The notes under the pieces were generated by a model. The model worked only from the letters and a program-made list of their open reading frames with translations. It was not told the DNA's origin and did not search any database. The translations under genes and the position numbers were made by a program. A stretch of DNA of 64,000 nt from Synechococcus sp. PCC 7335 (GTDB lineage Bacteria > Cyanobacteriota > Cyanobacteriia > Phormidesmidales > Phormidesmidaceae). The DNA lies in NCBI RefSeq assembly GCF_000155595.1, contig NZ_DS989904.1, positions 1,296,854 to 1,360,853 on the forward strand, given 5' to 3'. Below are positions 1-64,000 of this stretch, in pieces (the stretch's first letter is position 1; every line of letters starts with the position of its first letter).

Positions 1-2886
1 GATAGCATAGGTAAAGCGATGAGTGCCGCGGTCGGCTGTTGGGTCGGGCCAGATAGAAGATTTGAGAAGGGTGAGGCGAATATGGTTGGAGCTGACATCG
101 AAGCCATGCTTACAGGTGGTGAGGATGCTGATACCGAAGTTTTGATCGCCTATATCCGCCCAGCATAGTGCGGGAACTTCCCACTGTGCTTTTTCTGCTG
201 CGGTTTGGGGAATGGTTTTTCGAGTGATTGCCCCAAAAGGTATTTCATAGGTTGCTACATCGGATGAGACAGTAAGGGGAAAGTTTACTTTTAACAAAAC
301 CTGAGTTTCTGCCCAGATGATTCGATTGCTGACAACAAGAAATGGTGTAGCTGCATCAAGTATGTAGTCTTGTTCAATAAGGGAAACCTCTGTCTTGTAG
401 GTAACGCGTATGCACTGTCTAATGGGACCTGTTTCATGCCATTGAACTGAGAATAGTTCAAGGCTATGTAGTGGATGTTCCTCGTAATTTGGAGCGATGT
501 TCCAGGCATCCCAGTAGCCACTTTGGTCACGGAACAGTTGTAGCTGGTTGCCTAAGCTGCTGAAGGCTTCTGTCTGAGTACTCTTTTCTATCAGGCTAGC
601 AATCTGGCCGGTCAGCGAGTCGACGCAAACTCTAAGGAATTCGTTTTCGAGAACGTATTTCGTTAATCTAGGTGAATCGTTAGGCGTATTCGTGGGACGG
701 ATCCAATAGCACTGGTAGCCAAGGGACGGGATGTCTGAGGCCAAGAACGAGATCTGGTGTGGTGCTTTTTTATTGGATAGTTCTGGAGCGTTTTGGCTGG
801 GAATGACTTGGTAGTTTGGATCATAAACTATCCAATCGAGCTGTTTTTTTTCTGGATCTATCTTTGACAAATCGAAGCTGATAACGGCGTCTCGTGACCA
901 GGTGAGCGGGTTGAAGACAAGGATAGGTTTTGCTTCACGATGCGGTGGAGATGGGAATTGGATGGTAGAGGCGATCGCCTTCAAGCTCTCATCTAAGACG
1001 CTTTGTCCGATTTGTTGGACCTGCTGCCAACCGTTGTTCGCCTTTTCAAAAACTTCAGGAATGGAAGTACCAGGTAATATGTCGTGGAACTGATTAAAGA
1101 GCAGGATCTTCCAAGCTGCTTCGATGTCGGTTTTTGGATAGGAACAATTGGCTGTGATTTGAGCAATGGTGGCAAATACCTCTGCTTGATAGAGGAGATC
1201 TTCGCTCTGACGATTGCTCTGTTTTTGGTCGGCATGAGTGGTATAGCAACCGCGATGAAGCTCAAGGTAGAGATCGGATTCCCAGATAGGTAGGGAGTCT
1301 TGACTAGATACTTGATCACTAGGAGATTTGTTGGGGAGTAGAGGCGTCGAGGAATGGGCGAGTGATTCTATATATTGGTTTGGGGTAGTGAAGTTGAGTT
1401 CTGGGAAGAAAGGGGACTTTTGCCAGCGCCCGGCTTTTTCTAACATGTCTCTAGTAGGTCCACCGCCGTGATCGCCTAAACCAGGAAGCCATAGCGTGTC
1501 TGTTATACCGGTATGGTCCTCCCAGTTTTTGGCGTGAGTAGACATTTTGATAGGATCGATATCGGTGCCGATGGGGGGAAGCATGAGGCTAAGGATGCGA
1601 CTGCCATCTGGCGACTGCCACCAGAAGAGCGAATGAGGAAAGTCGGTCGTATCGTTCCAAGAAAGTTTGAGAGTAGCGAAGGTTTGGATGCCGCCTTGGG
1701 TAAGCAACTGGGGTAGCTGCCAGCAGAATCCGAAAGAATCGGGAAGCCAAGCGATTTTGCTTATTTTGCCGAATTTTTCTTGGCAGTAGCGCTGACCGTA
1801 GAGAATTTGGCGAACGATGGATTCTCCACTGATGATGTTAAGTTCCGGTTCGATCCAAAGTCCGGCGTCTATACTCCAACTGCCTTCTTCAACTTTGCTC
1901 TGAATCTGTGAAAACAGTTCAGGGCGATTGTGTTCTAGCCATTCAAAGAGAGCAGGGCTGGAATGGGTATAGGTAAGGTCGGGGAAGTCTGCTTGTAGGT
2001 TGAGAATAGAGCGAAAGGTGCGTTCGGCAGCTTCCCAAGTGTCGGAGATGGGCCAGAGCCAAGCCATATCAAGATGAGCGTGCCCAACGCACTGGATTTG
2101 CCTAGCTTTAAGTTTTAGGCTGTAGTGCTTTAGGTCTCGGCGAAGATCGCTAAGGGATTGTTGAAAAGGATGAACGCTTGCGGGGATAGCAACTTGAGAG
2201 GAGAGGGTGTCCCAAAGGTCAAGGGCGGTTTGGTGCGAATGGGATGAAGAGAGAGATAGCGTCGACCAAGGTAGATGAGCGATCGCAGCTTTAATTTCTG
2301 GCTGGCTGTCGGGTTCTAGAGTGGCAAGAACAGTCAGTTCGTCGGCAATAAAGCTAGGCTCGGGGGTCGGGTGATGCGGGGGAAGTTCGTAGGTGAGATG
2401 TGATCGAACTAATGCGCCATTGTCGTGATTAGGACTAACCAGGCGAACAGCTACTTGAAAGGTCTGCCCTATTTGCACACTTTCACTCAAGCAGAGGCGG
2501 GTAAAACACTCAAACAAATCACCTGACTGTACAAGCGCTCCATCAACATAAATTTGGGCATCTTCTGCCCACCACGTCAGTGAGAGTCTAAGGATTAAAC
2601 CTGAGAGCGGGTATCCCTGTAGGTGAGCCGGGACTTCGATGATTTGATGAAGCCAAAGAATCTGTAGTCCTTTGTCCCAAGCGATGTGCTGACGATCATT
2701 TAAAGATGCGAGTGGCCAATGAAGCGCGGTAGCTGTTGCGAAAAGATCTGTAGGAGTGAGCTTATCCTTAGGCGTTTCCAGGAGATATTGCCATTCAGTT
2801 TGAATATTCTGAGTGTTGAGCTTTCGGAGGCGATCAAGACTGCTTTGTAAATCAGCTGGGAGAAGGGGAACAAGATCTAGGGCCAT
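1..2886 (-). CDS. alpha-mannosidase, glycoside hydrolase family 38 (3' end outside window)
   Basis: This open frame runs on the minus strand from an ATG at 2886 to the window edge, so the C-terminus is missing (about 962 residues visible). It probably hydrolyses alpha-mannosides in the cytoplasm, as no signal peptide is visible. The first ~260 residues form an N-terminal region. The GH38 catalytic core then starts with GHAHLDMAWLWP (about residues 264-275; His/Asp metal ligands). WLPDSFGFCWQLPQ and the GDHGGGPTRDM block follow, then the beta-sandwich C-terminal region. At the position where GH38 enzymes usually carry the Asp nucleophile (WxEPD), this protein reads WIEPELN, with Glu at about residue 348. 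A divergent gene starts only about 45 bp upstream. Family assignment is firm; substrate specificity is unknown. Confidence 0.93.
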   Translation of the reverse strand, partial: MALDLVPLLPADLQSSLDRLRKLNTQNIQTEWQYLLETPKDKLTPTDLFATATALHWPLASLNDRQHIAWDKGLQILWLHQIIEVPAHLQGYPLSGLILRLSLTWWAEDAQIYVDGALVQSGDLFECFTRLCLSESVQIGQTFQVAVRLVSPNHDNGALVRSHLTYELPPHHPTPEPSFIADELTVLATLEPDSQPEIKAAIAHLPWSTLSLSSSHSHQTALDLWDTLSSQVAIPASVHPFQQSLSDLRRDLKHYSLKLKARQIQCVGHAHLDMAWLWPISDTWEAAERTFRSILNLQADFPDLTYTHSSPALFEWLEHNRPELFSQIQSKVEEGSWSIDAGLWIEPELNIISGESIVRQILYGQRYCQEKFGKISKIAWLPDSFGFCWQLPQLLTQGGIQTFATLKLSWNDTTDFPHSLFWWQSPDGSRILSLMLPPIGTDIDPIKMSTHAKNWEDHTGITDTLWLPGLGDHGGGPTRDMLEKAGRWQKSPFFPELNFTTPNQYIESLAHSSTPLLPNKSPSDQVSSQDSLPIWESDLYLELHRGCYTTHADQKQSNRQSEDLLYQAEVFATIAQITANCSYPKTDIEAAWKILLFNQFHDILPGTSIPEVFEKANNGWQQVQQIGQSVLDESLKAIASTIQFPSPPHREAKPILVFNPLTWSRDAVISFDLSKIDPEKKQLDWIVYDPNYQVIPSQNAPELSNKKAPHQISFLASDIPSLGYQCYWIRPTNTPNDSPRLTKYVLENEFLRVCVDSLTGQIASLIEKSTQTEAFSSLGNQLQLFRDQSGYWDAWNIAPNYEEHPLHSLELFSVQWHETGPIRQCIRVTYKTEVSLIEQDYILDAATPFLVVSNRIIWAETQVLLKVNFPLTVSSDVATYEIPFGAITRKTIPQTAAEKAQWEVPALCWADIGDQNFGISILTTCKHGFDVSSNHIRLTLLKSSIWPDPTADRGTHRFTYAI

Positions 2887-2931
2887 GACTTCCGGTAAAC
2901 TTGGGATAAAGAAGAGGTGGGCGGTGTTGGT

Positions 2932-4143
2932 ATGTCTGGCCCGTATCAAAGCAATATATTACGGTTTTTGATCGGGCAGTACCGTTTAGGCCTTGACCGA
3001 CACCGCCGAGCTGTAATGAATACGCGATCAACCGTGGCTTTAGGCGTTGAGGTGGGGGCTGTGTTAGCAATGACCCCAGTGTATGCCGTGGCTAGACTGT
3101 CTCAGTCAGCTAGGCTGCAGTTGCAACAGTCTATGGTGAAACGACGTTTGCCAACAGCTTTCTCAAAGGCGATCAGCCGATTGGTATCTGCAGGCAGTAG
3201 GGGATCATCAGGGAATAAGGAATTGAGACTGTCGTCTCGCTCTCTAGCCTCTACCGACAATGGCATTGAGCATAAGGAAACAGTCAGTTTGACTGAGCAG
3301 GCTATGTCTAAGCCTGCTGCAAAGTCCATCTCCAGATTTGTGGCGGCAGTGAGCGTCGTGCGAGCGGCGATAGGCAGGATGGTGCTTGCTGGCGCTGAGG
3401 AAAACCTTCATCAGAAAAACGATGAGAATGCGATCGCCCCTACTCCTCAATCTGCTAGTTTCTTTGCGAACAAGGGATCTTCTTATCGAGTCAAAGATAG
3501 TTTAGTTCGATCAACGCGTTCATTTTGGGTTGCGTTGCTAGAAGCCGTCGCTAGTTTGAAGAGTCAGTGGAACGCGAGAAAACTGGAGGCTGCCTTTACC
3601 ACTTTGCCAGATCCTACAAGTAGTGAACTACCAAGCAGTTCTCAATCGAGACAGCTGAGTTTGGATCTGGTGGACGCTGCACAATCTTCTAACCTCCTCA
3701 CGAACAATGAACTTTCTCATCGAGCTAACGATAGCTTAGTTCGATCAACGCGTTCATTTTGGGTTGCGTTGCTAGAAGCTGTTGCCAGTTTGAAGAGTCA
3801 GTGGAACGCGAGAAAGCTGAAGAGTGCTTTTACTGCTCTGCCAGATACTACAGGTAGTGAACTACCAATCAGTTCACAATTGAGACAATTAAGTTTGGAC
3901 TTTGTGAATTCTGTCCCTTTGCCTCGAGGTGTTACTGGAGGTGAGTTGCGTACTACGCCTAGTTCAGAGATTGATCCGATCGCTGCCACAAATAGATGCA
4001 TAGATACACGGGTGACCGCGTTTGAATATACTGAGCATCCCTTGGAGACCGCTTTAAAGTGGATTGATCGCATCTTGACATGGGTCGAAAGTCGGTGGAA
4101 GCTACTGTCAAAAGCTTGGCATCGGTGGCTCTCAAAAACTTAA
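2932..4143 (+). CDS. hypothetical protein with a duplicated 78-residue unit
   Basis: I do not recognise this protein. The frame is open from a GTG at 2917, but ATG 2932 (MSGPYQSN) is the likelier start, giving 403 residues. The N-terminal ~50 residues are basic with a weakly hydrophobic stretch (TVALGVEVGAVLAMTPVYAVA), possibly one membrane segment. Most of the rest is Ser/Leu-rich and probably helical. Two copies of a 78-residue unit lie in the middle; each holds an identical 30-residue core (core starts 3496 and 3730) with FWVALLEAVASLKSQWNARK. It is divergent from the alpha-mannosidase gene and ends convergently with pilT. Function unknown; membrane or scaffold roles would be guesses. Confidence 0.75.
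   Translation: MSGPYQSNILRFLIGQYRLGLDRHRRAVMNTRSTVALGVEVGAVLAMTPVYAVARLSQSARLQLQQSMVKRRLPTAFSKAISRLVSAGSRGSSGNKELRLSSRSLASTDNGIEHKETVSLTEQAMSKPAAKSISRFVAAVSVVRAAIGRMVLAGAEENLHQKNDENAIAPTPQSASFFANKGSSYRVKDSLVRSTRSFWVALLEAVASLKSQWNARKLEAAFTTLPDPTSSELPSSSQSRQLSLDLVDAAQSSNLLTNNELSHRANDSLVRSTRSFWVALLEAVASLKSQWNARKLKSAFTALPDTTGSELPISSQLRQLSLDFVNSVPLPRGVTGGELRTTPSSEIDPIAATNRCIDTRVTAFEYTEHPLETALKWIDRILTWVESRWKLLSKAWHRWLSKT
3475..3942 (+). repeat. in-gene tandem duplication, 234-bp period (two copies)
   Basis: Two adjacent units with a 234-bp (78-codon) period lie inside the hypothetical gene. The 90-bp core starting GATAG at 3496 recurs at 3730. The five differences I count across the 30 core codons (AGT/AGC, GCC/GCT, GTC/GTT, GCT/GCC, AAA/AAG) are all synonymous. 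The flanking parts of each unit are more diverged but still alignable (PSSSQSRQLSLDL and PISSQLRQLSLDF). Confidence 0.9.
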
Positions 4144-4234
4144 GTCATGCCAGCTGAAGATAGGAATTGCCAAAGAAAGAGAAAGGCGCCTGAACAATCA
4201 GATGGAATCTTCTCGTTTAAGCGCCTCGTATTAG

Positions 4235-4262
4235 GTTCAGATTAGGTTGTCCTTATCTGAAC
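4235..4262. terminator. hairpin between convergent genes, overlapping the pilT stop
   Basis: GTTCAGAT (4235-4242) pairs with ATCTGAAC (4255-4262). One T-T mismatch and an inner AGG/CCT extend the stem around a TTGT loop. The last arm overlaps the pilT stop codon by one base. There is no long T-run, so a bidirectional terminator or mRNA 3'-end stabiliser is inferred from its position between convergent genes. Confidence 0.5.
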
Positions 4263-5554
4263 TAGATGCGACCGCGTAGCATCTGGGCCATTTCGTTTTG
4301 CTTCGGTGAAAGTTCCAAGGCTGTCTCCTCAGTGATCCGCTCGGCTTCGTACAGCGCATATAGCGACTGGTTCATCGTACACATTCCATCGAAGGTACAG
4401 TTTGGCAAGATAGCTTCGACTTCATCGAGCTGACCTCGCAAAATATAGTCCTTGATTGCGTCCGTGTTGATCAAGATCTCGTGGAAGGCAGCGCGTTTAC
4501 CGTCAGTAGTGCGGCACAGCCCTTGAGCAATCACACCAACCAAAGATTCTGCGATCGCCACTCGAATGGGTGCTTGCTGCTCTGGCTCATACATCCCCAA
4601 GATCCTCTCTACTGTTTTTACAGCGCTGTTAGTGTGCAACGTGCCAAAAACAAGGTGACCAGTTTGAGCAGCTTTGAGTGCAATTTCGATAGTTTCGCGA
4701 TCGCGCATCTCCCCTACCAAAATGATGTCAGGATCTTCTCTCAGGGATGCTTTGAGTGCGTTGCCAAATTCGCGCGTATGCACACCAACTTCTCGCTGCT
4801 TAATCAATGACTTTTGACTCTGGTGAACAAATTCCACCGGATCTTCAATGGTAATGATGTGCTTTGGCATCTCTTTATTGATGTAGTCAATCATGGCTGC
4901 CATCGTTGTTGATTTGCCTGAACCCGTCGGCCCTGTCACCAGTACTAGACCCTTGTGGTAGTGACATATGTCTCTAATGATTGATGGCAAATTGAGCTGC
5001 TTTATCGTCAAAATCTCAACTGGAATCAGTCTCATCACAATCGATGGACCCTTCAGACTGTCAAAAATATTGATTCGTACCCGCGAAAAGTCATACTGAG
5101 CTGCGCCATCAAAATCAAGGGTTTCTTTAAACTCTTCAATTTGCTCAGGCGTCAGAATCTCTGTCAACCAGCTCTCGAACATCCCTGGTGTTGCTACCGG
5201 AAAGTCCGTAATGCTAATTTCGCCTCTGTTTCGATAGCGCGGCACCTCACCTACGCCAACATGAATATCTGAATAGCCCTCGTCAAAAGCCTTACGAACA
5301 ATCTGCTCTAACGTTGGCCCATCACCCTGTCCCTCTGTCGGCTCTTCTATGGGCGGTGGGGCCGCTCGATGCTCAGCAGCTGGCGTAGCTGCCGTAGGGG
5401 GCGACTGAATTCCCTGAGACCCGGGCGCGGATGAACGTTGCGATCGCACGGTCGGCGGCAAATTGGGCGACAGGTTACGTTTAGTCCGTGGTGGCGGTGG
5501 TAGCGGTATCGCCGGCCTAGGTGACGGTGACTTTGACGATGGCAACTGACTCAT
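4262..5554 (-). CDS. pilT: PilT twitching-motility / type IV pilus retraction ATPase
   Basis: This hexameric ATPase powers type IV pilus retraction at the cytoplasmic face of the inner membrane, giving twitching and phototactic motility. Visible motifs are Walker A GPTGSGKSTT, the Asp-box region ITIEDPVEFVHQ, Walker B DPDIILVGEMRD and the His box GTLHTNSA. The frame extends upstream to 5707, but the ATG at 5554 (MSQLPSSK) follows a GAGG ribosome-binding site, so I use it (430 residues). The first ~90 residues are Pro/Ser/Arg-rich and probably disordered, a longer leader than in Proteobacteria. It stands alone; pilB and pilC are not nearby. The C-terminal ATPase core supports PilT over PilB. 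Confidence 0.93.
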   Translation of the reverse strand: MSQLPSSKSPSPRPAIPLPPPPRTKRNLSPNLPPTVRSQRSSAPGSQGIQSPPTAATPAAEHRAAPPPIEEPTEGQGDGPTLEQIVRKAFDEGYSDIHVGVGEVPRYRNRGEISITDFPVATPGMFESWLTEILTPEQIEEFKETLDFDGAAQYDFSRVRINIFDSLKGPSIVMRLIPVEILTIKQLNLPSIIRDICHYHKGLVLVTGPTGSGKSTTMAAMIDYINKEMPKHIITIEDPVEFVHQSQKSLIKQREVGVHTREFGNALKASLREDPDIILVGEMRDRETIEIALKAAQTGHLVFGTLHTNSAVKTVERILGMYEPEQQAPIRVAIAESLVGVIAQGLCRTTDGKRAAFHEILINTDAIKDYILRGQLDEVEAILPNCTFDGMCTMNQSLYALYEAERITEETALELSPKQNEMAQMLRGRI

Positions 5555-5971
5555 TCGGTTCGCCTCGAGAAAAATGCGGTGAGTGTTTTTGCGTATATTT
5601 CCTGACCCTACTGGGCAAAGGCAGATACGCGCCTCCTTAGGTTGCCCAGCTATCCAGGCGTTGCCCAAACAACATCGCATAGATTCTGAAGATTCAAAGC
5701 TATACAACCCTTTCCCTCTATTTCTTTGGTGTCTTTAGAGAGACAGTCACTTTCCATAGTCACTTCCTAAAAAGCCTCTTTACCAAGCAAATCCTTACAA
5801 GAAGATCAGAGTGTACGGAAAACCCTTCTGCAAGCCCCTAGCTCGTTGTGATACCCTACTAAAGCTCTATTAAATTCACACATCTGGATTTTCGGGTGTT
5901 CGGTGGACTCATTTGTCTTGACTGGATGCAGCCAGATGGAGGTTTTAACCCGATAAAGGAAAAGAAAATTC
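5555..5971. promoter_or_regulatory. divergent pilT / rpsB upstream region
   Basis: These 417 bp hold no convincing gene; the open frame upstream of pilT lacks a family-like sequence. They must contain the promoters of pilT (-) and rpsB (+). A short hairpin, CTGG-ATGCAG-CCAG (5922-5935), lies in the rpsB leader about 36 bp before the start codon and could be a regulatory element. I see no strong -10/-35 pair that I would assign. Confidence 0.4.
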
Positions 5972-6793
5972 ATGCCAGTCGTATCTTTGTCTGACCTATT
6001 AGAGTCAGGCGTACATTTTGGCCACCAAACCAGACGTTGGAATCCGAAGATGGACGAATACATCTTCACCTCCCGAAATGGTGTCCATATCATTGATCTT
6101 GTTCAAACGGCTACGTTGCTCGAAGAAGCGTATCAATATGTTTTAAAGTCTGCAGAAAGCGGTAAAAGCTTTCTATTCGTGGGAACCAAACGTCAGGCTG
6201 CTGGAATCGTTGCGCAAGAAGCTAGCCGATGTGGTTCCTATTACGTCAATCAGCGCTGGTTAGGTGGCATGCTCACCAACTGGAGCACAATCAAAACCCG
6301 CGTAGATAGGCTCAAAGACCTAGAGCGAATGGAGCAGTCTGGCGCCCTAGCTATGCGTCCGAAAAAAGAAGGTTCTATGCTTCGCCGCGAGCTAGACAAA
6401 CTGCAAAAGTACCTAGGTGGTATTAAGACGATGCGTCGGATTCCAGATGCCGTCATTATTGTAGATGTTCGCCGTGAATACAACGCTGTCCAAGAATGCC
6501 AGAAGTTGGGTCTGCCGATTATCTCCTTGCTAGACACTAACTGCGACCCAGACGTTGTCGATGTTCCTATTCCTGGTAACGATGATGCGATCCGCGCTAT
6601 CAAGCTAGTAATCGGTCGATTAGCCGACGCAATATACGAAGGTTCTACTGGTGGCAATACGGCTAGTGGCAGTGGTACGGCTTCTGCTCATGCTGCTGAT
6701 ATCTATGACGGTTATGATGGCGCAGATTACAACGATGAAGGTGAAGAGCTCAATGCGAATGCTGCTGACGAAGCACCTAGTGCCGACAGCTAA
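5972..6793 (+). CDS. rpsB: 30S ribosomal protein S2
   Basis: Ribosomal protein S2 of the small subunit, needed with S1 for mRNA binding. The canonical start [27 protein letters not shown] is present, as are the conserved [18 protein letters not shown] and PDAVIIVD blocks. A ribosome-binding sequence (AAAGGAAAAG) precedes the ATG. The S2 fold ends near residue 225; a further ~45 residues rich in Gly, Ser, Ala, Asp and Glu follow and look disordered. tsf follows on the same strand, as in most bacteria. Confidence 0.98.
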
Positions 6794-6997
6794 CCGCTTG
6801 CCAACCAGCAAAGGGTAATTGCTTCTTAACTTGAACTGATACAGAAGCGATTACTCTTTGCTTAACGTTTCCTCTACTGAAGGGTGCCTAAGAGATTGTT
6901 TGGCACACAAAGGGGCTCAACGACAGCTTCTTGGCTTGGGTAGGGAAACTGATAAGTCATACTTGACAAGCTTACTTAACGATAGAACGGAGGCACG

Positions 6998-7657
6998 ATG
7001 GCAGAAATTTCTGCAAAGCAAGTCAAAGCGCTGCGCGATCAAACTGGCGCAGGCATGATGAATTGTAAAAAAGCGCTGAAAGAAAGCGGCGGGGATGTCG
7101 AAAAGGCGACTGAATGGCTCAGACAAAAGGGCATTACGTCTGCTGCTAAAAAAGAAAGCAGAGTTGCTTCTGAAGGGCTAGTTCATAGCTACATTCATAC
7201 GGGTGGTCGAGTAGGTGTCCTAGTTGAGATCAACTGTGAAACAGACTTTGTTGCCCGTCGCGAAGAATTCAAAACGCTAGCACAGGATGTGGCGATGCAG
7301 ATTGCCGCTTCGCCTAATGTTCAGTATGTCAGGGTTTCCGATATCCCTACGGATTTCGCTGAGAGTGAAAAGGCGATTGAGATGGGTCGTGACGACCTTG
7401 GCAATAAGCCAGATAACATCAAAGAAAAGATTGTTCAGGGTCGAATTGATAAGCGTCTTAAGGAACTGTCTTTGGTTGATCAGCCCTTTATCAAAGATCA
7501 GAACATCACCGTCGAAGAACTTGTTAAGCAGGCAGTTGCTAAGCTGGGTGAGAATATTCAGATTCGTCGGTTTTCTCGATTTATATTAGGTGAGGGAATC
7601 GAGAAAGAAGAAGTGAACTTTGCAGATGAGGTTGCTGCTCAAACTGGCAAGCAGTAG
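6998..7657 (+). CDS. tsf: translation elongation factor Ts
   Basis: EF-Ts is the guanine-nucleotide exchange factor for EF-Tu in the cytoplasm. The N-terminal UBA-like domain has the signature [16 protein letters not shown], and the first dimerisation segment has [16 protein letters not shown]. The protein is 219 residues, the short form usual in cyanobacteria, which lack part of the E. coli C-terminal region. The AACGGAGG ribosome-binding site just before ATG 6998 fixes the start. It lies about 200 bp after rpsB and probably forms an operon with it; a strong terminator follows at 7750-7786. Confidence 0.97.
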
Positions 7658-7675
7658 GTCGATTAACTTCCGAAT

Positions 7676-7703
7676 GGTTTCTCGTTAACGGTTTCTCGTT
7701 AAC
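7676..7703. repeat. 14-bp perfect tandem doublet after tsf
   Basis: GGTTTCTCGTTAAC occurs twice head to tail (7676-7689 and 7690-7703), 19 bp after the tsf stop. It resembles the other exact two-copy duplications in this window. Confidence 0.95.
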
Positions 7704-7749
7704 CTAGCTGTGCACTTTTGTGTTCAAAATAGCTTGTTAGCTAGCAATT

Positions 7750-7786
7750 AAGTCGGGTTCTTCCTGAAATGGAGAGTCCGGCTTTT
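7750..7786 (+). terminator. rho-independent terminator of rpsB-tsf
   Basis: AAGTCGGGTTCTTC pairs with the later GGAGAGTCCGGCTT arm over about 14 bp, several of them G-U, around a CTGAAAT loop. TTTT and a second T-run follow. Confidence 0.75.
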
Positions 7787-8325
7787 GCTGTTTTGTGCAA
7801 ACTATCGAATCTGCCAGGTCGGGTAGGATAGTCCTACCGGTTAAAACCCATATAAAACGATAGCTAACTTGACTAGCAACGGCAGGAACCCGCGTCGTCG
7901 CCGTACAGCGTTAGAGAATGCTTACCAAGGCAGCGGTAAGAGCACCTCGCTTTGCTAGATCTGTTCGCCTTGTTTGTATAGCTGGTGTCGGATGTATTCC
8001 TTTAAAGAGATATCTTAAGTACATTCCCGATTGGAAACTACGCAAACTAATCTACAAGCAACAAGCGGCTCTCTAGTTTCTTTGATTTAGAGAAAATGAT
8101 TTGAATAGGTTGGACACGTTTGCAAATTAGGCACTATCAACTAAGCGGTGTAGCATTTCAAGATAGGAGAGTAAACGATATTAGTGTTGTGAATGATAGA
8201 GATATTGATCGAGTCTTAAGCGATCTAGCGGCAGAATCGCTATGGTATAGCCACGTCTATGAAGTTCGATCAGCTGTGATTAGCTCAGCTGCCGTTATCA
8301 GTATGAGTGACGTTTGAGAGAGCAT
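7787..8325. other. gap after tsf; possible small ORF or RNA
   Basis: No recognisable gene. A perfect hairpin GGTAGGA-TAG-TCCTACC lies at 7822-7838. A 65-codon frame with a TTG start (8120-8317) ends by overlapping the TTG at 8314, the upstream start option of the next gene. It has no recognisable family and no clear ribosome-binding site, so I do not call it a gene, but translational coupling to the next frame is possible. Confidence 0.35.
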
Positions 8326-9804
8326 ATGGTTAAAGCAAGCAGCCAAATTGAAAAAGAGTTGGGATTGCTCCAGCAGCGTACTGAAGATATGGCGATCGCG
8401 CTAGAACCAATCTATGATGGCTATTTGAATGCGCTTGCCGAAGCGAGTAAGCAGCAGCTGATGTCAGCGGCCTATCATCTATGTACGCAGGCATATCCTG
8501 ATAAATTTCTAACGCTGTCTTGGAAGGAACGCAATGAGCTGCAAAAGGCTTTGCAGATTCTAGCTGCTCAAATTCAGTCTCAGCTTCAGCAACAAAGAGC
8601 ACGCGCTAAAAAAATGAGTCGCCGTCCACAGCGCAATAGTGGCTTAGAATTCTTGCATCGACTACTAGAGTCTAGATCTTCTAGTGCAATTGTCCATGCA
8701 CCAGGAGACAGTAGTGACGATCTGTTAGAGAAACTCTCGGAAGTCGCTCAGTTGGATCAGCGCTCAGACAGTCTAGATAGAAGTCTAGATAGATTAGATC
8801 GGCGCAAGCGCGATCACTCCTCTAACGTGTCTGACATAGATGAGTCGGAAATCATGGAAGACTGGGAAGATATACCGACTGCTGAAGGAGATGACGAGAG
8901 CGACTCAACGCCTAGTGAGAGCCTTTTCATGCAATCTAGTCAACCCGACGCCGACGCCTTTACAGCAGTTGATTTGGAAGATATGGATTTCTCCGACTCA
9001 GTAAACTCTGAGTCAGAGGAGAGCTTAGATGACGAAGAACTAGATTTTGAGATGGAGGTGCCTGCCGCTGAGCAGCGCCTAACTATCTCTGATGAAGAAG
9101 ACCTGCTGACTGCATTAAAAGGACTCGCTAGGCATTCTACGGTAGAAGATTCAACCGGTGACGATGAACAGCCGCTTGCACCAGTTCATCTGTTTAGACA
9201 GCAAATGCTGATGGAAAAAGGGATTCGAGATGTGTTTAAGACTATCTCGAATGAAGTCAACGAATTGCTGCAGAAGGCTAAGGTGATGCCTAGCTTTCCG
9301 AAGGCCCTGATGGCGGCAGCGACCGATTCCCAAGGAATTGGCGAACCGGTGAATGCGGTGCCGAATGTGGTGATGGTTTCTGTCAGGGTGATGCACGGAG
9401 AAGTCGGAGTCAAATCTGATGAAGTGCGTGAGGGTGAGCGAGAGCTACCTGGACCCAAATCTGATAAACGGCGACGGCGATCGCCTTCAAACCAGGCTCG
9501 TTCCACGTCTTCCCGCTCCACACCTTCTCGTTCTAAATCTAGTAGAGCCTCTTCCCCTCGTCATCTGGCTCCACACGATATGGTAGAGATTGATACACTA
9601 CCAGAACTCGCGGTAATCAACCTACAACTCAGTGAAGTGGCCTTTACCGACCCCACGGTCTCTGCTTGGAGGACTCGCCTGCGCAAAGAACTTTCTACCC
9701 TCAAGCGATTGGGGACTCGATATACCAAAACGCAGCGATCGCTAGAAACATCTAAGGCTGAGGATGCTTGGCGATCAAGCTGGACAGCTCAAGATAGAGA
9801 TTAG
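8326..9804 (+). CDS. hypothetical protein, acidic/serine-rich, upstream of recG
   Basis: No recognised family beyond a cyanobacterial look. I chose ATG 8326 (MVKASSQIEKELGLLQQR) over TTG 8314, giving 492 residues. Residues 1-110 are helical and Gln-rich and look like a compact domain. Residues ~130-290 are a low-complexity Asp/Glu/Ser segment. A conserved-looking stretch (LFRQQMLMEKGIRDVFKTI) follows, then an Arg/Ser/Pro-rich linker, and finally a C-terminal helical segment (WRTRLRKELSTLKRLGTRYT). There is no membrane segment. recG starts 40 bp downstream on the same strand, so the two are probably co-transcribed. A DNA-related role is only suggested by that position. Confidence 0.8.
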   Translation: MVKASSQIEKELGLLQQRTEDMAIALEPIYDGYLNALAEASKQQLMSAAYHLCTQAYPDKFLTLSWKERNELQKALQILAAQIQSQLQQQRARAKKMSRRPQRNSGLEFLHRLLESRSSSAIVHAPGDSSDDLLEKLSEVAQLDQRSDSLDRSLDRLDRRKRDHSSNVSDIDESEIMEDWEDIPTAEGDDESDSTPSESLFMQSSQPDADAFTAVDLEDMDFSDSVNSESEESLDDEELDFEMEVPAAEQRLTISDEEDLLTALKGLARHSTVEDSTGDDEQPLAPVHLFRQQMLMEKGIRDVFKTISNEVNELLQKAKVMPSFPKALMAAATDSQGIGEPVNAVPNVVMVSVRVMHGEVGVKSDEVREGERELPGPKSDKRRRRSPSNQARSTSSRSTPSRSKSSRASSPRHLAPHDMVEIDTLPELAVINLQLSEVAFTDPTVSAWRTRLRKELSTLKRLGTRYTKTQRSLETSKAEDAWRSSWTAQDRD

Positions 9805-9813
9805 CCTTGAAAT

Positions 9814-9841
9814 ATATCAGCCTTAGAATATCAGCCTTAGA
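9814..9841. repeat. 14-bp perfect tandem doublet before recG
   Basis: ATATCAGCCTTAGA is repeated exactly (9814-9827, 9828-9841). It fills most of the 40-bp gap and ends 3 bp before the recG start codon. Confidence 0.95.
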
Positions 9842-9844
9842 TCG

Positions 9845-12463
9845 ATGGAGCCAACAACCACTCAAAAGCTGCAGGCCCAGCCATCAACGCCATCCGATTC
9901 GACCCTACCTGACTGGGTACGTCTACAGAAGGCGCTGAGTATAGAGTCGGAGCGAGGATTTAACAACACAAAAGGGCATCAGCAACTATTTAGCGAGTTT
10001 CTAGCTAGCAGCCTGCTGAGTGGTTACACTATTTTCTCTGACAATTTTTCCTCTCATCTGAGTAGCGATAAGTGGAAAGAGTTAGCCCGACGGTTTGATA
10101 GCTACGCTGAGCTGTCTTTTTCTGCGCGGCAGCATCTAGTCGCTGACACCAGAAGATTTTTGCATCGTGCCAGACAGGCTGCCAATTCCTTACCACTGCT
10201 TGCAGAAGGCAACGCTCCCTACACAATCGATACTAAAGGTACTGGCGCTAAAAGTAGCCGAGCTAAGACAGCGACCGAGAGTAAGCGTAAGTCTAGATCG
10301 CCTAAGACTACTGATGTTACTGGTCTAGTTAATCGGCCTGATTCCACTCATCCGCTTGATAAACCGCTGACTTATCTCAGAGGGATCGGTGCACACAAAG
10401 CCGAGAAGCTAGCAAAGCTAGGGCTGCTGAGCCTGCGAGATGTCCTGTTTTATTATCCGCGTGACTATATTGACTATGCACGTCAAGTCAAAATAAAAGA
10501 TTTGGTTCCTGGCGAAACGGTCACGCTCGTGGCTACGGTTAAAAAATGCAGCTGCTTCAACAGTCCGCGCAATTCTAAGCTGACGATCTTCGAGATGACG
10601 GTGTATGACGCGACCTCTCGGCTGAAGATCAGTCGATTTCTAGCAGGGACTCATTTTCGCTCTAGAGGCTGGCAGGAAAGGCAAAAGCGTCTGTATCCAC
10701 CGGGTGCGGTTGTGGCTATTTCTGGACTTGTGAAGCAGACGAAGTACGGCATCAATATCGATAGCCCAGAGATTGAAGTATTAGGTGGCCCTGATGAGGC
10801 GATCGCCTCGCTAACGGTAGGCCGAGTCGTGCCGGTATACCCGCTCACAGAAGGCGTTGGCGCAGATATTGTTCGCAAGGCTGTGGTGGCGGCTTTGCCG
10901 GCTGTGGTGGAACTGCGCGATCCCTTGCCAAGCGCACTGCGGCAAAAGTATGAGCTAGTAGAGCTGGCGGCGGCGATCGCTCATATCCACTTCCCACCGA
11001 GTACCGAAGCGCTAGCAGTTGCCCGCCGTCGTCTAGTCTTTGATGAATTCTTCTATCTTCAGCTAGGCCTGCTTCGCCGCCGTGCCGCCCAGCAACAGGC
11101 CCAGACTAGCGTCCAGGTGGCCCCGACTGGCCAGCTAATCGAAGCCTTTTACAAAGTCCTTCCCTTTCAATTTACCAATGCTCAGCAGCGTGTCGCTCAA
11201 GAAATCCTGAATGATCTGCAAAAGACAGCTCCTATGAACCGGCTAGTTCAAGGTGACGTTGGATCGGGTAAAACCGTTGTCGCTGTCGTCGGCATCTTGG
11301 CTGCTATTCAAGCTGGCTATCAGGCAGCGCTCATGGCCCCAACAGAGGTTCTAGCCGAGCAGCATTACCGTAAGCTAGTTGAGTGGTTCAATCTTTTGCA
11401 TTTACCTGTAGAACTTTTGACTGGCTCGACTAGAGCCGCAAAGCGGCGACAAATTCATAGTGAGCTACTCACCGGAGAATTGCCTGTTCTAGTAGGCACC
11501 CACGCACTGATTGAAGATCCCGTTCAATTTCACAACCTGGGTTTAGTCACCATTGACGAACAGCATCGCTTCGGCGTTGCCCAACGCGCTAAGCTCCAGC
11601 AGAAAGGGGATAACCCCCATGTGCTGACACTGACAGCTACGCCGATTCCGCGTACCCTGGCATTGACTATCCACGGTGATCTTGATGTTAGCCAAATCGA
11701 TGAACTGCCGCCGGGAAGAAAAGCAGTTAAGACAACTGTACTTGGCGCCAAAGAACGTTCTGATGCCTACGACTTGATTCGTAGAGAGATCGTTCAGGGT
11801 CGTCAGGTTTATATTGTGCTGCCTTTAGTGGAGGAGTCTGAGAAACTCGATTTGCGCTCTGCTATTGAAGAGGGCGATCGCCTGCAAGAAACCATCTTTC
11901 CCGATTTTCAAGTGGGATTGCTACATGGGCGAATGAGCTCTGTCGACAAAGACGCTGCGATTAGTGCCTTTCGCGATCAGACGACCCAAATTCTGGTCTC
12001 TACCACCGTTGTTGAGGTCGGCGTAGACATTCCTAATGCTACGGTTATGCTAATCGAACATGCCGAGCGGTTTGGCCTTTCACAACTCCATCAGCTACGT
12101 GGCCGAGTCGGACGCGGTGGCGATCAGTCTTTTTGCCTACTAATGACCAATAGTAAGAGCGATGTGGCCATGCAGCGGTTGCGGGTGATGGAACAATCGC
12201 AAGATGGCTTCTTTATTTCTGAGATGGATATGCGCTTTCGCGGGCCAGGTCAGGTACTAGGCACTCGTCAGTCTGGACTTCCCGACTTTGCGTTAGCTAG
12301 CTTAGTAGAAGATCAGGACGTTTTGGAGCTAGCGCGCACTGCTGCTGGTAACGTGTTAGCGCAAGAAAGCGAATCCGGTGATGGACTCACTCGCTGGCCA
12401 CTGATGGAGAAAGAGCTGGAACGTCGCTATCAGAAGCTAATGGGTGGAGCGATTTTAACCTAG
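9845..12463 (+). CDS. recG: ATP-dependent DNA helicase RecG
   Basis: RecG remodels stalled replication forks and branch-migrates Holliday junctions. The protein is 872 residues, longer than E. coli RecG (693), because of a ~160-residue N-terminal extension of the type seen in cyanobacteria and plastids. The wedge/OB region starts near LTYLRGIGAHKAEKLAKLG. Helicase motifs follow: LVQGDVGSGKTVVA (Walker A), DEQHRFG (motif II), TATPIPRTL (motif III), STTVVEVGVDIPNAT (motif V) and QLRGRVGRG (motif VI). It is preceded by the acidic hypothetical protein in an apparent operon and ends convergently with the next gene. Confidence 0.97.
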   Translation: MEPTTTQKLQAQPSTPSDSTLPDWVRLQKALSIESERGFNNTKGHQQLFSEFLASSLLSGYTIFSDNFSSHLSSDKWKELARRFDSYAELSFSARQHLVADTRRFLHRARQAANSLPLLAEGNAPYTIDTKGTGAKSSRAKTATESKRKSRSPKTTDVTGLVNRPDSTHPLDKPLTYLRGIGAHKAEKLAKLGLLSLRDVLFYYPRDYIDYARQVKIKDLVPGETVTLVATVKKCSCFNSPRNSKLTIFEMTVYDATSRLKISRFLAGTHFRSRGWQERQKRLYPPGAVVAISGLVKQTKYGINIDSPEIEVLGGPDEAIASLTVGRVVPVYPLTEGVGADIVRKAVVAALPAVVELRDPLPSALRQKYELVELAAAIAHIHFPPSTEALAVARRRLVFDEFFYLQLGLLRRRAAQQQAQTSVQVAPTGQLIEAFYKVLPFQFTNAQQRVAQEILNDLQKTAPMNRLVQGDVGSGKTVVAVVGILAAIQAGYQAALMAPTEVLAEQHYRKLVEWFNLLHLPVELLTGSTRAAKRRQIHSELLTGELPVLVGTHALIEDPVQFHNLGLVTIDEQHRFGVAQRAKLQQKGDNPHVLTLTATPIPRTLALTIHGDLDVSQIDELPPGRKAVKTTVLGAKERSDAYDLIRREIVQGRQVYIVLPLVEESEKLDLRSAIEEGDRLQETIFPDFQVGLLHGRMSSVDKDAAISAFRDQTTQILVSTTVVEVGVDIPNATVMLIEHAERFGLSQLHQLRGRVGRGGDQSFCLLMTNSKSDVAMQRLRVMEQSQDGFFISEMDMRFRGPGQVLGTRQSGLPDFALASLVEDQDVLELARTAAGNVLAQESESGDGLTRWPLMEKELERRYQKLMGGAILT

Positions 12464-12526
12464 CGCCGCTCTTACGACCTAATGCTTGAGCTAATTCCCA
12501 ATTGAAAGCCAATTAAGACCGCTCAC

Positions 12527-13864
12527 TTAAATCTCATTGAGCCTACGTAAGAAGTCTGCCTCATCAGGATCACCGCCCTGCTCTGCTAGGTCTGTCTCTG
12601 TACTGTAAACAGCATCACGCTCATTCAGCACTTTTTGAGCTGCAAATTGCTTAGCAAAGGCCAACTTCTGCTGGAAAGCAGCGCCCAAACGATTGAGAGT
12701 TGTCGCTCTTATCGCTCTTTCTTCATTTCTTTTTTCAATCTTGGCGTTTTGTCTTAGCATCCAGTAGTAGCGAATTAAGGGAAGACCTAGAAACGCTGTA
12801 CCATAGCCTGCAAGCAGCCAGTAAATAGACTCTACAAAGGCGATGAATTCAATATCAACGGTAGCAGTTTGTAAGAGGTTCCATAGCACAAGCGCTCCTA
12901 CAAGATTCAGTGCGCCTAGAGCGATCGAGATCATCACCTGATCAGAGGTGGCACTGGTAAATTTTCGCTTAGTTTCTTTGAGATAGGCACTAACAGCTGC
13001 TTTTCCCCTTTGCATCGCAGATACTTGTAGCTCTGGGAAGTAGTAGACCATATCGCCAGTTGGGCTCACCTCCGGCTGACCGTTGAAGCGAGTAAGTACA
13101 GGCAGCATGTAGTCTTCGTATTCCCGATCTGAGCCTTCGCCTAGATCGTCTAAATAGGGAGTGACTTGTTCGGCAGCGATCGCACCACCATTATTCGTAA
13201 TCACACTACCAATCGCCTGCCATCGCCGCTCTTCCAAGTCCTCGTTTGGATCACCGTCTCCAAACAAGAAGGAGAAGATTGCTTCTAGGAACGGTAGCTT
13301 CTCCCCAGAAGGAGACGAACGACCTCTGCCGCCACTGTAGCTGCCACCATACCGACTAGTGCCTCGATTCGGGTAGCGCCCTCTGCCACGCCCGTATCTG
13401 CCGCGCCCGTAGTTAAAGTCGAATAGATAAAAAAAGTTCGTTGGGAAGAATACAAACCCACCCCCTCCTCTGCGATTATCACGGCTGTTACCCCCACCCT
13501 GACTGCTCGCTGCGATGACTAAGACAATAATTGCGATCGAAATTATCGCAATCGAAACCATCAGCATGATGCCAAACGAGATGCGAATCACGTAGAACAG
13601 TGCGCTCCACACTTTAGACAGTGTTTCTTGAGCGCGCAGTTGCCAGTACTTATTTCGCAGCACACCGCGAAAGTTTCTAGGAAACTCGTAGGCGATCTCT
13701 CCCGTCTCTGAGACTTGCATATGTCCTTGCGTCTCAGAAGCTAGCGCTAGTAGTCCTTGCTGCGCTACCTCAACATTTAGTCCCGCCTTGGTCGCAACAT
13801 CCCCTACCGTCACCCGATAATCGAGAGATTCCACCGCCTGCATGACTTCTTTGTTTAATTCCAC
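12527..13864 (-). CDS. cyanobacterial membrane protein with two similar winged-helix-like/TM modules
   Basis: 445 residues, family not recognised by name. Residues 1-65 look like a small winged-helix or PCI-like domain ending in VSETGEIAYEFP. A membrane segment follows (about 90-120), then a Gly/Arg/Tyr-rich low-complexity stretch (about 125-195). Residues ~210-290 resemble the first module, ending in VSPTGDMVYYFP, and another hydrophobic pair follows (about 310-365). A basic C-terminal tail ends with AEQGGDPDEADFLRRLNEI. The repeated module suggests an ancient internal duplication. It is convergent with recG and stands alone. Membrane location is well supported, function unknown. Confidence 0.8.
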   Translation of the reverse strand: MELNKEVMQAVESLDYRVTVGDVATKAGLNVEVAQQGLLALASETQGHMQVSETGEIAYEFPRNFRGVLRNKYWQLRAQETLSKVWSALFYVIRISFGIMLMVSIAIISIAIIVLVIAASSQGGGNSRDNRRGGGGFVFFPTNFFYLFDFNYGRGRYGRGRGRYPNRGTSRYGGSYSGGRGRSSPSGEKLPFLEAIFSFLFGDGDPNEDLEERRWQAIGSVITNNGGAIAAEQVTPYLDDLGEGSDREYEDYMLPVLTRFNGQPEVSPTGDMVYYFPELQVSAMQRGKAAVSAYLKETKRKFTSATSDQVMISIALGALNLVGALVLWNLLQTATVDIEFIAFVESIYWLLAGYGTAFLGLPLIRYYWMLRQNAKIEKRNEERAIRATTLNRLGAAFQQKLAFAKQFAAQKVLNERDAVYSTETDLAEQGGDPDEADFLRRLNEI

Positions 13865-14270
13865 GGCCTCAATGCCTCGTATGCTTGTGCTTGCAATTTA
13901 TTTAGAGTGAGCAAGCGCTGCTTTTATCCATCTACCTAGTATAGAAGTCCTCTCTTCACTCAACAGGTAGGACGAGGTTCGGATCTCTACTAAAATACCG
14001 CCGAGTCCATCAAAGGATCAGCGGTATAGAGAGGGTAGATACAGAAACGATGTGCGCGATATACCCTTAAGAAGTCTGTTCCCAAAGAAGTCTGTGCTTA
14101 CAAGTCTGTGCGATCCATGTAGCCGCGATCCATGTAGCCTCTATCCTTGTATTCCCTATATTAAAGTGAATCTTGTATAGAGATATAGAGGCTACGCGTA
14201 GTGTTGTCTTGCGCAAGATACAAACACCATCCAAGCGGAGCAGACTTGTTGCCTAACCTAGAGAGTGTCC
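13865..14270. other. 406-bp gap with a tandem doublet and a long inverted repeat
   Basis: I see no gene. The stretch holds three imperfect AAGTCTGT copies (around 14072-14110), a perfect 15-bp doublet (14110-14139), an 11-bp inverted repeat GTAGCCTCTAT/ATAGAGGCTAC (14134-14144, 14185-14195) and a 12-bp palindrome TCTTGCGCAAGA (14207-14218). It is downstream of the CAAD gene and upstream of the minus-strand membrane-protein gene, so it must include that gene's promoter. A small RNA is possible. Confidence 0.45.
14110..14139. repeat. 15-bp perfect tandem doublet
   Basis: GCGATCCATGTAGCC occurs twice, head to tail (14110-14124, 14125-14139). The second copy runs into the left arm of an 11-bp inverted repeat. 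Confidence 0.95.
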
Positions 14271-14696
14271 CTATAGCCGAGAAGTGCGGCCTAACACCTG
14301 GTCTGTGAGCGCGTTAATTTCGCTAGCTAGCTCGCTGCGGTTCGATGCTTTAAGCAGATAGCGATACACAAACCAGCCGCTATATAGCAGGCCGATTAGC
14401 TCGAACAAAGGTGCTAGAACGGGCACATCGTTGATTGCTTCTAAAACGGCCAAAGTCAGTTTGATAGAAAGAAACAGACTAAAGAACAGTCCTAGGGCAA
14501 TTAAGGGGCGCTTGTATTCTTGAAAAAATTCACCGAAGTATTTATCTAGATCGCCGAGCTTGTCTACGACCTGCGCAGTAACTCGCTTGATTTGCTCCAT
14601 TGTTTCGGCAGACCCAGAGTCGGTGGGAGAACTGCCGCCGATTGAGTCGTTGTTTTCAGTAAAGATAGTACTTTCTGTTTGTGTGTCTGTCGCCAT
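14271..14696 (-). CDS. CAAD/CURT1-domain thylakoid membrane protein
   Basis: The 141-residue protein has an acidic, disordered N-terminus, then an amphipathic helix, two membrane helices (IALGLFFSLFLSIKLTLAV and VLAPLFELIGLLYSGWFVYRYL) and a C-terminal amphipathic helix. This is the layout of the CAAD domain, also called CURT1, which in plants curves thylakoid membranes and in cyanobacteria occurs alone or fused to aminoacyl-tRNA synthetases. The frame is open to 14858, but ATG 14696 (MATDTQTE) sits behind a GGAAGA ribosome-binding site, so I use it. It is divergent from hflX across a repeat-rich region. Confidence 0.85.
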   Translation of the reverse strand: MATDTQTESTIFTENNDSIGGSSPTDSGSAETMEQIKRVTAQVVDKLGDLDKYFGEFFQEYKRPLIALGLFFSLFLSIKLTLAVLEAINDVPVLAPLFELIGLLYSGWFVYRYLLKASNRSELASEINALTDQVLGRTSRL

Positions 14697-15153
14697 AACT
14701 AAGTCTTCCGAGTGAACAACATATGGGCTATATACTCTGCTCCAAAGCCAGTGCTCTAGAGCCATCAGCCTCAGAAAATAAGTGAAGCAGGCCGGCTGGA
14801 TAAAGTAACAGCAAACCTCAGAAGCTCTGTAAACTACGGAGCAGAGAGGATGAATCAAGGCATCATAATAGCGCCTCTTTTATTAAGTGCCAAATATCCT
14901 AAATATTGACTAAGTATCTATTTAGGATATGTGGATCTACTTAAGGTATATCGGTACTGTTACCGATCTGTGTCTGTATCCTGATGGTATATATCCTGAC
15001 GCATCATATGTCCTAAGACACATATTTTCCAATTGGAAATAAGGGATTGGAGATAAGGGAACAAGACCAAAAATAATCGTACTACCTTTTGTACTATATA
15101 TTGGTGCTGCTAAACGACTGAGTAGACAAATATTTAGTAGACAAATGTGACGC
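14697..15153. promoter_or_regulatory. divergent CAAD / hflX region with clustered inverted repeats
   Basis: 457 bp without a supportable gene. Perfect inverted repeats are ATATCCTAAATA/TATTTAGGATAT (14894-14905, 14919-14930; the spacer starts with a -35-like TTGACT), ATCGGTA/TACCGAT (14950-14956, 14961-14967) and the palindrome TTTCCAATTGGAAA (15026-15039). TATCCT recurs four times near 14895-15000, counting one as its complement. Just before hflX, AGTAGACAAAT is repeated with a 15-bp period (15121, 15136). It looks like a control region for one or both genes. Confidence 0.55.
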
Positions 15154-16920
15154 TTGGTAGGCGATCGCCCATTCATCCCTAGCCGATTCCTTAAAATAGA
15201 AAGCACGTATACTAAAGTGCTACAGGAACATCCCATAGAAAAAATCTACGGCGAGCTCAAAGGTCTAAAGTCTAGCCAGCTAAAAGAGCTTCAAAGAATT
15301 TATCACCAGCGGTTACCGATAGATCGGGTAACAACGCCGGAGTTCGCGCAGAGATTGGCTGCGGTTAGTACCGATATCAATCAAGCGATCTGTGCGTATG
15401 TCGATAGGCGTGGTCATGTCATCCGAGTAGGCGTCGGCAGTCCTCGTAAAACTCAGATTCCGGTTTTAGAGCTGCCTCGCTATGGTGCAGAACGACTGTG
15501 CGGCATTCGCTGCATCGCGACACAACTTAAGCTAGAGCCGCCAAGCCACAGTGTGCTGACAGCCATGGCAATCCAGCGGCTAGATGCTATGGCGTTGTTG
15601 ACTTTGACCGGTACAGGCTTCAAACGTAAGGGTGGCGGAGCGACCGGCTACATTCGTGATGCCTATCTTGCTCATCTAGTGCCTAACCCCAAAGAGCAGT
15701 GGGCGGTCTCAGACCCACTTAGCCTTGAAGCGCTAGATCAGCAGGACTTTCTAAATCTTGCTGAAAGTTTAGAAGAGGAGTTTCGGCGAGAATTTATTGC
15801 TCAGCAGGTAGACAGCGACCATGATCGCGTTTTGGTGGTCGGTCTACTAACTGAAAAAATGGCAGAGGAGTCATTTAGGAACGGGCTAGCTGAAATTGAA
15901 CGACTCGTAGAAACAGCGGGTGGTGATGTTTTACAGGTGACTAAGCAGAAGCGATCGCGTCCCCACCCTCAAACGGTCATCGGCGCTGGTAAAGTCGACG
16001 AGATTGCCCTTTCTGTGCAAACGCTAGGAGCCAACTTGATCGTCTTCAACCGCGATCTTTCACCCGGCCAAATCCGTAATTTGGAAAAACACGTTGGCGT
16101 TCGCGTGGTTGATCGTACTGAACTTATTCTGGATATCTTTGCCCAACGTGCCAAATCGGGAGAAGGTAAGCTACAAGTCGAACTTGCGCAGCTAGAGTAT
16201 CAACTCCCTAGATTGACTGGGCGTGGTCAGGCGATGTCTAGACTTGGTGGTGGTATCGGGACTAGAGGGCCTGGCGAAACTAAGCTGGAAACCGAACGCC
16301 GCGCTATTCAAAAACGCATCACCCGTCTGCAGGCAGAGGTCAACCAGCTTCAGGCTCATAGAACTCGCCTGCGACAGCGGCGGCAGGCTAACTCAGTTCC
16401 CTCCGTTGCCATCATCGGCTACACCAATGCTGGTAAATCCACTTTGCTGAATCACCTGACGGAATCAGAGGTTTACGCAGCCGACCAGCTTTTTGCCACG
16501 CTAGATCCTACCACCCGCCGCGTTGTTATCAATGACGAAGAGACTCATGAGCTCCAGTCACTTGTGCTCACTGATACCGTAGGCTTTATCCAAGATCTTC
16601 CTCCGGCACTGATGGATGCTTTTCGTGCCACATTAGAAGAAGTCACCGAAGCTGATGCATTAATTCATGTGGTCGATGCGTCGCATCATGCTTGGAAAGA
16701 CCACATTCACTCTGTAATGAAGCTACTGGGTCAAATGCCGATTGCCCCTGGTCCAATTTTGCTGGTGTTTAACAAGCTAGATCAAACTGACACTGACGCT
16801 CTAGAGGTCGCAAAAGACGAATATCCTCAGGCCGTTTTTGTCTCAGTTGCCAAGAATCTAGGGATGGATACCCTACGACAGAAAATCCTTCAGCTCGTTC
16901 ACTATGCGATCACGCACTAA
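15154..16920 (+). CDS. hflX: GTPase HflX
   Basis: HflX is a ribosome-binding GTPase that splits stalled or hibernating 70S ribosomes under stress. The N-terminal ~190 residues are the cyanobacterial extension (KIYGELKGLKSSQL), followed by the HflX domain with TVIGAGKVDEI and the glycine-rich linker MSRLGGGIGTRGPGETKLE. The G domain shows G1 GYTNAGKST, G3 DTVGF and G4 NKLD. No ATG fits the start: the frame begins at TTG 15154, and GTG 15217 (VLQEHPIEKIYGEL) is a plausible alternative, so the N-terminus is uncertain. A strong hairpin follows the stop. Confidence 0.93.
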   Translation: MVGDRPFIPSRFLKIESTYTKVLQEHPIEKIYGELKGLKSSQLKELQRIYHQRLPIDRVTTPEFAQRLAAVSTDINQAICAYVDRRGHVIRVGVGSPRKTQIPVLELPRYGAERLCGIRCIATQLKLEPPSHSVLTAMAIQRLDAMALLTLTGTGFKRKGGGATGYIRDAYLAHLVPNPKEQWAVSDPLSLEALDQQDFLNLAESLEEEFRREFIAQQVDSDHDRVLVVGLLTEKMAEESFRNGLAEIERLVETAGGDVLQVTKQKRSRPHPQTVIGAGKVDEIALSVQTLGANLIVFNRDLSPGQIRNLEKHVGVRVVDRTELILDIFAQRAKSGEGKLQVELAQLEYQLPRLTGRGQAMSRLGGGIGTRGPGETKLETERRAIQKRITRLQAEVNQLQAHRTRLRQRRQANSVPSVAIIGYTNAGKSTLLNHLTESEVYAADQLFATLDPTTRRVVINDEETHELQSLVLTDTVGFIQDLPPALMDAFRATLEEVTEADALIHVVDASHHAWKDHIHSVMKLLGQMPIAPGPILLVFNKLDQTDTDALEVAKDEYPQAVFVSVAKNLGMDTLRQKILQLVHYAITH

Positions 16921-16927
16921 GCGCACA

Positions 16928-16964
16928 AAGAAAGGAGAAGTCAGCTTTTGGCTTCTCCTTTCTT
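16928..16964. terminator. bidirectional terminator between hflX and the DUF4912 gene
   Basis: AAGAAAGGAGAAG (16928-16940) and CTTCTCCTTTCTT (16952-16964) form a perfect 13-bp stem with an 11-nt loop between two convergent genes. The T-run is short on the plus side. Confidence 0.7.
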
Positions 16965-17036
16965 CCTACTTTGCTTGGGTCGTTGCCTGCTATCTAGGCC
17001 TTACCTAGCGTGACAACGCAACTTAAAAGTTAGATC

Positions 17037-18326
17037 TTAAGCGAACCACTCTTCTACCGCTTCTGCTTTGGTATTAGTGTTACGAGAGAGCGTTTCTCTC
17101 TCAAAGTCCATGTGGATAGATCGAGATTGTTCACCGTCTTTAGCAACTGCCACGATAGGATAGCGGATCATGCCGTCTTGAAAGGACATGTGGAAGCGGA
17201 AGGTGCCATCAGGCTCTAGCTCAATCTCTTTACCATCGATAGTGACCGTAGCATCAGGCTCAGTCGCCCCATAGACAATGAGCTCCGCATCCGCAATCAG
17301 CCAGAATTTACGAGACTTTGCAGGCGGCGCGGAAGGGAACATACCGGCACCAGACATGTTGATTCCAGAGGCTGTAGGGAGCGCCCAAAGCCCCGCTCCA
17401 GATGGAAAGACATAGGAGCTAACTGACTGTTCTGGAACTTGATGCATGGAGCCAAAGAGCGAGCCTGCTAGGCGCATCGCTTCTGCGGACTGGGCTTTTG
17501 CGAAGATATCGTCGTATAGCGGATTCTCTCCTGTCCGATAACCTGCCTTACCAGCCGCTGTGGCTGCTTTTTGGCTGGGTGAAACCATCTGGGCAACGCT
17601 GCGGCCGCGCAGGTCTTGATCCCAGCTAACAGTAACGAACTTATCTTCAATCCAATCAGATGGATAGACAGGTGGAATGCGAACCACAGCTGAGCGTGAG
17701 AGCATCAGCCATCGGCCATCGTCACAGATGTAGCCTACTTCGATAGCGTAGTCGCGATCGCTCACTGGAATAGGCAAATACCATTCGCGGGCAATCTCGC
17801 CACACTCGTATTGTTGGAGGCTGTGGGGTCTTTGAGTGTTGATGTCGATATCGGTGACATCGTAAAAGCGCAGAGCCAGACGTCTACCACCCTGGTTACG
17901 CAGCTCCTGTTTGTGCTCGTTCGGAATATCCCAGTATGCATATGCCCACTGTGGATCACGAGGAAGCAAAACAATTCGGCTTTCCCCATAGCCGTCTGGC
18001 AGATCACCTAAGCCGTCATCGACGTTGGCTAGATGTTCCATGCTAAGGTTACGAGTCGCCACGGCTGTCGATGTACTACCCGCAGCTTCAGCGCCACTCG
18101 AGAATCTGGCAGCTTCGACAGCGACTTGTCCGGTGATCGGTTCGGTGGTGGTGGTTGGTACGTTACGAACTCCAGCTTCAACCTGCTTTTGCTGGATGGC
18201 AGCCACGAGCTCTACTTTTCGCATCCGGCTATATCTAGAAACTTCGTATTCGCTAGCAACTCTACGTAGCTGACGAAGGGTCATTTCTTCTAATGGAATA
18301 TCAGGAACTGGTGTTGACATGATCAT
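17037..18326 (-). CDS. DUF4912 protein with N-terminal Rho-N-like domain
   Basis: Residues ~10-50 (LEEMTLRQLRRVASEYEVSRYSR) look like a Rho N-terminal/SAP-type helical domain that can bind nucleic acid. Residues ~120-240 are the DUF4912 domain, with ILLPRDPQWAYAYWDIP and a C-terminal TVSWD. A low-complexity linker follows, then a second beta-rich segment (FWLIADAELIVYGATEPDATV) that looks like an Ig-type fold. Of three nearby ATGs I use 18326, which has GAGG six bases upstream (429 residues). It is monocistronic. The family is common in cyanobacteria; function is not established. Confidence 0.85.
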   Translation of the reverse strand: MIMSTPVPDIPLEEMTLRQLRRVASEYEVSRYSRMRKVELVAAIQQKQVEAGVRNVPTTTTEPITGQVAVEAARFSSGAEAAGSTSTAVATRNLSMEHLANVDDGLGDLPDGYGESRIVLLPRDPQWAYAYWDIPNEHKQELRNQGGRRLALRFYDVTDIDINTQRPHSLQQYECGEIAREWYLPIPVSDRDYAIEVGYICDDGRWLMLSRSAVVRIPPVYPSDWIEDKFVTVSWDQDLRGRSVAQMVSPSQKAATAAGKAGYRTGENPLYDDIFAKAQSAEAMRLAGSLFGSMHQVPEQSVSSYVFPSGAGLWALPTASGINMSGAGMFPSAPPAKSRKFWLIADAELIVYGATEPDATVTIDGKEIELEPDGTFRFHMSFQDGMIRYPIVAVAKDGEQSRSIHMDFERETLSRNTNTKAEAVEEWFA

Positions 18327-18648
18327 ATTAATCCTCATTTTTATCCAAAAGTGATCCCAAAATTAGCAATCGGGGGATCGCTTTTGTTTCAGTAGCTTAA
18401 TAATAGAGCAAATATTGCTTTGGGGATCGCGGCATCTAACAATATTTTGTCTTGAGAGGCTGTGATCCCTATGTTATGGGATCAGATGGGATCAAAAAGT
18501 CATGTATTCATGACATTATATATTGGATATCTCGATGGCATCGGCTATTGAGATACGTTCGAGACCTAGCTCACTTATGATGGTTTGAAATCGATAGTTT
18601 GAAATGATTTGGAACTGACAATGAAGGCTGTTAAACACGTGTACGACT
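18327..18648. promoter_or_regulatory. divergent region with repeated GATCCC/GGGATC
   Basis: No gene. GATCCC or its complement appears at least four times in about 150 bp, including a perfect TGATCCC/GGGATCA inverted repeat (18463-18469, 18478-18484) and a further GGGATCA at 18488-18494. GTCATG/CATGAC (18499-18504, 18509-18514) lies beside it. GTTTGAAAT is repeated with a 14-bp period (18583, 18597). Promoters of the DUF4912 (-) and DUF2993 (+) genes must lie here. Confidence 0.5.
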
Positions 18649-19440
18649 GTGGCTAGTTCTGACTCTGACTCTACAGAGAAGGGGGCGCGGAGGGGCCACA
18701 TTATTGGGCGAATCTTGCCGGGGGCGGTGCAACTGTGGTTGCAGAGCCAGGTGGAACAGGTAGATTCGTTGATGATTGATTTAGAAGGCCGTGATCGCCA
18801 GTTGATTTCCGGCTATATTCCTGGCGTCTCTGTTTTTGCTAAGCAGGTTGTCTATAAAGGCTTGCAGCTATCTAAAGTGCAGCTAGCAGCTAAGGAGATT
18901 CGGATCAATTTAGGTCAGGTCGTTAGAGGGAAGCCGCTACGGCTGATGAAACAATTTCCGGTGGAGGGACAAGTGTGCCTAAGTGCGGCAGACGTTGCTG
19001 CTTCGGCCTCTTCCCCTTTGCTGGCTGCAGGGCTAGCTGACTTTTGGCGATCGCTGATCCAACTCCCAGAGTTCGCTAAGGCCGTGGAGAAGCGCTATGG
19101 CATGCGATCGCTCCAGCCGGATACCGAGCTATATACCCCTCGCATTGAATTAGGCAATGGCTGTTTGGCCCTTAGCTTCTATCCATATAGCCAGGGCCAA
19201 ATTGACAAACAGCCGATTATCTTAGGCGTAGAGCTGTCTGTCGTTTCAAGCCACTTTCTACAGCTAGCATCGCCCCACTGGTTAAGTGATACTGCGATGC
19301 TCTCTGATATCACGCAAGGGGAGCCGGTTTCGGCACTCTCTGATTTCTGTTGGAATTTAGGAGAAGACACTCAGCTAACACAGCTAGATTTGCAGACGAC
19401 TCAGTTAGTTTGCGAAGGTCAATTAACCATAAGACCCTAA
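18649..19440 (+). CDS. DUF2993 (LmeA-like) lipid-binding domain protein
   Basis: 263 residues starting at a GTG (MASSDSDSTEKGARRG). Blocks typical of DUF2993 are visible: LPGAVQLWLQSQVEQVDSLMIDLEGRDRQ, the SGYIPGVSVFAKQVVYKGLQLS segment and the IRINLGQVVRGKPLRL segment. In actinobacteria the related LmeA binds phospholipid in the envelope; here no signal peptide is evident and function is inferred only from family. The start is uncertain because only a GTG is available. The stop lies 28 bp from the convergent cdsA stop. Confidence 0.8.
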   Translation: MASSDSDSTEKGARRGHIIGRILPGAVQLWLQSQVEQVDSLMIDLEGRDRQLISGYIPGVSVFAKQVVYKGLQLSKVQLAAKEIRINLGQVVRGKPLRLMKQFPVEGQVCLSAADVAASASSPLLAAGLADFWRSLIQLPEFAKAVEKRYGMRSLQPDTELYTPRIELGNGCLALSFYPYSQGQIDKQPIILGVELSVVSSHFLQLASPHWLSDTAMLSDITQGEPVSALSDFCWNLGEDTQLTQLDLQTTQLVCEGQLTIRP

Positions 19441-19468
19441 GCTTTCTGAAACTTTCTACAGCTTTCTG

Positions 19469-20344
19469 CTATGGCTGATAATGACTCAGCAGTGGGAGAA
19501 GATAAATGACTAGGTAGTAGACCAGTGGTGCAGTAAAGACATAGCTATCTGTTCGATCAAGGATGCCCCCGTGTCCAGGAATCAAGGTACCTGAATCTTT
19601 GACGCCAGCATCGCGTTTCATCAGAGATTCGGTGAGATCGCCAAGCAAGCTAGAAATACCGATAATAGTCCCGAGGGCTGTTCCTGTAAGCCACCAAATC
19701 GACCAGCCAAGCGACCAGGCGCCGACGATACCGACGCTGACGCTAGCGCCAATGCCAAAGATAGCGCCCTCTACCGTTTTCTTCGGGCTAATACTGGAGA
19801 GCGGTGTGCGGCCGAAGGCCCGGCCAAAGGCGTAGGCTCCAATATCTGCGGCCCAGATACAACCAAAGGCAATGAAGGTGATAGTCAGCCCGGTAGGGAG
19901 ATTGGACCAGCTGAAGATTTTGGGGAAATACCCACCGAAAGGAAGATTGATCGTTGCTTCAGCGCCCAAGTCCCGTAATCGAATCCAGTAGGTAGGTAGA
20001 TAGCCGCCATAAAAGAGAGCCAGAATGGAGGCCGCAACGTCAGCAATCGTAGCGAACTTAGGTTGGAAGAGAAGATAGAAGCAAATGCAGGTGCCCGCTA
20101 GAGCAAGTGTCGCATCCGCAACCGGGGGAGAGATGTGAGCGCTGACTAGCAATATCTGACTGACTATCAGCGTCGTTTTGGCTGCAGGGTTGATACCTTT
20201 GGCGCGAACTAGCCCAAAGACTTCTAGCTGCCCAAGATAGACGATGATGCCAAATCCAAAGGTAAAGTACCATCCGCCTAAGATAATCAGGGCGACGGCG
20301 ATGGCGATCGCGACAATTCCACTGGCAATGCGAACCCACGGCAT
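19469..20344 (-). CDS. cdsA: phosphatidate cytidylyltransferase
   Basis: CdsA makes CDP-diacylglycerol from phosphatidic acid and CTP, the branch point to phosphatidylglycerol, which is essential in thylakoids. The 291-residue protein has about eight hydrophobic segments and the CDP-alcohol signature near the C-terminus ([13 protein letters not shown] then [12 protein letters not shown]). It is the last gene of the minus-strand run after cbiT, from which it is separated by about 135 bp, so it may have its own promoter. Confidence 0.95.
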
Positions 20345-20480
20345 AGACGTGTTAACTCAGGTGAACGGCAGTCTCACAGGTACGCAGTTGCGAAACGAGA
20401 GAGGTATTAATCGAGATTGATTGATCCATATGGATTGATCTATACAGCTAAGTCTAACTTGATTGTTGGGCGTTCTCTGC

Positions 20481-21077
20481 CTATTCAAGTTTGTCGCCGC
20501 TGATAATGAAGATCGGATCGAGGCCTGCGAAGACTTGCCGATTGCCTTTCGTTTCTAAACGGTTGACGTTAGGCTGGGCAACCTCAATGTTACGGACTTG
20601 CAACTTGGCGAAGGTCTCGGAGGCAGCATAGAGCGCTTCGAGATTATTTGCGGTAACCACAATCCGACCGTTGTGCGCAAGCTTTTGCCACACGGTTTCG
20701 AGTGTCGTTCGAAGGGGTGCGCCTTCAATCAAGATGCAGTTGGGCTGGTCTTTGATGTGATGGAGGCATTCGGGGGCATTGCCAGATATGACTTCTATGT
20801 TGGTAATCGCAAAGCGATCGCAGTTTGTTTTAATGAGTTTGGCAACTTCTTCATCTCGTTCGACTGCCGTCATGGTTCCTTTTGGACATAGCAGAGCCGC
20901 TTCGATGGCAATCGTTCCTGTCCCCGCACCAATATCCCAGAGATAAGCATCAGGCTTTAGTCTCAAGTAGCCAATCACTAGCAGGCGAACTTCTCGCTTT
21001 GTCAGGGGAATGCCAGGAAGCTGCTGAAATAGCTGGTCGGGAATGCCGGGGGTGACGTAGGGCCAGAGTTCAGACAT
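20481..21077 (-). CDS. cbiT: precorrin-8/cobalt-precorrin C15-methyltransferase (decarboxylating) subunit CbiT
   Basis: CbiT methylates C15 and decarboxylates the C12 acetate side chain of the corrin precursor in cobalamin synthesis. The SAM-binding motif DIGAGTGTIAIEAA and the conserved N-terminus LWPYVTPGIPDQLF are present. The frame opens at TTG 21089, but ATG 21077 (MSELWPYV) fits the family better (198 residues). CbiE is not fused, as is common in cyanobacteria. metH, a cobalamin user, lies nearby but on the other strand. Confidence 0.9.
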   Translation of the reverse strand: MSELWPYVTPGIPDQLFQQLPGIPLTKREVRLLVIGYLRLKPDAYLWDIGAGTGTIAIEAALLCPKGTMTAVERDEEVAKLIKTNCDRFAITNIEVISGNAPECLHHIKDQPNCILIEGAPLRTTLETVWQKLAHNGRIVVTANNLEALYAASETFAKLQVRNIEVAQPNVNRLETKGNRQVFAGLDPIFIISGDKLE

Positions 21078-21125
21078 ACGAGATGGCAAGCGAAGGGTTG
21101 GCTGAATGGTAGCAGATTAGCTGAG

Positions 21126-22586
21126 TTAGTCTGTGATGGTCAGCAGGGTTGCAAGCGTTGGATCGCTATTACCGGTGACAATGCCGCCTGCTTTATGGGT
21201 GGCCTGAAGGTAGTCAATCGCGCTAGCAGTAATGGTTTCGCCAGGTAGGAGTACAGGAATGCCAGGCGGATAAGTCGTAATGGTTTCGGCGCAGGTTTGG
21301 CCAATGGCTTTTTTTAGGGGAAGCGGCGCTCTAGGTGCAAAAAACGCTTGGCGTGGGCTGAGCGGGGAAATGGAGATGTGAGAACGGGGGAAGTCGATCT
21401 TGATTTGGTCGGGTGCAGACGAGCGGTGCGGATGTTCGCTCAGTTTTGCCAGCCCTTTAACGAGTTGATGGATATCCGACCGGGTGTTCCCTAGCGAGAT
21501 GATGAAGGTAAGGGTATGAAGGGTCGGTAGTTCGCAGGTGATGTCGCATTCTGTATGGAGGAATTCGTCGGCATCGAAGCCAGTGATGCCTAAGGAAGAA
21601 ACGTTTAGACTGAGGCGGGTGCGATCATCTGAATCGAGAACTTTCAATTTAGACAACTGTTGAACTGCTTGGCGAGCCTGGTTTGCTATCCCTAGCGTCT
21701 TGGACATCAGGGTCTCGCCAGCTGTAGCCATCTGATAGCGAGCAGCGTCTAGAGATCCTAATAGTAGATAGCTAGGACTAGTGGACTGGGTGAGCTGTAA
21801 GGATTGGGAAAGACGAGTTCTATTGATGCGATCGCCCTGAAGATGCAGCATTGACGCCTGCGTGAAAGCGCTGAGAACTTTGTGTGTGGATTGAATAGCG
21901 ATATCAGCGCCTGCCGATAGGGCACAGGCGGGTAAGTCAGGGTGAAAGGCAAAATGGGCCCCATGAGCTTCGTCGACGATTAAAGGGACCCTATGGCTAT
22001 GAGCTATCTGCGCGATGATGCTCAGGTTCGAACAAATGCCCTGATAGGTTGGCGAGACCACTAAAACAGCTTTAGCATCGGGGTGCTCAGCTAGCGCTGC
22101 TTCAATCTTGTCCGGTGAGATATCTAGCGAAATATCCCATTCGGGGCTGTAAGTCGGCTGTATGAAGACAGGTACTGCGCCGGATAGAATCAGGCCAGAG
22201 ACTGCAGAGCTATGAACGTTACGCGGCAAGACCAGTTTGTCGCTAGGGCCACAGGTAGCAAGAATAGCGGCTTCGACGCCGCAGGTTGACCCATTGGCTA
22301 TAAACCACGTCTGCTCTGCGCCAAAGGCGGCAGCGGCGAGCTGTTGAGCCTGGAGAATGACGCCTTCAGGAGCGAAAAGATTGTCTAGCTCGGGCAGCTC
22401 GGGCAGATCAGCCCGGAAGACTGTCTTGCCAAAGAGCTGTTTGTGTCGGTGAGTAATCCCTTGACCGCGTTTGTGTCCGGGAGTGTAGAAGGCTGCATTT
22501 TCTCGATTGGCGCAGTGCTGCAAAGCATCGACTAACGGCACGGTAGATTGATCTAGCCGATCATGCAGTCGCCCTGCATCATTCAC
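21126..22586 (-). CDS. Orn/Lys/Arg decarboxylase family PLP enzyme
   Basis: A fold type I PLP decarboxylase acting on a basic amino acid, linked to polyamine synthesis. Motifs include TPGHKRGQG near the N-terminus, the DEAHGAHFAF block and the PLP-lysine region STHKVLSAFTQAS. At 486 residues it is the short, Gram-positive/cyanobacterial type without the E. coli response-regulator-like wing domain. The GTG start overlaps the upstream gene's TAG by one base, so translation is probably coupled. Substrate (arginine, lysine or ornithine) cannot be read from the sequence. Confidence 0.9.
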   Translation of the reverse strand: MNDAGRLHDRLDQSTVPLVDALQHCANRENAAFYTPGHKRGQGITHRHKQLFGKTVFRADLPELPELDNLFAPEGVILQAQQLAAAAFGAEQTWFIANGSTCGVEAAILATCGPSDKLVLPRNVHSSAVSGLILSGAVPVFIQPTYSPEWDISLDISPDKIEAALAEHPDAKAVLVVSPTYQGICSNLSIIAQIAHSHRVPLIVDEAHGAHFAFHPDLPACALSAGADIAIQSTHKVLSAFTQASMLHLQGDRINRTRLSQSLQLTQSTSPSYLLLGSLDAARYQMATAGETLMSKTLGIANQARQAVQQLSKLKVLDSDDRTRLSLNVSSLGITGFDADEFLHTECDITCELPTLHTLTFIISLGNTRSDIHQLVKGLAKLSEHPHRSSAPDQIKIDFPRSHISISPLSPRQAFFAPRAPLPLKKAIGQTCAETITTYPPGIPVLLPGETITASAIDYLQATHKAGGIVTGNSDPTLATLLTITD

Positions 22587-23068
22587 TATTCACCTTCTAT
22601 CACTGGGTCACAACGAACTTCAATCGTGAAGCCATCTGGGTCGTAGAAGTAGATGCCTTTGCCCGTCGGTCGAATGATCGGGCCTTTGAATTCTATTTGG
22701 GCGGCGGTAAGACAGGCGATCGCGTTCTCCATCTGGTTAGGCGCAATATCAAAGGCAAGATGATCGGCGCGAGTAAACCCTTTCGTTGGGTCAGGATCAG
22801 CAGGGCTAAATTCAGGTTCCCAAAAGAGATCGAGGATAGTGCCATCGGGCGTCCTGAAGTTGGTAACTTTGCCTTCAGCGACCAGCTGAACTAGGGTTTT
22901 CGGGACTTCATTCCCCACTAGCTTGTGCAAACCAAGAACGTTGCCATAGAAATGGCAGGAGGCCTGCATATCTTTGACGTTAAGCGCGATGTGGTGAACA
23001 CCGCGCAGCATGCCAGGATTTAGAACTGGGGCAGGGGTAGTTGCGATGTCCAAAGTATCAATAGCCAT
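22586..23068 (-). CDS. VOC-superfamily (glyoxalase/dioxygenase-like) protein
   Basis: A single vicinal-oxygen-chelate domain of 160 residues. The first half begins with GVHHIALNVKDM and holds a metal-ligand His; ADHLAFDI supplies another, and YFYDPDGFTIEVR holds the usual C-terminal Glu. I use ATG 23068 (MAIDTLDIATT) rather than TTG 23074. It is the first gene of the unit with the decarboxylase, overlapping it by one base. It could be a glyoxalase I-like lyase or a dioxygenase; the sequence does not decide. Confidence 0.85.
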   Translation of the reverse strand: MAIDTLDIATTPAPVLNPGMLRGVHHIALNVKDMQASCHFYGNVLGLHKLVGNEVPKTLVQLVAEGKVTNFRTPDGTILDLFWEPEFSPADPDPTKGFTRADHLAFDIAPNQMENAIACLTAAQIEFKGPIIRPTGKGIYFYDPDGFTIEVRCDPVIEGE

Positions 23069-23246
23069 AAGCAAACAGTCTGTAGAGAAGGCAGAGAAGT
23101 CTCAAAAGAACGTATGAGAGAAGTTGATGCTTGAAGCTCGATTGCGCTTATAGCGCTAGGTTTAACGACCAAGGATTTCTAGTAATAATAATAGAAGCTT
23201 TATATTGGTTTATCACCACATCCTAGCTCCTATAGCAAGTGCCACT

Positions 23247-26200
23247 ATGAAAAGTCTGTTTTTAGACCGCCTAAAGAGCCCTGAACGCCCTGTCTTAGTG
23301 TTCGATGGTGCGATGGGAACCTCACTGCAAATGCAGGGGCTGACAGCGGCAGACTTTGGCGGACCTGAATACGAAGGCTGCAATGAATATCTAGTCGAGA
23401 CCAAGCCGGAAGCTGTCGATAAAGTACATCGCGGCTTTTTGGCTGTCGGTGCGGATGTGATTGAAACTGACACCTTCGGTGGAACGGCGCTGGTCTTAGC
23501 AGAATACGACTTAGCTGATAAAGCTTACGAGCTGAACAAAAAAGCTGCTGAGATAGCTAGAAAGGCTGCGGACGAGTATTCTACGCCGGGAAAGCCTCGC
23601 TTCGTGGCGGGTTCGATTGGGCCAGGGACGAAGCTGCCAACGTTGGGCCATGTGGATTTCGACACGCTGAAGGATGCTTATCTAGAGCAGGTGGAAGGGC
23701 TTTACGACGGTGGCGTCGACCTGATGCTGGTGGAGACTTGTCAGGATGTTTTGCAGGTGAAGGCGGCACTGATTGCAATCGAAGAGATTTTTGAGAAGAA
23801 GGGCGATCGCCTGCCGCTGATGGTTTCGGTCACGGTAGAACAGCAGGGCACGATGCTAGTTGGCTCTGAGATCGGCGCAGCGCTGACCATCCTAGAGCCC
23901 TTTGGCATTGATATTTTGGGCTTGAACTGTGCCACGGGCCCAGCCGAGATGAAGGAGCACATTAAGTATCTGTCGGAGAATTCGCCTTTTATTATTTCCT
24001 GTGTGCCGAATGCGGGCTTGCCGGAGAACGTTGGCGGTCAAGCCCACTATCGCCTGACGCCAATGGAACTACGGATGGCGTTGATGCATTTTGTCGAAGA
24101 TTTGGGCGTGCAGATCATTGGCGGCTGCTGTGGCACGCGGCCCGATCATATCGAACAGCTTGCCGATCTCTCGAAAGACCTGACGCCGAAGCCAAGGCCG
24201 ATTGGGGAAAGAGGCGAACTGCCCCCTTACGGCGAGCTACCTTACATGCCGGCGGCGGCTTCTATCTACAGCCCACAGCCCTATGAACAGGACAATTCAT
24301 TTTTGATCGTGGGCGAGCGGTTGAACGCCAGCGGCTCGAAAAAGTGCCGCGAGATGCTCAACGCGGAAGATTGGGATGGACTTGTCGCGTTAGCAAAGTC
24401 TCAGATTAAAGAGGGCGCTCATGTCTTGGATGTGAACGTGGACTATGTGGGGCGCGATGGTGAGCGCGATATGCGAGAGCTGGTGTCTCGGCTGGTGACG
24501 AATGCAACGCTGCCGCTGATGCTGGACTCGACTGAGTGGGAAAAGATGGAAGCGGGCCTGAAGGTGGCGGGCGGCAAGTGCATCTTGAACTCGACTAACT
24601 ATGAAGATGGCAACGAGCGCTTCTTTAAGGTGTTGGAGCTGGCAAAGCGCTACGGGGCAGGCGTAGTGATTGGCTGCATTGATGAAGATGGGATGGCGCG
24701 GACGGCCCAGAAAAAGTTTGCGATCGCCCAAAGAGCCTACCGAGATGCGGTGGAATACGGTTTCCCCCCCTACGAGCTGTTCTTTGACACCCTGGTGCTG
24801 CCGATTTCGACCGGCATTGAAGAAGACCGGGTGAATGCCAAAGAGACCATCGCCGCGATTGAGATGATTCGCGACAACCTGCCCGGCTGTCACATTATGC
24901 TCGGCGTTTCTAACGCCTCATTTGGTTTGAACCCAGCGGCGCGGGTTGTCTTGAACTCAATGTTTCTGTCTGAAGCTATGAAGGTGGGTATGGACGGTGC
25001 GATCGTCAGCGCCAGCAAAATCTTACCGCTATCCAAGATTGAACCGGAGCATCAAAAGATCTGCCTGGACTTAATCTACGATCGCCGTGAATTTGACGGT
25101 GATGTGTGTACCTATGATCCGCTCGGCGAGCTGACGACTGCCTTTACAGGCAAAAGCTCCAAGCAGCTACGTACCACCTTGAGTGAAGATCTGCCGCTAG
25201 AAGAGAAGCTAAAGCGCCACATCATCGATGGTGAGCGGATTGGTTTAGAAGATCAGCTTGCGAAAGCCTTGGAGCAGTATCCGCCGTTAGAGATTGTCAA
25301 TACCTTTTTGCTAGACGGGATGAAGGTCGTTGGCGAGCTGTTTGGCTCCGGGCAAATGCAGCTACCGTTTGTGCTGCAGTCGGCGCAGACGATGAAGGCA
25401 GCAGTGGCCTACCTAGAGCCATTCATGGATAAGGAAGACTCCGATACGAGTGGTAAGGGCACGGTGGTGATCGCCACGGTAAAAGGCGACGTGCATGATA
25501 TTGGCAAGAACCTGGTAGACATTATTTTGTCTAACAACGGTTACCGAGTCGTGAATATTGGTATTAAGCAGCCAGTAGACAACATTATCTCGGCCTACAA
25601 AGAGCATCAGGCAGACTGCATTGCGATGAGCGGCCTGCTGGTGAAATCGACGGCCTTTATGAAAGAGAATCTGAAGACCTTTAACGAGCATGGTATTGAA
25701 GTGCCCGTGATTCTAGGCGGAGCAGCGCTGACGCCAAAGTTTGTAAATGAGGACTGTCAGAACACCTACAACGGTCAGGTAATCTACGGTAAAGATGCCT
25801 TTGCAGATTTGCACTTTATGGACGCGCTGATGCCCGCAAAGAAGGCTAACCAGTGGGACAACTTGAAGGGTTTCGCGAGCGATCATCCGATGAGCCAAGT
25901 GGCTAAGAAAGTCGCTATCAATCACGCTACTGAGCCAGAAGAAGTTTCTAATCTGCCAATAGTTATCGACACGCGCCGCTCTGACGATGTAGCCGTGGAT
26001 ATCGACCGGCCTCAGCCACCTTTTTGGGGCCCGAAGCAGCTTGGCCCTGAAGATATTCCGCTAGAAGATCTGTTTGATTATTTAGACATGCAGGCGCTGG
26101 TGGCAGGGCAGTGGCAGTTCCGCAAGCCAAAAGGCCAGTCCCGCGAAGAATATGATGCCTTTCTTGCGGAAAAGGTAGATCCGATTTTGGCTGAATGGAA

Positions 26201-26834
26201 ACAGCGAATAGTAGAAGAAAAGCTGCTAGAGCCGAAGCTGATGTATGGCTATTTTCCCTGCTTGGCTGAGGGGAATACGCTGTATGTCTATGATTGGCAG
26301 GCGGCACAAAAAGGAGAACCTAGTGAACCTGTGACTTCGTTTGAGTTTCCGCGTCAGCGCTCAATGCGGCGGCTATGTATCGCGGACTTCTTTTTGCCAA
26401 AAGATAAAGCGAAGCCAGGGGAGTACGACGTGTTTCCAATGCAGGCGGTGACGATGGGCGATATTGCCACTGAGTATGCAGCCAAGCTATTTGCGGCAGA
26501 TGACTATACAAACTATCTCTATTATCACGGTCTGGCTGTGCAGATGGCGGAGGCGCTAGCGGAGTGGGCCCACCAGAGGATTCGGATCGAGCTGGGCTAT
26601 GGTGACCAGGAGCCGGAGGGAATTCGGAATATTTTGGCGCAGCGCTATCAGGGGTCGCGCTATAGCTTTGGCTATCCAGCCTGTCCCAATATGCAAGATC
26701 AGCCGAAGCAGCTCAATCTGTTAGAAGTAGAGAAGATTGGCATGCATATGGATGAGAGTGAGCAGCTCTATCCAGAGCAGTCGACGACGGCGATTGTGGC
26801 ATATCACGAGGCGGCGAAGTATTTTAGTGCGTAA
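23247..26834 (+). CDS. metH: cobalamin-dependent methionine synthase
   Basis: MetH transfers the methyl group of methyltetrahydrofolate to homocysteine through cobalamin. At 1195 residues all four modules are present: homocysteine-binding (1-~320; zinc ligands in GLNCATGP and [10 protein letters not shown]), pterin-binding (about 340-620; [12 protein letters not shown]), cobalamin cap and binding (about 640-880; DVHDIGKN carries the cobalt-ligating His), and the AdoMet reactivation domain (to the end; [16 protein letters not shown]). ATG 23247 is preferred over the earlier in-frame TTG. No cobalamin riboswitch is recognisable upstream. The 3' end is duplicated (see 26821-26850). Confidence 0.97.
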
Positions 26835-26850
26835 CATTTTAGTGCGTAAC
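26821..26850. repeat. 15-bp perfect tandem doublet spanning the metH stop
   Basis: ATTTTAGTGCGTAAC is repeated exactly (26821-26835, 26836-26850). The first copy encodes the last residues and the TAA stop of metH, so the stop codon and its surroundings are duplicated downstream. Confidence 0.97.
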
Positions 26851-26922
26851 TTCGACTGCGCTTAGTCACCCGGCTAAGAACAGTCTCCTATATCCTAGGT
26901 CACGTTGACTGAACCGATGAAA

Positions 26923-27417
26923 TCACCAGCCAGCGTCTGATTGCTCATGAACGTACTGAGCGATCGCACTAATCTCGTCTGCACTCAACTTCTCTGCATA
27001 GGCAGGCATGATACCTTTTCCTTGAGTGACGATGGACACGATCGCGCTGATGTCCCCATAGCCATTGCGTTTCATCGCCCGCTGCTTTAGGTTCTTTCCC
27101 CGGCGGATGATATTGCCGCCATTGGCATGGCAAGCAGCGCAGTTTTCTGTGAATAAGACTGCGCCAGTAACTGCAGTGGGCCCAGGTGCAGTAGCAGCAG
27201 CGGTAGTAGTGGTAGGGGATGCAAGGGTTGGCGGTGCGATCGCTAGCCAAAAAAGCAATCCGCTCATCACAGCAAGCGAACGGCAGCTTCTTAAAGGAGG
27301 TAGCGTACAGTCGGTTCGGCGAGCTTTGCATCGAGCATGTCTAGTTTGAATGGCAGATAAGTAGACCAAACAAGCATTCGTAAGATAGGCGCGAACAAAG
27401 TTCAAAAACACAGCCAC
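26923..27417 (-). CDS. petJ: cytochrome c6-like exported c-type cytochrome
   Basis: A soluble class I cytochrome c of the thylakoid lumen that can carry electrons from cytochrome b6f to photosystem I or the oxidase. The mature part has the haem site CAACH, a TQGKGIMPAYAEKLS segment with the axial Met, and a C-terminal IAQYVHEQSDAGW helix. A signal-peptide core (SGLLFWLAIAPPTLASP) precedes it. The start is unclear: the frame is open to a GTG at 27417, giving an unusually long leader, and the internal ATG at 27267 lacks basic residues before the hydrophobic core. It is divergent from kaiA. Confidence 0.85.
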   Translation of the reverse strand: MAVFLNFVRAYLTNACLVYLSAIQTRHARCKARRTDCTLPPLRSCRSLAVMSGLLFWLAIAPPTLASPTTTTAAATAPGPTAVTGAVLFTENCAACHANGGNIIRRGKNLKQRAMKRNGYGDISAIVSIVTQGKGIMPAYAEKLSADEISAIAQYVHEQSDAGW

Positions 27418-27705
27418 GGTAAAATCTCTACAAACGAGTAGTTCTGTACCTACTCTGGCGTATGACAGCCGAGGTCAAACGCGGACTTATGATAGATTAT
27501 TAGAAATGATGCTAAGAAATATTTATAAAAGTCAGCAAATATTAATAAAGATGGCTAGGCACTCCTGTAGATATAAAACGTAGGTCAGTTAGTAACTATA
27601 CAAACACCCAGTTAGTAACTATATAAACATCAGGTTGACTCTTCTCAAGCGTGCCTAAGGAGATCAGCCACATATCCTTGACAATCGCTAAATAAAGCAA
27701 CCCTT
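27418..27705. promoter_or_regulatory. petJ/kaiA divergent region with paired palindromic repeats
   Basis: 288 bp without a gene. The 15-mer CAGTTAGTAACTATA occurs twice (27586-27600, 27609-27623), 23 bp apart start to start, about two DNA turns. Each holds the imperfect dyad AGTTA-G-TAACT. The copies lie about 85-120 bp before the kaiA start. A transcription-factor operator is inferred. Confidence 0.6.
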
Positions 27706-28614
27706 TTGCCTGCACAATTTCTCCTTGGCGTTTTCGTTCCTGCTGCATCTCTGGCTGAACCCCTGCAGCAACTGCTCGCTCAGCAACAATTTGTGGTCAG
27801 TTGGAGTCAGTCTGCCTCGGAGTTTGAAGAGTGGGTTGTCAGCAATCGCCATCGCATTGACTGCTTGATCATTCAATCAGCTGAGGAGTCTCTTCAAGTA
27901 CTATTGCACCTAAAGGAGAAAGATATCTTGCTCCCTGCGGTAGCGTTGTACAGCTCAAAAGCGCCATCCACTCATAGTGAACTATCTGATAGCGCCGTCT
28001 TTTTGCAAGGACAACGAACATATCATCAGGCTGTTGTTGCCTCTGATATTCGCAACCTAGGTGCTGTGGATGACGCAATCTATCAGGCAGTAGATTCTTA
28101 TCTACAGCTGCCTACTGAAGTGAATGCAGACGATTTAGACCAGGTCGCTATAGGCTCAGCTGAATCAGCTGTCTCTCACGATAGAGATAAGCGGTTGTTC
28201 TTGCTGAGTCTACAGCAGCAGCGTCTGACAGAAAAACTAAAGGAAAGGTTAGGCTACGTAGGGGTGTATTACAAGCGCAATCGACAAAACTTTCTACGCC
28301 ACATGAACACGAGAGAGCGTGAAGAATTTGTTGATAAGCTGCGTCAGGACTATCGGCGAATCGTTCTAAATTACTTTGCTGATGATGAATCAATCAATCA
28401 GAAGATAGATGATTTCGTCAACGTTGCTTTCTTTGCAGATATGTCTGTGCCTAAGCTTGTAGAGATACACATGGAGCTAATAGAAGATTTCTCCAAACAG
28501 CTCAAACTTGAAGGGCGTAGTGATGAAGTGCTAATCGACTATCGGTTAACGCTAATTGATGTAATCGCCCACCTGTGCGAAATGTATCGACGCTCTATCC
28601 CACGTGAACCGTAG
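27706..28614 (+). CDS. kaiA: circadian clock protein KaiA
   Basis: KaiA stimulates KaiC autophosphorylation by binding its A-loop. The full-length form (302 residues) has an N-terminal pseudo-receiver domain (about 1-140) and the C-terminal four-helix dimerisation and KaiC-binding domain, with YYKRNRQNFLRH, NVAFFADMSVPKLVEIHMEL and LIDVIAHLCEMYRRSIPRE nearly as in Synechococcus elongatus. No in-frame ATG exists between the upstream stop (27679) and the conserved region; TTG 27706 is the best start. kaiB begins 240 bp downstream with its own repeat-bearing upstream region. Confidence 0.95.
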   Translation: MPAQFLLGVFVPAASLAEPLQQLLAQQQFVVSWSQSASEFEEWVVSNRHRIDCLIIQSAEESLQVLLHLKEKDILLPAVALYSSKAPSTHSELSDSAVFLQGQRTYHQAVVASDIRNLGAVDDAIYQAVDSYLQLPTEVNADDLDQVAIGSAESAVSHDRDKRLFLLSLQQQRLTEKLKERLGYVGVYYKRNRQNFLRHMNTREREEFVDKLRQDYRRIVLNYFADDESINQKIDDFVNVAFFADMSVPKLVEIHMELIEDFSKQLKLEGRSDEVLIDYRLTLIDVIAHLCEMYRRSIPREP

Positions 28615-28854
28615 CGATCGCCTAACCTACCGCACTATAAAATTACACTAAGATTAAAATCACACTTAAGATACTGTCAGAGATAGCTGGTCTTCATTTG
28701 TTCAGCTTGTTCAGCGTCCGAACAATTGATATGTGCATTGATATGTGCTTTTTTATCTTTTGCAACTCTTTTAAAGTTCCCGTTTAAGATAGGGCAATTA
28801 ATACTATTTCCCCAGTGAAATCCACTTCATCACCCACCTCATCTTAGAGACCTC
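28615..28854 (+). promoter_or_regulatory. kaiBC upstream region with two back-to-back tandem doublets
   Basis: 240 bp between kaiA and kaiB. Two exact doublets lie within 51 bp: TTGTTCAGC (28698-28706, 28707-28715) and ATTGATATGTGC (28725-28736, 28737-28748). In S. elongatus kaiBC has its own rhythmic promoter here; that these repeats belong to it is inference. Confidence 0.55.
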
Positions 28855-29166
28855 ATGAGTGCCTCGAAGCCGACTTATATTCTCAAGCTCTATATAGATG
28901 GGAACACACCTAGCTCTAAGAAAGCACTCATGACGTTGAAAACCATTTTGGAAGAAAGCTGCAGCGGTATATATGCCCTAAAGGTGATCGATGTCAAAGA
29001 GAGCCCACAGCTAGCAGAAGAAGACAAGATTATGGCGACACCAACGCTCTCTAAAGTTCTACCGCCACCCGTACGCAAAATCATTGGCGATCTCTCAGAT
29101 CGCAAAAAAGTTTTGATTGGTCTCGATCTTCTCTATGATGAGATCAGTGAACATATACACAACTAA
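28855..29166 (+). CDS. kaiB: circadian clock protein KaiB
   Basis: KaiB binds the KaiC CI ring at night, sequesters KaiA and links to output kinases. The 103-residue thioredoxin-like fold-switching protein matches the family along its length: [18 protein letters not shown], then the [18 protein letters not shown] segment, then the [20 protein letters not shown] segment. ATG 28855 gives the usual N-terminus. kaiC follows after 49 bp, so kaiB and kaiC probably share a transcript. Confidence 0.98.
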
Positions 29167-29215
29167 GGAACTCTATAGGATTTCCCAACACTTCTTTTAA
29201 TATTTCCTGCGAAGA

Positions 29216-30805
29216 ATGTCCCGGTTTAGAAAAACAAATATGAACTCTTCGTATTCATCTTCGTCTTCATCTGATCAAAAGGCACAGACTCGTCTCAAGG
29301 GCGTGCAAAAGATTCGCACTATGATTGAGGGGTTCGATGATATCAGCCACGGTGGATTGCCTGTTGGTCGCTCTACTTTGGTCAGTGGGACTTCTGGAAC
29401 AGGCAAAACGTTGCTAGCTGTCCAGTTTTTGTATCACGGTGTTACCTATTTTAATGAGCCAGGGATATTCGTCACATTCGAAGAGTCTCCAGAAGATATT
29501 GTGACGAATGCCTACAGTTTTGGTTGGGATTTAAAGTCCTTGATCAAGAGCGGTAAGTTGTTCATTTTGGACGCTTGCCCTGATCCTGAAGGGCAGGAGG
29601 TTGTGGGTAACTTTGATCTCTCCGCTTTAATCGAGCGAATTCAGTACGCTATCCGTAAGTACAAGGCAAGGCGAATTTCGATTGATTCGGTGACAGCTGT
29701 ATTTCAGCAGTATGATGCGGCGGAGGTGGTTCGTAGAGAGATCTTTCGGCTGGTAGCGAGGCTGAAGCAAATGAATGTAACTACTCTAATGACGACAGAG
29801 CGAGTGGATGAGTATGGTCCGGTGGCTCGGTTTGGGGTAGAAGAATTTGTCTCGGATAATGTCGTGATCGTGCGTAATGCCCTAGAAGGAGAGCGCAGAC
29901 GGCGAACGGTAGAAATTTTGAAGCTGCGTGGGACAACTCATATGAAGGGAGAGTATCCATTTACGATCACAGATGGCGGGGTCAGTATCTTCCCACTAGG
30001 AGCGATGAGATTGACTCAGCGATCGTCAAATGTGCGGGTGTCTTCCGGGGTGAAAACGCTCGATGAGATGTGCGGCGGCGGCTTTTTTCGCGATTCAATT
30101 ATTCTAGCGACGGGGGCAACGGGTACTGGTAAAACACTGCTAGTCAGCAACTTTTTAGCGAACGCTTGTGAGAATGGTGAGCGCGCGATTTTGTTTGCCT
30201 ATGAAGAGTCTAGATCGCAGCTTGCTAGAAATGCTTCTTCTTGGGGAATTGACTTAGAAGTGCTAGAACGACAAGGGCTGCTGAAAATTATCTGCGCGTA
30301 TCCAGAGTCGGCGGGCTTGGAAGATCATTTGCAGATTATTAAGTCGCAGATTGCGGAGTTTCGTCCGTCTAGAATCGCGATTGATTCGCTCTCGGCCCTA
30401 GATCGCGGCGTGAGTAACAACGCGTTTCGCCAGTTTGTGATTGGGGTAACGGGCTTTGCCAAGCAAGAAGAGATTACGGGCTTTTTTACGAATACGACAG
30501 AGCAGTTTATGGGCTCTCATTCGATTACCGATTCGCACATCTCTACGATCACAGACACGATCTTGATGCTGCAATACGTAGAGGTTCGTGGCGAGATGTC
30601 AAGGGCAATCAATGTCTTCAAGATGCGCGGATCCTGGCACGATAAAGCCATCCGTGAATATATCATCAATGAAGATGGTCCGCAGATTCAAGAGTCATTC
30701 CGTAATCTAGAAGGCATTATTAGTGGCTCGGCCCGCCGAATTCCTTCTAGGGAAAAGAACGAGCTGGCAAGGATTGTCAGTGCCGTTCGCAGCGATGATG
30801 ACTAG
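29216..30805 (+). CDS. kaiC: circadian clock ATPase/autokinase KaiC
   Basis: KaiC is the hexameric core of the clock, with two RecA-like domains. CI has Walker A GTSGTGKTL and the FEES catalytic glutamates; CII has Walker A GATGTGKTL and YEES. The autophosphorylation pair lies in SITDSHISTITDTI; by alignment to S. elongatus S431/T432 with a 12-residue longer N-terminus they are about S443/T444. The C-terminal A-loop region and tail (AIREYIINEDGPQIQESF) are present. The first ~30 residues are Ser-rich and specific to this protein. The ribosome-binding site is weak. Confidence 0.98.
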   Translation: MSRFRKTNMNSSYSSSSSSDQKAQTRLKGVQKIRTMIEGFDDISHGGLPVGRSTLVSGTSGTGKTLLAVQFLYHGVTYFNEPGIFVTFEESPEDIVTNAYSFGWDLKSLIKSGKLFILDACPDPEGQEVVGNFDLSALIERIQYAIRKYKARRISIDSVTAVFQQYDAAEVVRREIFRLVARLKQMNVTTLMTTERVDEYGPVARFGVEEFVSDNVVIVRNALEGERRRRTVEILKLRGTTHMKGEYPFTITDGGVSIFPLGAMRLTQRSSNVRVSSGVKTLDEMCGGGFFRDSIILATGATGTGKTLLVSNFLANACENGERAILFAYEESRSQLARNASSWGIDLEVLERQGLLKIICAYPESAGLEDHLQIIKSQIAEFRPSRIAIDSLSALDRGVSNNAFRQFVIGVTGFAKQEEITGFFTNTTEQFMGSHSITDSHISTITDTILMLQYVEVRGEMSRAINVFKMRGSWHDKAIREYIINEDGPQIQESFRNLEGIISGSARRIPSREKNELARIVSAVRSDDD

Positions 30806-30855
30806 CAGCGGACTAACAACGACTGGAAAAGGACGACTAAAACGAACGGAGTCGA

Positions 30856-30929
30856 CGAACATGGAGGGATTCGAACCCCCGACCCTCAGAACCGGAATCT
30901 GATGCTCTATCCAACTGAGCTACATGTCC
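30856..30929 (-). tRNA. tRNA-Arg (anticodon CCG)
   Basis: 74 nt. The acceptor arm GGACATG pairs with CATGTTC (one G-U). The D arm is GCTC/GAGC, the anticodon arm TCAGA/TCTGA with loop TTCCGGT (anticodon CCG, reading CGG), and the T arm GGGGG-TTCGAAT-CCCTC. Discriminator G; CCA is not encoded. Confidence 0.96.
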
Positions 30930-31118
30930 ATAGGGATAAGCCTGAGCAAACCCCTAAGGCTAAATTCTAGCACCTCTTCTCCAGCCAAAACGACAAGCCT
31001 CCCTAAAAACGCGGCCAAGTAGTTACTGACTGTTACTAACAATACGTTCTCCTGCGGCTGAATGATTTAATGAAAAGCATACTTTAGGGGGTCTGCTACC
31101 AAGCGGTGAGTGAGGGTC

Positions 31119-32213
31119 ATGAGACGTAGACGCATATTGGGCTATGGTGCTAGTACTGTAGGAACGGCTGCTCTAGCTGCCTGCACTCAGCAGCAGGGTG
31201 GAGGGGCTGTTAGTGGCGATCTGCCTCGGGTGCAGTGGCGGATGGCGACAAGCTGGCCGCAGTCTTTGGATACAATCTATGGCGGTGCGCAGACAGTATG
31301 CGATCGCGTCTCTGCGCTGACTGATGGCCGTTTCACCATAGATCCGTTTGCGGCTGGTGAAATTGTTCCTGGTTTGCAAGTCCTCGATGCGGTTCAAGAA
31401 GGGACTGTAGAATGTGGACATAGCGCGGCCTATTACTATGTGGGTAAAAACGAGGCCTTAGCTTTTGGCACGACAGTTCCCTTTGGGCTAAACGCACAGC
31501 AGCAAAATGCCTGGTTCTACCACGGGGGGGGATTAGACAAAATTAACGAGCTGTATGCCGACTTCAATGTAATTAGCTTTCCTGCGGGCAACACAGGGGT
31601 GCAAATGGGCGGCTGGTTTAAAAACAACGTCCAAACCATCAGTGACCTGAACGGGCTGAAAATGCGGATTCCTGGATTCGGCGGTAAGGTAATGGCTGAG
31701 CTAGGTGTGAACGTACAGGTGTTACCTGGTGGTGAGATTTTTCTGGCTTTAGAACGGGGCGCAATTGACGCAGCTGAATTTGTCGGTCCCTATGATGACG
31801 AAAAGTTGGGACTGAACGAAGCGGCGACTTACTACTATTACCCTGGTTGGTGGGAACCTGGAGCAACGTTAGATACGACAGTCAACTTGGATGCTTGGAA
31901 TACGCTACCTGCTGAGTATCAAGAGGTCTTTAAGACAGCTGCCTACGAATCGAACATCAACATGCTAGCCAAATATGATGCGCTCAACGGCGCTGCATTA
32001 GAGAGTTTGGTTGCTAAAGGAGCACAGTTAACTCCCTACAGCGATGAGATCTTGACAGCAGCTAGTGAAGCCTCTACCGCGCTATTAGAAGAAAGCGCTA
32101 GTAACGATGCTACTTTCAAAGACGTGTACGATAGTTGGAGCCAGTTCCGCGATTCTGTTCGAGGTTGGAACAAAGTCAATGAGCTAGGCTTTGCTCAGTT
32201 CGTAAACAAGTAA
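31119..32213 (+). CDS. TRAP transporter solute-binding protein, DctP family
   Basis: An extracytoplasmic solute receptor delivering a carboxylate to a TRAP permease. ATG 31119 has GTGAGGG upstream and gives [22 protein letters not shown], a twin-arginine-type leader with a lipobox-like LAAC. The mature part follows the DctP pattern: [19 protein letters not shown], the [17 protein letters not shown] segment and the [21 protein letters not shown] region. Similarity is closest in my memory to the TakP/GtrC group (2-oxoacids or glutamate), but the ligand is inferred. The permease genes dctQM lie on the opposite strand beyond a MarR gene. Confidence 0.92.
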
Positions 32214-32318
32214 CGACCAGTAACGGTACAGCATTTCCTGAGTTGCTTGAGGTTAACTCTGTTGATAGTTTGACAATGTTGTCACTAAAGCTAGCAGAGT
32301 GGCAAGATCCAGGCTATT

Positions 32319-32906
32319 TCACAAATAAAAATCGTCTGCTGATAGAGGGACTTCTCTATCTTGTCTCTCCGTCTGCGAACTTTGGGTAGGCGCTGTGTCA
32401 AGGGCAAGCATGTCGAGGATATTCTGATCGTTTCTAGAACTGAGCACGCTTTGTTGCAACGTATTCCAAATAGGCGCGACAGCAAGCAGGAGCTGACGTC
32501 CTTTTGGAGTCACGCTTAGTAGCTGGGTCCGGCTGTCCTTGCCAGAAGCGATCTGCAGCCAGTTCTTTTTCGCCATCCGATCGATAGTGCGGCTGACGGT
32601 GGATTTTTCCATGCCGAGAGCTTGTCCAAGCTGGCCCGGCTGAATCTGTTTTTCACTGACGATAACAGCAAGAATGTTGAGTTGATTGATCGTTAGCCCG
32701 TAGGGTCTTAGCGCTTCGTCGTAGAGCCGAGTAAGGGTGCGGTTGACTTGTCTAAGTCTTCTTGCAACACAATCGTGAGACATCTGCTGGGCGATTTCTC
32801 TGACTGTTTTCTTGGCTGTTTCTGCGGTAGGGTCAAGGGTCATATCTTCAACCGTATTGATAGAAACATCACTGGCACCTGTGAATGTAGAAACCATCGT
32901 AACCAT
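32319..32906 (-). CDS. MarR-family transcriptional regulator
   Basis: 195 residues with a winged-helix MarR domain (about 50-165): LTRLYDEALRPYGLTINQLNIL, the recognition-helix region GQALGMEKSTVSRTIDRM, and the wing GKDSRTQLLSVTPKGRQLL. The first ~30 residues are a nonconserved leader. It sits between dctP (convergent) and dctQM (same strand, about 190 bp beyond its start), so control of this TRAP system or of itself is plausible but not shown. Confidence 0.92.
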   Translation of the reverse strand: MVTMVSTFTGASDVSINTVEDMTLDPTAETAKKTVREIAQQMSHDCVARRLRQVNRTLTRLYDEALRPYGLTINQLNILAVIVSEKQIQPGQLGQALGMEKSTVSRTIDRMAKKNWLQIASGKDSRTQLLSVTPKGRQLLLAVAPIWNTLQQSVLSSRNDQNILDMLALDTAPTQSSQTERQDREVPLSADDFYL

Positions 32907-33097
32907 CGGTTGAAAGCCAGTAGATACGGCGGTTTGTCAGCTGTTCGGTTGAATATACAACCTGGAGGCTATTTTGACTAGGGAAGAATGCTCGTTGACT
33001 AGATATCTGACTACTAAACTGGGTGCTGGAAGTGCAGATCTGTTGGATATGTGTCTATCAGTGATGAACTAGTCAGGGGCAGAGCTACTATACAAAG

Positions 33098-34429
33098 CTA
33101 TTGACTGAGAGAGGGTAGCCAACTCACGAGCTGTGGAAAGGCAATGATAGCGACTAGCACCAGTAGCTGAAGAATAATGAAAGGAACAACACCGCGATAG
33201 ATATTATTCGTGGTTATTTCTTTTGGAGCGATCCCACGTAGGTAAAATAGTGCAAATCCAAAAGGCGGTGTAAGGAAGGAGGTTTGCATATTCGCACCAA
33301 TAATCACCCCGTACCATACTAGATCGATGCCAAGCTGCTGGGCGATTGGCGCGAACAGCGGCACCACGATAAAGGCAATCTCAAAGAAGTCAATAAAGAA
33401 GCCAAGAATAAAGATTGTTGCCATGCTGACAATCAAAAAACCGATGTTGCCACCTGGTAGATTGATCAGAACATCGGCGATTAGTCGGTCTCCGCGTAAA
33501 CCTCTAAACACCAGACTAAACGCAGTCGATCCCAACAGGATAAAGATAACCATGCTGGTAGTCCGAAGGGTTTGATCACAGACTTCTCTGATTCCTTTTA
33601 ACCGGAGCTGACCTTTCGCAGCGGCTAAGATCATTGCGCCAAAACAGCCCAATGCGCCTGCTTCAGTAGGGGTCGCAACGCCAAAGAAGATACTACCGAG
33701 TACAAGTAAGATTAGAGCTAACGGTGGCACCATTACTTTGATGATTTTGGAGACAAGGGCCCGACCACGAATGTCAATAAGTGCCACAGGTAGCGCGGGC
33801 GCCAGATTCGGGCGGATGAAGGCGATCGCCAAGACATGCACAACAAACGCGCCTGCCATCATCAATCCTGGAATGACCGATCCTAGAAACAAATCTCCAA
33901 CCGAAATTCCTAGCTGGTCAGCTAGAACCACTAGAACAATACTAGGCGGAATAATTTGACCTAATGTTCCAGAGGCTGCAATCACACCGCTAGCGAGGTC
34001 TTTGTTGTATCCGTAGCGCAACATTGTTGGTAAAGAGATCAGTCCCATCGTCACCACAGTAGCTGCGACCACGCCTGTTGTAGCCGCTAGCAGCGCACCA
34101 ACGACGACAACGGCTACGGCTAGGCCGCCACGGATTCGACCAAATAGCGCCCCCATTGTTTCTAGCAAATCTTCTGCTATGCCAGATTTTTCAAGCATTC
34201 CACCCATAAAGATGAAGTAGGGAATTGCGAGCAGCGTAAAGTTGTTCATGATGCCAAAGATTCTCTGTGGCATGGCCGTCAGAAAAATGGGATCAAACAC
34301 GCCTAGCACAATGCCGATAATGCCAAAGAGGATGGCTACGCCCCCCAGCGAAAAAGCGACTGGATAGCCAAGGGAGAGAAGCGCAAGTGCGCCTGCAAAC
34401 ATAGCTGGCCCAAGCCAGTCAGTAATCAT
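33098..34429 (-). CDS. dctM: TRAP transporter large permease, DctM family
   Basis: The 12-segment membrane subunit that moves the solute using a sodium gradient. The 443-residue length, the N-terminal LALLSLGYPVAFSLGGVA and the central VVAATVVTMGLISLPTMLRYGYNKDLASGVIAASGTLGQIIPPS-like region (seen as GVIAASGTLGQIIPPSIV) are typical. Its ATG overlaps the dctQ stop (ATGA), indicating coupled translation. The substrate follows the DctP receptor and is unknown. Confidence 0.95.
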   Translation of the reverse strand: MITDWLGPAMFAGALALLSLGYPVAFSLGGVAILFGIIGIVLGVFDPIFLTAMPQRIFGIMNNFTLLAIPYFIFMGGMLEKSGIAEDLLETMGALFGRIRGGLAVAVVVVGALLAATTGVVAATVVTMGLISLPTMLRYGYNKDLASGVIAASGTLGQIIPPSIVLVVLADQLGISVGDLFLGSVIPGLMMAGAFVVHVLAIAFIRPNLAPALPVALIDIRGRALVSKIIKVMVPPLALILLVLGSIFFGVATPTEAGALGCFGAMILAAAKGQLRLKGIREVCDQTLRTTSMVIFILLGSTAFSLVFRGLRGDRLIADVLINLPGGNIGFLIVSMATIFILGFFIDFFEIAFIVVPLFAPIAQQLGIDLVWYGVIIGANMQTSFLTPPFGFALFYLRGIAPKEITTNNIYRGVVPFIILQLLVLVAIIAFPQLVSWLPSLSQ

Positions 34430-35016
34430 CGATTCTCTCCACTAGACGGCTGCTCTTCTGTTGTTTGTTCTTCTAACCGCTGCTTTAATATGGGTTCTAT
34501 GGAAGGATTCTGAATGATGGCCCAGTTTTTAATTGCTTCAGAGATGCCTTGTAGTATGAGTAGAACAAAGCAAACGAGAATCATCGTTTTGATTGGGTAG
34601 CGCAGCAGGCCGCCTGGATCAGGCGAGGTTTCGCGGACCGCCCAGGATTTAGAGACTGCGCCCCAGGAAAAGTAGAGAACTAGTATGGAGAAGGGGATAA
34701 GAAAGAAGAGAGTGCCGATCAGATCGGCGATCGCCTTCTGCTTTCGATTGAACCGCGCATAAAATACGTCAACCCGCACATGCTCATTATGCTGCAAGGT
34801 ATAAGCCGCGCCTAGCAAAAAGACTAGATCAAACAGATACCACTGCGTTTCGATTAGGCCGTTGGAACTGAGATTTTGCCCAATAGCATTACCCACATAG
34901 CGGCCTAGTACGTTCCACACACCAACACCAATCATCACTAGCACCAGCCAATAGGTGAGCCTGCCAATAGCGTTAATAAAACGGTCGATTCTGTGAGCAA
35001 CCTGAAGAAGAGACAC
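34426..35016 (-). CDS. dctQ: TRAP transporter small permease, DctQ family
   Basis: 196 residues with four membrane helices; the motif QWYLFDLVFLLGAAYTLQHNEHVRVDVFY is the DctQ hallmark (seen as YTLQHNEHVRVDVFYARF). DctQ is the small subunit that complexes with DctM. It is the first gene of the two-gene permease unit and overlaps dctM by 4 bp. The acidic Glu/Gln-rich C-terminal tail is cytoplasmic. Confidence 0.93.
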   Translation of the reverse strand: MSLLQVAHRIDRFINAIGRLTYWLVLVMIGVGVWNVLGRYVGNAIGQNLSSNGLIETQWYLFDLVFLLGAAYTLQHNEHVRVDVFYARFNRKQKAIADLIGTLFFLIPFSILVLYFSWGAVSKSWAVRETSPDPGGLLRYPIKTMILVCFVLLILQGISEAIKNWAIIQNPSIEPILKQRLEEQTTEEQPSSGENR

Positions 35017-35279
35017 GGCTTTTTACCTATCTATTTTCCAATGTAGGTGGTATCTGGGATTACAGACAGTATCTTACCGCGTTGCTAGTCCGCGTCCTAA
35101 GCTTTGTTCACTTAGCTTGTAATACTTGTAACTGGTAGAACCATTACTTACAGCAGGCTAAGAGACGCGCAAACGCCGAATGTAATCCGACGCTTGCCTA
35201 TAACTACGCTGATCAGACTAAGTAAGCATTCATCCTCGTTTTGCAATATCTTCTATCTACTTCTCTCTATAAAAGAACC

Positions 35280-35321
35280 AAAAAAATGCACTAAACCGCA
35301 TTAGACGCAGTTCAGTGCATT
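35280..35321 (-). terminator. rho-independent terminator of the YsnF-like gene
   Basis: On the minus strand AATGCACT and AGTGCATT (35285-35292 and 35314-35321 on plus) form the outer stem, with AAC/GTT and GC/GC inner pairs. Seven consecutive Ts close it. Confidence 0.8.
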
Positions 35322-35399
35322 CATGTAATAAGTTTTCGACTGTAGGCCGACTCTATCTACAAAGTAAAGCCTACAAAGAAAGGTGCTTAATCTTGTAAC

Positions 35400-36383
35400 T
35401 TAGCTTTCGCGAATGACCGTATCATCGTTTGAGCTAACCTCCAACTCCTCACGGCGCAGTGTCTCCTCCGCAGTAACCGTTTCTCGAGTGGTCTCCTTGC
35501 GAACGTTAACTTCTTCTGCTACGACAGCCTCCTTACGGATATCTGCAGACTCTTCATACACTTCCACGCGGGCTACCTCACCCGACTGAAAGGCATCCGC
35601 GGTGGGGGTAACTGCCGCCGTTGTTCCCGGCGCTGTACGCTCGATGACGACCCTTTCTTTCTCAACTGGTACCGATACTTCAGTCGTATCGGAGACCACC
35701 CGTTTGCCAACAGAGACGTTTCCAGTGCGTACCCTATCCTTATTCACCTTTAAGCGCTCTTCGTAAAGCTTAAGGTTGTCCGCATTATCCAATGCGGAGC
35801 CTTGAGAGCCATAGATTTCAAACTCTTCTACGTTGTGGCGCTTCATAATTGCTTCGGCGCTAGCAATATCAGCCGCAACAGAATTCACCATGACCAAATA
35901 TTCACCGGAGGCAACTCTGTCATTGTAGACGCGGGCTCTTTCTTCAGGAATGCCTAGACCAATAAGGGCACCTACTAGACCGCCAGCCGCCGCACCGATA
36001 GCACCACCTGCTAATGTAGTTGCGATCGCAGTCGCCTCAGCACCCGCTAATAAGATAGGACCGATACCTGGAATCGCCAATGCGCCTAGCCCTACTAGTA
36101 GCCCGCCAACGCCGCCAATAGCACCGCCTGTGAGCGCACCTGTAGCTGCACCATCGTCTGCGTGGTTCCCTACTTCCTCTGTCTCTTTGACGCCTGTCTC
36201 GATTCCAGATACCTCATCGGCGTCTCTAGCAACAACCGAAACACGCTCCATGTTCAAGCCTGCTTCATCAAGGTCACGGATGACACGCTCTGCTTCGGCA
36301 CGAGTTTTGAACACACCGACGGCGCGTTGATACTGGCCCGTTGTAGCCTGAGGTGTAGGTTGGTTGGTATTTTGAATGACCAT
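35400..36383 (-). CDS. stress protein with general-stress-17M-like and YsnF/AvaK (DUF2382) domains
   Basis: Residues ~20-75 (AVGVFKTRAEAERVIRDLDEAGLNMERVSVVARD) form the YflT/GSP17M-like ferredoxin-like domain. A Gly/Ala-rich double hydrophobic segment follows (about 80-145, GGAIGGVGGLLVGLGALAIPG), likely membrane-interacting. The second half (about 205-325) is the DUF2382 domain, with LKLYEERLKVNKDRVRTG and repeated Arg/Glu/Val beta-strands. Related proteins are stress-induced, including akinete protein AvaK in Anabaena. 327 residues. The BON lipoprotein gene lies 58 bp upstream on the same strand. Confidence 0.88.
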   Translation of the reverse strand: MVIQNTNQPTPQATTGQYQRAVGVFKTRAEAERVIRDLDEAGLNMERVSVVARDADEVSGIETGVKETEEVGNHADDGAATGALTGGAIGGVGGLLVGLGALAIPGIGPILLAGAEATAIATTLAGGAIGAAAGGLVGALIGLGIPEERARVYNDRVASGEYLVMVNSVAADIASAEAIMKRHNVEEFEIYGSQGSALDNADNLKLYEERLKVNKDRVRTGNVSVGKRVVSDTTEVSVPVEKERVVIERTAPGTTAAVTPTADAFQSGEVARVEVYEESADIRKEAVVAEEVNVRKETTRETVTAEETLRREELEVSSNDDTVIRES

Positions 36384-36441
36384 TTAGATTTCTCCTTACT
36401 TACTGCTTTTTCTTTCTTTTATGCACCCTTTAGGAGCTACG

Positions 36442-36891
36442 CTATTCCGCTGCCGGTGCGATCTCGACATCTACAGCGACAGACTCAACGCCTAGAATCT
36501 CTCCTGCCAAGGGTTCAATCGTTTCGTATTCTTTCTCACTAGGAACGGTTCCTGATATTGCGACGTTGCCATCTTCAGCATCAATCGTCAGCTTACCTCT
36601 AGGAATATTCGCCTCTAGCTTGGCGCGGACCTCACTCTCTATATCAGAATCAGCACGTTCCCCTTCATCGCCTAAGACTTCATTGCGCTGCTCACGCGCT
36701 CTAATATCAGAATCGAGCTGAGCCTGACGTACTTCGCTCTCTGCATCTTCTACAGTCTCTTCTACAGCAGCAGGGGTTTCAACCTCGCCGCCTACATCCG
36801 ATGGAGCGTCGGCACTTGTTCTTGCTGTATCGCAAGCAGCAACCCCTAGCATCAAGACGCCAGCAAGCACTGTCGTTATTGTCTTCTTCAT
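36442..36891 (-). CDS. BON-domain lipoprotein
   Basis: 149 residues. The N-terminus MKKTITTVLAGVLMLGVAAC is a lipoprotein signal peptide with a cysteine acceptor at residue 20. An acidic linker follows, then one BON domain (about 85-145: VRAKLEANIPRGKLTIDAED then GNVAISGTVPSEKEYE), a fold that binds membranes or envelope components. It precedes the YsnF-like gene and may be co-transcribed as an envelope-stress unit. Function by family only. Confidence 0.88.
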   Translation of the reverse strand: MKKTITTVLAGVLMLGVAACDTARTSADAPSDVGGEVETPAAVEETVEDAESEVRQAQLDSDIRAREQRNEVLGDEGERADSDIESEVRAKLEANIPRGKLTIDAEDGNVAISGTVPSEKEYETIEPLAGEILGVESVAVDVEIAPAAE

Positions 36892-37378
36892 TCCTATATC
36901 TCTTAAAAACTGCGTAGCTCGTATGAGCTTCTACCCGGCTACCTATCCTTAAAGGCCGAAATATTATCGCCTCTAGTATGTACGGTGGATTTGCCTAACT
37001 CCTATACCTCTCTGACCATATGCATCTCTAACTATAGAAAGAGAAGTTAAGTGCTATATAGTGAGCTAGCCGCCGAAGATATAGTGCCCTAAACGGAATG
37101 TTTAGTAGCAATCAGCAGTCTCTCCACAGGTCATATCCCTTTTGAAGCCGAGTTTGAATAGCTCCAAAGATGCCTGTCCGTTATATACAACAATACTCAA
37201 ATTCTTCTATGAAACTTCTATTTTCTCTGGCCTTATAGACGTTTGTTCTCGATACGTTGTGTGAACAAGTTCGATCATCTCCAGCAGATTAAGGATGCTG
37301 TGGTGGGGTCTGGTATATTGCGTCTCGTAGAGTTACGAATTCTCTTGCAGAGTTTCTCATGGCGAAGTGTCTATTGCC
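36892..37378. other. 487-bp gap, no gene seen
   Basis: Lies between the start of the BON lipoprotein gene and the end of a small exported protein gene, all minus strand. Plus-strand frames here are short, overlap the next gene antisense and have no recognisable families. The promoter of the BON/YsnF unit must be inside. I see no strong hairpin or repeat. Confidence 0.4.
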
Positions 37379-37666
37379 TTATCTGCCTGCGATCGCGCTT
37401 GGCAAAGCTACTTGGTTTTCTGCTGTTGCAGCTTCAGCCTGCCTTTGCTTCAAGGAACCTACTGTGTCGAAGGACTGGTTACTGAGCTGATCTCTCTGGC
37501 GAGTGCGAAAGTTTTGAGTGATGTCCTCTATCTCTACGACTTCACCGCTACGCACTTGTACGGTAGTGACTCTGAATTCGACGGCCTTAGCGGTAGGAGA
37601 AAGGGCGATCACACCCATCATAGCAAGACCAAAAGCGTTGAGTAGTTGACGGCTGATCGGTTGCAT
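37379..37666 (-). CDS. small exported protein, paralogue A
   Basis: 95 residues with a signal peptide (MQPISRQLLNAFGLAMMGVI, then ALSPTAKA) and a mature start VEFRVTTVQ followed by EVVEIEDITQNF. AAGGAACTAAGTT precedes the ATG. The mature N-terminal half aligns with the next gene upstream (VDFVFTTVQ, DEVVEIDDVTRNF), so the two are tandem paralogues. The C-terminal half is polar and variable. No family recognised; a periplasmic or lumenal location is inferred from the signal peptide. Confidence 0.75.
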   Translation of the reverse strand: MQPISRQLLNAFGLAMMGVIALSPTAKAVEFRVTTVQVRSGEVVEIEDITQNFRTRQRDQLSNQSFDTVGSLKQRQAEAATAENQVALPSAIAGR

Positions 37667-37812
37667 AACTTAGTTCCTTAAATCAAGTCGGTGATTAACT
37701 TCATTGATTTGAGAATGCCACCAGCTTGATTGTGTTGCCTGAGCCTACCTTAAAAGCTAAATAAGCCCTACTGACGGCTTTTCACCAGCTATGCATAGGC
37801 AGCCATCAGCTG

Positions 37813-38133
37813 CTACTCAGAAAGCCCTGGGCCTTCATTCTGTGTAGACGGTTTTAGGGCATCTGCTTGTTCGCCTTCTAAGGGAGCTGCTTCTGATGGT
37901 TGATCTTCGCCCTCTACCGCTTCTGTTTCTTGGTTTAGCCGTTCTCTTTGTAGTTCTTGAAAGTTTCGAGTGACGTCATCTATCTCTACGACTTCGTCCT
38001 CTGCAACGCCACCCGGGCGCTCTTGTACCGTGGTAAAAACAAAATCGACGGCGCTAGCAGGAGGTGCGATCGCCAATCCACTGACCGTCATCAAGACAAA
38101 AGACCTAAACAGTTGATGCATACTGTGCCTCAT
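37813..38133 (-). CDS. small exported protein, paralogue B
   Basis: 106 residues with a signal peptide (SFVLMTVSGLAIAPPASA) and mature start VDFVFTTVQERPGG. Compared with paralogue A it has a few extra residues before VVEIDDVTRNFQELQRERLNQE and a longer acidic tail rich in Glu, Gln and Pro. The leader AAGGAACTTTAGCG before ATG 38133 matches that of paralogue A, which supports this start over the ATG at 38121. Both lie downstream of the SNF2 helicase gene on the same strand but 136 bp away. Function unknown. Confidence 0.75.
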   Translation of the reverse strand: MRHSMHQLFRSFVLMTVSGLAIAPPASAVDFVFTTVQERPGGVAEDEVVEIDDVTRNFQELQRERLNQETEAVEGEDQPSEAAPLEGEQADALKPSTQNEGPGLSE

Positions 38134-38268
38134 CGCTAAAGTTCCTTTCAGAAGTCTGGTCCTTAATTCACTTCACGATGCCGATCGTTCCTTACTAAAA
38201 GATGAGGGGATCGCTAGATCTACACAAAAATACATGGATCATTACAGTCGTCAGACACTCAATGTTGC

Positions 38269-41200
38269 CTACGTTGTTTCTACCAAAATTACCCCCGCTG
38301 CTAGTTCTCTTTGGTCAGAGACCACATCGTCTCGTTTTTGTTGAATACTAATCAGCTTTACTTCTAGCTCTCTATTCACTTTGTTTAGCTGCCCTTGCGT
38401 TGCAGGAATGATGCGAGTTTTTCCAGATTGCTTGAATCTCTCTATCCGAGCGGCCAGTTCATGCTGTTTTCTTTCTGCGAAGGCACGGGCACTTTTTTCT
38501 TGAATGTCGCAGCGGCTGTCGTTTTCTTCGTAAAAGTCCTCTAGCGCTTTCCCAAAGGAGTCTTCTAAATCCTCTCTGCAGCGAGCTTGTGCTTCTATAA
38601 CGCTGTTAATATCTTGGATGAAGCTGCTTGCGTTGGGTTTGATCTGACCAACTCGCACCAGCGTTGAAAGGACAGACTCTGAGACCTGAGCGTCTAGCAG
38701 TTGATTATTCCCTACATTGATTAGCTTATAGGCAATTTGACTCTCTGTTCTAAGTCCTGTAAACGTCCACAGGTAAACGGCGTAAGCATAGAGACCAGCT
38801 TCCAGGTTGCTTTGTTCAGGAGTGGTGTGGATAGCGGAGACGGGATGAAGCGTTTGAGCGGCCGTGGCGTAGCGATCGCGTATCCATAGGATTAGAGGGT
38901 GAGTTGAGTCTAGTAGCTCGTTACGCTTGCCCATACTGCCCTTTATCTTAGGATCGAAAAAGCAGCTTACGGGCCCGCTGGACTTATGGAGTTGCGTAGG
39001 CGTGGCACAGCGATTTTGAGATATAAAAAACTGCAGATCGACCTTAGCTTTCTCGGATAGTGTGATATCAAACAAGCTAGAGTCTTGCTGCAAAGTGATG
39101 ACTGTTCCTGGGTAGTACCGGGAAAAACAGTCTTGGACAAAGGCATAGACCTCATCAGGCTGTAGCCATCTGCCTTTCGCCTTGCTCTCCTCAATCGCCT
39201 CTAGAATATGGTCAGAAAAGGCCAGCATATTTACAGCTTCCTTTTCTAGATTATCTTGAAGGAGCCGTTTATTCTCTAGCGCTGTCGCCGTTTGCTCAAT
39301 TCTAAGTCGTTCTTCTTCAGGGGTAAGGGTTTCTTCAAACAGCTCTAGCATCAGGTTTTCCGTCATCTCACCTAAGATGCTTTCAATATCGCCTACGCTT
39401 TCTTCAAAAATGCGAATTCGCTTATATAGCCGCTCTAAGATCTCAGCTTCAACCGTGTCTTTCAGGCTAAAGTTTACTATCGAAATTCGCTCGGCTTTTT
39501 GATTGAGTCTGTCTAGTCGGCCAATCCGCTGCTCTACCCGCATCGGATTCCAGGGCAGATCGTAGTTCACCAAAAAACGACAGTGCTGTAAGTCAATACC
39601 CTCGCTGCCTACTTCAGATGATAGCAGCACCGAAGGTCCCTCCGGTTGGCGAAATTGCTGAACGACTTCCCACTTGCGATCGCCCATATCACCCATGATT
39701 AGGCCCGTTGAAATGCCTGCTGCGTTCAGCCGACGCGCTAAATATTTCAACGTACCTCGAAAATAAGCAAAGATTACAAACTTTTGGGCCGAATCTTTTG
39801 CTAATTCACTGTCTAAAAAATCTTTAAGCTTGTTGTACTTACTGTCTTGCGCTTCTAAATCTAGGATACTTACTCGGTTAAAGCAAAGTGAGACAGTCGA
39901 AGAATTTTGTATTTCAGCGGCTTTGTGTAGCCGAGAAGCAATCCCCATATCTTCCCAAAGAGATTCTTCTACCAGACCTTTGAGGCTGTGATCCGCTCGC
40001 CAGGTTTCTAGTGCGGCTACCATACAGCTTGCCATCTGCCGCTGACGAGCAATTAAGCTCAATAGCGACACTCCTTTCTTGCCTTTGGTTTGACTGCGGA
40101 TTGCTTCGGTCACTTCATCGTAGAATTTTCGCTCTAGCGGTGAAAACTCGACGGTCAGCGTTTGAGGATCGCGCTTGACCCTATTGGGTAAAACGTCTCG
40201 CTTACGGCTGCGAGTAATATATTGTCCTAGCAGAGAAGATTTTTCTAGCTTGTAGCCTAGCTCTACTCGATCCGATTCTTCCAGCTTTACTGTGTCTGTG
40301 AGCGATTGTTCTAATTTCTCTTTGACCTGATTCAGCAGATAGCTATCTTTGAAATAGTGAGATTCTAATGCTTTATTGACAGCATCTCTTGCTTTCTTCG
40401 GCTCTGGTGGGCTAGCCCATAGATATCTCAGGGCCCTCATAACTGGCTGATTAGCACCTAACATGGTGCTGAAAATGTCTTCACTAAAAAAGTCGTCTGG
40501 ACTAATCAGCCGTAGCAGTTGAAATAGATTGGAGTTGTCAATCTGGACAGGGGTGGCTGTGAGCAGCAGTAGATAGCGCGAAGCATCACGGATAAGCCGA
40601 CCGACCAGATTGCTAGCAGTCGCTGCGTTTCTTAGATAGTGAGCTTCGTCAATGACAGCGAGATCAAACAAACCAAACTCATCATTGGCAGGGTTGGCGT
40701 CTAGCAATCGGGCTAATTCGGCTCGGGTATTTTTGGTGTTGATATCTTCCCAATTGCCGCTAGGTCGTAAGCCTTCTAGACTAGCAATACAGGCAAACGA
40801 CTGATTTTGCTGGCTTTCCAAGCAAAGTTTAGTACGCCCCAGTAAGTCTTTCGCATCGACAATCTCGGCAAAAATATTGAACCGCTGGGCAAGATCGTCT
40901 TTCCACTTTTGACGCAGCATCGCCGGGCAGACAATCAGTATCCGTCTGGCATCAGCGCGGGTCTGAAGTTCTTTCCAAATGTACATCGCTTCAATGGTCT
41001 TGCCCAGCCCCACTTCATCGGCAATCAAAAGTCTACCGACTGGAGAATCTAGAAGCTTTAGAACGGGTTTGAACTGATGCGCGTAGAAGTCTGTTTGACT
41101 AGACTCCATGCTATAGAACACATTGGTCAGCTCGCCTTTTATCTTTTCAAAAGTAAGGATTCTTCTTAGATCAGCAGGCCCGCCAAACCGTCCTTGTTTG

Positions 41201-41424
41201 AGAAGTTCTTCTACACTTTCATCTTCACTACAAAGCTCTAGTAAGTTCTTAGGCTTAAAGATTCTCTCAGCCGGTCCAAACCGAATTTCGACTAGTGTAC
41301 GGGTACCCGCTTGGCGTACTTTACCTGTAGTTTTACCACGTCTGCCGGGGTTAGCCTTGATTCGAACATCCTGATCAGGCTGTTTAGGGTCCCAGTCATT
41401 GACGCTTCGAGAGGACTTAATCAT
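38269..41424 (-). CDS. SNF2/RapA-like superfamily 2 DNA helicase
   Basis: 1051 residues. The helicase core shows motif I ADEVGLGKT (about 135-143), Q-like YAHQFKPV upstream, motif II DEAH (259-262), motif III LLLTATPVQ (about 286-294), motif V SSEVGSEGIDL (about 602-612) and motif VI QRIGRLDR (632-639). This is the SNF2/RapA (HepA) class that translocates on double-stranded DNA. The N-terminal ~80 residues are basic and beta-like (KVRQAGTRTLVEIRFG), possibly an SH3-like module. The ~400-residue C-terminus is helical and of no recognised family, ending with a coiled coil. It starts 46 bp after the Hsp70-like gene and is almost surely in its operon. It lacks the RapA N-terminal Tudor pair as far as I can judge. 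Confidence 0.92.
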   Translation of the reverse strand: MIKSSRSVNDWDPKQPDQDVRIKANPGRRGKTTGKVRQAGTRTLVEIRFGPAERIFKPKNLLELCSEDESVEELLKQGRFGGPADLRRILTFEKIKGELTNVFYSMESSQTDFYAHQFKPVLKLLDSPVGRLLIADEVGLGKTIEAMYIWKELQTRADARRILIVCPAMLRQKWKDDLAQRFNIFAEIVDAKDLLGRTKLCLESQQNQSFACIASLEGLRPSGNWEDINTKNTRAELARLLDANPANDEFGLFDLAVIDEAHYLRNAATASNLVGRLIRDASRYLLLLTATPVQIDNSNLFQLLRLISPDDFFSEDIFSTMLGANQPVMRALRYLWASPPEPKKARDAVNKALESHYFKDSYLLNQVKEKLEQSLTDTVKLEESDRVELGYKLEKSSLLGQYITRSRKRDVLPNRVKRDPQTLTVEFSPLERKFYDEVTEAIRSQTKGKKGVSLLSLIARQRQMASCMVAALETWRADHSLKGLVEESLWEDMGIASRLHKAAEIQNSSTVSLCFNRVSILDLEAQDSKYNKLKDFLDSELAKDSAQKFVIFAYFRGTLKYLARRLNAAGISTGLIMGDMGDRKWEVVQQFRQPEGPSVLLSSEVGSEGIDLQHCRFLVNYDLPWNPMRVEQRIGRLDRLNQKAERISIVNFSLKDTVEAEILERLYKRIRIFEESVGDIESILGEMTENLMLELFEETLTPEEERLRIEQTATALENKRLLQDNLEKEAVNMLAFSDHILEAIEESKAKGRWLQPDEVYAFVQDCFSRYYPGTVITLQQDSSLFDITLSEKAKVDLQFFISQNRCATPTQLHKSSGPVSCFFDPKIKGSMGKRNELLDSTHPLILWIRDRYATAAQTLHPVSAIHTTPEQSNLEAGLYAYAVYLWTFTGLRTESQIAYKLINVGNNQLLDAQVSESVLSTLVRVGQIKPNASSFIQDINSVIEAQARCREDLEDSFGKALEDFYEENDSRCDIQEKSARAFAERKQHELAARIERFKQSGKTRIIPATQGQLNKVNRELEVKLISIQQKRDDVVSDQRELAAGVILVETT

Positions 41425-41470
41425 CTATCTGCCTATCTGCAAAGAAGAACGAAAGCATAAGAGTAGATGC

Positions 41471-43765
41471 TTACATCAAATCACGGCTATCTTCGTATCT
41501 TTCGGGTGTATGCTCAGAGATTTCTGCGCCTGATTCTATCGTCTGGAACTGGCTAGGCAGTCTGATCTCGGGATTCTCTCCTTCAGGAATACAAAGACCA
41601 TAGGCGATCGCGAATCGGTTGAAATCTTTTTCGTCTAATCCGTTGACAACAAGATCTTGTGGCGTTGGAATCTGCCGCAGCTTGTAGGGAGGAATATCGG
41701 CATTCCCTTGCTTAAATTCGCTATGGGTCGCTTCGATAGTATCTGGAAAGAATTCCGTATTGCCGCCGCCGCCACCAATGAACACCTTTAAATTTTCTCC
41801 TATGTCTTTCTCGACAGAGAACTGTCGTATCTGTTGATGTTTTTCATTGCCATCCATCACTACCTCAGCTACCATGCTTTGGATCTTGTTGCGCGTTCTA
41901 CTATTCTGAAGCTGCTCACTGTGGGGACTATTAGACGGATCGCTAAGAAAGTGGCGAACGCTCTCAGGTGCTAGCTGTAGCTCGTCAGCAGTTTTTTCAA
42001 CAAAAGCACTCACACCTAGGGGCTCTACTTTACCGATATAGCAGTCTACTTTTCGACTGCCGTCGGTGCGATTGAAAATAAAAGCGGCTCCATCTAGCGT
42101 ACCATCACCAATATCAAAGAAGGTGTAGAACCCTTCCTGCGCCTGACGTGAGTTGATAAAAGACCACATCGCTGCGACAATCTCTGGGGTTGTCGTGCAA
42201 TCTAGCTGATTAATTTGTTCTTCTGTTTGAGCCCATTTTTCTAGATGCTTGGTCAACCGATTGAGGCTGCTGATAGTCAATGCTGATGTGTCGATGTCGC
42301 TACTTTTGATCAGCCAGGCGATCGCCAACACCTGCTCAAATGTCTTCAGAGCTTTGGAATCACAGTACTCTACAGGAACCCCTAGATTCACGCTCCAGCG
42401 TACGGTTCTATTCGCAAAAATTTCCGGTCTGTTCTGAATAGCCCACTGCTGAGACCGTGCTATCACCTGGCTTAGATAATAGGCGCATAAGCTTTTAACG
42501 GTTTCGTCATCATCTAGCTCAGCGATCTTTTCTAGTCGCCATTCCGCTTGCGCTTCGTCTGAATTCTCTTTATTGAGATCAATCGCTGCTAGCCGCATTT
42601 TGATGTAATCAATATTCTGTTGGATTGGCCGATTACAGGCTCGCCATTCTGTTACTGTTAATCCTGTCAGCAAGGTTCCATCTTCCAAGATGGCCAACCG
42701 AGTCGGCATCAGAGTTTCATCTAGGTCCAATGCGCTGTCTGTCAACCCAGTAAAAGTAACGACTTCCGCCTGCTCTAATGCTAAATCTCTTAGGCAAACT
42801 TTGGTATAGCCTGTTCCAAAGTCTATTCCTAAATTAATGTCTAGGTCGAAGTTATCGTCTGTCGGCAGTTGGGGCACAACATGACTAAAATCCGGTTCGA
42901 CGTCAGTATTTGCTGTTTTGGTTTCTGTTGAATCTAACCCGTCATCTGTTTGGTTAGATAGCTGTAAAGCGATCGCCTCAATTCTTGTTCTCAAACTTTC
43001 AATAACGATAGATAATTCAGACAGTTCAGAGCTTGTCTCTAGGCGAAGTTCTAACTGAGATATTCTCTCTGCGACTGTGGCTTTCTCGTCGTTGGCTCGC
43101 TGCTGTGCTTTGCGAATTTGATCGGTTTGTCGATCTGTGGCTGCTACTGTTTGACTAGATAGTGTGTTGAAGTCATCTCGTATATTCGCCAGCGCGGTAT
43201 CTATCTGCGCCCTCGATTGAGCCAAAGCTGCGGTTAAGTTCGCAACCTCTAGTCTGACTTGATCGCTCTCATCCTTTGCTGCTAGTGATGCTTGCCCCTG
43301 CTCACCTAGTCCTGTCTGAATTGTTTGCAACGCTATGCTAATGCGATTGAGTTCGCCTTCAACGACTGCCAACTTCTGTGTTTGTCTTGATATATCAGCG
43401 CGAAGCGTCTCGACGAGCTGAGTAAAGGTCTCTGCTTCTGCGCTGTTTTGCTGGGCAACTGCCTGAGTAAGTTTTTCGATCTCCTCTTGATAGTTCAGTC
43501 CTTGCTGCTCTACTTCGGATAGTCGCTGTTCAGCTTGGTGTGCTAGAGATGCAAGGTCCTGTGCTTTTTTAGCCTCATTTTGGATGATTTTATCTAGCTG
43601 CCGCGATCGCTGCTGGCGAGCAATCAAACTGAGCACGGCAGAAACTGACAGAGGCACGACAGCGTAGATAGCTTGCTGGGTCGTGAAAGCCGCGATCACA
43701 CCAACAACAGAAGCTGACACAGATACGTACTCGGCAAAGCGTACAAGCCTACGACTGATCGGCAT
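41471..43765 (-). CDS. membrane-anchored coiled-coil protein with Hsp70/actin-fold ATPase domain
   Basis: I use ATG 43765 (MPISRRLVRFAEYVSV; 764 residues), because it places the membrane region at the N-terminus; the frame opens at 43840. Two hydrophobic segments (about 12-28 and 31-49) are followed by a long predicted coiled coil (about 52-270, Gln/Glu/Ala-rich heptads). An acidic linker leads to an actin-like ATPase domain (about 308-760) with phosphate-1 motif NLGIDFGTGYTKVCL (about 311-325), phosphate-2 motif FFDIGDGTLDGAAF and adenosine motif VFIGGGGGNTEFF. It lacks an Hsp70 substrate-binding domain, so a classical chaperone is unlikely. It precedes the SNF2 helicase in a two-gene unit; a nucleotide-switched membrane scaffold is inferred. 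Confidence 0.88.
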   Translation of the reverse strand: MPISRRLVRFAEYVSVSASVVGVIAAFTTQQAIYAVVPLSVSAVLSLIARQQRSRQLDKIIQNEAKKAQDLASLAHQAEQRLSEVEQQGLNYQEEIEKLTQAVAQQNSAEAETFTQLVETLRADISRQTQKLAVVEGELNRISIALQTIQTGLGEQGQASLAAKDESDQVRLEVANLTAALAQSRAQIDTALANIRDDFNTLSSQTVAATDRQTDQIRKAQQRANDEKATVAERISQLELRLETSSELSELSIVIESLRTRIEAIALQLSNQTDDGLDSTETKTANTDVEPDFSHVVPQLPTDDNFDLDINLGIDFGTGYTKVCLRDLALEQAEVVTFTGLTDSALDLDETLMPTRLAILEDGTLLTGLTVTEWRACNRPIQQNIDYIKMRLAAIDLNKENSDEAQAEWRLEKIAELDDDETVKSLCAYYLSQVIARSQQWAIQNRPEIFANRTVRWSVNLGVPVEYCDSKALKTFEQVLAIAWLIKSSDIDTSALTISSLNRLTKHLEKWAQTEEQINQLDCTTTPEIVAAMWSFINSRQAQEGFYTFFDIGDGTLDGAAFIFNRTDGSRKVDCYIGKVEPLGVSAFVEKTADELQLAPESVRHFLSDPSNSPHSEQLQNSRTRNKIQSMVAEVVMDGNEKHQQIRQFSVEKDIGENLKVFIGGGGGNTEFFPDTIEATHSEFKQGNADIPPYKLRQIPTPQDLVVNGLDEKDFNRFAIAYGLCIPEGENPEIRLPSQFQTIESGAEISEHTPERYEDSRDLM

Positions 43766-43821
43766 GATGTATAGGAAAAACGAAGAGTATTCGGATCGTA
43801 TCAAACGGCATAGGTTTGGCC

Positions 43822-43846
43822 ACCCGTAGGCGCAGAGCATACGGGT
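43822..43846. promoter_or_regulatory. inverted repeat upstream of the Hsp70-like/SNF2 unit
   Basis: ACCCGTA (43822-43828) and TACGGGT (43840-43846) form a perfect 7-bp dyad with an 11-bp spacer, about 57 bp before ATG 43765. It could be an operator. It overlaps the alternative upstream start at 43840. Confidence 0.35.
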
Positions 43847-44034
43847 AGCAAATGTTCTCTAGTTGCCTCTAGTAGGAGAGAAAAGTAGTCAGCTAACGTA
43901 CGGAGGTAAGTCCTTTTTGAGAATGCGCATCCAACAAACCCATTCAGTAGAGTGTGATAGACAAAGCGGTAATGTTAGCTAGGCGATAAGTGCATCGTAG
44001 AGCTGGGTTCCGGCACAATGTAATCACCCTACCG

Positions 44035-44943
44035 CTAGTCCCAATTTTCGCGGCGCAGCAAAGGATTGATAAACTCGTTGAGTCCTTCGCCGATGAGTGA
44101 TAGTCCGGTTACCATCATCGTAATTGCCAATCCTGGGAACAGAGCTGTCCACCAGATCCCAGTTGGTAATGCATCCAACGCCTGTCGTAAAGAGTCGCCC
44201 CACTCGGGCACGGACTCTGGTAGCCCTAAGCCTAAAAAACCCAAACCCCCCAAGATCAAAACGGCATCCGCCGCGTTTAGCGTGAACAGAACAGGAACAC
44301 TTTGCACCACATTCAAGAACAAATAGCGAGAAAGAACTGCCCATGTAGATGCGCCCATAGACTGCGCCGCTTCGATAAACAGCTCTGTCTTCACGCTTAC
44401 CGTATGGTTACGCACCACCCGGTAATACTGCGGCACATATGCAATCGACAGCGCCACTGCCGCGTTTAGTACGCCGCGACCAACGACAAATGCTAGCGTT
44501 ACTGACAGCAGCAGCCCTGGCAGCGTGTAGATCGTATCCATAAGAAACAGCAGTGCCCGGTCTATTTTGCCACCTAGATAGCCACTGAGCATTCCTAAAG
44601 GAACGCCTACCACCACACTCATCGCCGTTGCTAACAGCACTACTCGCCAAGCAGCTCTAGTGCCGAACAGCGTTCGAGAAAATACGTCATAGCCCTGGCG
44701 GCTAGTGCCAAACCAATGTGCTGCCGAGGGTGGTTCATGAATTGGGTTAGTCAGGCCAGCGGTCGGATCTTGTATCCAGCCCCAGCTTTGCATCAGCGGC
44801 GCGAATAGCGCTACGAAGACGAAGATTGCTGTGATCGCAATACCGATATACATCAGCATCACCGAAATGGTCAGCGGCGAAGACTTGCTAGATTTACTGC
44901 CAAACAATCCACCAAATAAGCTACGCCGCGTTTCTTGAGCCAT
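44035..44943 (-). CDS. ABC transporter permease, DppC/OppC type
   Basis: Inner-membrane permease of a dipeptide/oligopeptide/nickel-type ABC importer. 302 residues with six membrane segments, the HWFGTSRQGYDVFSRTLFGTR N-terminal motif (seen as FGTSRQGYDVFSRTLFG) and the EAA loop EAAQSMGASTWAVLSRYLF. A ~25-residue Ser/Lys-rich cytoplasmic leader comes first. DppB, the ATPases and a binding protein are not nearby, so it must work with subunits encoded elsewhere. Ligand unknown. Confidence 0.92.
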   Translation of the reverse strand: MAQETRRSLFGGLFGSKSSKSSPLTISVMLMYIGIAITAIFVFVALFAPLMQSWGWIQDPTAGLTNPIHEPPSAAHWFGTSRQGYDVFSRTLFGTRAAWRVVLLATAMSVVVGVPLGMLSGYLGGKIDRALLFLMDTIYTLPGLLLSVTLAFVVGRGVLNAAVALSIAYVPQYYRVVRNHTVSVKTELFIEAAQSMGASTWAVLSRYLFLNVVQSVPVLFTLNAADAVLILGGLGFLGLGLPESVPEWGDSLRQALDALPTGIWWTALFPGLAITMMVTGLSLIGEGLNEFINPLLRRENWD

Positions 44944-45057
44944 GATCTGCCAAGTGAAGCTATTGCATCAGAGAAGTCGGCCTTCATTGTCGCAGGAATT
45001 GACCGATTCGTGCGCTTTATGCTTGATCCTTCAGCGCCTGATGAAAGGCTCTAAAGT

Positions 45058-46227
45058 TTACACTGCTATCTCAGTAGCTGTTTGTCTCTGAGACCTGACA
45101 GCTTGCCTAACTATAGTGGCGGCTCGTTCAATCTCTTCTAGGCTAGTGTGTCTGCCTAATCCAAATCGCAGCGTTGCTTTAGCCTGGTCATGGCTACGCC
45201 CTAATGACTGGATAACGTGGGACGGCGCTGCCTTTAGAGAACTACAGGCCGAGCCAGATGAAATAGCGATCGCATCTCTAATCTCTAAAAGCAGCGCATT
45301 ACCATCTATTCCATCAAAGCTGATATTCAAATTATTAGGCAATCGCCGCGTAGGGTGACCATTGAGGTAGATGCCAGGGATAGCTTGCAGATGCTGCCAA
45401 AGGCGATCGCGCAAGCTCTTCAACCGCTGCGTTTCCGTCTCCATTTCTGCTACGGCCAATCTCACCGCTTCACCAAATCCCACAATCTGCGGCGGATACA
45501 ATGTACCTGAGCGGATGCCCCTTTCTTGACCGCCGCCGTGTAGCTGAGGTGAGATCTGCACCCGAGGATTCTTTCTACGAACATAAAGTGCGCCAATCCC
45601 TTTGGGGCCGTAGAGCTTATGTGCGGTCATAGAGAGCAAATCGATGTGCATCTTATCCACGTTTAGCGGTATCTTGCCAACGGCTTGGGCTGCGTCGGTA
45701 TGAAAGAGAACGCCGCGTTCACGGCACATCTCTCCAATCTTTTTAATCGGCTGCAGCACGCCAATCTCATTATTCGCAGTCATCACTGAGACCAAAATGG
45801 TATCGGGCCTAAAGGCATCTGCTAGCGCCTGTAACTCGACTAATCCATCAGGCTGAACCGATAGATAAGTTATCTCAAACCCCAAGGTTTCTAGATAGCG
45901 ACAGGGCTCTAGAACGGCGCTATGCTCTGTCTGCACTGTGATCAAATGTCGACCTGTGCTCATATAGGATTCGGCTACGCCTTTAATCGCGAGATTGTTT
46001 GCTTCGGTGGCACCACTGGTGAAGACAATCTCAACGGGATCGGCTGCGATCACCTCTGCCAAAATCTTTCTTGCTTGTCCTACGCTTGCCTCTGCTTCCC
46101 ATCCGTAGCTATGGTTCAGGCTACTCGGATTGCCAAAATAGTCAGTAAAGAAAGGCAGCATCGCCGACAGTACCTGCGGATCGACGGGTGTAGTCGCGTT
46201 GCAATCCAGATAAATTGGCCTAGACAT
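45058..46227 (-). CDS. cysteine desulfurase, NifS/IscS family
   Basis: A PLP enzyme that takes sulfur from cysteine for iron-sulfur clusters and thio-cofactors. 389 residues with YLDCNATTPVDP at the N-terminus, the FTSGATEANNLAI block, PLP lysine in MTAHKLYGPKG and the catalytic persulfide cysteine in AISSGSACSS. The long loop before that Cys places it in group I (NifS/IscS) rather than SufS. The small gene upstream on the same strand ends 20 bp before this ATG. No scaffold genes are adjacent. Confidence 0.95.
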   Translation of the reverse strand: MSRPIYLDCNATTPVDPQVLSAMLPFFTDYFGNPSSLNHSYGWEAEASVGQARKILAEVIAADPVEIVFTSGATEANNLAIKGVAESYMSTGRHLITVQTEHSAVLEPCRYLETLGFEITYLSVQPDGLVELQALADAFRPDTILVSVMTANNEIGVLQPIKKIGEMCRERGVLFHTDAAQAVGKIPLNVDKMHIDLLSMTAHKLYGPKGIGALYVRRKNPRVQISPQLHGGGQERGIRSGTLYPPQIVGFGEAVRLAVAEMETETQRLKSLRDRLWQHLQAIPGIYLNGHPTRRLPNNLNISFDGIDGNALLLEIRDAIAISSGSACSSLKAAPSHVIQSLGRSHDQAKATLRFGLGRHTSLEEIERAATIVRQAVRSQRQTATEIAV

Positions 46228-46246
46228 ACCTTATTCAACAAATTCG

Positions 46247-46366
46247 TTATTCTCTAACCCTTGCAAAAAGATAGCCTGCATAGTCATCTTCGTTGGGATT
46301 GGTGACAATCAGCGCACCTCCTACGGCTAACAAAGATAAAAGTGCAAGCGAAGCGCCAAGTTTCAT
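46247..46366 (-). CDS. small membrane protein, possibly a truncated DUF4359-type protein
   Basis: 39 residues from ATG 46366: MKLGASLALLSLLAVGGALI then VTNPNEDDYAGYLFARVRE. One N-terminal membrane or signal segment is followed by NP..DDY, which recalls the start of DUF4359 proteins, but those are about three times longer. It may be a shortened remnant or a genuine mini-protein. The frame is open to 46459, but that part overlaps the divergent gene start. No strong ribosome-binding site. Confidence 0.4.
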   Translation of the reverse strand: MKLGASLALLSLLAVGGALIVTNPNEDDYAGYLFARVRE

Positions 46367-46441
46367 GGCGAGTATTAAGGTTAGATCAGTCACCTTACTG
46401 TAACGTTTCGGTGGAAAAGACCGCATTTCGAAGCTTAGCCT

Positions 46442-47005
46442 ATGAATACCCCGGCTCATGCCATATTTAATCTTGCCTTGCTGAGCCGCAAGCAGAAGCC
46501 GCAGTGGAATCCGCTGATCATTTGGGGGGCGTTGATTCCCGATTTGGCGATGTTTGGCTTCTATTTCTGGCTAAAGTTTGTCGTAGATCTGCCAGAGTCG
46601 CAGATCTGGCGAACGGAATATTACAGACCCGCCTGGCAACTCCTTTTTGACTTTTTTAATTCCATTCCGCTAGCTTTGCTAGGAATTGGCGTTATGGTCT
46701 ATGCCAAACGCACTGGCATCGCGCTGTTGTTTTCTAGCATTGTGCTGCACTGCTTAGAAGATCTGCCCGTACATAATGATGATGCCCATCGCCACTTTTG
46801 GCCGCTAAGTAATTTCCGCTTTGAGAGTCCGGTGTCGTATTGGGACCCAACTTACTACGGAGATATCGTTAGTCGATTGGAAATAGTGCTAATGCTGGTA
46901 GCGAGTGTGTATGTGTTTGGTAAAGTGCGATCGCGTTGGACAAAAGCACTCCTCGTGATAGCAAACCTACTGCCTCTAGCGGCCTATCTTTATTTCACGA
47001 GCTGA
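46442..47005 (+). CDS. membrane protein, YdjM-like metal-dependent hydrolase type
   Basis: 187 residues with about five hydrophobic segments. It starts MNTPAHAIFNLALL and has conserved-looking His/Asp sites (H6, IPDLAMF, HCLEDLPVHNDDAHRHFWPLS), the pattern of the YdjM/DUF457 family of membrane-bound putative metal-dependent hydrolases. The catalytic role of that family is predicted rather than shown. It is divergent from the cysteine desulfurase side and convergent with priA. Confidence 0.7.
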   Translation: MNTPAHAIFNLALLSRKQKPQWNPLIIWGALIPDLAMFGFYFWLKFVVDLPESQIWRTEYYRPAWQLLFDFFNSIPLALLGIGVMVYAKRTGIALLFSSIVLHCLEDLPVHNDDAHRHFWPLSNFRFESPVSYWDPTYYGDIVSRLEIVLMLVASVYVFGKVRSRWTKALLVIANLLPLAAYLYFTS

Positions 47006-47054
47006 GGACACTTCTATGGGGCAGACTTATGGGTCAGACTGAGCAGCCTCCATC

Positions 47055-47082
47055 CCAAACAGCTTAAGCCAAACAGCTCAAG
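47055..47082. repeat. 14-bp tandem doublet (one mismatch) at the priA 3' end
   Basis: CCAAACAGCTTAAG (47055-47068) is followed by CCAAACAGCTCAAG (47069-47082). The second copy overlaps the priA stop at 47078. Confidence 0.85.
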
Positions 47083-49777
47083 ACAGATTCAGCGGATCAA
47101 CGTCAATCGTCAAGCTAATTCCTTTGGGGGGCCGCAAACGAGTCAGATTAGGCAGAGGCGCTTTGGGCGCGAGCTTTAGCAAAATGTGCCAGCGATAGCG
47201 CCGGGCCACTCGGTGGATTGGGGCAGGGACTGGACCTAGTAGTTCGTAGCTAGCGGCGGTGTTCTTGTCTGTGGCTTCTAGCGGTGTCACTTCTAGATTG
47301 ATAGCTTCTAGCTTATCCGCTAGCCTAGCGGCGGCCTTTTCTACGGTCTCAGGCTCTAGCCCACTGAGCCGTAGCAGAATCAAACGGCCAAAAGGAGGAT
47401 ACTGAAGCTCAGCGCGATCGCGTAACTCTTGCTGCAAAAACTGCTCGTACTGGTCTATCATCTGCGGCTTTATCGCTTGTTGTTTTGCCATTGGCTTCTT
47501 TTCAAGCTGAGGCATAGAGATTCCTTGTTCATCCTCGGTGCTAGAGCCCCTTAGGGCCTGAATTACCGCATTCTCTGGGCTATAGGTTTGCACGATTACC
47601 CGTCCTGGCTGCTCACCTCTGCCGGCCCTACCTGCTACCTGAGTCAGCGTCTGATATGCTCGCTCGCTCGCCCGAAAATCTGGCATAAATAGCAATCCGT
47701 CTGCCGCAATGACGCCCACTAAAACCACCTGTGGTAGATCAATCCCCTTAGTGAGCATTTGGGTGCCTACCAGCAGATTCGCTTCCCCTCTAGCAAACCG
47801 GGCTAACAACGCTCGATGCGCACCCTTATTCCGAGTCGTGTCACTATCAAAACGAATGCACTTTATCTGCGGTAGGTATTTAGCTAGATCATTGACCACC
47901 CGTTGGGTACCGCTGCCAAACTTCTTGAGATAGGGGGATAGACACTTAGGGCACTTACTTGGGTGAGCTTGGCTAACCCCACAGTAGTGACACTGCAATC
48001 GAGCTGCCGCTTCAGCATGAGTCTGGTGATATGACAGTGACACATCACAGTTAGGACATTCCATGACATGACCGCAGCTACGGCAAGACACAAAGCTGCT
48101 ATGTCCTCGCCGATGGATGAACAAAATCCCTTGGTTTCCTGTTTCAACTAAAGTCTCTAAGGCAGTTTGCAATGTTCGACTAAAGATGGTCCGATTGCCC
48201 TCGTGTAGTTCCTTACGCATATCGACGATCTCGATTGGGGGAAGCGGTTGGGCGTGGACGCGGGTGGGAAGGCAGAGGTAGTGGCCTCGGCGAGGTATCT
48301 GAGATGGGGTAGAGCCTAGCAGCCTAGCAGAGTCTGGGAACTCTCCTTCCACAGAATCGTTCGGTTGAGGCAAAGGGGCAGGGAGTGGTTTGAATCGTAT
48401 CCAGGTTTCTAGTGAAGGCGTGGCTGAGCCTAGAACCAGCGGACAGTTTTCTAATTCTGCGCGCCATCTGGCTACTAGGCCAGCATGGTAGCAGGGCATC
48501 GGCTGGTCTTGTTTGAAGCTGCTGTCGTGCTCTTCGTCCAAAATGATGATGCCAATATTTGGCAGCGGGGCAAAGACGGCTGAGCGAGTGCCGATGATGA
48601 TTTGTGGCTCACCCGATAGCATCTGCCGCCAGGTGTCGTAACGTTCCCCTTCGGAAAGGCCACTGTGGTAGACACAGACTAACTCTCCAAAGCGACTTCG
48701 AAAGCGGTCGGTCAGCTGTGGTGTTAGACCAATTTCAGGAACGAGGACAAGCGCTGACTTTCTGGCCTGAACATGAGGCGCGATCGCCTGCAAGTATACT
48801 TCTGTCTTGCCTGATCCAGTGACACCGTGTAGTAGCACTTCTTCATATCCCTGGATCTGTTGAATCTGAGAGAGTGCCGCCGACTGGTCTTGAGTCAGCT
48901 GTTTGGGCTGATCAGGTAAGGCGGTTGAATGACTACTTGAGCGCAGCCTCTCTCTTGGCGCAATGACTAAATAGCCTAGCGCCTCAATCTTTTTCAAGGT
49001 TTGGCTTGTCGTCTTTAACTGCTGAAGGGCGTCACTTAGCCATAGCTCGCCGCCGCATCGTGCCAAACCGTGAACTAATTCTTGCTGACGAGCGGTGAGT
49101 CCTGATGCTGGCGACTCGATAGTACGAGTGAGAAAGACTGCCTGACGTTTTTGAGGTTGAGGCGATCGGGGCGTTGCTAGATAGCTCTCTACCCACCCCA
49201 AGCGTAGTAGCTGTTGCAAGGCTTGAGTGGCCGTTCCTGTTCGCCTGGGCGCTCTGATCTTTTGCTTTAGATATTGCCAGCTATAGTCTTTTGTTTCTGA
49301 ATTATTCAGAGTTTCTATTAAGAGAAGTGCTGATTGAGAGAGCTTTGACTGATAGCCAGATAGCTTGACAGTCTCTGAAGATATTGATTGACAGAGTCTG
49401 ACTCGGCGTTGTGTTCTAGACAACAATCCAGGAGGTAATGCTGCCCGCACAATTCTAATTAATGGTGTTTGATAGTAGTCTTCGACACGGATTAATAACT
49501 GCCAATATCCTTTAGTAAAGAAGGCCTTGTTGATAACGCTTTCAATTGGTTTGATAGCCTCAGCAGACACCTGATTGGGCAGACAGGTAAGTATACGAAT
49601 AACAACTCCACCTATCAGCTGAGCCCCAAAGGGAACCCCGACGATATCACCTGAGCTGACTACCAGCTCCGAAGGAACACGGTATATATATGTATCAAAA
49701 GCCCTATTGGCAGTCCCAGGACAATCCACCAAAACGTCGGCCCACATAGTCTTAACCTTTTGCTCGGTTTGATCCAT
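47078..49777 (-). CDS. priA: primosomal protein N', replication restart helicase PriA
   Basis: PriA recognises abandoned forks and reloads the replisome. 899 residues. The N-terminal 3'-binding domain (ADVLVDCPGTANRAFDTYIY) is followed by an extended winged-helix region, then the helicase core: HGVTGSGKTEVYL (Walker A), DEEHDSSFKQ (motif II), GSATPSLETW (motif III), the zinc-binding Cys clusters (CRSCGHVMECPNCDVSL and the CHYCG/CPKC pair), GTQMLTKGIDLPQV (motif V) and QVAGRAGRG (motif VI). Insertions make it longer than E. coli PriA (732), as usual in cyanobacteria. ATG 49777 is used; an internal ATG 30 bp in is possible. Confidence 0.96.
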   Translation of the reverse strand: MDQTEQKVKTMWADVLVDCPGTANRAFDTYIYRVPSELVVSSGDIVGVPFGAQLIGGVVIRILTCLPNQVSAEAIKPIESVINKAFFTKGYWQLLIRVEDYYQTPLIRIVRAALPPGLLSRTQRRVRLCQSISSETVKLSGYQSKLSQSALLLIETLNNSETKDYSWQYLKQKIRAPRRTGTATQALQQLLRLGWVESYLATPRSPQPQKRQAVFLTRTIESPASGLTARQQELVHGLARCGGELWLSDALQQLKTTSQTLKKIEALGYLVIAPRERLRSSSHSTALPDQPKQLTQDQSAALSQIQQIQGYEEVLLHGVTGSGKTEVYLQAIAPHVQARKSALVLVPEIGLTPQLTDRFRSRFGELVCVYHSGLSEGERYDTWRQMLSGEPQIIIGTRSAVFAPLPNIGIIILDEEHDSSFKQDQPMPCYHAGLVARWRAELENCPLVLGSATPSLETWIRFKPLPAPLPQPNDSVEGEFPDSARLLGSTPSQIPRRGHYLCLPTRVHAQPLPPIEIVDMRKELHEGNRTIFSRTLQTALETLVETGNQGILFIHRRGHSSFVSCRSCGHVMECPNCDVSLSYHQTHAEAAARLQCHYCGVSQAHPSKCPKCLSPYLKKFGSGTQRVVNDLAKYLPQIKCIRFDSDTTRNKGAHRALLARFARGEANLLVGTQMLTKGIDLPQVVLVGVIAADGLLFMPDFRASERAYQTLTQVAGRAGRGEQPGRVIVQTYSPENAVIQALRGSSTEDEQGISMPQLEKKPMAKQQAIKPQMIDQYEQFLQQELRDRAELQYPPFGRLILLRLSGLEPETVEKAAARLADKLEAINLEVTPLEATDKNTAASYELLGPVPAPIHRVARRYRWHILLKLAPKAPLPNLTRLRPPKGISLTIDVDPLNLS

Positions 49778-50116
49778 GAACTAAAAGTAGTCAAATAGAT
49801 TGAAGATAGTAAAACCGAATACAAAACGTGCAGAAATTACTTGACACTGCGTCGAGCAAACGAAGAATTAGATATTATGAGAGCCAAAAACGAAACGTAA
49901 CAATAAAACCAAAAACCCACCTATTAAGCTTTCTGGGGTTTTGCCTAGATAAGCAACCACTCGTTAGAAAAAACGTCTTAATGATGGATTGCTATAGTAA
50001 GCGGTAATTGCACCTAAAGAAAGACATATATACGTAAGAATATAAACGTAGAAGCGTACAGTTCAGAAAGTCGTCCAGTTCAACAAGTCGTCTCTGATGT
50101 TTACCTCTTTATAAGT
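49778..50116. promoter_or_regulatory. priA / sigma factor divergent region
   Basis: 339 bp without a gene, holding the promoters for priA (-) and the sigma gene (+). AAAACCCA (49912-49919) and TGGGGTTTT (49934-49942) can pair, but nothing obvious uses it as a terminator. CAGTTCAGAAAGTCGTC (50059-50075) is followed by a 15/17-identical copy (50076-50092), just before the sigma gene. Confidence 0.4.
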
Positions 50117-51520
50117 ATGACAGCCTCAAAATCTTCTAACATCAGTCCAACTAAGTTGGGTGCAAGCTCGACTACCGTCGTCGGTCCAGCTGTCGCACCA
50201 GAGCAGATAGACAACGATCTTTCTTCGGCCAGTGTCCTCATCCGGCAAGAAAGCCGTAGACAGGGATCTAGTGATAGCCACAGTGAAAGTCTATTGCTAA
50301 AAATTTGGAATGCTAGTGATGATGACTCAGATGACGATGACGACAATCAGTATGCTGACTCGACTACTCTTTTAGATGTAGACGAAGATGAAGAGAGCGA
50401 TGATCTAGATGATGATTTGGAAAGTAGCGATCTCGACGACTTAGACGATCAGGCAATTCCAGAAGTGGGCGTTTTAGAGTCTGATGCGGCTATAGACGGC
50501 TCGGATGCTATCCAGTATTCTGTCCAATACTCTGATAAGGCTACGGCATCTACTCGATATCGAAAAGCAGCCAACGATGATGCTGTGGGTGCTTTCTTTA
50601 AAGAGATGGCTCGCTATCCCCTTTTGCAACCAACTGAGGAGATTGAGCTGGCTAGGCAAGTTAGAATCATTGTAGAAATCGAGGACTATTCAGAAAAAGC
50701 CAGTGAAACCCTCAAACGACGTCCTACCCACGCAGAGTTAGCTACTGCCTTTGGCTATACAGAAGGGCAGCTTAGGCAAAAACTTCGTCAGGCTAGAGCT
50801 GCTAAGCGTCGAATGATACGATCAAACCTGCGTTTAGTTGTCTCAATCGCTAAGCGCTATTTGAACCGAGGCGTCCCATTTCTCGATTTAATTCAAGAAG
50901 GTGCGTTAGGTCTTAATCGCGCTGCTGAAAAGTTTGATCCCGACAAAGGATACAAGTTCTCTACCTACGCTTACTGGTGGATTCGACAGGGCATCACTCG
51001 AACTATTGCGAATGATGCACGTACTATTCGTCTGCCGATCCATATTGTTGAAAAGCTCAACAAGCTGAAGAAAGCTCAGCGTGAACTACGAAAAGAGCTA
51101 CAGCGCACGCCTACTGAAGTAGAAGTCGCTGCTGCATTAGAGATGACCCCTGAGCAGCTACGCACGTTGCAGCAGGTTCAAAGAAAGTCTCTGTCTTTGA
51201 ATCATCGAGTAGGCAAAGGCGAAGATACTGAGCTAATGGAGCTGTTGGAAGATGGCAATTCTCTCTCTCCCGAATCGCAGATTAGCGAATCGATGATGCG
51301 TCAAGAGATCTCGGATGTGCTCACCGAGGTGCTCACAGAAAGAGAAAAGGAGATTATCGCTTTACGCTATGGCCTAACGACTGGAGAAACCCATACGCTC
51401 GAAGAGGTTGGTGGAATTTTTCAACTTTCGAGGGAAAGGGTCAGACAGATTCAAACTAAAGCTATGAGAAAGTTGCGTCGACCCCAAGTCGCTGCTCGGC
51501 TAAAGAATTGGCTGAGATGA
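50117..51520 (+). CDS. sigC: RNA polymerase sigma-70 factor, group 2, SigC-like
   Basis: 467 residues. After a ~145-residue acidic, Ser-rich N-terminus come region 1.2 (DAVGAFFKEMARYPLLQPTEEIELA), region 2 (NLRLVVSIAKRYLNRGVPFLDLIQEG then YKFSTYAYWWIRQGITR), region 3 (RLPIHIVEKLNKLKKAQREL) and region 4 (REKEIIALRYGL, LEEVGGIFQLSRERVRQIQ). The region 1.2 sequence FFKEMARYPLL is what I associate with cyanobacterial SigC, but the letter is from memory. Group 2 sigma factors are non-essential and respond to nutrients, temperature or stationary phase. A HAD gene follows 49 bp downstream. Confidence 0.9.
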   Translation: MTASKSSNISPTKLGASSTTVVGPAVAPEQIDNDLSSASVLIRQESRRQGSSDSHSESLLLKIWNASDDDSDDDDDNQYADSTTLLDVDEDEESDDLDDDLESSDLDDLDDQAIPEVGVLESDAAIDGSDAIQYSVQYSDKATASTRYRKAANDDAVGAFFKEMARYPLLQPTEEIELARQVRIIVEIEDYSEKASETLKRRPTHAELATAFGYTEGQLRQKLRQARAAKRRMIRSNLRLVVSIAKRYLNRGVPFLDLIQEGALGLNRAAEKFDPDKGYKFSTYAYWWIRQGITRTIANDARTIRLPIHIVEKLNKLKKAQRELRKELQRTPTEVEVAAALEMTPEQLRTLQQVQRKSLSLNHRVGKGEDTELMELLEDGNSLSPESQISESMMRQEISDVLTEVLTEREKEIIALRYGLTTGETHTLEEVGGIFQLSRERVRQIQTKAMRKLRRPQVAARLKNWLR

Positions 51521-51569
51521 GGGCTATAAGCACACTGTCTGTAAGACTTACTGCCTAAAGGGACATGCT

Positions 51570-52355
51570 ATGGCCCCACAGGCATTAGCCGCTACTTATG
51601 GGCAACACTTTTGGCAAGATATCCGTTTGGTAGCGACGGATATGGATGGTACGTTGACCAGAGCAGGAGAATTTACGCCAGCGCTGCTAAAGGCGTTTGA
51701 ATTGCTTGGACGGCACGATATCGATGTGATGATTGTAACAGGTCGATCGGCAGGGTGGGTAAGTGCGATTGTAAACTATTTACCTGTCGTTGGTGCGATC
51801 GCCGAAAATGGGGGTCTCTACATAGACAAACAAAGTGGTGATTCTAGAATTTTATCTGATATCCCTTGCTTCAGTCAGCACCGCGATTGCCTAGAAACCC
51901 TCTTTAATCATCTACGCAAACGCTATCCTGACCTATGCCCCTCAGTTGACAACCCTTACCGCATTACTGACTGGACCTTTGATATTGATAGTCTGACTCA
52001 GCGTGATCTCGACTGGATGCACGCTACCTGTAGTGCCGAACGGATGGACTTTACTTACAGCACAGTGCAGTGTCATATCAAAGTCAAAGGCCAAGAGAAA
52101 GCGATAGGGCTAAACAAAGCGCTGCGGCAGGAATTTCCAGAGATGACAGCCACTTCGGTTGTGACCGTGGGTGATAGTCCAAACGATGCTAGCCTATTCG
52201 ACCCGGATCATTTCCCCTATTCTGTTGGCGTTGCGAATGTCTCTCACTATTTAACGGTGCTAGCGCATACGCCGACCTATATCACCACCGCACCCGAGGT
52301 GGGAGGGTTTGTTGAATTAGTGAATCAACTTACGAAGAGTAGATCAGACCTTTAA
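51570..52355 (+). CDS. HAD-superfamily hydrolase (class IIB, Cof type)
   Basis: 261 residues with motif I ATDMDGTLT (both catalytic Asp), motif II VTGR, the cap insert between (about 85-190), motif III Lys in KVKGQEKAIGLNKAL and motif IV VGDSPNDASLFDP. It is a phosphatase of a sugar phosphate or similar small molecule; the DGDSxND variant and Cof-type cap suggest sugar-phosphate specificity, but the substrate cannot be read. It probably shares a transcript with the sigma factor. Confidence 0.9.
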   Translation: MAPQALAATYGQHFWQDIRLVATDMDGTLTRAGEFTPALLKAFELLGRHDIDVMIVTGRSAGWVSAIVNYLPVVGAIAENGGLYIDKQSGDSRILSDIPCFSQHRDCLETLFNHLRKRYPDLCPSVDNPYRITDWTFDIDSLTQRDLDWMHATCSAERMDFTYSTVQCHIKVKGQEKAIGLNKALRQEFPEMTATSVVTVGDSPNDASLFDPDHFPYSVGVANVSHYLTVLAHTPTYITTAPEVGGFVELVNQLTKSRSDL

Positions 52356-52360
52356 GGAAA

Positions 52361-52406
52361 AACTGCTACGTTTCTTCAGAGGAGCGAGGAGAGAAACGCA
52401 GCAGTT
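52361..52406. terminator. bidirectional terminator between HAD and kinase-like genes
   Basis: AACTGCTACGTTTCT (52361-52375) and AGAAACGCAGCAGTT (52392-52406) pair over 15 positions with one A-C mismatch. On the minus strand Ts follow. A second small hairpin, GGTTTC/GAAACC, lies at 52495-52513 nearer the kinase gene. Confidence 0.75.
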
Positions 52407-52581
52407 CGTCACACATTGCTGATGATCCACGGCAGCTGCTATGCATCATCATACTCCTGCTCATTATGGAGATAGCTAGGCTATAGAGTTAGGCGGTTTC
52501 GAAAAATGAAACCACTCGCCTGAGCTCGCTTGCCTGTATAAGAAACCCTGACAGGACCATCAGCCCAGTACTAGCGGTGAG

Positions 52582-54159
52582 CTATTTAACAGGCGAGTTA
52601 TACCAGTCGTTTAACAAAGAAGTTAGCCAGCGAATATCTCGTTGAGTGATTGCGCCGTCGTGGATGGTTAGCTTGTAGTAGCTAGAAGATTTTTCTGTTC
52701 GATTGTGATTAGTGAGGATCCTTATCGCATTGCCGTCAGATAATGCGCTGATGTGGTAAATATTCTCTCTTTTGGCATTGACTAGATAGCTGGGCGATCG
52801 CAGCCAGTGCTTTTGGGAGATTAGTAATACGTCGTCTTTGATCTCAATATAGATGCGTCTTAGCAGCGCAATGTCTAGTTGTCGCAGTCCATTTCTCAGA
52901 AAGCGGAAGCCATAGGTAGCACCCATCATCCCTAAACCTGCTGCCGCGATCACAGCTAACCCCTTCAAACTTGACGGCATAGCTGGCGAAAAATCAAACC
53001 AATCAACCATATGCAGCGCTAAGGCTAGTAGAGCACTGCCAAATAGAAGCGGCGGTAGCGCCTGACAAGCTTGTTTTGACTGTAGGCCTGGTGGACGAAT
53101 GGTCAGTCTAAAAGCATTGAGCTTTCGCTGAGACTGAATTTTAGTGAAAAAGGGCTGATAGCGGTTACGTCCGCCCGGGGTGATGGGAACAGGCATTACC
53201 TGCGCTTTCGTGGGCTTCCAAATACGCTGCTTAAGCATCGCTAAAGGGAGATGATTGAGCGCGCCTAAGGCTTGTTTGGCAGAGGCAGGGCGATCGCATA
53301 TCTGCGGTTCGATCAGCCAGTTGAGCCACTGCTGAAAATCAGAACTAATCTTGGTACTTGCACAGGTGAATTTTACCGGTAGTCCATTACATGGCAGTTC
53401 GCCTAGATGAGAGCCCGTTATCAGATAGATCAGAGTCGCCCCTAAGCTGTACAGGTCTGAGGCAAAAGTGGCCTGGGCGCGAACCTGTTCTATGGGCACA
53501 TAGCCATAGGTTCCAACCAATGTCCCGGGCCGTTGCTCGCTAACCGGTCGCGCCGTTCCAAGATTTAACCAGGCTGCCTGAATAGTGGTTTGATGGGTAC
53601 CTGTCACTCTATTAGAGGTAGAGACAGTGATATTACTAGGTCTAATATCCCTATGGATAAGTCCTTTTTGATGAAGATGAACCAGTCCTTGCAAAAGTTG
53701 TTTAGCGATTAGGCGAACTTCAGCTTCACTGTGCTGCTTGCCTGCTGCTACCTGCTGCGCTAGGGTTTGACCTCCTCGATCAGACTGCACTAGCACTAGC
53801 GCTGTGCCTTCGGCTGTCTCTAAGCGAAAAGACTCTAAATAGCGAGGAATCGTTGGATGATCCAAAGATTTCAGCAAGTGAGTCTCTCTTTTAAAGCAGT
53901 CAATATCACTAGCGGTTGTGCTCTTTTCTAGCCTGATGGACTTGATTACAACAGAGCGATTCTGGCGTGCATCATGAGCTAGCATCTGCTGATAGCCAAA
54001 GGGTTGGCCAATCGGTCGCAAATCTTCGTAACGCCCATCTAAGCGTTCCGTAATAACCGAGTTAGAAGAAAAGATAGCCATTGCTGACAGTTGAAGAAAA
54101 CTTGCTTTGATTGTTCCCAACCTAATTTTTTGAGGAACGTTCGGGCTAACTTTTTCCAT
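52582..54159 (-). CDS. serine/threonine protein kinase homologue lacking the DFG aspartate; C-terminal membrane region
   Basis: 525 residues (ATG 54159; ATG 54081, MAIFSSNS, is an alternative). The N-terminal kinase domain (about 40-315) has the ATP lysine in VVIKSI (K73), a probable helix-C Glu (E92) and the catalytic loop HRDIRPSNI (D171, N176). The DFG position reads N199-L-G in LNLGTAR, and the glycine-rich loop (RPIGQPFGYQQ) is degenerate. An APE-like VPIE follows, then SDLYSLGATLIYLITG. After the kinase come a basic linker and two hydrophobic segments (about 375-425), then a beta-rich C-terminal domain. Loss of the Mg-binding Asp suggests a pseudokinase or a weak kinase. Confidence 0.88.
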   Translation of the reverse strand: MEKVSPNVPQKIRLGTIKASFLQLSAMAIFSSNSVITERLDGRYEDLRPIGQPFGYQQMLAHDARQNRSVVIKSIRLEKSTTASDIDCFKRETHLLKSLDHPTIPRYLESFRLETAEGTALVLVQSDRGGQTLAQQVAAGKQHSEAEVRLIAKQLLQGLVHLHQKGLIHRDIRPSNITVSTSNRVTGTHQTTIQAAWLNLGTARPVSEQRPGTLVGTYGYVPIEQVRAQATFASDLYSLGATLIYLITGSHLGELPCNGLPVKFTCASTKISSDFQQWLNWLIEPQICDRPASAKQALGALNHLPLAMLKQRIWKPTKAQVMPVPITPGGRNRYQPFFTKIQSQRKLNAFRLTIRPPGLQSKQACQALPPLLFGSALLALALHMVDWFDFSPAMPSSLKGLAVIAAAGLGMMGATYGFRFLRNGLRQLDIALLRRIYIEIKDDVLLISQKHWLRSPSYLVNAKRENIYHISALSDGNAIRILTNHNRTEKSSSYYKLTIHDGAITQRDIRWLTSLLNDWYNSPVK

Positions 54160-54185
54160 TCATGCGTAAAGATATGTAACCAGGT

Positions 54186-55172
54186 CTATTTAAACTTGGA
54201 GAGGATTCTTTTGACATTCAGCTGGGCGATTCGCAAACGGGTGAGCTGAGGAATATCTGACGATGACGCAGTGGCCTGATAGTCAAAGAAAGCATTAATC
54301 TCCGTTAGTATAGTTGTCAATCTGGGAACTAGATTCTCACGACGATAAGGCGCGAAGAAAGAATCAGGAGTGGGGGTAAAGCTTTCCCATCTGTTCACGG
54401 TTTGGAGTATTCGATGGGTGTCGTAGTGAGTAGAGTAGCCAGCTATCTTCTGACAGTTGAATCCTGGGTCAAGATAGTCAGATAACGCATGGTTTACGCT
54501 GGAGAATACTTGAACGCCACAGGCAAGTGCTTCCATCGGGGGCAGCCCAAATCCCTCACTGAGTCGATATTTTCCCCAGTATTCAGCCGAATCGTATAAA
54601 TACACCTTTGTCCGGTTAAATAGCCTAATGAGATCTTCTACATAGCTGTCTAATACAACAACATGGCATCTCTTTTTTAGAGCGGGCAAGAGCTGTTTGA
54701 GTAGATACTCAGAAGACTTTCTGGTTTGGACTAGAACGTCGATGTCTCTTAGCATTTGGCGGTTTTCAAAAGCAGGTGAAATTTCATTAGGTAAAAGATA
54801 AATCAATGAGCCTAATGCCTTTTCACCCCAGTAGCCCATCGTGTTATTGCTAACAGCTAGTATGGGCACACTAGGTGGAACAACAAAACCATAGCCAGTG
54901 CTATGGGCGTGATAAATAGTGGGGCGATCACCCAGGCGCTTCAGTAGCTTGGGTACATCAAATCCCCAGCTAACAACAAAGATGCAGCTATGATCTATTG
55001 GCTCTGACAATAAGTCCTCTAAGAAAAGGGTATTCGCCTCTCGCTGACGATAGGTGACAACTTCTGCCTCGCAAATCTGCTGAGCTAGCTTTAGGGTATT
55101 AAGTTCAGCGGTGAGCCCGCCAGCAAAAAAACTTTGGGTCGTTCCAGGCAATAGAAATAGTAGTTTTCTCAT
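54186..55172 (-). CDS. glycosyltransferase, GT4-like
   Basis: 328 residues from ATG 55172. The N-terminal half has a Rossmann-like start (RKLLFLLPGTTQSFFAGGLTAEL) and a helical region; the C-terminal half carries EGFGLPPMEALACGVQVF, the nucleotide-sugar-binding GPxE-type motif of GT-B glycosyltransferases. It is shorter than usual GT4 enzymes (about 370-400), and the E-x7-E spacing is present. It lies 26 bp upstream of the kinase-homologue gene on the same strand, likely co-transcribed. Acceptor and donor unknown. Confidence 0.85.
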   Translation of the reverse strand: MRKLLFLLPGTTQSFFAGGLTAELNTLKLAQQICEAEVVTYRQREANTLFLEDLLSEPIDHSCIFVVSWGFDVPKLLKRLGDRPTIYHAHSTGYGFVVPPSVPILAVSNNTMGYWGEKALGSLIYLLPNEISPAFENRQMLRDIDVLVQTRKSSEYLLKQLLPALKKRCHVVVLDSYVEDLIRLFNRTKVYLYDSAEYWGKYRLSEGFGLPPMEALACGVQVFSSVNHALSDYLDPGFNCQKIAGYSTHYDTHRILQTVNRWESFTPTPDSFFAPYRRENLVPRLTTILTEINAFFDYQATASSSDIPQLTRLRIAQLNVKRILSKFK

Positions 55173-55201
55173 CAAAAATTTGGACTTTACCCTTGGCCTG
55201 A

Positions 55202-56161
55202 CTAGCTTCTTTTACCATACGCGGGCTCCTTCGCATATGGCGATATTCCACTTTGATGTTTCTTTTCTAGATGCCTGAAAGTATCTAGAAAAGCGTAAGT
55301 CGCAGGGGTAAGCAGCGTACCCTTAAGCCAGCTAATGCCTAAAGGACGCGTGATATTGAACGGCAGCTGGGCAACTCGAACTTCATCGGGAACAGGCCGG
55401 GTAGCTAGCTCGGGTAGTAGGGTAATGCCAAGCCCTTGTCTGGTCATGCTAACAGCGGTGGAATCGTTAGCAATGAAGTAGTCTATTTTGACGGGCGGGC
55501 TAGCTTGCTGAAGATGCACGGTGATCCCTTTACAGCAGTCGCTAGATGAGGTTATTAATGAATGCTGTCGCAGATCGTCCCAAGAGAGCTGAGATGGAAT
55601 ATCTAAACGATTCGGTGGGAGTAGTGCAACGATAGGATCTTCCATGAGTAAGAAGGTTTCACAGTCTCCACTCAAGACTAGGTCCGCAAAAACCAAGTCA
55701 ACTTTGCCTTCTTGCAATGAATCTATGAGCTCACGCTTACCGTCATACTCAATAATGGTGATTTGAATAGTGGGATGATGTTCGTGCAGGTGAGCGATTG
55801 CACCTGGCAAGATCTCGCTGGCCAAACTTCGAAAGGCGCCAATCCGCACTAAGCCACCGTCTGTGCCGCGAGCCCGAGCAGCTTCTTGCGCCATATCGTC
55901 GATCAGCGCTAGGGTTGCTAATGCTTGAGTGTAGATGCGATCGCCTACAGGCGTTAAAGACGCTCGTTGCCGGCCCCGATGAATCAGCATCACCCCAAGC
56001 GCGTCTTCTAGGGCTGCTACGCTATGACTTACCGTCGACTGACTAACATCTAGCTGCAGAGCAGCCTCACTAAAGCTACCAGTCGTCGCAACGGCAATCA
56101 GCATTTTGAGCTGCGAAAGCTTAACTTTGTCTCGTAGCGTCTTTGCGGGTTTTCCAGACAT
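55202..56161 (-). CDS. LysR-family transcriptional regulator
   Basis: 319 residues. The N-terminal winged helix spans about 10-70 with LKMLIAVATTGSFSEAALQL and SQSTVSHSVAALEDALGV. The C-terminal substrate-binding domain (about 95-300) includes VRIGAFRSLASEILPGAI and GLGITLLPELATRPVPDEV. It is upstream of the glycosyltransferase on the same strand. The divergent start of a small gene 177 bp away is a candidate target. Ligand unknown. Confidence 0.93.
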   Translation of the reverse strand: MSGKPAKTLRDKVKLSQLKMLIAVATTGSFSEAALQLDVSQSTVSHSVAALEDALGVMLIHRGRQRASLTPVGDRIYTQALATLALIDDMAQEAARARGTDGGLVRIGAFRSLASEILPGAIAHLHEHHPTIQITIIEYDGKRELIDSLQEGKVDLVFADLVLSGDCETFLLMEDPIVALLPPNRLDIPSQLSWDDLRQHSLITSSSDCCKGITVHLQQASPPVKIDYFIANDSTAVSMTRQGLGITLLPELATRPVPDEVRVAQLPFNITRPLGISWLKGTLLTPATYAFLDTFRHLEKKHQSGISPYAKEPAYGKRS

Positions 56162-56337
56162 GGTTCGCCTACCGTCTGCTTTCGGTTGCTTATATGCATA
56201 GGCTATCGTGATTCTCGATGTATGACATATCTATCTTTTGCATAGCGCCTATTCGTACAGTGCTTTGCCACTTCATAACAGACTTTCTAAGCTGTATTCA
56301 CTGCAGGAAAGAACAATCTTGTTTTGGAGAGCTTGTT

Positions 56338-56637
56338 ATGACTCATTCAACCTCACGTTCAACTTCGCGTGATCGTCAGCACCTAGAGCACCTATGGCAT
56401 ATACCTCCTACTTCCCATAATGCTGAAAAAGCTACTGCGCGCATCAATCGCTGGTTAAAGCTAGCAGGAAAAAGCCTTGTTGACTTGCTCACTAATTCTC
56501 AACAACTGCGCGTTTGGACAAAGGACACACGAACTGGTACGCTCTGGTTTGCCTACGATCCAACAACTGGACAAACCATCTCTCAAACCTCTGAAGAAGG
56601 TTTACGCGCCTGGCTAGAGCAGCGTCACTACCAGTGA
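56338..56637 (+). CDS. small hypothetical protein
   Basis: 99 residues from ATG 56338, which has GGAG eleven bases upstream; the frame is open to 56218, but that part is Cys-rich and unlikely. The sequence is basic at the start (MTHSTSRSTSRDRQHLEHLW), then helical (ARINRWLKLAGKSLVDLLT), then WFAYDPTTGQTISQTSEEGLRAWLEQRHY, which resembles a short DNA-binding or regulatory small protein but matches no family I can name. Divergent from the LysR gene. Confidence 0.7.
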   Translation: MTHSTSRSTSRDRQHLEHLWHIPPTSHNAEKATARINRWLKLAGKSLVDLLTNSQQLRVWTKDTRTGTLWFAYDPTTGQTISQTSEEGLRAWLEQRHYQ

Positions 56638-56904
56638 TATATTGCCGTTAATGTTTGCGGTCATAGAGGTATAGCAATTGGACAATATCTGTATTCCACT
56701 AGAATTGCTTAGCTTGGAACCCGATCAGCAAAGTCAGACGCTAAGCATCTTTGCTGATCGAGGCCTTTAATATCCATCTAGACTGTTTCTACACCCATCT
56801 GACTCTATCCCTATCTGACTTCCTTTAGACTGCAATCCAGCGTTCCTATGCCTGTGAGCGTCTATGATAGTGACAGCAAAGCTGCGTGTTTAGGAGCTAG
56901 TGAC

Positions 56905-57081
56905 ATGTTTGGGTTAGGCGTACCAGAAATGGTGATTATTGGCGTGGTCGCTGTACTGGTGTTTGGGCCAAAGCGGATTCCTGAACTAGGCGGAGCACTC
57001 GGCAAAACGCTTCGGGGGTTCAAAGATGAGATGGATAGGCCAGATGACGAAGGCGATGACTACTTCGAAGAAGAAAAGTGA
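56905..57081 (+). CDS. tatA: Sec-independent translocase TatA/TatE
   Basis: 58 residues from ATG 56905, which follows AGGAG. The N-terminal membrane helix (MFGLGVPEMVIIGVVAVLVF), the FGP hinge and the amphipathic helix KRIPELGGALGKTLRGFKDEM define TatA. A short acidic tail (DDEGDDYFEEEK) ends it. TatA forms the pore of the twin-arginine pathway in the thylakoid and plasma membrane. The upstream in-frame ATG (56848) adds 19 polar residues and is less likely. tatB and tatC are not adjacent. Confidence 0.93.
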   Translation: MFGLGVPEMVIIGVVAVLVFGPKRIPELGGALGKTLRGFKDEMDRPDDEGDDYFEEEK

Positions 57082-57110
57082 AGCGCAAGCATAATGAGCA
57101 AAGTGCCATA

Positions 57111-57155
57111 GCAAAGCGCGAATGCATACTCTTTGAGAAGGCATTCGCGCTTTGC
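57111..57155. terminator. long perfect hairpin after tatA
   Basis: GCAAAGCGCGAATGC (57111-57125) pairs perfectly with GCATTCGCGCTTTGC (57141-57155) around a 15-nt loop. No clear T-run, but the position after tatA and before the convergent purB terminator suggests a transcription end. Confidence 0.6.
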
Positions 57156-57192
57156 CATAAGATTCTGTTCTGAAAGGCAGATAAACTTTCAT

Positions 57193-57228
57193 AAGGCCTT
57201 GTCTACAGTCTGTCGTAGACAAGGCCTT
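57193..57228. terminator. terminator of purB (bidirectional)
   Basis: AAGGCCTTGTCTAC and GTAGACAAGGCCTT form a perfect 14-bp stem with an AGTCTGTC loop between tatA and purB, about 30 bp after the purB stop. Confidence 0.75.
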
Positions 57229-57257
57229 TAAAAGGCTTTTCAGAGAATTTTATCCTT

Positions 57258-58553
57258 TTAAATATCCAATCGCTGGTAAACCTTATCTAGATTACGAAGC
57301 TGGTAGTCTGGGTTAAAGCATTCAGCAACTTCTTCACGAGAAAGGTTCTCTTGAACTTGTGGATCGCTTTCGATTAGCTTCTGGAAGTTGCCACCAGGGG
57401 TGTTCCAGGCCTGGTGTGCGTTGGACTGGACGATGCGGTAGGCGTCTTCTCGGCTGATGCCTTTTTCAACTAGAGTAAGCATGACCCGCTGGCTAAAGAC
57501 AACTCCGCCGTACAGGTTCATGTTGCGAGACATATTTTCGGGATAAACCAGCAGATTTTTGATCAGCTGGGTAGTTTCGACCAACATGAAGTGAGTAAGA
57601 ATGCAGCTATCTGGGAAGATAACGCGTTCTACTGAGCTGTGGGAGATATCGCGTTCGTGCCAAAGGGCGACATTTTCTAACGCGGCGATCGCGTTCCCCC
57701 TCAGTATCCTTGCCATTCCAGTTAATCGCTCGGATTTGATTGGATTGCGCTTGTGAGGCATCGCCGACGATCCTTTCTGCTTTTTAGAAAAGAACTCTTC
57801 TACTTCTAGAACATCGGTGCGCTGCAAGTTACGGATCTCGATAGCAAAGCGCTCTATTGAGGCGCCTAGACCCGCTAAGCTCATGATAAATTCGGCATGG
57901 ACATCGCGTGAGATGACTTGAGTCGACACCGTATCGGGTTTGAGACCTAAGATCTGACAGGTAATTTCTTCTACTTCTGGGTCAATATTGGCGTAGGTCC
58001 CGACTGCACCAGAGATCTGACCGACAGCGATTTCATCTTGAATGTGAGTAAGGCGTTCGCGGTGACGCTGCATTTCGGCTAGCCAACCGGCCAGTTTGAA
58101 GCCAAAGGTCATGGGCTCAGCGTGAATTCCGTGCGACCGGCCAATCATTACCGTGTCGCGGTGCTCTTGTGCCTTGTAGCGAATGGCCTGGATCAGATTT
58201 TCGACGTGGGTCAAAATCAACTGATGACTGGCGACAATTTGCAGAGATAGCGCGGTATCTAGTACGTCTGAGCTAGTCATGCCTAGGTGAATGTAGCGAC
58301 CAGCATCGCCGACATACTCGTTGACGTTAGTTAGAAAAGCGATGACATCGTGACGAACTTCGGCCTCGATTTCTAGAATGCGCTCTACGTCAAAGTTGGC
58401 TTTCGCTTTGATAGTCTCTACCGCTTCTTTGGGAATACGACCTAGCTGTGCCTGCGCCTCACACACAGCAATTTCTACCTGGAGCCACGTCTTGAACTTG
58501 TATTCATCGGTCCAAAGCTTGCCCATCTCGGGCAGGGTATAGCGTTCTATCAA
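57258..58553 (-). CDS. purB: adenylosuccinate lyase
   Basis: PurB acts twice in purine synthesis (SAICAR to AICAR, and adenylosuccinate to AMP). 431 residues; the fumarase-superfamily signature KGSSAMPHKRNPI is present, as are GMTSSDVLDTA and the N-terminus MIERYTLPEMGKLWTDEYKF. The start codon is TTG at 58553, since the conserved N-terminus begins there and no ATG precedes it. Monocistronic. Confidence 0.96.
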   Translation of the reverse strand: MIERYTLPEMGKLWTDEYKFKTWLQVEIAVCEAQAQLGRIPKEAVETIKAKANFDVERILEIEAEVRHDVIAFLTNVNEYVGDAGRYIHLGMTSSDVLDTALSLQIVASHQLILTHVENLIQAIRYKAQEHRDTVMIGRSHGIHAEPMTFGFKLAGWLAEMQRHRERLTHIQDEIAVGQISGAVGTYANIDPEVEEITCQILGLKPDTVSTQVISRDVHAEFIMSLAGLGASIERFAIEIRNLQRTDVLEVEEFFSKKQKGSSAMPHKRNPIKSERLTGMARILRGNAIAALENVALWHERDISHSSVERVIFPDSCILTHFMLVETTQLIKNLLVYPENMSRNMNLYGGVVFSQRVMLTLVEKGISREDAYRIVQSNAHQAWNTPGGNFQKLIESDPQVQENLSREEVAECFNPDYQLRNLDKVYQRLDI

Positions 58554-58816
58554 GGGGTGCGATCGCCTAAAGCAACCGGATCATTTTATCGGGTAATTGC
58601 CATAGGCTCCCAAGTGATTTTTGATTCGTTTGGCTTTTGTCCAGAAATCTTTGCGCTTAGACCTGTGTTTAGTATCTCCGGTAGGTCCACACCACAGACC
58701 TACGCTGCTACCAAAGCCTACGTAGTTACCGACTTGCGCATAGCGATATGCAGCCGCTAGATATACAACTATAGACAGCAATAACCATCACAGTAGCAGC
58801 ACTTGTTCAAACTTCT

Positions 58817-59521
58817 ATGGCTTACCTTACTCTCTCCACTTGGATCGCAGATGCCATGAGCGAGGCACAGCGCAGTATCGACTTTATGCTATGGAATACC
58901 TTTCTCGCGCTAATTCCGCTCGTCTTAAGCCTGTGGCTCTCTCGCTTTGACAAGGCTTCTTTCGAGGATGATCGCAGCTTTAGTGCGAATCGCTGGAACC
59001 CGCTCTGGCTTGTTCACAGGCTGGGCTGGTGGCTAGGATGTGCTCTTTTTATCGCTTTCTTACCTAATGCGCCTTACGTACTCACAGATATTATTCACCT
59101 GGTCCGATTTATTCGACAAGGGGCATCGCTACCGACAATCTTGCTAGTTTTAATTCCTCAGTATTTAATCTTTATGCTGATAGGGATAGAATCATATGTC
59201 CTGTCTATCATCAATCTTGGTCGCTACCTGCTAAAACACGGTCTGAGACACTGGATTCTATCCGCCGAACTGATGCTGCATATGCTGTGTTCAGTTGGGA
59301 TCTATCTAGGGCGCTTCCCTCGGTTTAATAGTTGGGATATCGTTACGAATCCACAGCGCCTAGCGCTTTATATCACGCAAGATTTGCTGCGCCTAGAGCC
59401 AGTGCTAATTATATTAGTAACCTTCGTGATAATCACTACGCTGTATTGGCTGCTAAAGCAGGTTACCTTAGCGATAGTTTGGTACTGGCGATCGCGTGAA
59501 CACCGTCAGCTTTGGAACTAA
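58817..59521 (+). CDS. DUF1361 membrane protein
   Basis: 234 residues with six hydrophobic segments. The pattern FMLWNTFLALIPLVLSLWL, FLPNAPYVLTDIIHL and GRFPRFNSWDIVTNP is that of DUF1361, a widespread family of unknown function. It stands alone, with a strong hairpin just downstream. Confidence 0.85.
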   Translation: MAYLTLSTWIADAMSEAQRSIDFMLWNTFLALIPLVLSLWLSRFDKASFEDDRSFSANRWNPLWLVHRLGWWLGCALFIAFLPNAPYVLTDIIHLVRFIRQGASLPTILLVLIPQYLIFMLIGIESYVLSIINLGRYLLKHGLRHWILSAELMLHMLCSVGIYLGRFPRFNSWDIVTNPQRLALYITQDLLRLEPVLIILVTFVIITTLYWLLKQVTLAIVWYWRSREHRQLWN

Positions 59522-59550
59522 AAGCTAGCTGGTTTATCAAAAAGCAAAAA

Positions 59551-59580
59551 GTGAGTGGGACACAACAATGTCTCACTCAC
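59551..59580. terminator. bidirectional terminator between the DUF1361 gene and the 57-aa gene
   Basis: GTGAGTGGGACA (59551-59562) and TGTCTCACTCAC (59569-59580) pair over 12 bp (one G-U) around CAACAA. On the minus strand a run of five Ts follows directly. Confidence 0.8.
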
Positions 59581-59671
59581 CTTTACAATAGATTTAAAGC
59601 GAAATCGGCTAAAAATAGACTACAGCCAAACTGCAAAAACGGAACTATCGAAGATCAGTTTTACTAGTCTG

Positions 59672-59845
59672 CTAATCAACGTTAACCGGCTCTGGCGAAG
59701 AGAAAGTTTGTAGCACAGCCCAGAAAAGCTTGACACTAAGTCCAACTAAACAAACAACAATCCCAAGTGTCAACATAACGCTGGGAACGTGAAGAACAGT
59801 CAGTGCGAGCACTACAAGAGCTAAACAAAGGATAGTTATATTCAT
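59672..59845 (-). CDS. small hydrophobic membrane protein (57 residues)
   Basis: A short gene with strong signals: AGGAG eight to nine bases before ATG 59845, and a terminator beyond the stop (59551-59580). The protein starts MNITILCLALVVLALTVLHV and continues with VMLTLGIVVCLVGLSVKLFW, two closely spaced hydrophobic segments, then a polar tail ending EPVNVD. No family recognised; a small membrane protein of a cyanobacterial type is likely. Confidence 0.65.
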   Translation of the reverse strand: MNITILCLALVVLALTVLHVPSVMLTLGIVVCLVGLSVKLFWAVLQTFSSPEPVNVD

Positions 59846-60032
59846 AGTAAGGCTCCTTCGATCTCTTCGAGAGACTACGCCTCCATCGTAACAATCGTAC
59901 TAAGTTCTGTGGAGCGCACAGTTTGAACCTTAGTAAGGCTTAATATCTTTGAACTAACTCAAAGTGACAGATATAGTGACAGCCACAAAGATGAAACTGA
60001 CTATGAGTGAAACCGGGAGCGAAACTGGCTGT

Positions 60033-60386
60033 CTAGCTAACATTTACTTCAAATCCTTTTCCCCTGGTACCTTCACTCTTGGCTGGAACATCTGTGCTGA
60101 CCTCTAACTGGGCTACGTTCGGGATGCCTACACTCGCTTTCAAAGTAACCCTCTCAGTATTGATATCTTTCTCCCTAACTTGATCACCCGCAATTTGCAG
60201 GACGTCTAAAGCCTGATCGACTGCTGTTTTAATTGCCTCTTCTGTCGCTTTCTCTGCTGCTTCCTTGGGTTGACCCTCAGTCAGACTAGATACTTGACTC
60301 ACAACTTCGTTCCCTGCTTTTTCAACCGCGCGAGTCACCTGATTAAGGACCTCTTCGCCTTTTTTGATGATATCGTTTTGGCTCAT
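60033..60386 (-). CDS. hypothetical protein, helical with C-terminal beta region
   Basis: 117 residues from ATG 60386 (MSQNDIIKKGEEVLNQV); the frame is open to 60503. Residues 1-70 are amphipathic helices rich in Glu, Lys, Ala and Val (NQVTRAVEKAGNEVVSQVSS), and the end (TLKASVGIPNVAQLEVSTDV) is beta-like. The ribosome-binding site is weak, so the start may be elsewhere. No family recognised. It lies downstream of prfC on the same strand, beyond two exact tandem doublets. Confidence 0.65.
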   Translation of the reverse strand: MSQNDIIKKGEEVLNQVTRAVEKAGNEVVSQVSSLTEGQPKEAAEKATEEAIKTAVDQALDVLQIAGDQVREKDINTERVTLKASVGIPNVAQLEVSTDVPAKSEGTRGKGFEVNVS

Positions 60387-60519
60387 AGATTCGATCCACA
60401 AAGGGACAGTAGATAATTCAAGCGCAACGCTTGTTGCCTTATTCTCTTCGATGTTAAAGGGAGCAGCATCTGTCTTGAGATATCTATTGCCTTGAAAGCT
60501 CAACTCGGGTTGAAGGTTC

Positions 60520-60555
60520 GCAGTTCGTTGTAGAGCGGCAGTTCGTTGTAGAGCG
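60520..60555. repeat. 18-bp perfect tandem doublet
   Basis: GCAGTTCGTTGTAGAGCG is repeated exactly (60520-60537, 60538-60555) between prfC and the next minus-strand gene. Confidence 0.97.
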
Positions 60556-60592
60556 ATAGCTTCTCTATCAGCAGATCTTTGAGTATCTTCTA

Positions 60593-60622
60593 GTTCTATA
60601 TGTCTTCGTTCTATATGTCTTC
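60593..60622. repeat. 15-bp perfect tandem doublet spanning the prfC stop
   Basis: GTTCTATATGTCTTC is repeated exactly (60593-60607, 60608-60622). The second copy contains the prfC stop codon; the first puts an extra in-register copy of the gene end downstream. Confidence 0.97.
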
Positions 60623-62245
60623 GGGCTGCATTCCAGAAACGACAGGCGCAGTGTTGCTAAGTTTAAGATCAGGGTGATCGCTTTCTACCTGGCGACAGTT
60701 CCATTCATTCTTGAAGAGTAAAACGGGCCGCCCATAGCTATCTTTAACCGTTGCAGTATTAAATATACGCCCGGCTTTCTCTAGGGCGGGCCAGCCGCCT
60801 GTTACCCACCTAGCAACACTGTAGCCAATCGGCTCTAACCTTGTTTCTACGTTGTACTCGTTTTTGAGCCGAAACTGTACGACTTCAAACTGCAATTGTC
60901 CAACAGCAGCTAAGATCGGATCACGCCGAGACTCGTCAGCAGAATACATAATCTGGACTGCGCCTTCTTCTCTCAGCTCAGAGACGCCTTTACGAAACTG
61001 TTTGAACTTAGAGGGATTCGGATTCTTGAGATAGGCAAACATTTCTGGAGAGAAGAAGGGAATGCCTTCATATTCGAGCGGCTCACCTTGATAGATGGTA
61101 TCGCCAATTGCAAAGACTCCAGGATTGTTTAAGCCAATGACGTCGCCTGGATAGGCAGTTTCTAAAGATTCTCTCCCTTGTCCAAACAGTTTTTGCGGAT
61201 GCGAGAGACGAACATTTTTACCCGTGCGGGCGTGATTCACGACCATGTCTTTTTCGAACTTACCAGAGCAGACGCGGATAAAGGCGACGCGATCGCGGTG
61301 CCGAGGGTCCATATTTGCCTGCAGCTTGAAGATAAAGCCTGAAAACTCTTCTTTGGTCGGCGGGACTGGGCCAATCGTACTTTCATGTACACCTGGCTCT
61401 AGCGCATAGTCTAGGAAGGCTTCTAAAAATAGCTCTACGCCAAAGTTAGTCATAGCGCTACCAAAGAACACAGGCGTCATTTGCCCCGCGTGAACCATCT
61501 CCAAATCTAGCTTCGGACCAATCTCATCTAGCATCTCTAGCTCTTCTGAAAACTGCTCAAACAGCTCGTCACCAACTAGCGCCTTGATCTTTGGATTCCC
61601 CCAATCGAGCACTAACTCTTTTGCTTCTTTACTGCCATGGGCGGTGCGTTCAAACAGATGCACTTGCTTCTTGCGGCGGTCAAAGACACCTTTGAACTGG
61701 TCGCCCATACCGATTGGCCAGTTCACCGCATAGGTAGTCAGTCCTAGCTCCTGTTCAATTTCGTCTAATAGCTCAAGTGGCTCACGTCCTGGCCGATCTA
61801 GCTTATTGAAGAAGGTAAAAATCGGCATATCGCGCATTCGACACACCTCAAACAGCTTACGTGTCTGTGGCTCCAAGCCTTTCGCCGCATCTTCTAGCAT
61901 TACGGCATTATCAGCCGCCGCTAGAGTGCGATAGGTATCTTCACTAAAGTCTTGGTGCCCTGGGGTATCTAGTAGATTGATCCAGTAGTCGTCATAGCTA
62001 AACTGCAATACGGTCGAGGTGATCGAGATCCCTCGCTGCTGCTCTAATGCCATCCAGTCAGAAACCGCATGCCGCTGAGCGCGCCTAGCTTTGACCGAGC
62101 CCGCCTCGTGAATGGCTCCACCATAGAGCAGCAGCTTCTCGGTCAGGGTCGTTTTGCCGGCGTCTGGGTGAGAAATGATGGCAAAGTTACGGCGCTGCTC
62201 GACGGCTTCAGCAATTTCGCTTTTAGAAACTAAGGTGGAAGTCAT
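60611..62245 (-). CDS. prfC: peptide chain release factor 3
   Basis: RF3 is the GTPase that removes RF1/RF2 from the ribosome after termination. 544 residues. G1 [15 protein letters not shown], the switch I region with [11 protein letters not shown]3 [16 protein letters not shown] and G4 [10 protein letters not shown] are present, followed by the beta-barrel domain and the C-terminal domain III. The ATG at 62245 fits the family. Monocistronic, divergent from aqpZ. Confidence 0.96.
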
Positions 62246-62642
62246 AAGTTGATCAATCGATAGCGGTTGAGACTGCGTAAGTCTAGGTGGCTTCTGTGCT
62301 GGTGCCTTTTCCCCGCGTCTTTTGCAGTCGTACTAACAAGCAGAACGTCAGGCAAGCGGCGCTAGGCATCAATTGTAGTCTTTCCCTGCGCTGGTATGTA
62401 TCTTTGCGTGTGAGCCAAGGCCGATATCAGCCTCCAGCACGTTCCTTCAATCGAAAATCTCAGAAGCTATAGCTTTGTTAAGTTCTATTGGAATGTAGAT
62501 CTACAGGTGCATTTAGTGGCGTTTGATACTTCTTGGTTGAAAGTATTGCTGTAGGCATCTTTGCCCATCAGATAGGATGCGTGATCGCCATGCAATATCT
62601 TCTTCAGCTCAACAAACAAGTAGGTTTCTGGAGTTTTAAACA
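62246..62642. promoter_or_regulatory. prfC / aqpZ divergent region
   Basis: 397 bp with no supportable gene. The only longer frame (62287-62472, plus) has no recognisable family. It must contain the promoters for prfC and aqpZ. I see no clear operator or repeat. Confidence 0.4.
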
Positions 62643-63434
62643 ATGTCCTTAGTGAAAAAGTGCATGGCTGAGGCCGTAGGCACGTTTTGGTTAGTCTTAG
62701 GGGGCTGCGGTAGTGCCGTATTAGCAGCTACTTTTGTCGGCGGAGAGATTGCCCCGAATGTTGCATTCCCACTGGGTCTTGGCTTTGTTGGCGTCTCCCT
62801 AGCGTTTGGTTTAACGGTTTTGACAATGGCCTATGCCATCGGCCACATCTCTGGGTGCCATCTAAACCCAGCCGTGTCTTTTGGATTATGGGCGGGCGGA
62901 CGATTTCCGAGTAGTGAGCTGTTGCCCTACATCATTTCTCAAGTGATCGGCGCAATAGTCGGCGCTGGTATGGTCTATCTGATTGCTTCTGGTCAACCTG
63001 ACTTTGGCGGTGGTAGCTTAGCTGCAAATGGCTATGGTGAACTATCCCCAGGCAGCTTCAGTCTATTCTCTTGCTTTCTGACTGAAGTTGTGATGACCTT
63101 CATGTTTTTGATCGTAATTTTGGGTTCAACAGACGGTCGTGCCCCTAAAGGATTTGCGCCAATTTCTATCGGTCTAGCGCTTACCCTTATCCACCTGATC
63201 AGCATTCCGGTCACTAATACATCTGTAAATCCAGCGCGAAGCCTTGGCCCTGCCTTATTTTCTGGAGCAGAGTATCTAGCTCAAGTATGGCTGTTTTGGG
63301 TTGCGCCTATCTTAGGAGCGCTGCTAGCAGGCTGGTTTTACAACGGCGTACTGGCTGCTGGCTACGAGCCTGATATTACTGGAGGAGTGCCTTCTGAGCA
63401 GCCAGTTGTGACGACTAGCAGACCCCGGCAGTAA
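62643..63434 (+). CDS. aqpZ: aquaporin Z
   Basis: A water channel of the plasma membrane, tied to osmotic responses and volume rhythms in cyanobacteria. 263 residues with six membrane segments and both NPA boxes ([10 protein letters not shown] and [11 protein letters not shown]). The N-terminus [21 protein letters not shown] is typical of AqpZ. A polar C-terminal tail of ~25 residues extends beyond the E. coli form. A rho-independent terminator follows. Confidence 0.96.
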
Positions 63435-63484
63435 GTCTGATAGCTTGGACAAGCAAAATTAGCGCTGACTAATTAGTCCTAACT

Positions 63485-63527
63485 AAAGAGAGCAACACTT
63501 TTTATAAGGAGGTGCTCTCTTTTTTTG
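63485..63527 (+). terminator. rho-independent terminator of aqpZ
   Basis: AAAGAGAGCA (63485-63494) and TGCTCTCTTT (63513-63522) form a perfect 10-bp stem, followed by an eight-base T-run. Confidence 0.85.
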
Positions 63528-63598
63528 TCTTACTTGCGTTAGCTCGACTGATATTACACCTTATGAACGATTTTTTCTTTGGACAAAGCTATGCCCGT

Positions 63599-63784
63599 CT
63601 ATAGTTCATTGAGGCGATCACTAACAGCGTTTTGAGAAGGTTTAGTCGCTGAGCTGAACTTATCTACCAGGTTGAAAAAGAGATAGGGAGCGGCTAGAAC
63701 GATCGCTAGTCCGGCAAGGTAGACGACAGCTTCTAAGGCGGAGGGCAGTTGAATGACATCGGTGATGGTTGTGTAGGCCAGCAT
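63599..63784 (-). CDS. small membrane protein
   Basis: 61 residues with one hydrophobic segment (LEAVVYLAGLAIVLAAPYLFF) and a polar C-terminus (VDKFSSATKPSQNAVSDRLNEL). The ribosome-binding site is weak, so the call rests on the coherent membrane-segment-plus-tail layout. It resembles small single-span cyanobacterial proteins, but I cannot name a family. Convergent with aqpZ. Confidence 0.55.
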   Translation of the reverse strand: MLAYTTITDVIQLPSALEAVVYLAGLAIVLAAPYLFFNLVDKFSSATKPSQNAVSDRLNEL

Positions 63785-64000
63785 AGTTTAGATGAGTGGT
63801 AGTTGGATTGGGTTAAACGCGCATGCGTTTTCGTATACGCGACAAAGTTCTAGTGTTTGTGATAGCACGACTTTCTGTAGCGATCGCACTTCTCGTATCG
63901 ATTCTTAAGCTACAGAGCTAGCGATTGATCTGAACTGGGCTACTGAAACTGAGCTATTGCTCTTTGATAACTTTAATGACTACAGAAGGCTACGAAGATG
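63785..64000. other. end of window, no gene seen
   Basis: 216 bp upstream of the small membrane protein gene. A perfect short dyad, AAACGC-GCAT-GCGTTT, lies at 63815-63830 and may be an operator for it. Nothing else is assignable. Confidence 0.35.

Follow-up and report, generated by a model that had tools for sequence, protein, structure and literature searches.

What would an Hsp70-type ATPase do for an SNF2 helicase? The question is raised by two genes of Synechococcus sp. PCC 7335 that lie in the window, by which we mean the whole stretch of 64,000 nucleotides analysed here (genome G000, contig C1; the pair is at C1:1335-1341k). The original prediction described two same-strand genes 46 bp apart, encoding a membrane-anchored coiled-coil ATPase and a helicase, and proposed that a membrane-tethered nucleotide switch controls a DNA translocase in anti-phage defence or chromosome handling. 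Both genes are indeed on the minus strand with 46 bp between them, and the pair carries the following features.

38269..41424, minus strand: helicase gene, 1051 aa, DrmD-like SNF2
38272..39327, minus strand: C-terminal region of the helicase, DrmD type, residues ~700-1051, with a weak RapA alignment
39445..41127, minus strand: SNF2 motor with two RecA-like domains, residues ~100-660
41425..41470, minus strand: intergenic gap of 46 bp, the helicase being downstream of the ATPase
41471..43840, minus strand: ATPase gene, 789 aa if read from its first ATG, 764 aa if read from the likely start at 43765
41531..42844, minus strand: Hsp70-type nucleotide-binding domain without a substrate-binding domain, residues ~333-770, from structure, profile and invariant residues
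42956..43615, minus strand: predicted coiled coil, residues ~76-295, from low-confidence long helices and a weak SMC-type match
43616..43750, minus strand: predicted two-helix membrane hairpin, residues ~31-75, from hydropathy and module relatives

Position 43765 is an internal ATG at residue 26 of the ATPase; it is a likelier start than the first ATG because homologues begin near there in the alignment. A terminator scan found no terminator-like site on the minus strand of the 46-bp gap, and the promoter scan returned 7 sites (7.3 in shuffles) and the terminator scan 9 (6.2 in shuffles). Viewed by eye, the pair is flanked by a permease/desulfurase pair and small genes, with BON and DUF2382 genes further out, and neither comparison with DISARM references nor inspection by eye identified a recognised defence neighbour. 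The pair is a real, conserved two-gene module, and its role is most likely defensive.

The DFGTGYTK and DIGDGTLDG motifs and the actin fold predicted for the ATPase were borne out. Residues D340, K414, E553, D576 and T581, which by their motifs would correspond to the Hsp70 catalytic residues, were invariant in 19 of 19 aligned ATPases. A profile of these proteins matched Hsp70-family chains among solved structures (best 3qfu, E 1.5e-5). An AlphaFold model numbered from residue 26 (pLDDT 60, pTM 0.55; mostly ~60-85 in the ATPase domain, with weaker stretches) had Hsp110 and DnaK as its best structural matches, led by Sse1/Hsp110 (3d2e_A; Z 24.0, rmsd 3.5, 325 aligned by VIA-align), with MreB 2wus next at Z 22.2. 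This gap does not by itself decide between Hsp70 and MreB. Hsp70 is favoured because K414 and E553 are invariant and would correspond to the catalytic Lys and Glu of Hsp70. The Hsp70-type domain spans ~308-745 of the 764 residues of the model, and since the protein ends soon after it, the ATPase lacks a substrate-binding domain, as had been foreseen. The window ATPase contains an Hsp70-type nucleotide-binding domain with the putative catalytic D, K, E and D.

The window ATPase had no Pfam match at E<=1, and no Hsp70 model was among the 18 Pfam families matched by the 19 members at E<=0.1, one of which matched hexokinase weakly (E 0.059). There was likewise no Hsp70-like or chaperone-named family among the best 25 of 27 PADLOC families for the ATPase relatives, and the PADLOC matches of the window ATPase were confined to the hairpin and coiled coil. 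The protein resembles Hsp70/DnaK and Hsp110 in the fold of the nucleotide-binding domain and its conserved catalytic motifs, and differs from them in having no substrate-binding domain or Pfam match, ~15% identity, and a helicase as its partner.

The helicase was predicted to be a complete SNF2 protein with a C-terminus of ~400 residues of no recognised family. The first part agrees with Pfam, which matched both SNF2 domains in full (PF00176 at residues 132-463, PF00271 at 530-640). The second part does not hold: the protein matches DrmD, a component of class 1 DISARM, end to end (PDLC02623/PDLC02621, NF038317), including a full-length match to the PADLOC model PDLC02623 (1003.7 bits, residues 11-1046 of 1051), so the C-terminus belongs to a known family. 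A nuclease in this C-terminus was considered and dropped; there was no nuclease-specific Pfam match, and the one restriction-labelled match, ResIII, overlies the motor. The structure model (pLDDT 62, pTM 0.34) is too weak to speak against a nuclease. A second structural comparison of that model covers mainly residues 102-656.

The match to DrmD does not make the protein the DrmD of a DISARM system. Against the NCBIfam model NF038317 (DISARM_DrmD) the window helicase scored 461.1 bits, below the cut-off of 610, and three of four other pair helicases also fell short (423, 416 and 384), whereas DrmDs from two DISARM operons scored 1178 and 960; a relative in genome G016 reached 329. When the 19 pair helicases were placed in a tree with four operon DrmDs and the G016 relative, the operon DrmDs (100/100) separated from the pair helicases (97/98), although the G016 long branch may be misplaced according to a program warning, and L068 and L059 are also long. 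Judged from sequence, the window helicase is a DrmD relative, yet other than the DrmD of a DISARM system, because it falls in a separate clade, misses the NF038317 cut-off, and comes from a genome whose DISARM loci carry their own DrmDs. Genome G027 has both kinds of helicase as neighbours in a single DISARM operon, the drmD product scoring 1142 bits with PDLC02621 and the pair helicase 1632 bits with PDLC02623. Since the two kinds separate in the tree and both occur in this operon, the PADLOC DrmD label covers two families.

The proposed check of adjacency across genomes supported the pairing. Of 24 ATPase loci in Cyanobacteria and Pseudomonadota, 21 have a recognisable SNF2 helicase next to the ATPase; the searches were aimed at these two groups, and at least 24 loci exist, the distribution being a lower bound. 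Among 386 genomes of the cyanobacterial phylum the ATPase search matched 60, which by query range comprised 51 with the N-terminal hairpin/coiled coil only and nine with the ATPase domain. Six of these nine had a full helicase adjacent, two a motor-less remnant, and one was an ATPase fragment without a helicase. Searched from the other side, the helicase profile (E<=1e-120) matched in seven of the 386 genomes. The ATPase is adjacent in six of them; in the seventh, G016, the helicase is preceded by a PDC-S68-like gene (by BLAST) and followed by a sacsin-domain gene. Among 38 relatives, the window's own genome included, the helicase was present in five and had the ATPase beside it in every one. 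In Pseudomonadota the ATPase was found at E<=1e-12 in 4 of 398 genomes, the Afipia search centre included, all four with the helicase. A scan of genome contigs added at least four further cyanobacteria and also recovered Afipia, with the helicase at all five loci (in interrupted frames at one), and five plasmid records held the pair in four cases, two of the five repeating loci already counted, as judged by equal record length and position.

All 20 measured pairs were adjacent and co-directional, with gaps of -8 to 185 bp. Distances within the ATPase and helicase families were strongly correlated (Mantel r 0.935, n=19, none of 9,999 permutations as high). At the sequence level this correlation points to co-inheritance, not function, and congruent trees can also arise when linked genes that do not work together are passed on vertically. 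The patchy presence of the helicase, and its copies on plasmids, make the chromosome-handling alternative of the original prediction unlikely.

Beyond cellular genomes, viral contigs yielded no confirmed ATPase relative (33 stretches matched the one pattern used, none of them a relative), and neither did phage records. The best 80 matches of a helicase scan of viral contigs were SNF2 relatives with <=40% identity in the best segment. A recent transfer, considered because the pair helicases of Shinella and G680 are near-identical, was dropped, as G680 may simply be a close relative. At L163:5917-15863, a PDC-S68-like gene, a distant DrmD-like helicase gene and a sacsin-domain (SACS) gene stand in a row, possibly a parallel with a different chaperone-type ATPase.

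The two motor-less helicase relatives (L049:7498-9003 and L050:7641-9275) lie next to the ATPase in G109 and G187. Both keep the C-terminal part of the protein, and L049 keeps the N-terminal part as well. The G187 ATPase is interrupted, and in that of G109 no start codon (ATG, GTG or TTG) precedes the first motif, so these pairs are probably decaying. If they were functional, the motor would be non-essential; both look partly decayed.

Two N-terminal membrane segments and a coiled coil of about 220 residues had been predicted for the ATPase. The long helices were found, at low confidence, in the AlphaFold model (37-161, 167-246 and 249-271 in its numbering), and residues 75-312 of the ATPase gave a weak SMC-type match. 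The two hydrophobic stretches are borderline; averaged over 19 residues, their Kyte-Doolittle hydropathy is 1.58 and 1.87. From these values, and because the two-helix motif is common to other cyanobacterial proteins, a membrane hairpin in the window ATPase is plausible rather than proven. A CBASS-like 2TM effector (PADLOC 'Effector 2TM', E 0.0013) was rejected as a weak match limited to the hairpin and coiled coil. At other cyanobacterial loci (L017-L038), 21 ORFs begin with a hairpin and coiled coil of the type 'EY..G.....QQ..YA..P'; inspected by eye, some of them end in WD40 or TPR repeats and others in nothing recognisable.

The anchor was not universal among the pairs. Six proteobacterial ATPases and one cyanobacterial group have no comparable N-terminal region, as judged by alignment and, for 14 of the 19 members, by hydropathy; the shared core is therefore the ATPase and the helicase. 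The partner helicases of the anchored ATPases form one clade of 7 rows in the helicase tree (98/97), while the ATPase tree places the same 7 rows in two groups whose joining it does not resolve. Anchor-free pairs have the helicase first and the ATPase second at all six proteobacterial loci and at six cyanobacterial loci, the latter grouping together in the helicase tree (99/99); in anchored pairs the order is reversed. By comparison of sequences, the membrane and coiled-coil part is derived and occurs in a single cyanobacterial clade of the helicase tree. The tether looks like an addition and not the core that the original prediction made of it, because pairs exist without it and its motif recurs in other cyanobacterial ORFs.

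Part of the pair loci lie among defence genes. In G027 the pair is inside a complete class 1 DISARM, in the order drmD, pair helicase, ATPase, drmMI, drmA, drmB, drmC. In an Afipia MAG, the pair, a PDC-S68 SF1 helicase gene, drmD, drmMI, drmA and drmB form one locus that has all of the class 1 set but an identified drmC. The pair lies beside McrB/McrC in G742, together with a C3a139-type PLD-SNF2 gene, and on an Aminobacter plasmid, together with Hachiman. Nuclease or helicase genes accompany it in G680 (PDC-S68, then an SNF2-like gene, a DUF4391 gene and a methylase gene) and in G639 (an SF1 helicase with an MTES_1575 nuclease, a weakly PLD-like gene and an SNF2-like gene). On a plasmid of Leptolyngbya BL0902, type I-D CRISPR genes are ~7 kb from the pair, and on a plasmid of Cyanobacterium HL-69, toxin-antitoxin genes, XerD and HsdR are within 20 kb. 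In Shinella a recombinase-like gene, identified by eye, is upstream of the pair. At most other cyanobacterial pair loci, comparison of the neighbours with DISARM references and inspection by eye found no recognised defence gene. Overall, chances are evenly balanced that the genes form a two-gene anti-phage (anti-foreign-DNA) module, one that would work by itself or supplement other systems of the restriction type.

The two DISARM settings also fit a narrower explanation, which makes the pair a peripheral part of DISARM: a further DrmD-type helicase and its ATPase would modulate the genome's own DISARM loci in trans. The G027 pair helicase passes the NF038317 cut-off (656 vs 610 bits), and the window genome has two complete class 1 DISARM loci elsewhere, each with drmD, drmMI, drmA, drmB and drmC.

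C2:608.6k-627.6k and C1:941.3k-964.5k: DISARM loci of G000 (L187-L190)

Their drmA and drmMI genes (C1:949-961k and C2:612-623k) are away from the pair, one locus being ~370 kb from it and the other on another contig. The locus of the pair itself does not combine drmMI, drmA, drmB, drmC and drmD. A DrmA match at E<=1e-40, present in 32 of 386 genomes of the cyanobacterial phylum, was commoner with the pair (4/6 vs 28/380; Fisher p 5e-4 in a test that ignores relatedness and genome size), and when the window genome was removed it was present in 3 of 5 pair genomes (p 0.004). This enrichment rests on six genomes, and the DrmA matches may include other YprA-family helicases. A search of 17 genomes at the same threshold found a DrmA match in six of the 14 with a full pair; eight had none, nor had the two motor-less genomes or G016. 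As other pair loci sit with McrBC or near CRISPR genes, we consider a role confined to DISARM unlikely.

Two other explanations set defence aside or make the membrane central. The helicase could be a RapA-like transcription factor with a chaperone-like helper, recycling RNA polymerase or repairing stalled complexes under stress. RapA was the best solved-structure match both by sequence profile (E 1.1e-48) and by Foldseek, the latter with a weak model (1096 columns, TM-score 0.21, rmsd 33.6), and a stress-type gene (DUF2382/YflT) is near the window pair. Yet the RapA model NF003426 gave 157.8 bits against a cut-off of 576, far below the DrmD models, and the pair is patchy, partly plasmid-borne and in part linked to defence genes, which leaves this explanation quite improbable. 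The window helicase shares with RapA, a bacterial SWI2/SNF2 protein, its motor and perhaps its overall architecture, and has another partner and distribution. Still less probable, to the point of being remote, is that the membrane-tethered nucleotide switch is the essential device and that anchor-free relatives are degenerate or do something else. The well-supported clade of anchored pairs, with its reversed gene order, would suit such a device. Against it, pairs without an anchor occur in two phyla and have the same active site conserved, and the deepest branches in the pair clade of the drawn tree belong to them; the anchor, moreover, is a widely shared cyanobacterial module. The defensive two-gene module accounts best for these observations.

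No named system matching the pair was found, in agreement with the original prediction. The pair differs from DISARM class 1 in that its helicases form a clade apart from the four operon DrmDs, co-occurring with one in two operons; its helicase is consistently partnered by an Hsp70-type ATPase, a protein with no DISARM model among its listed matches; and the window locus has no methylase, DrmA, DrmB or DrmC. The likeness to Zorya lies in a membrane protein next to an SNF2 helicase. Among the six PADLOC families listed for the window ATPase, none was ZorA or ZorB at E<=0.1, and the best ZorD match listed for the helicase reached 59.9 bits vs 1003.7 for DrmD. Three ZorA models each matched one of the 19 ATPase relatives (best E 6.2e-5), probably through the coiled coil. 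These family scores ruled out a Zorya-like reading.

An Hsp70-like ATPase in a restriction-type setting with McrBC has a precedent in the CoCoNuT type IV restriction systems, for which the accessible text of PMC11090510 describes CnuD, an Hsp70-like ATPase in predicted operons with McrBC. According to that text, CnuD carries a substrate-binding domain, its Walker A-like motif is degenerate and its Walker B-like motif usually conserved, and it acts together with McrB GTPases of the NxD kind; as far as that text goes, the pair ATPase differs in lacking the substrate-binding domain and conserving its catalytic motifs. The McrB of both McrBC-linked loci reads NTAD, that is NxxD, and no NxD McrB was seen by eye near the window pair. 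The NxxD McrB and the missing substrate-binding domain ruled out a CoCoNuT reading. ARMADA, in the accessible text of PMC12458937, has a RapA/BrxHII-like helicase in common with DISARM and is set apart by its definition through a YprA helicase and a PglX-like methylase; the words Hsp70, DnaK and DrmD do not occur in the main text available there. The role of DrmD within DISARM was left to future studies in the accessible part of PMC9142583. The accessible literature on DISARM, defence islands and Hsp70-like anti-phage proteins (including PMC11090510, PMC3710099, PMC9142583 and PMC12458937), a survey with subscription papers mostly outside its scope, yielded no description of the pair, although such a pair may have been predicted elsewhere. 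What looks new here is the ATPase-helicase pairing; the DrmD helicase family was already known.

In the mechanism that we favour, the DrmD-like SNF2 protein would most likely be a DNA-engaging motor that moves on foreign double-stranded DNA, and the Hsp70-type ATPase its dedicated partner, whose ATP binding and hydrolysis would load, hold or release the motor. We infer that the helicase is switched by the ATPase; the two proteins would interact physically, control would run from the ATPase to the helicase, DNA would be the target, and the activity would be anti-phage. A stand-alone pair would probably strip or stall proteins on invading DNA. The pair carries no recognised nuclease, which suggests either such stripping or stalling or a hand-over to accompanying nucleases; where the pair sits within DISARM or next to McrBC, it may pass DNA on to the nucleases of those systems. 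In the anchored cyanobacterial clade, the hairpin and coiled coil would hold the complex at the envelope, the entry site of phage DNA. More tentatively, and at rather less than an even chance for the proposal as a whole, the ATPase without a substrate-binding domain may be a dedicated nucleotide switch of a DrmD-family translocase that plugs into DISARM, McrBC and other systems, with one cyanobacterial branch fixed to the membrane to seize incoming DNA.

If this is true, an Hsp70-type ATPase has come to serve a DNA translocase as its partner in immunity; our searches found no description of the Hsp70 fold being used in this way. The PADLOC label 'DrmD' would then split into a DISARM family and a pair family that occurs with or without DISARM, and the pair would offer a way into the function of DrmD-type helicases. 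With its anchor, the cyanobacterial branch would become a case on which to test defence at the site where DNA enters.

Comparison with relatives in the same genus showed the pair following a permease gene in G000 and likewise in G387, where a Fic gene lies between. At the same site G386 has another large SNF2 protein after the permease, intact by Pfam, and G390 has such a protein in two frames, by BLAST and by eye (L181:3329-7558 / L183:3104-7385). In G391 the pair sits on another contig. These arrangements hint that the site holding the window pair is variable among relatives. The Fic/DOC gene of G387 (L051:5212-6126) stands between the permease and the ATPase; it was probably lost at the window locus, because the window keeps short remnants of it at 43976-44005 (30 bp at 90%). 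Fic enzymes modify the Hsp70 BiP in animals, as the FICD/AMPylated BiP structure entries record, which makes this gene an intriguing neighbour for an Hsp70-type ATPase.
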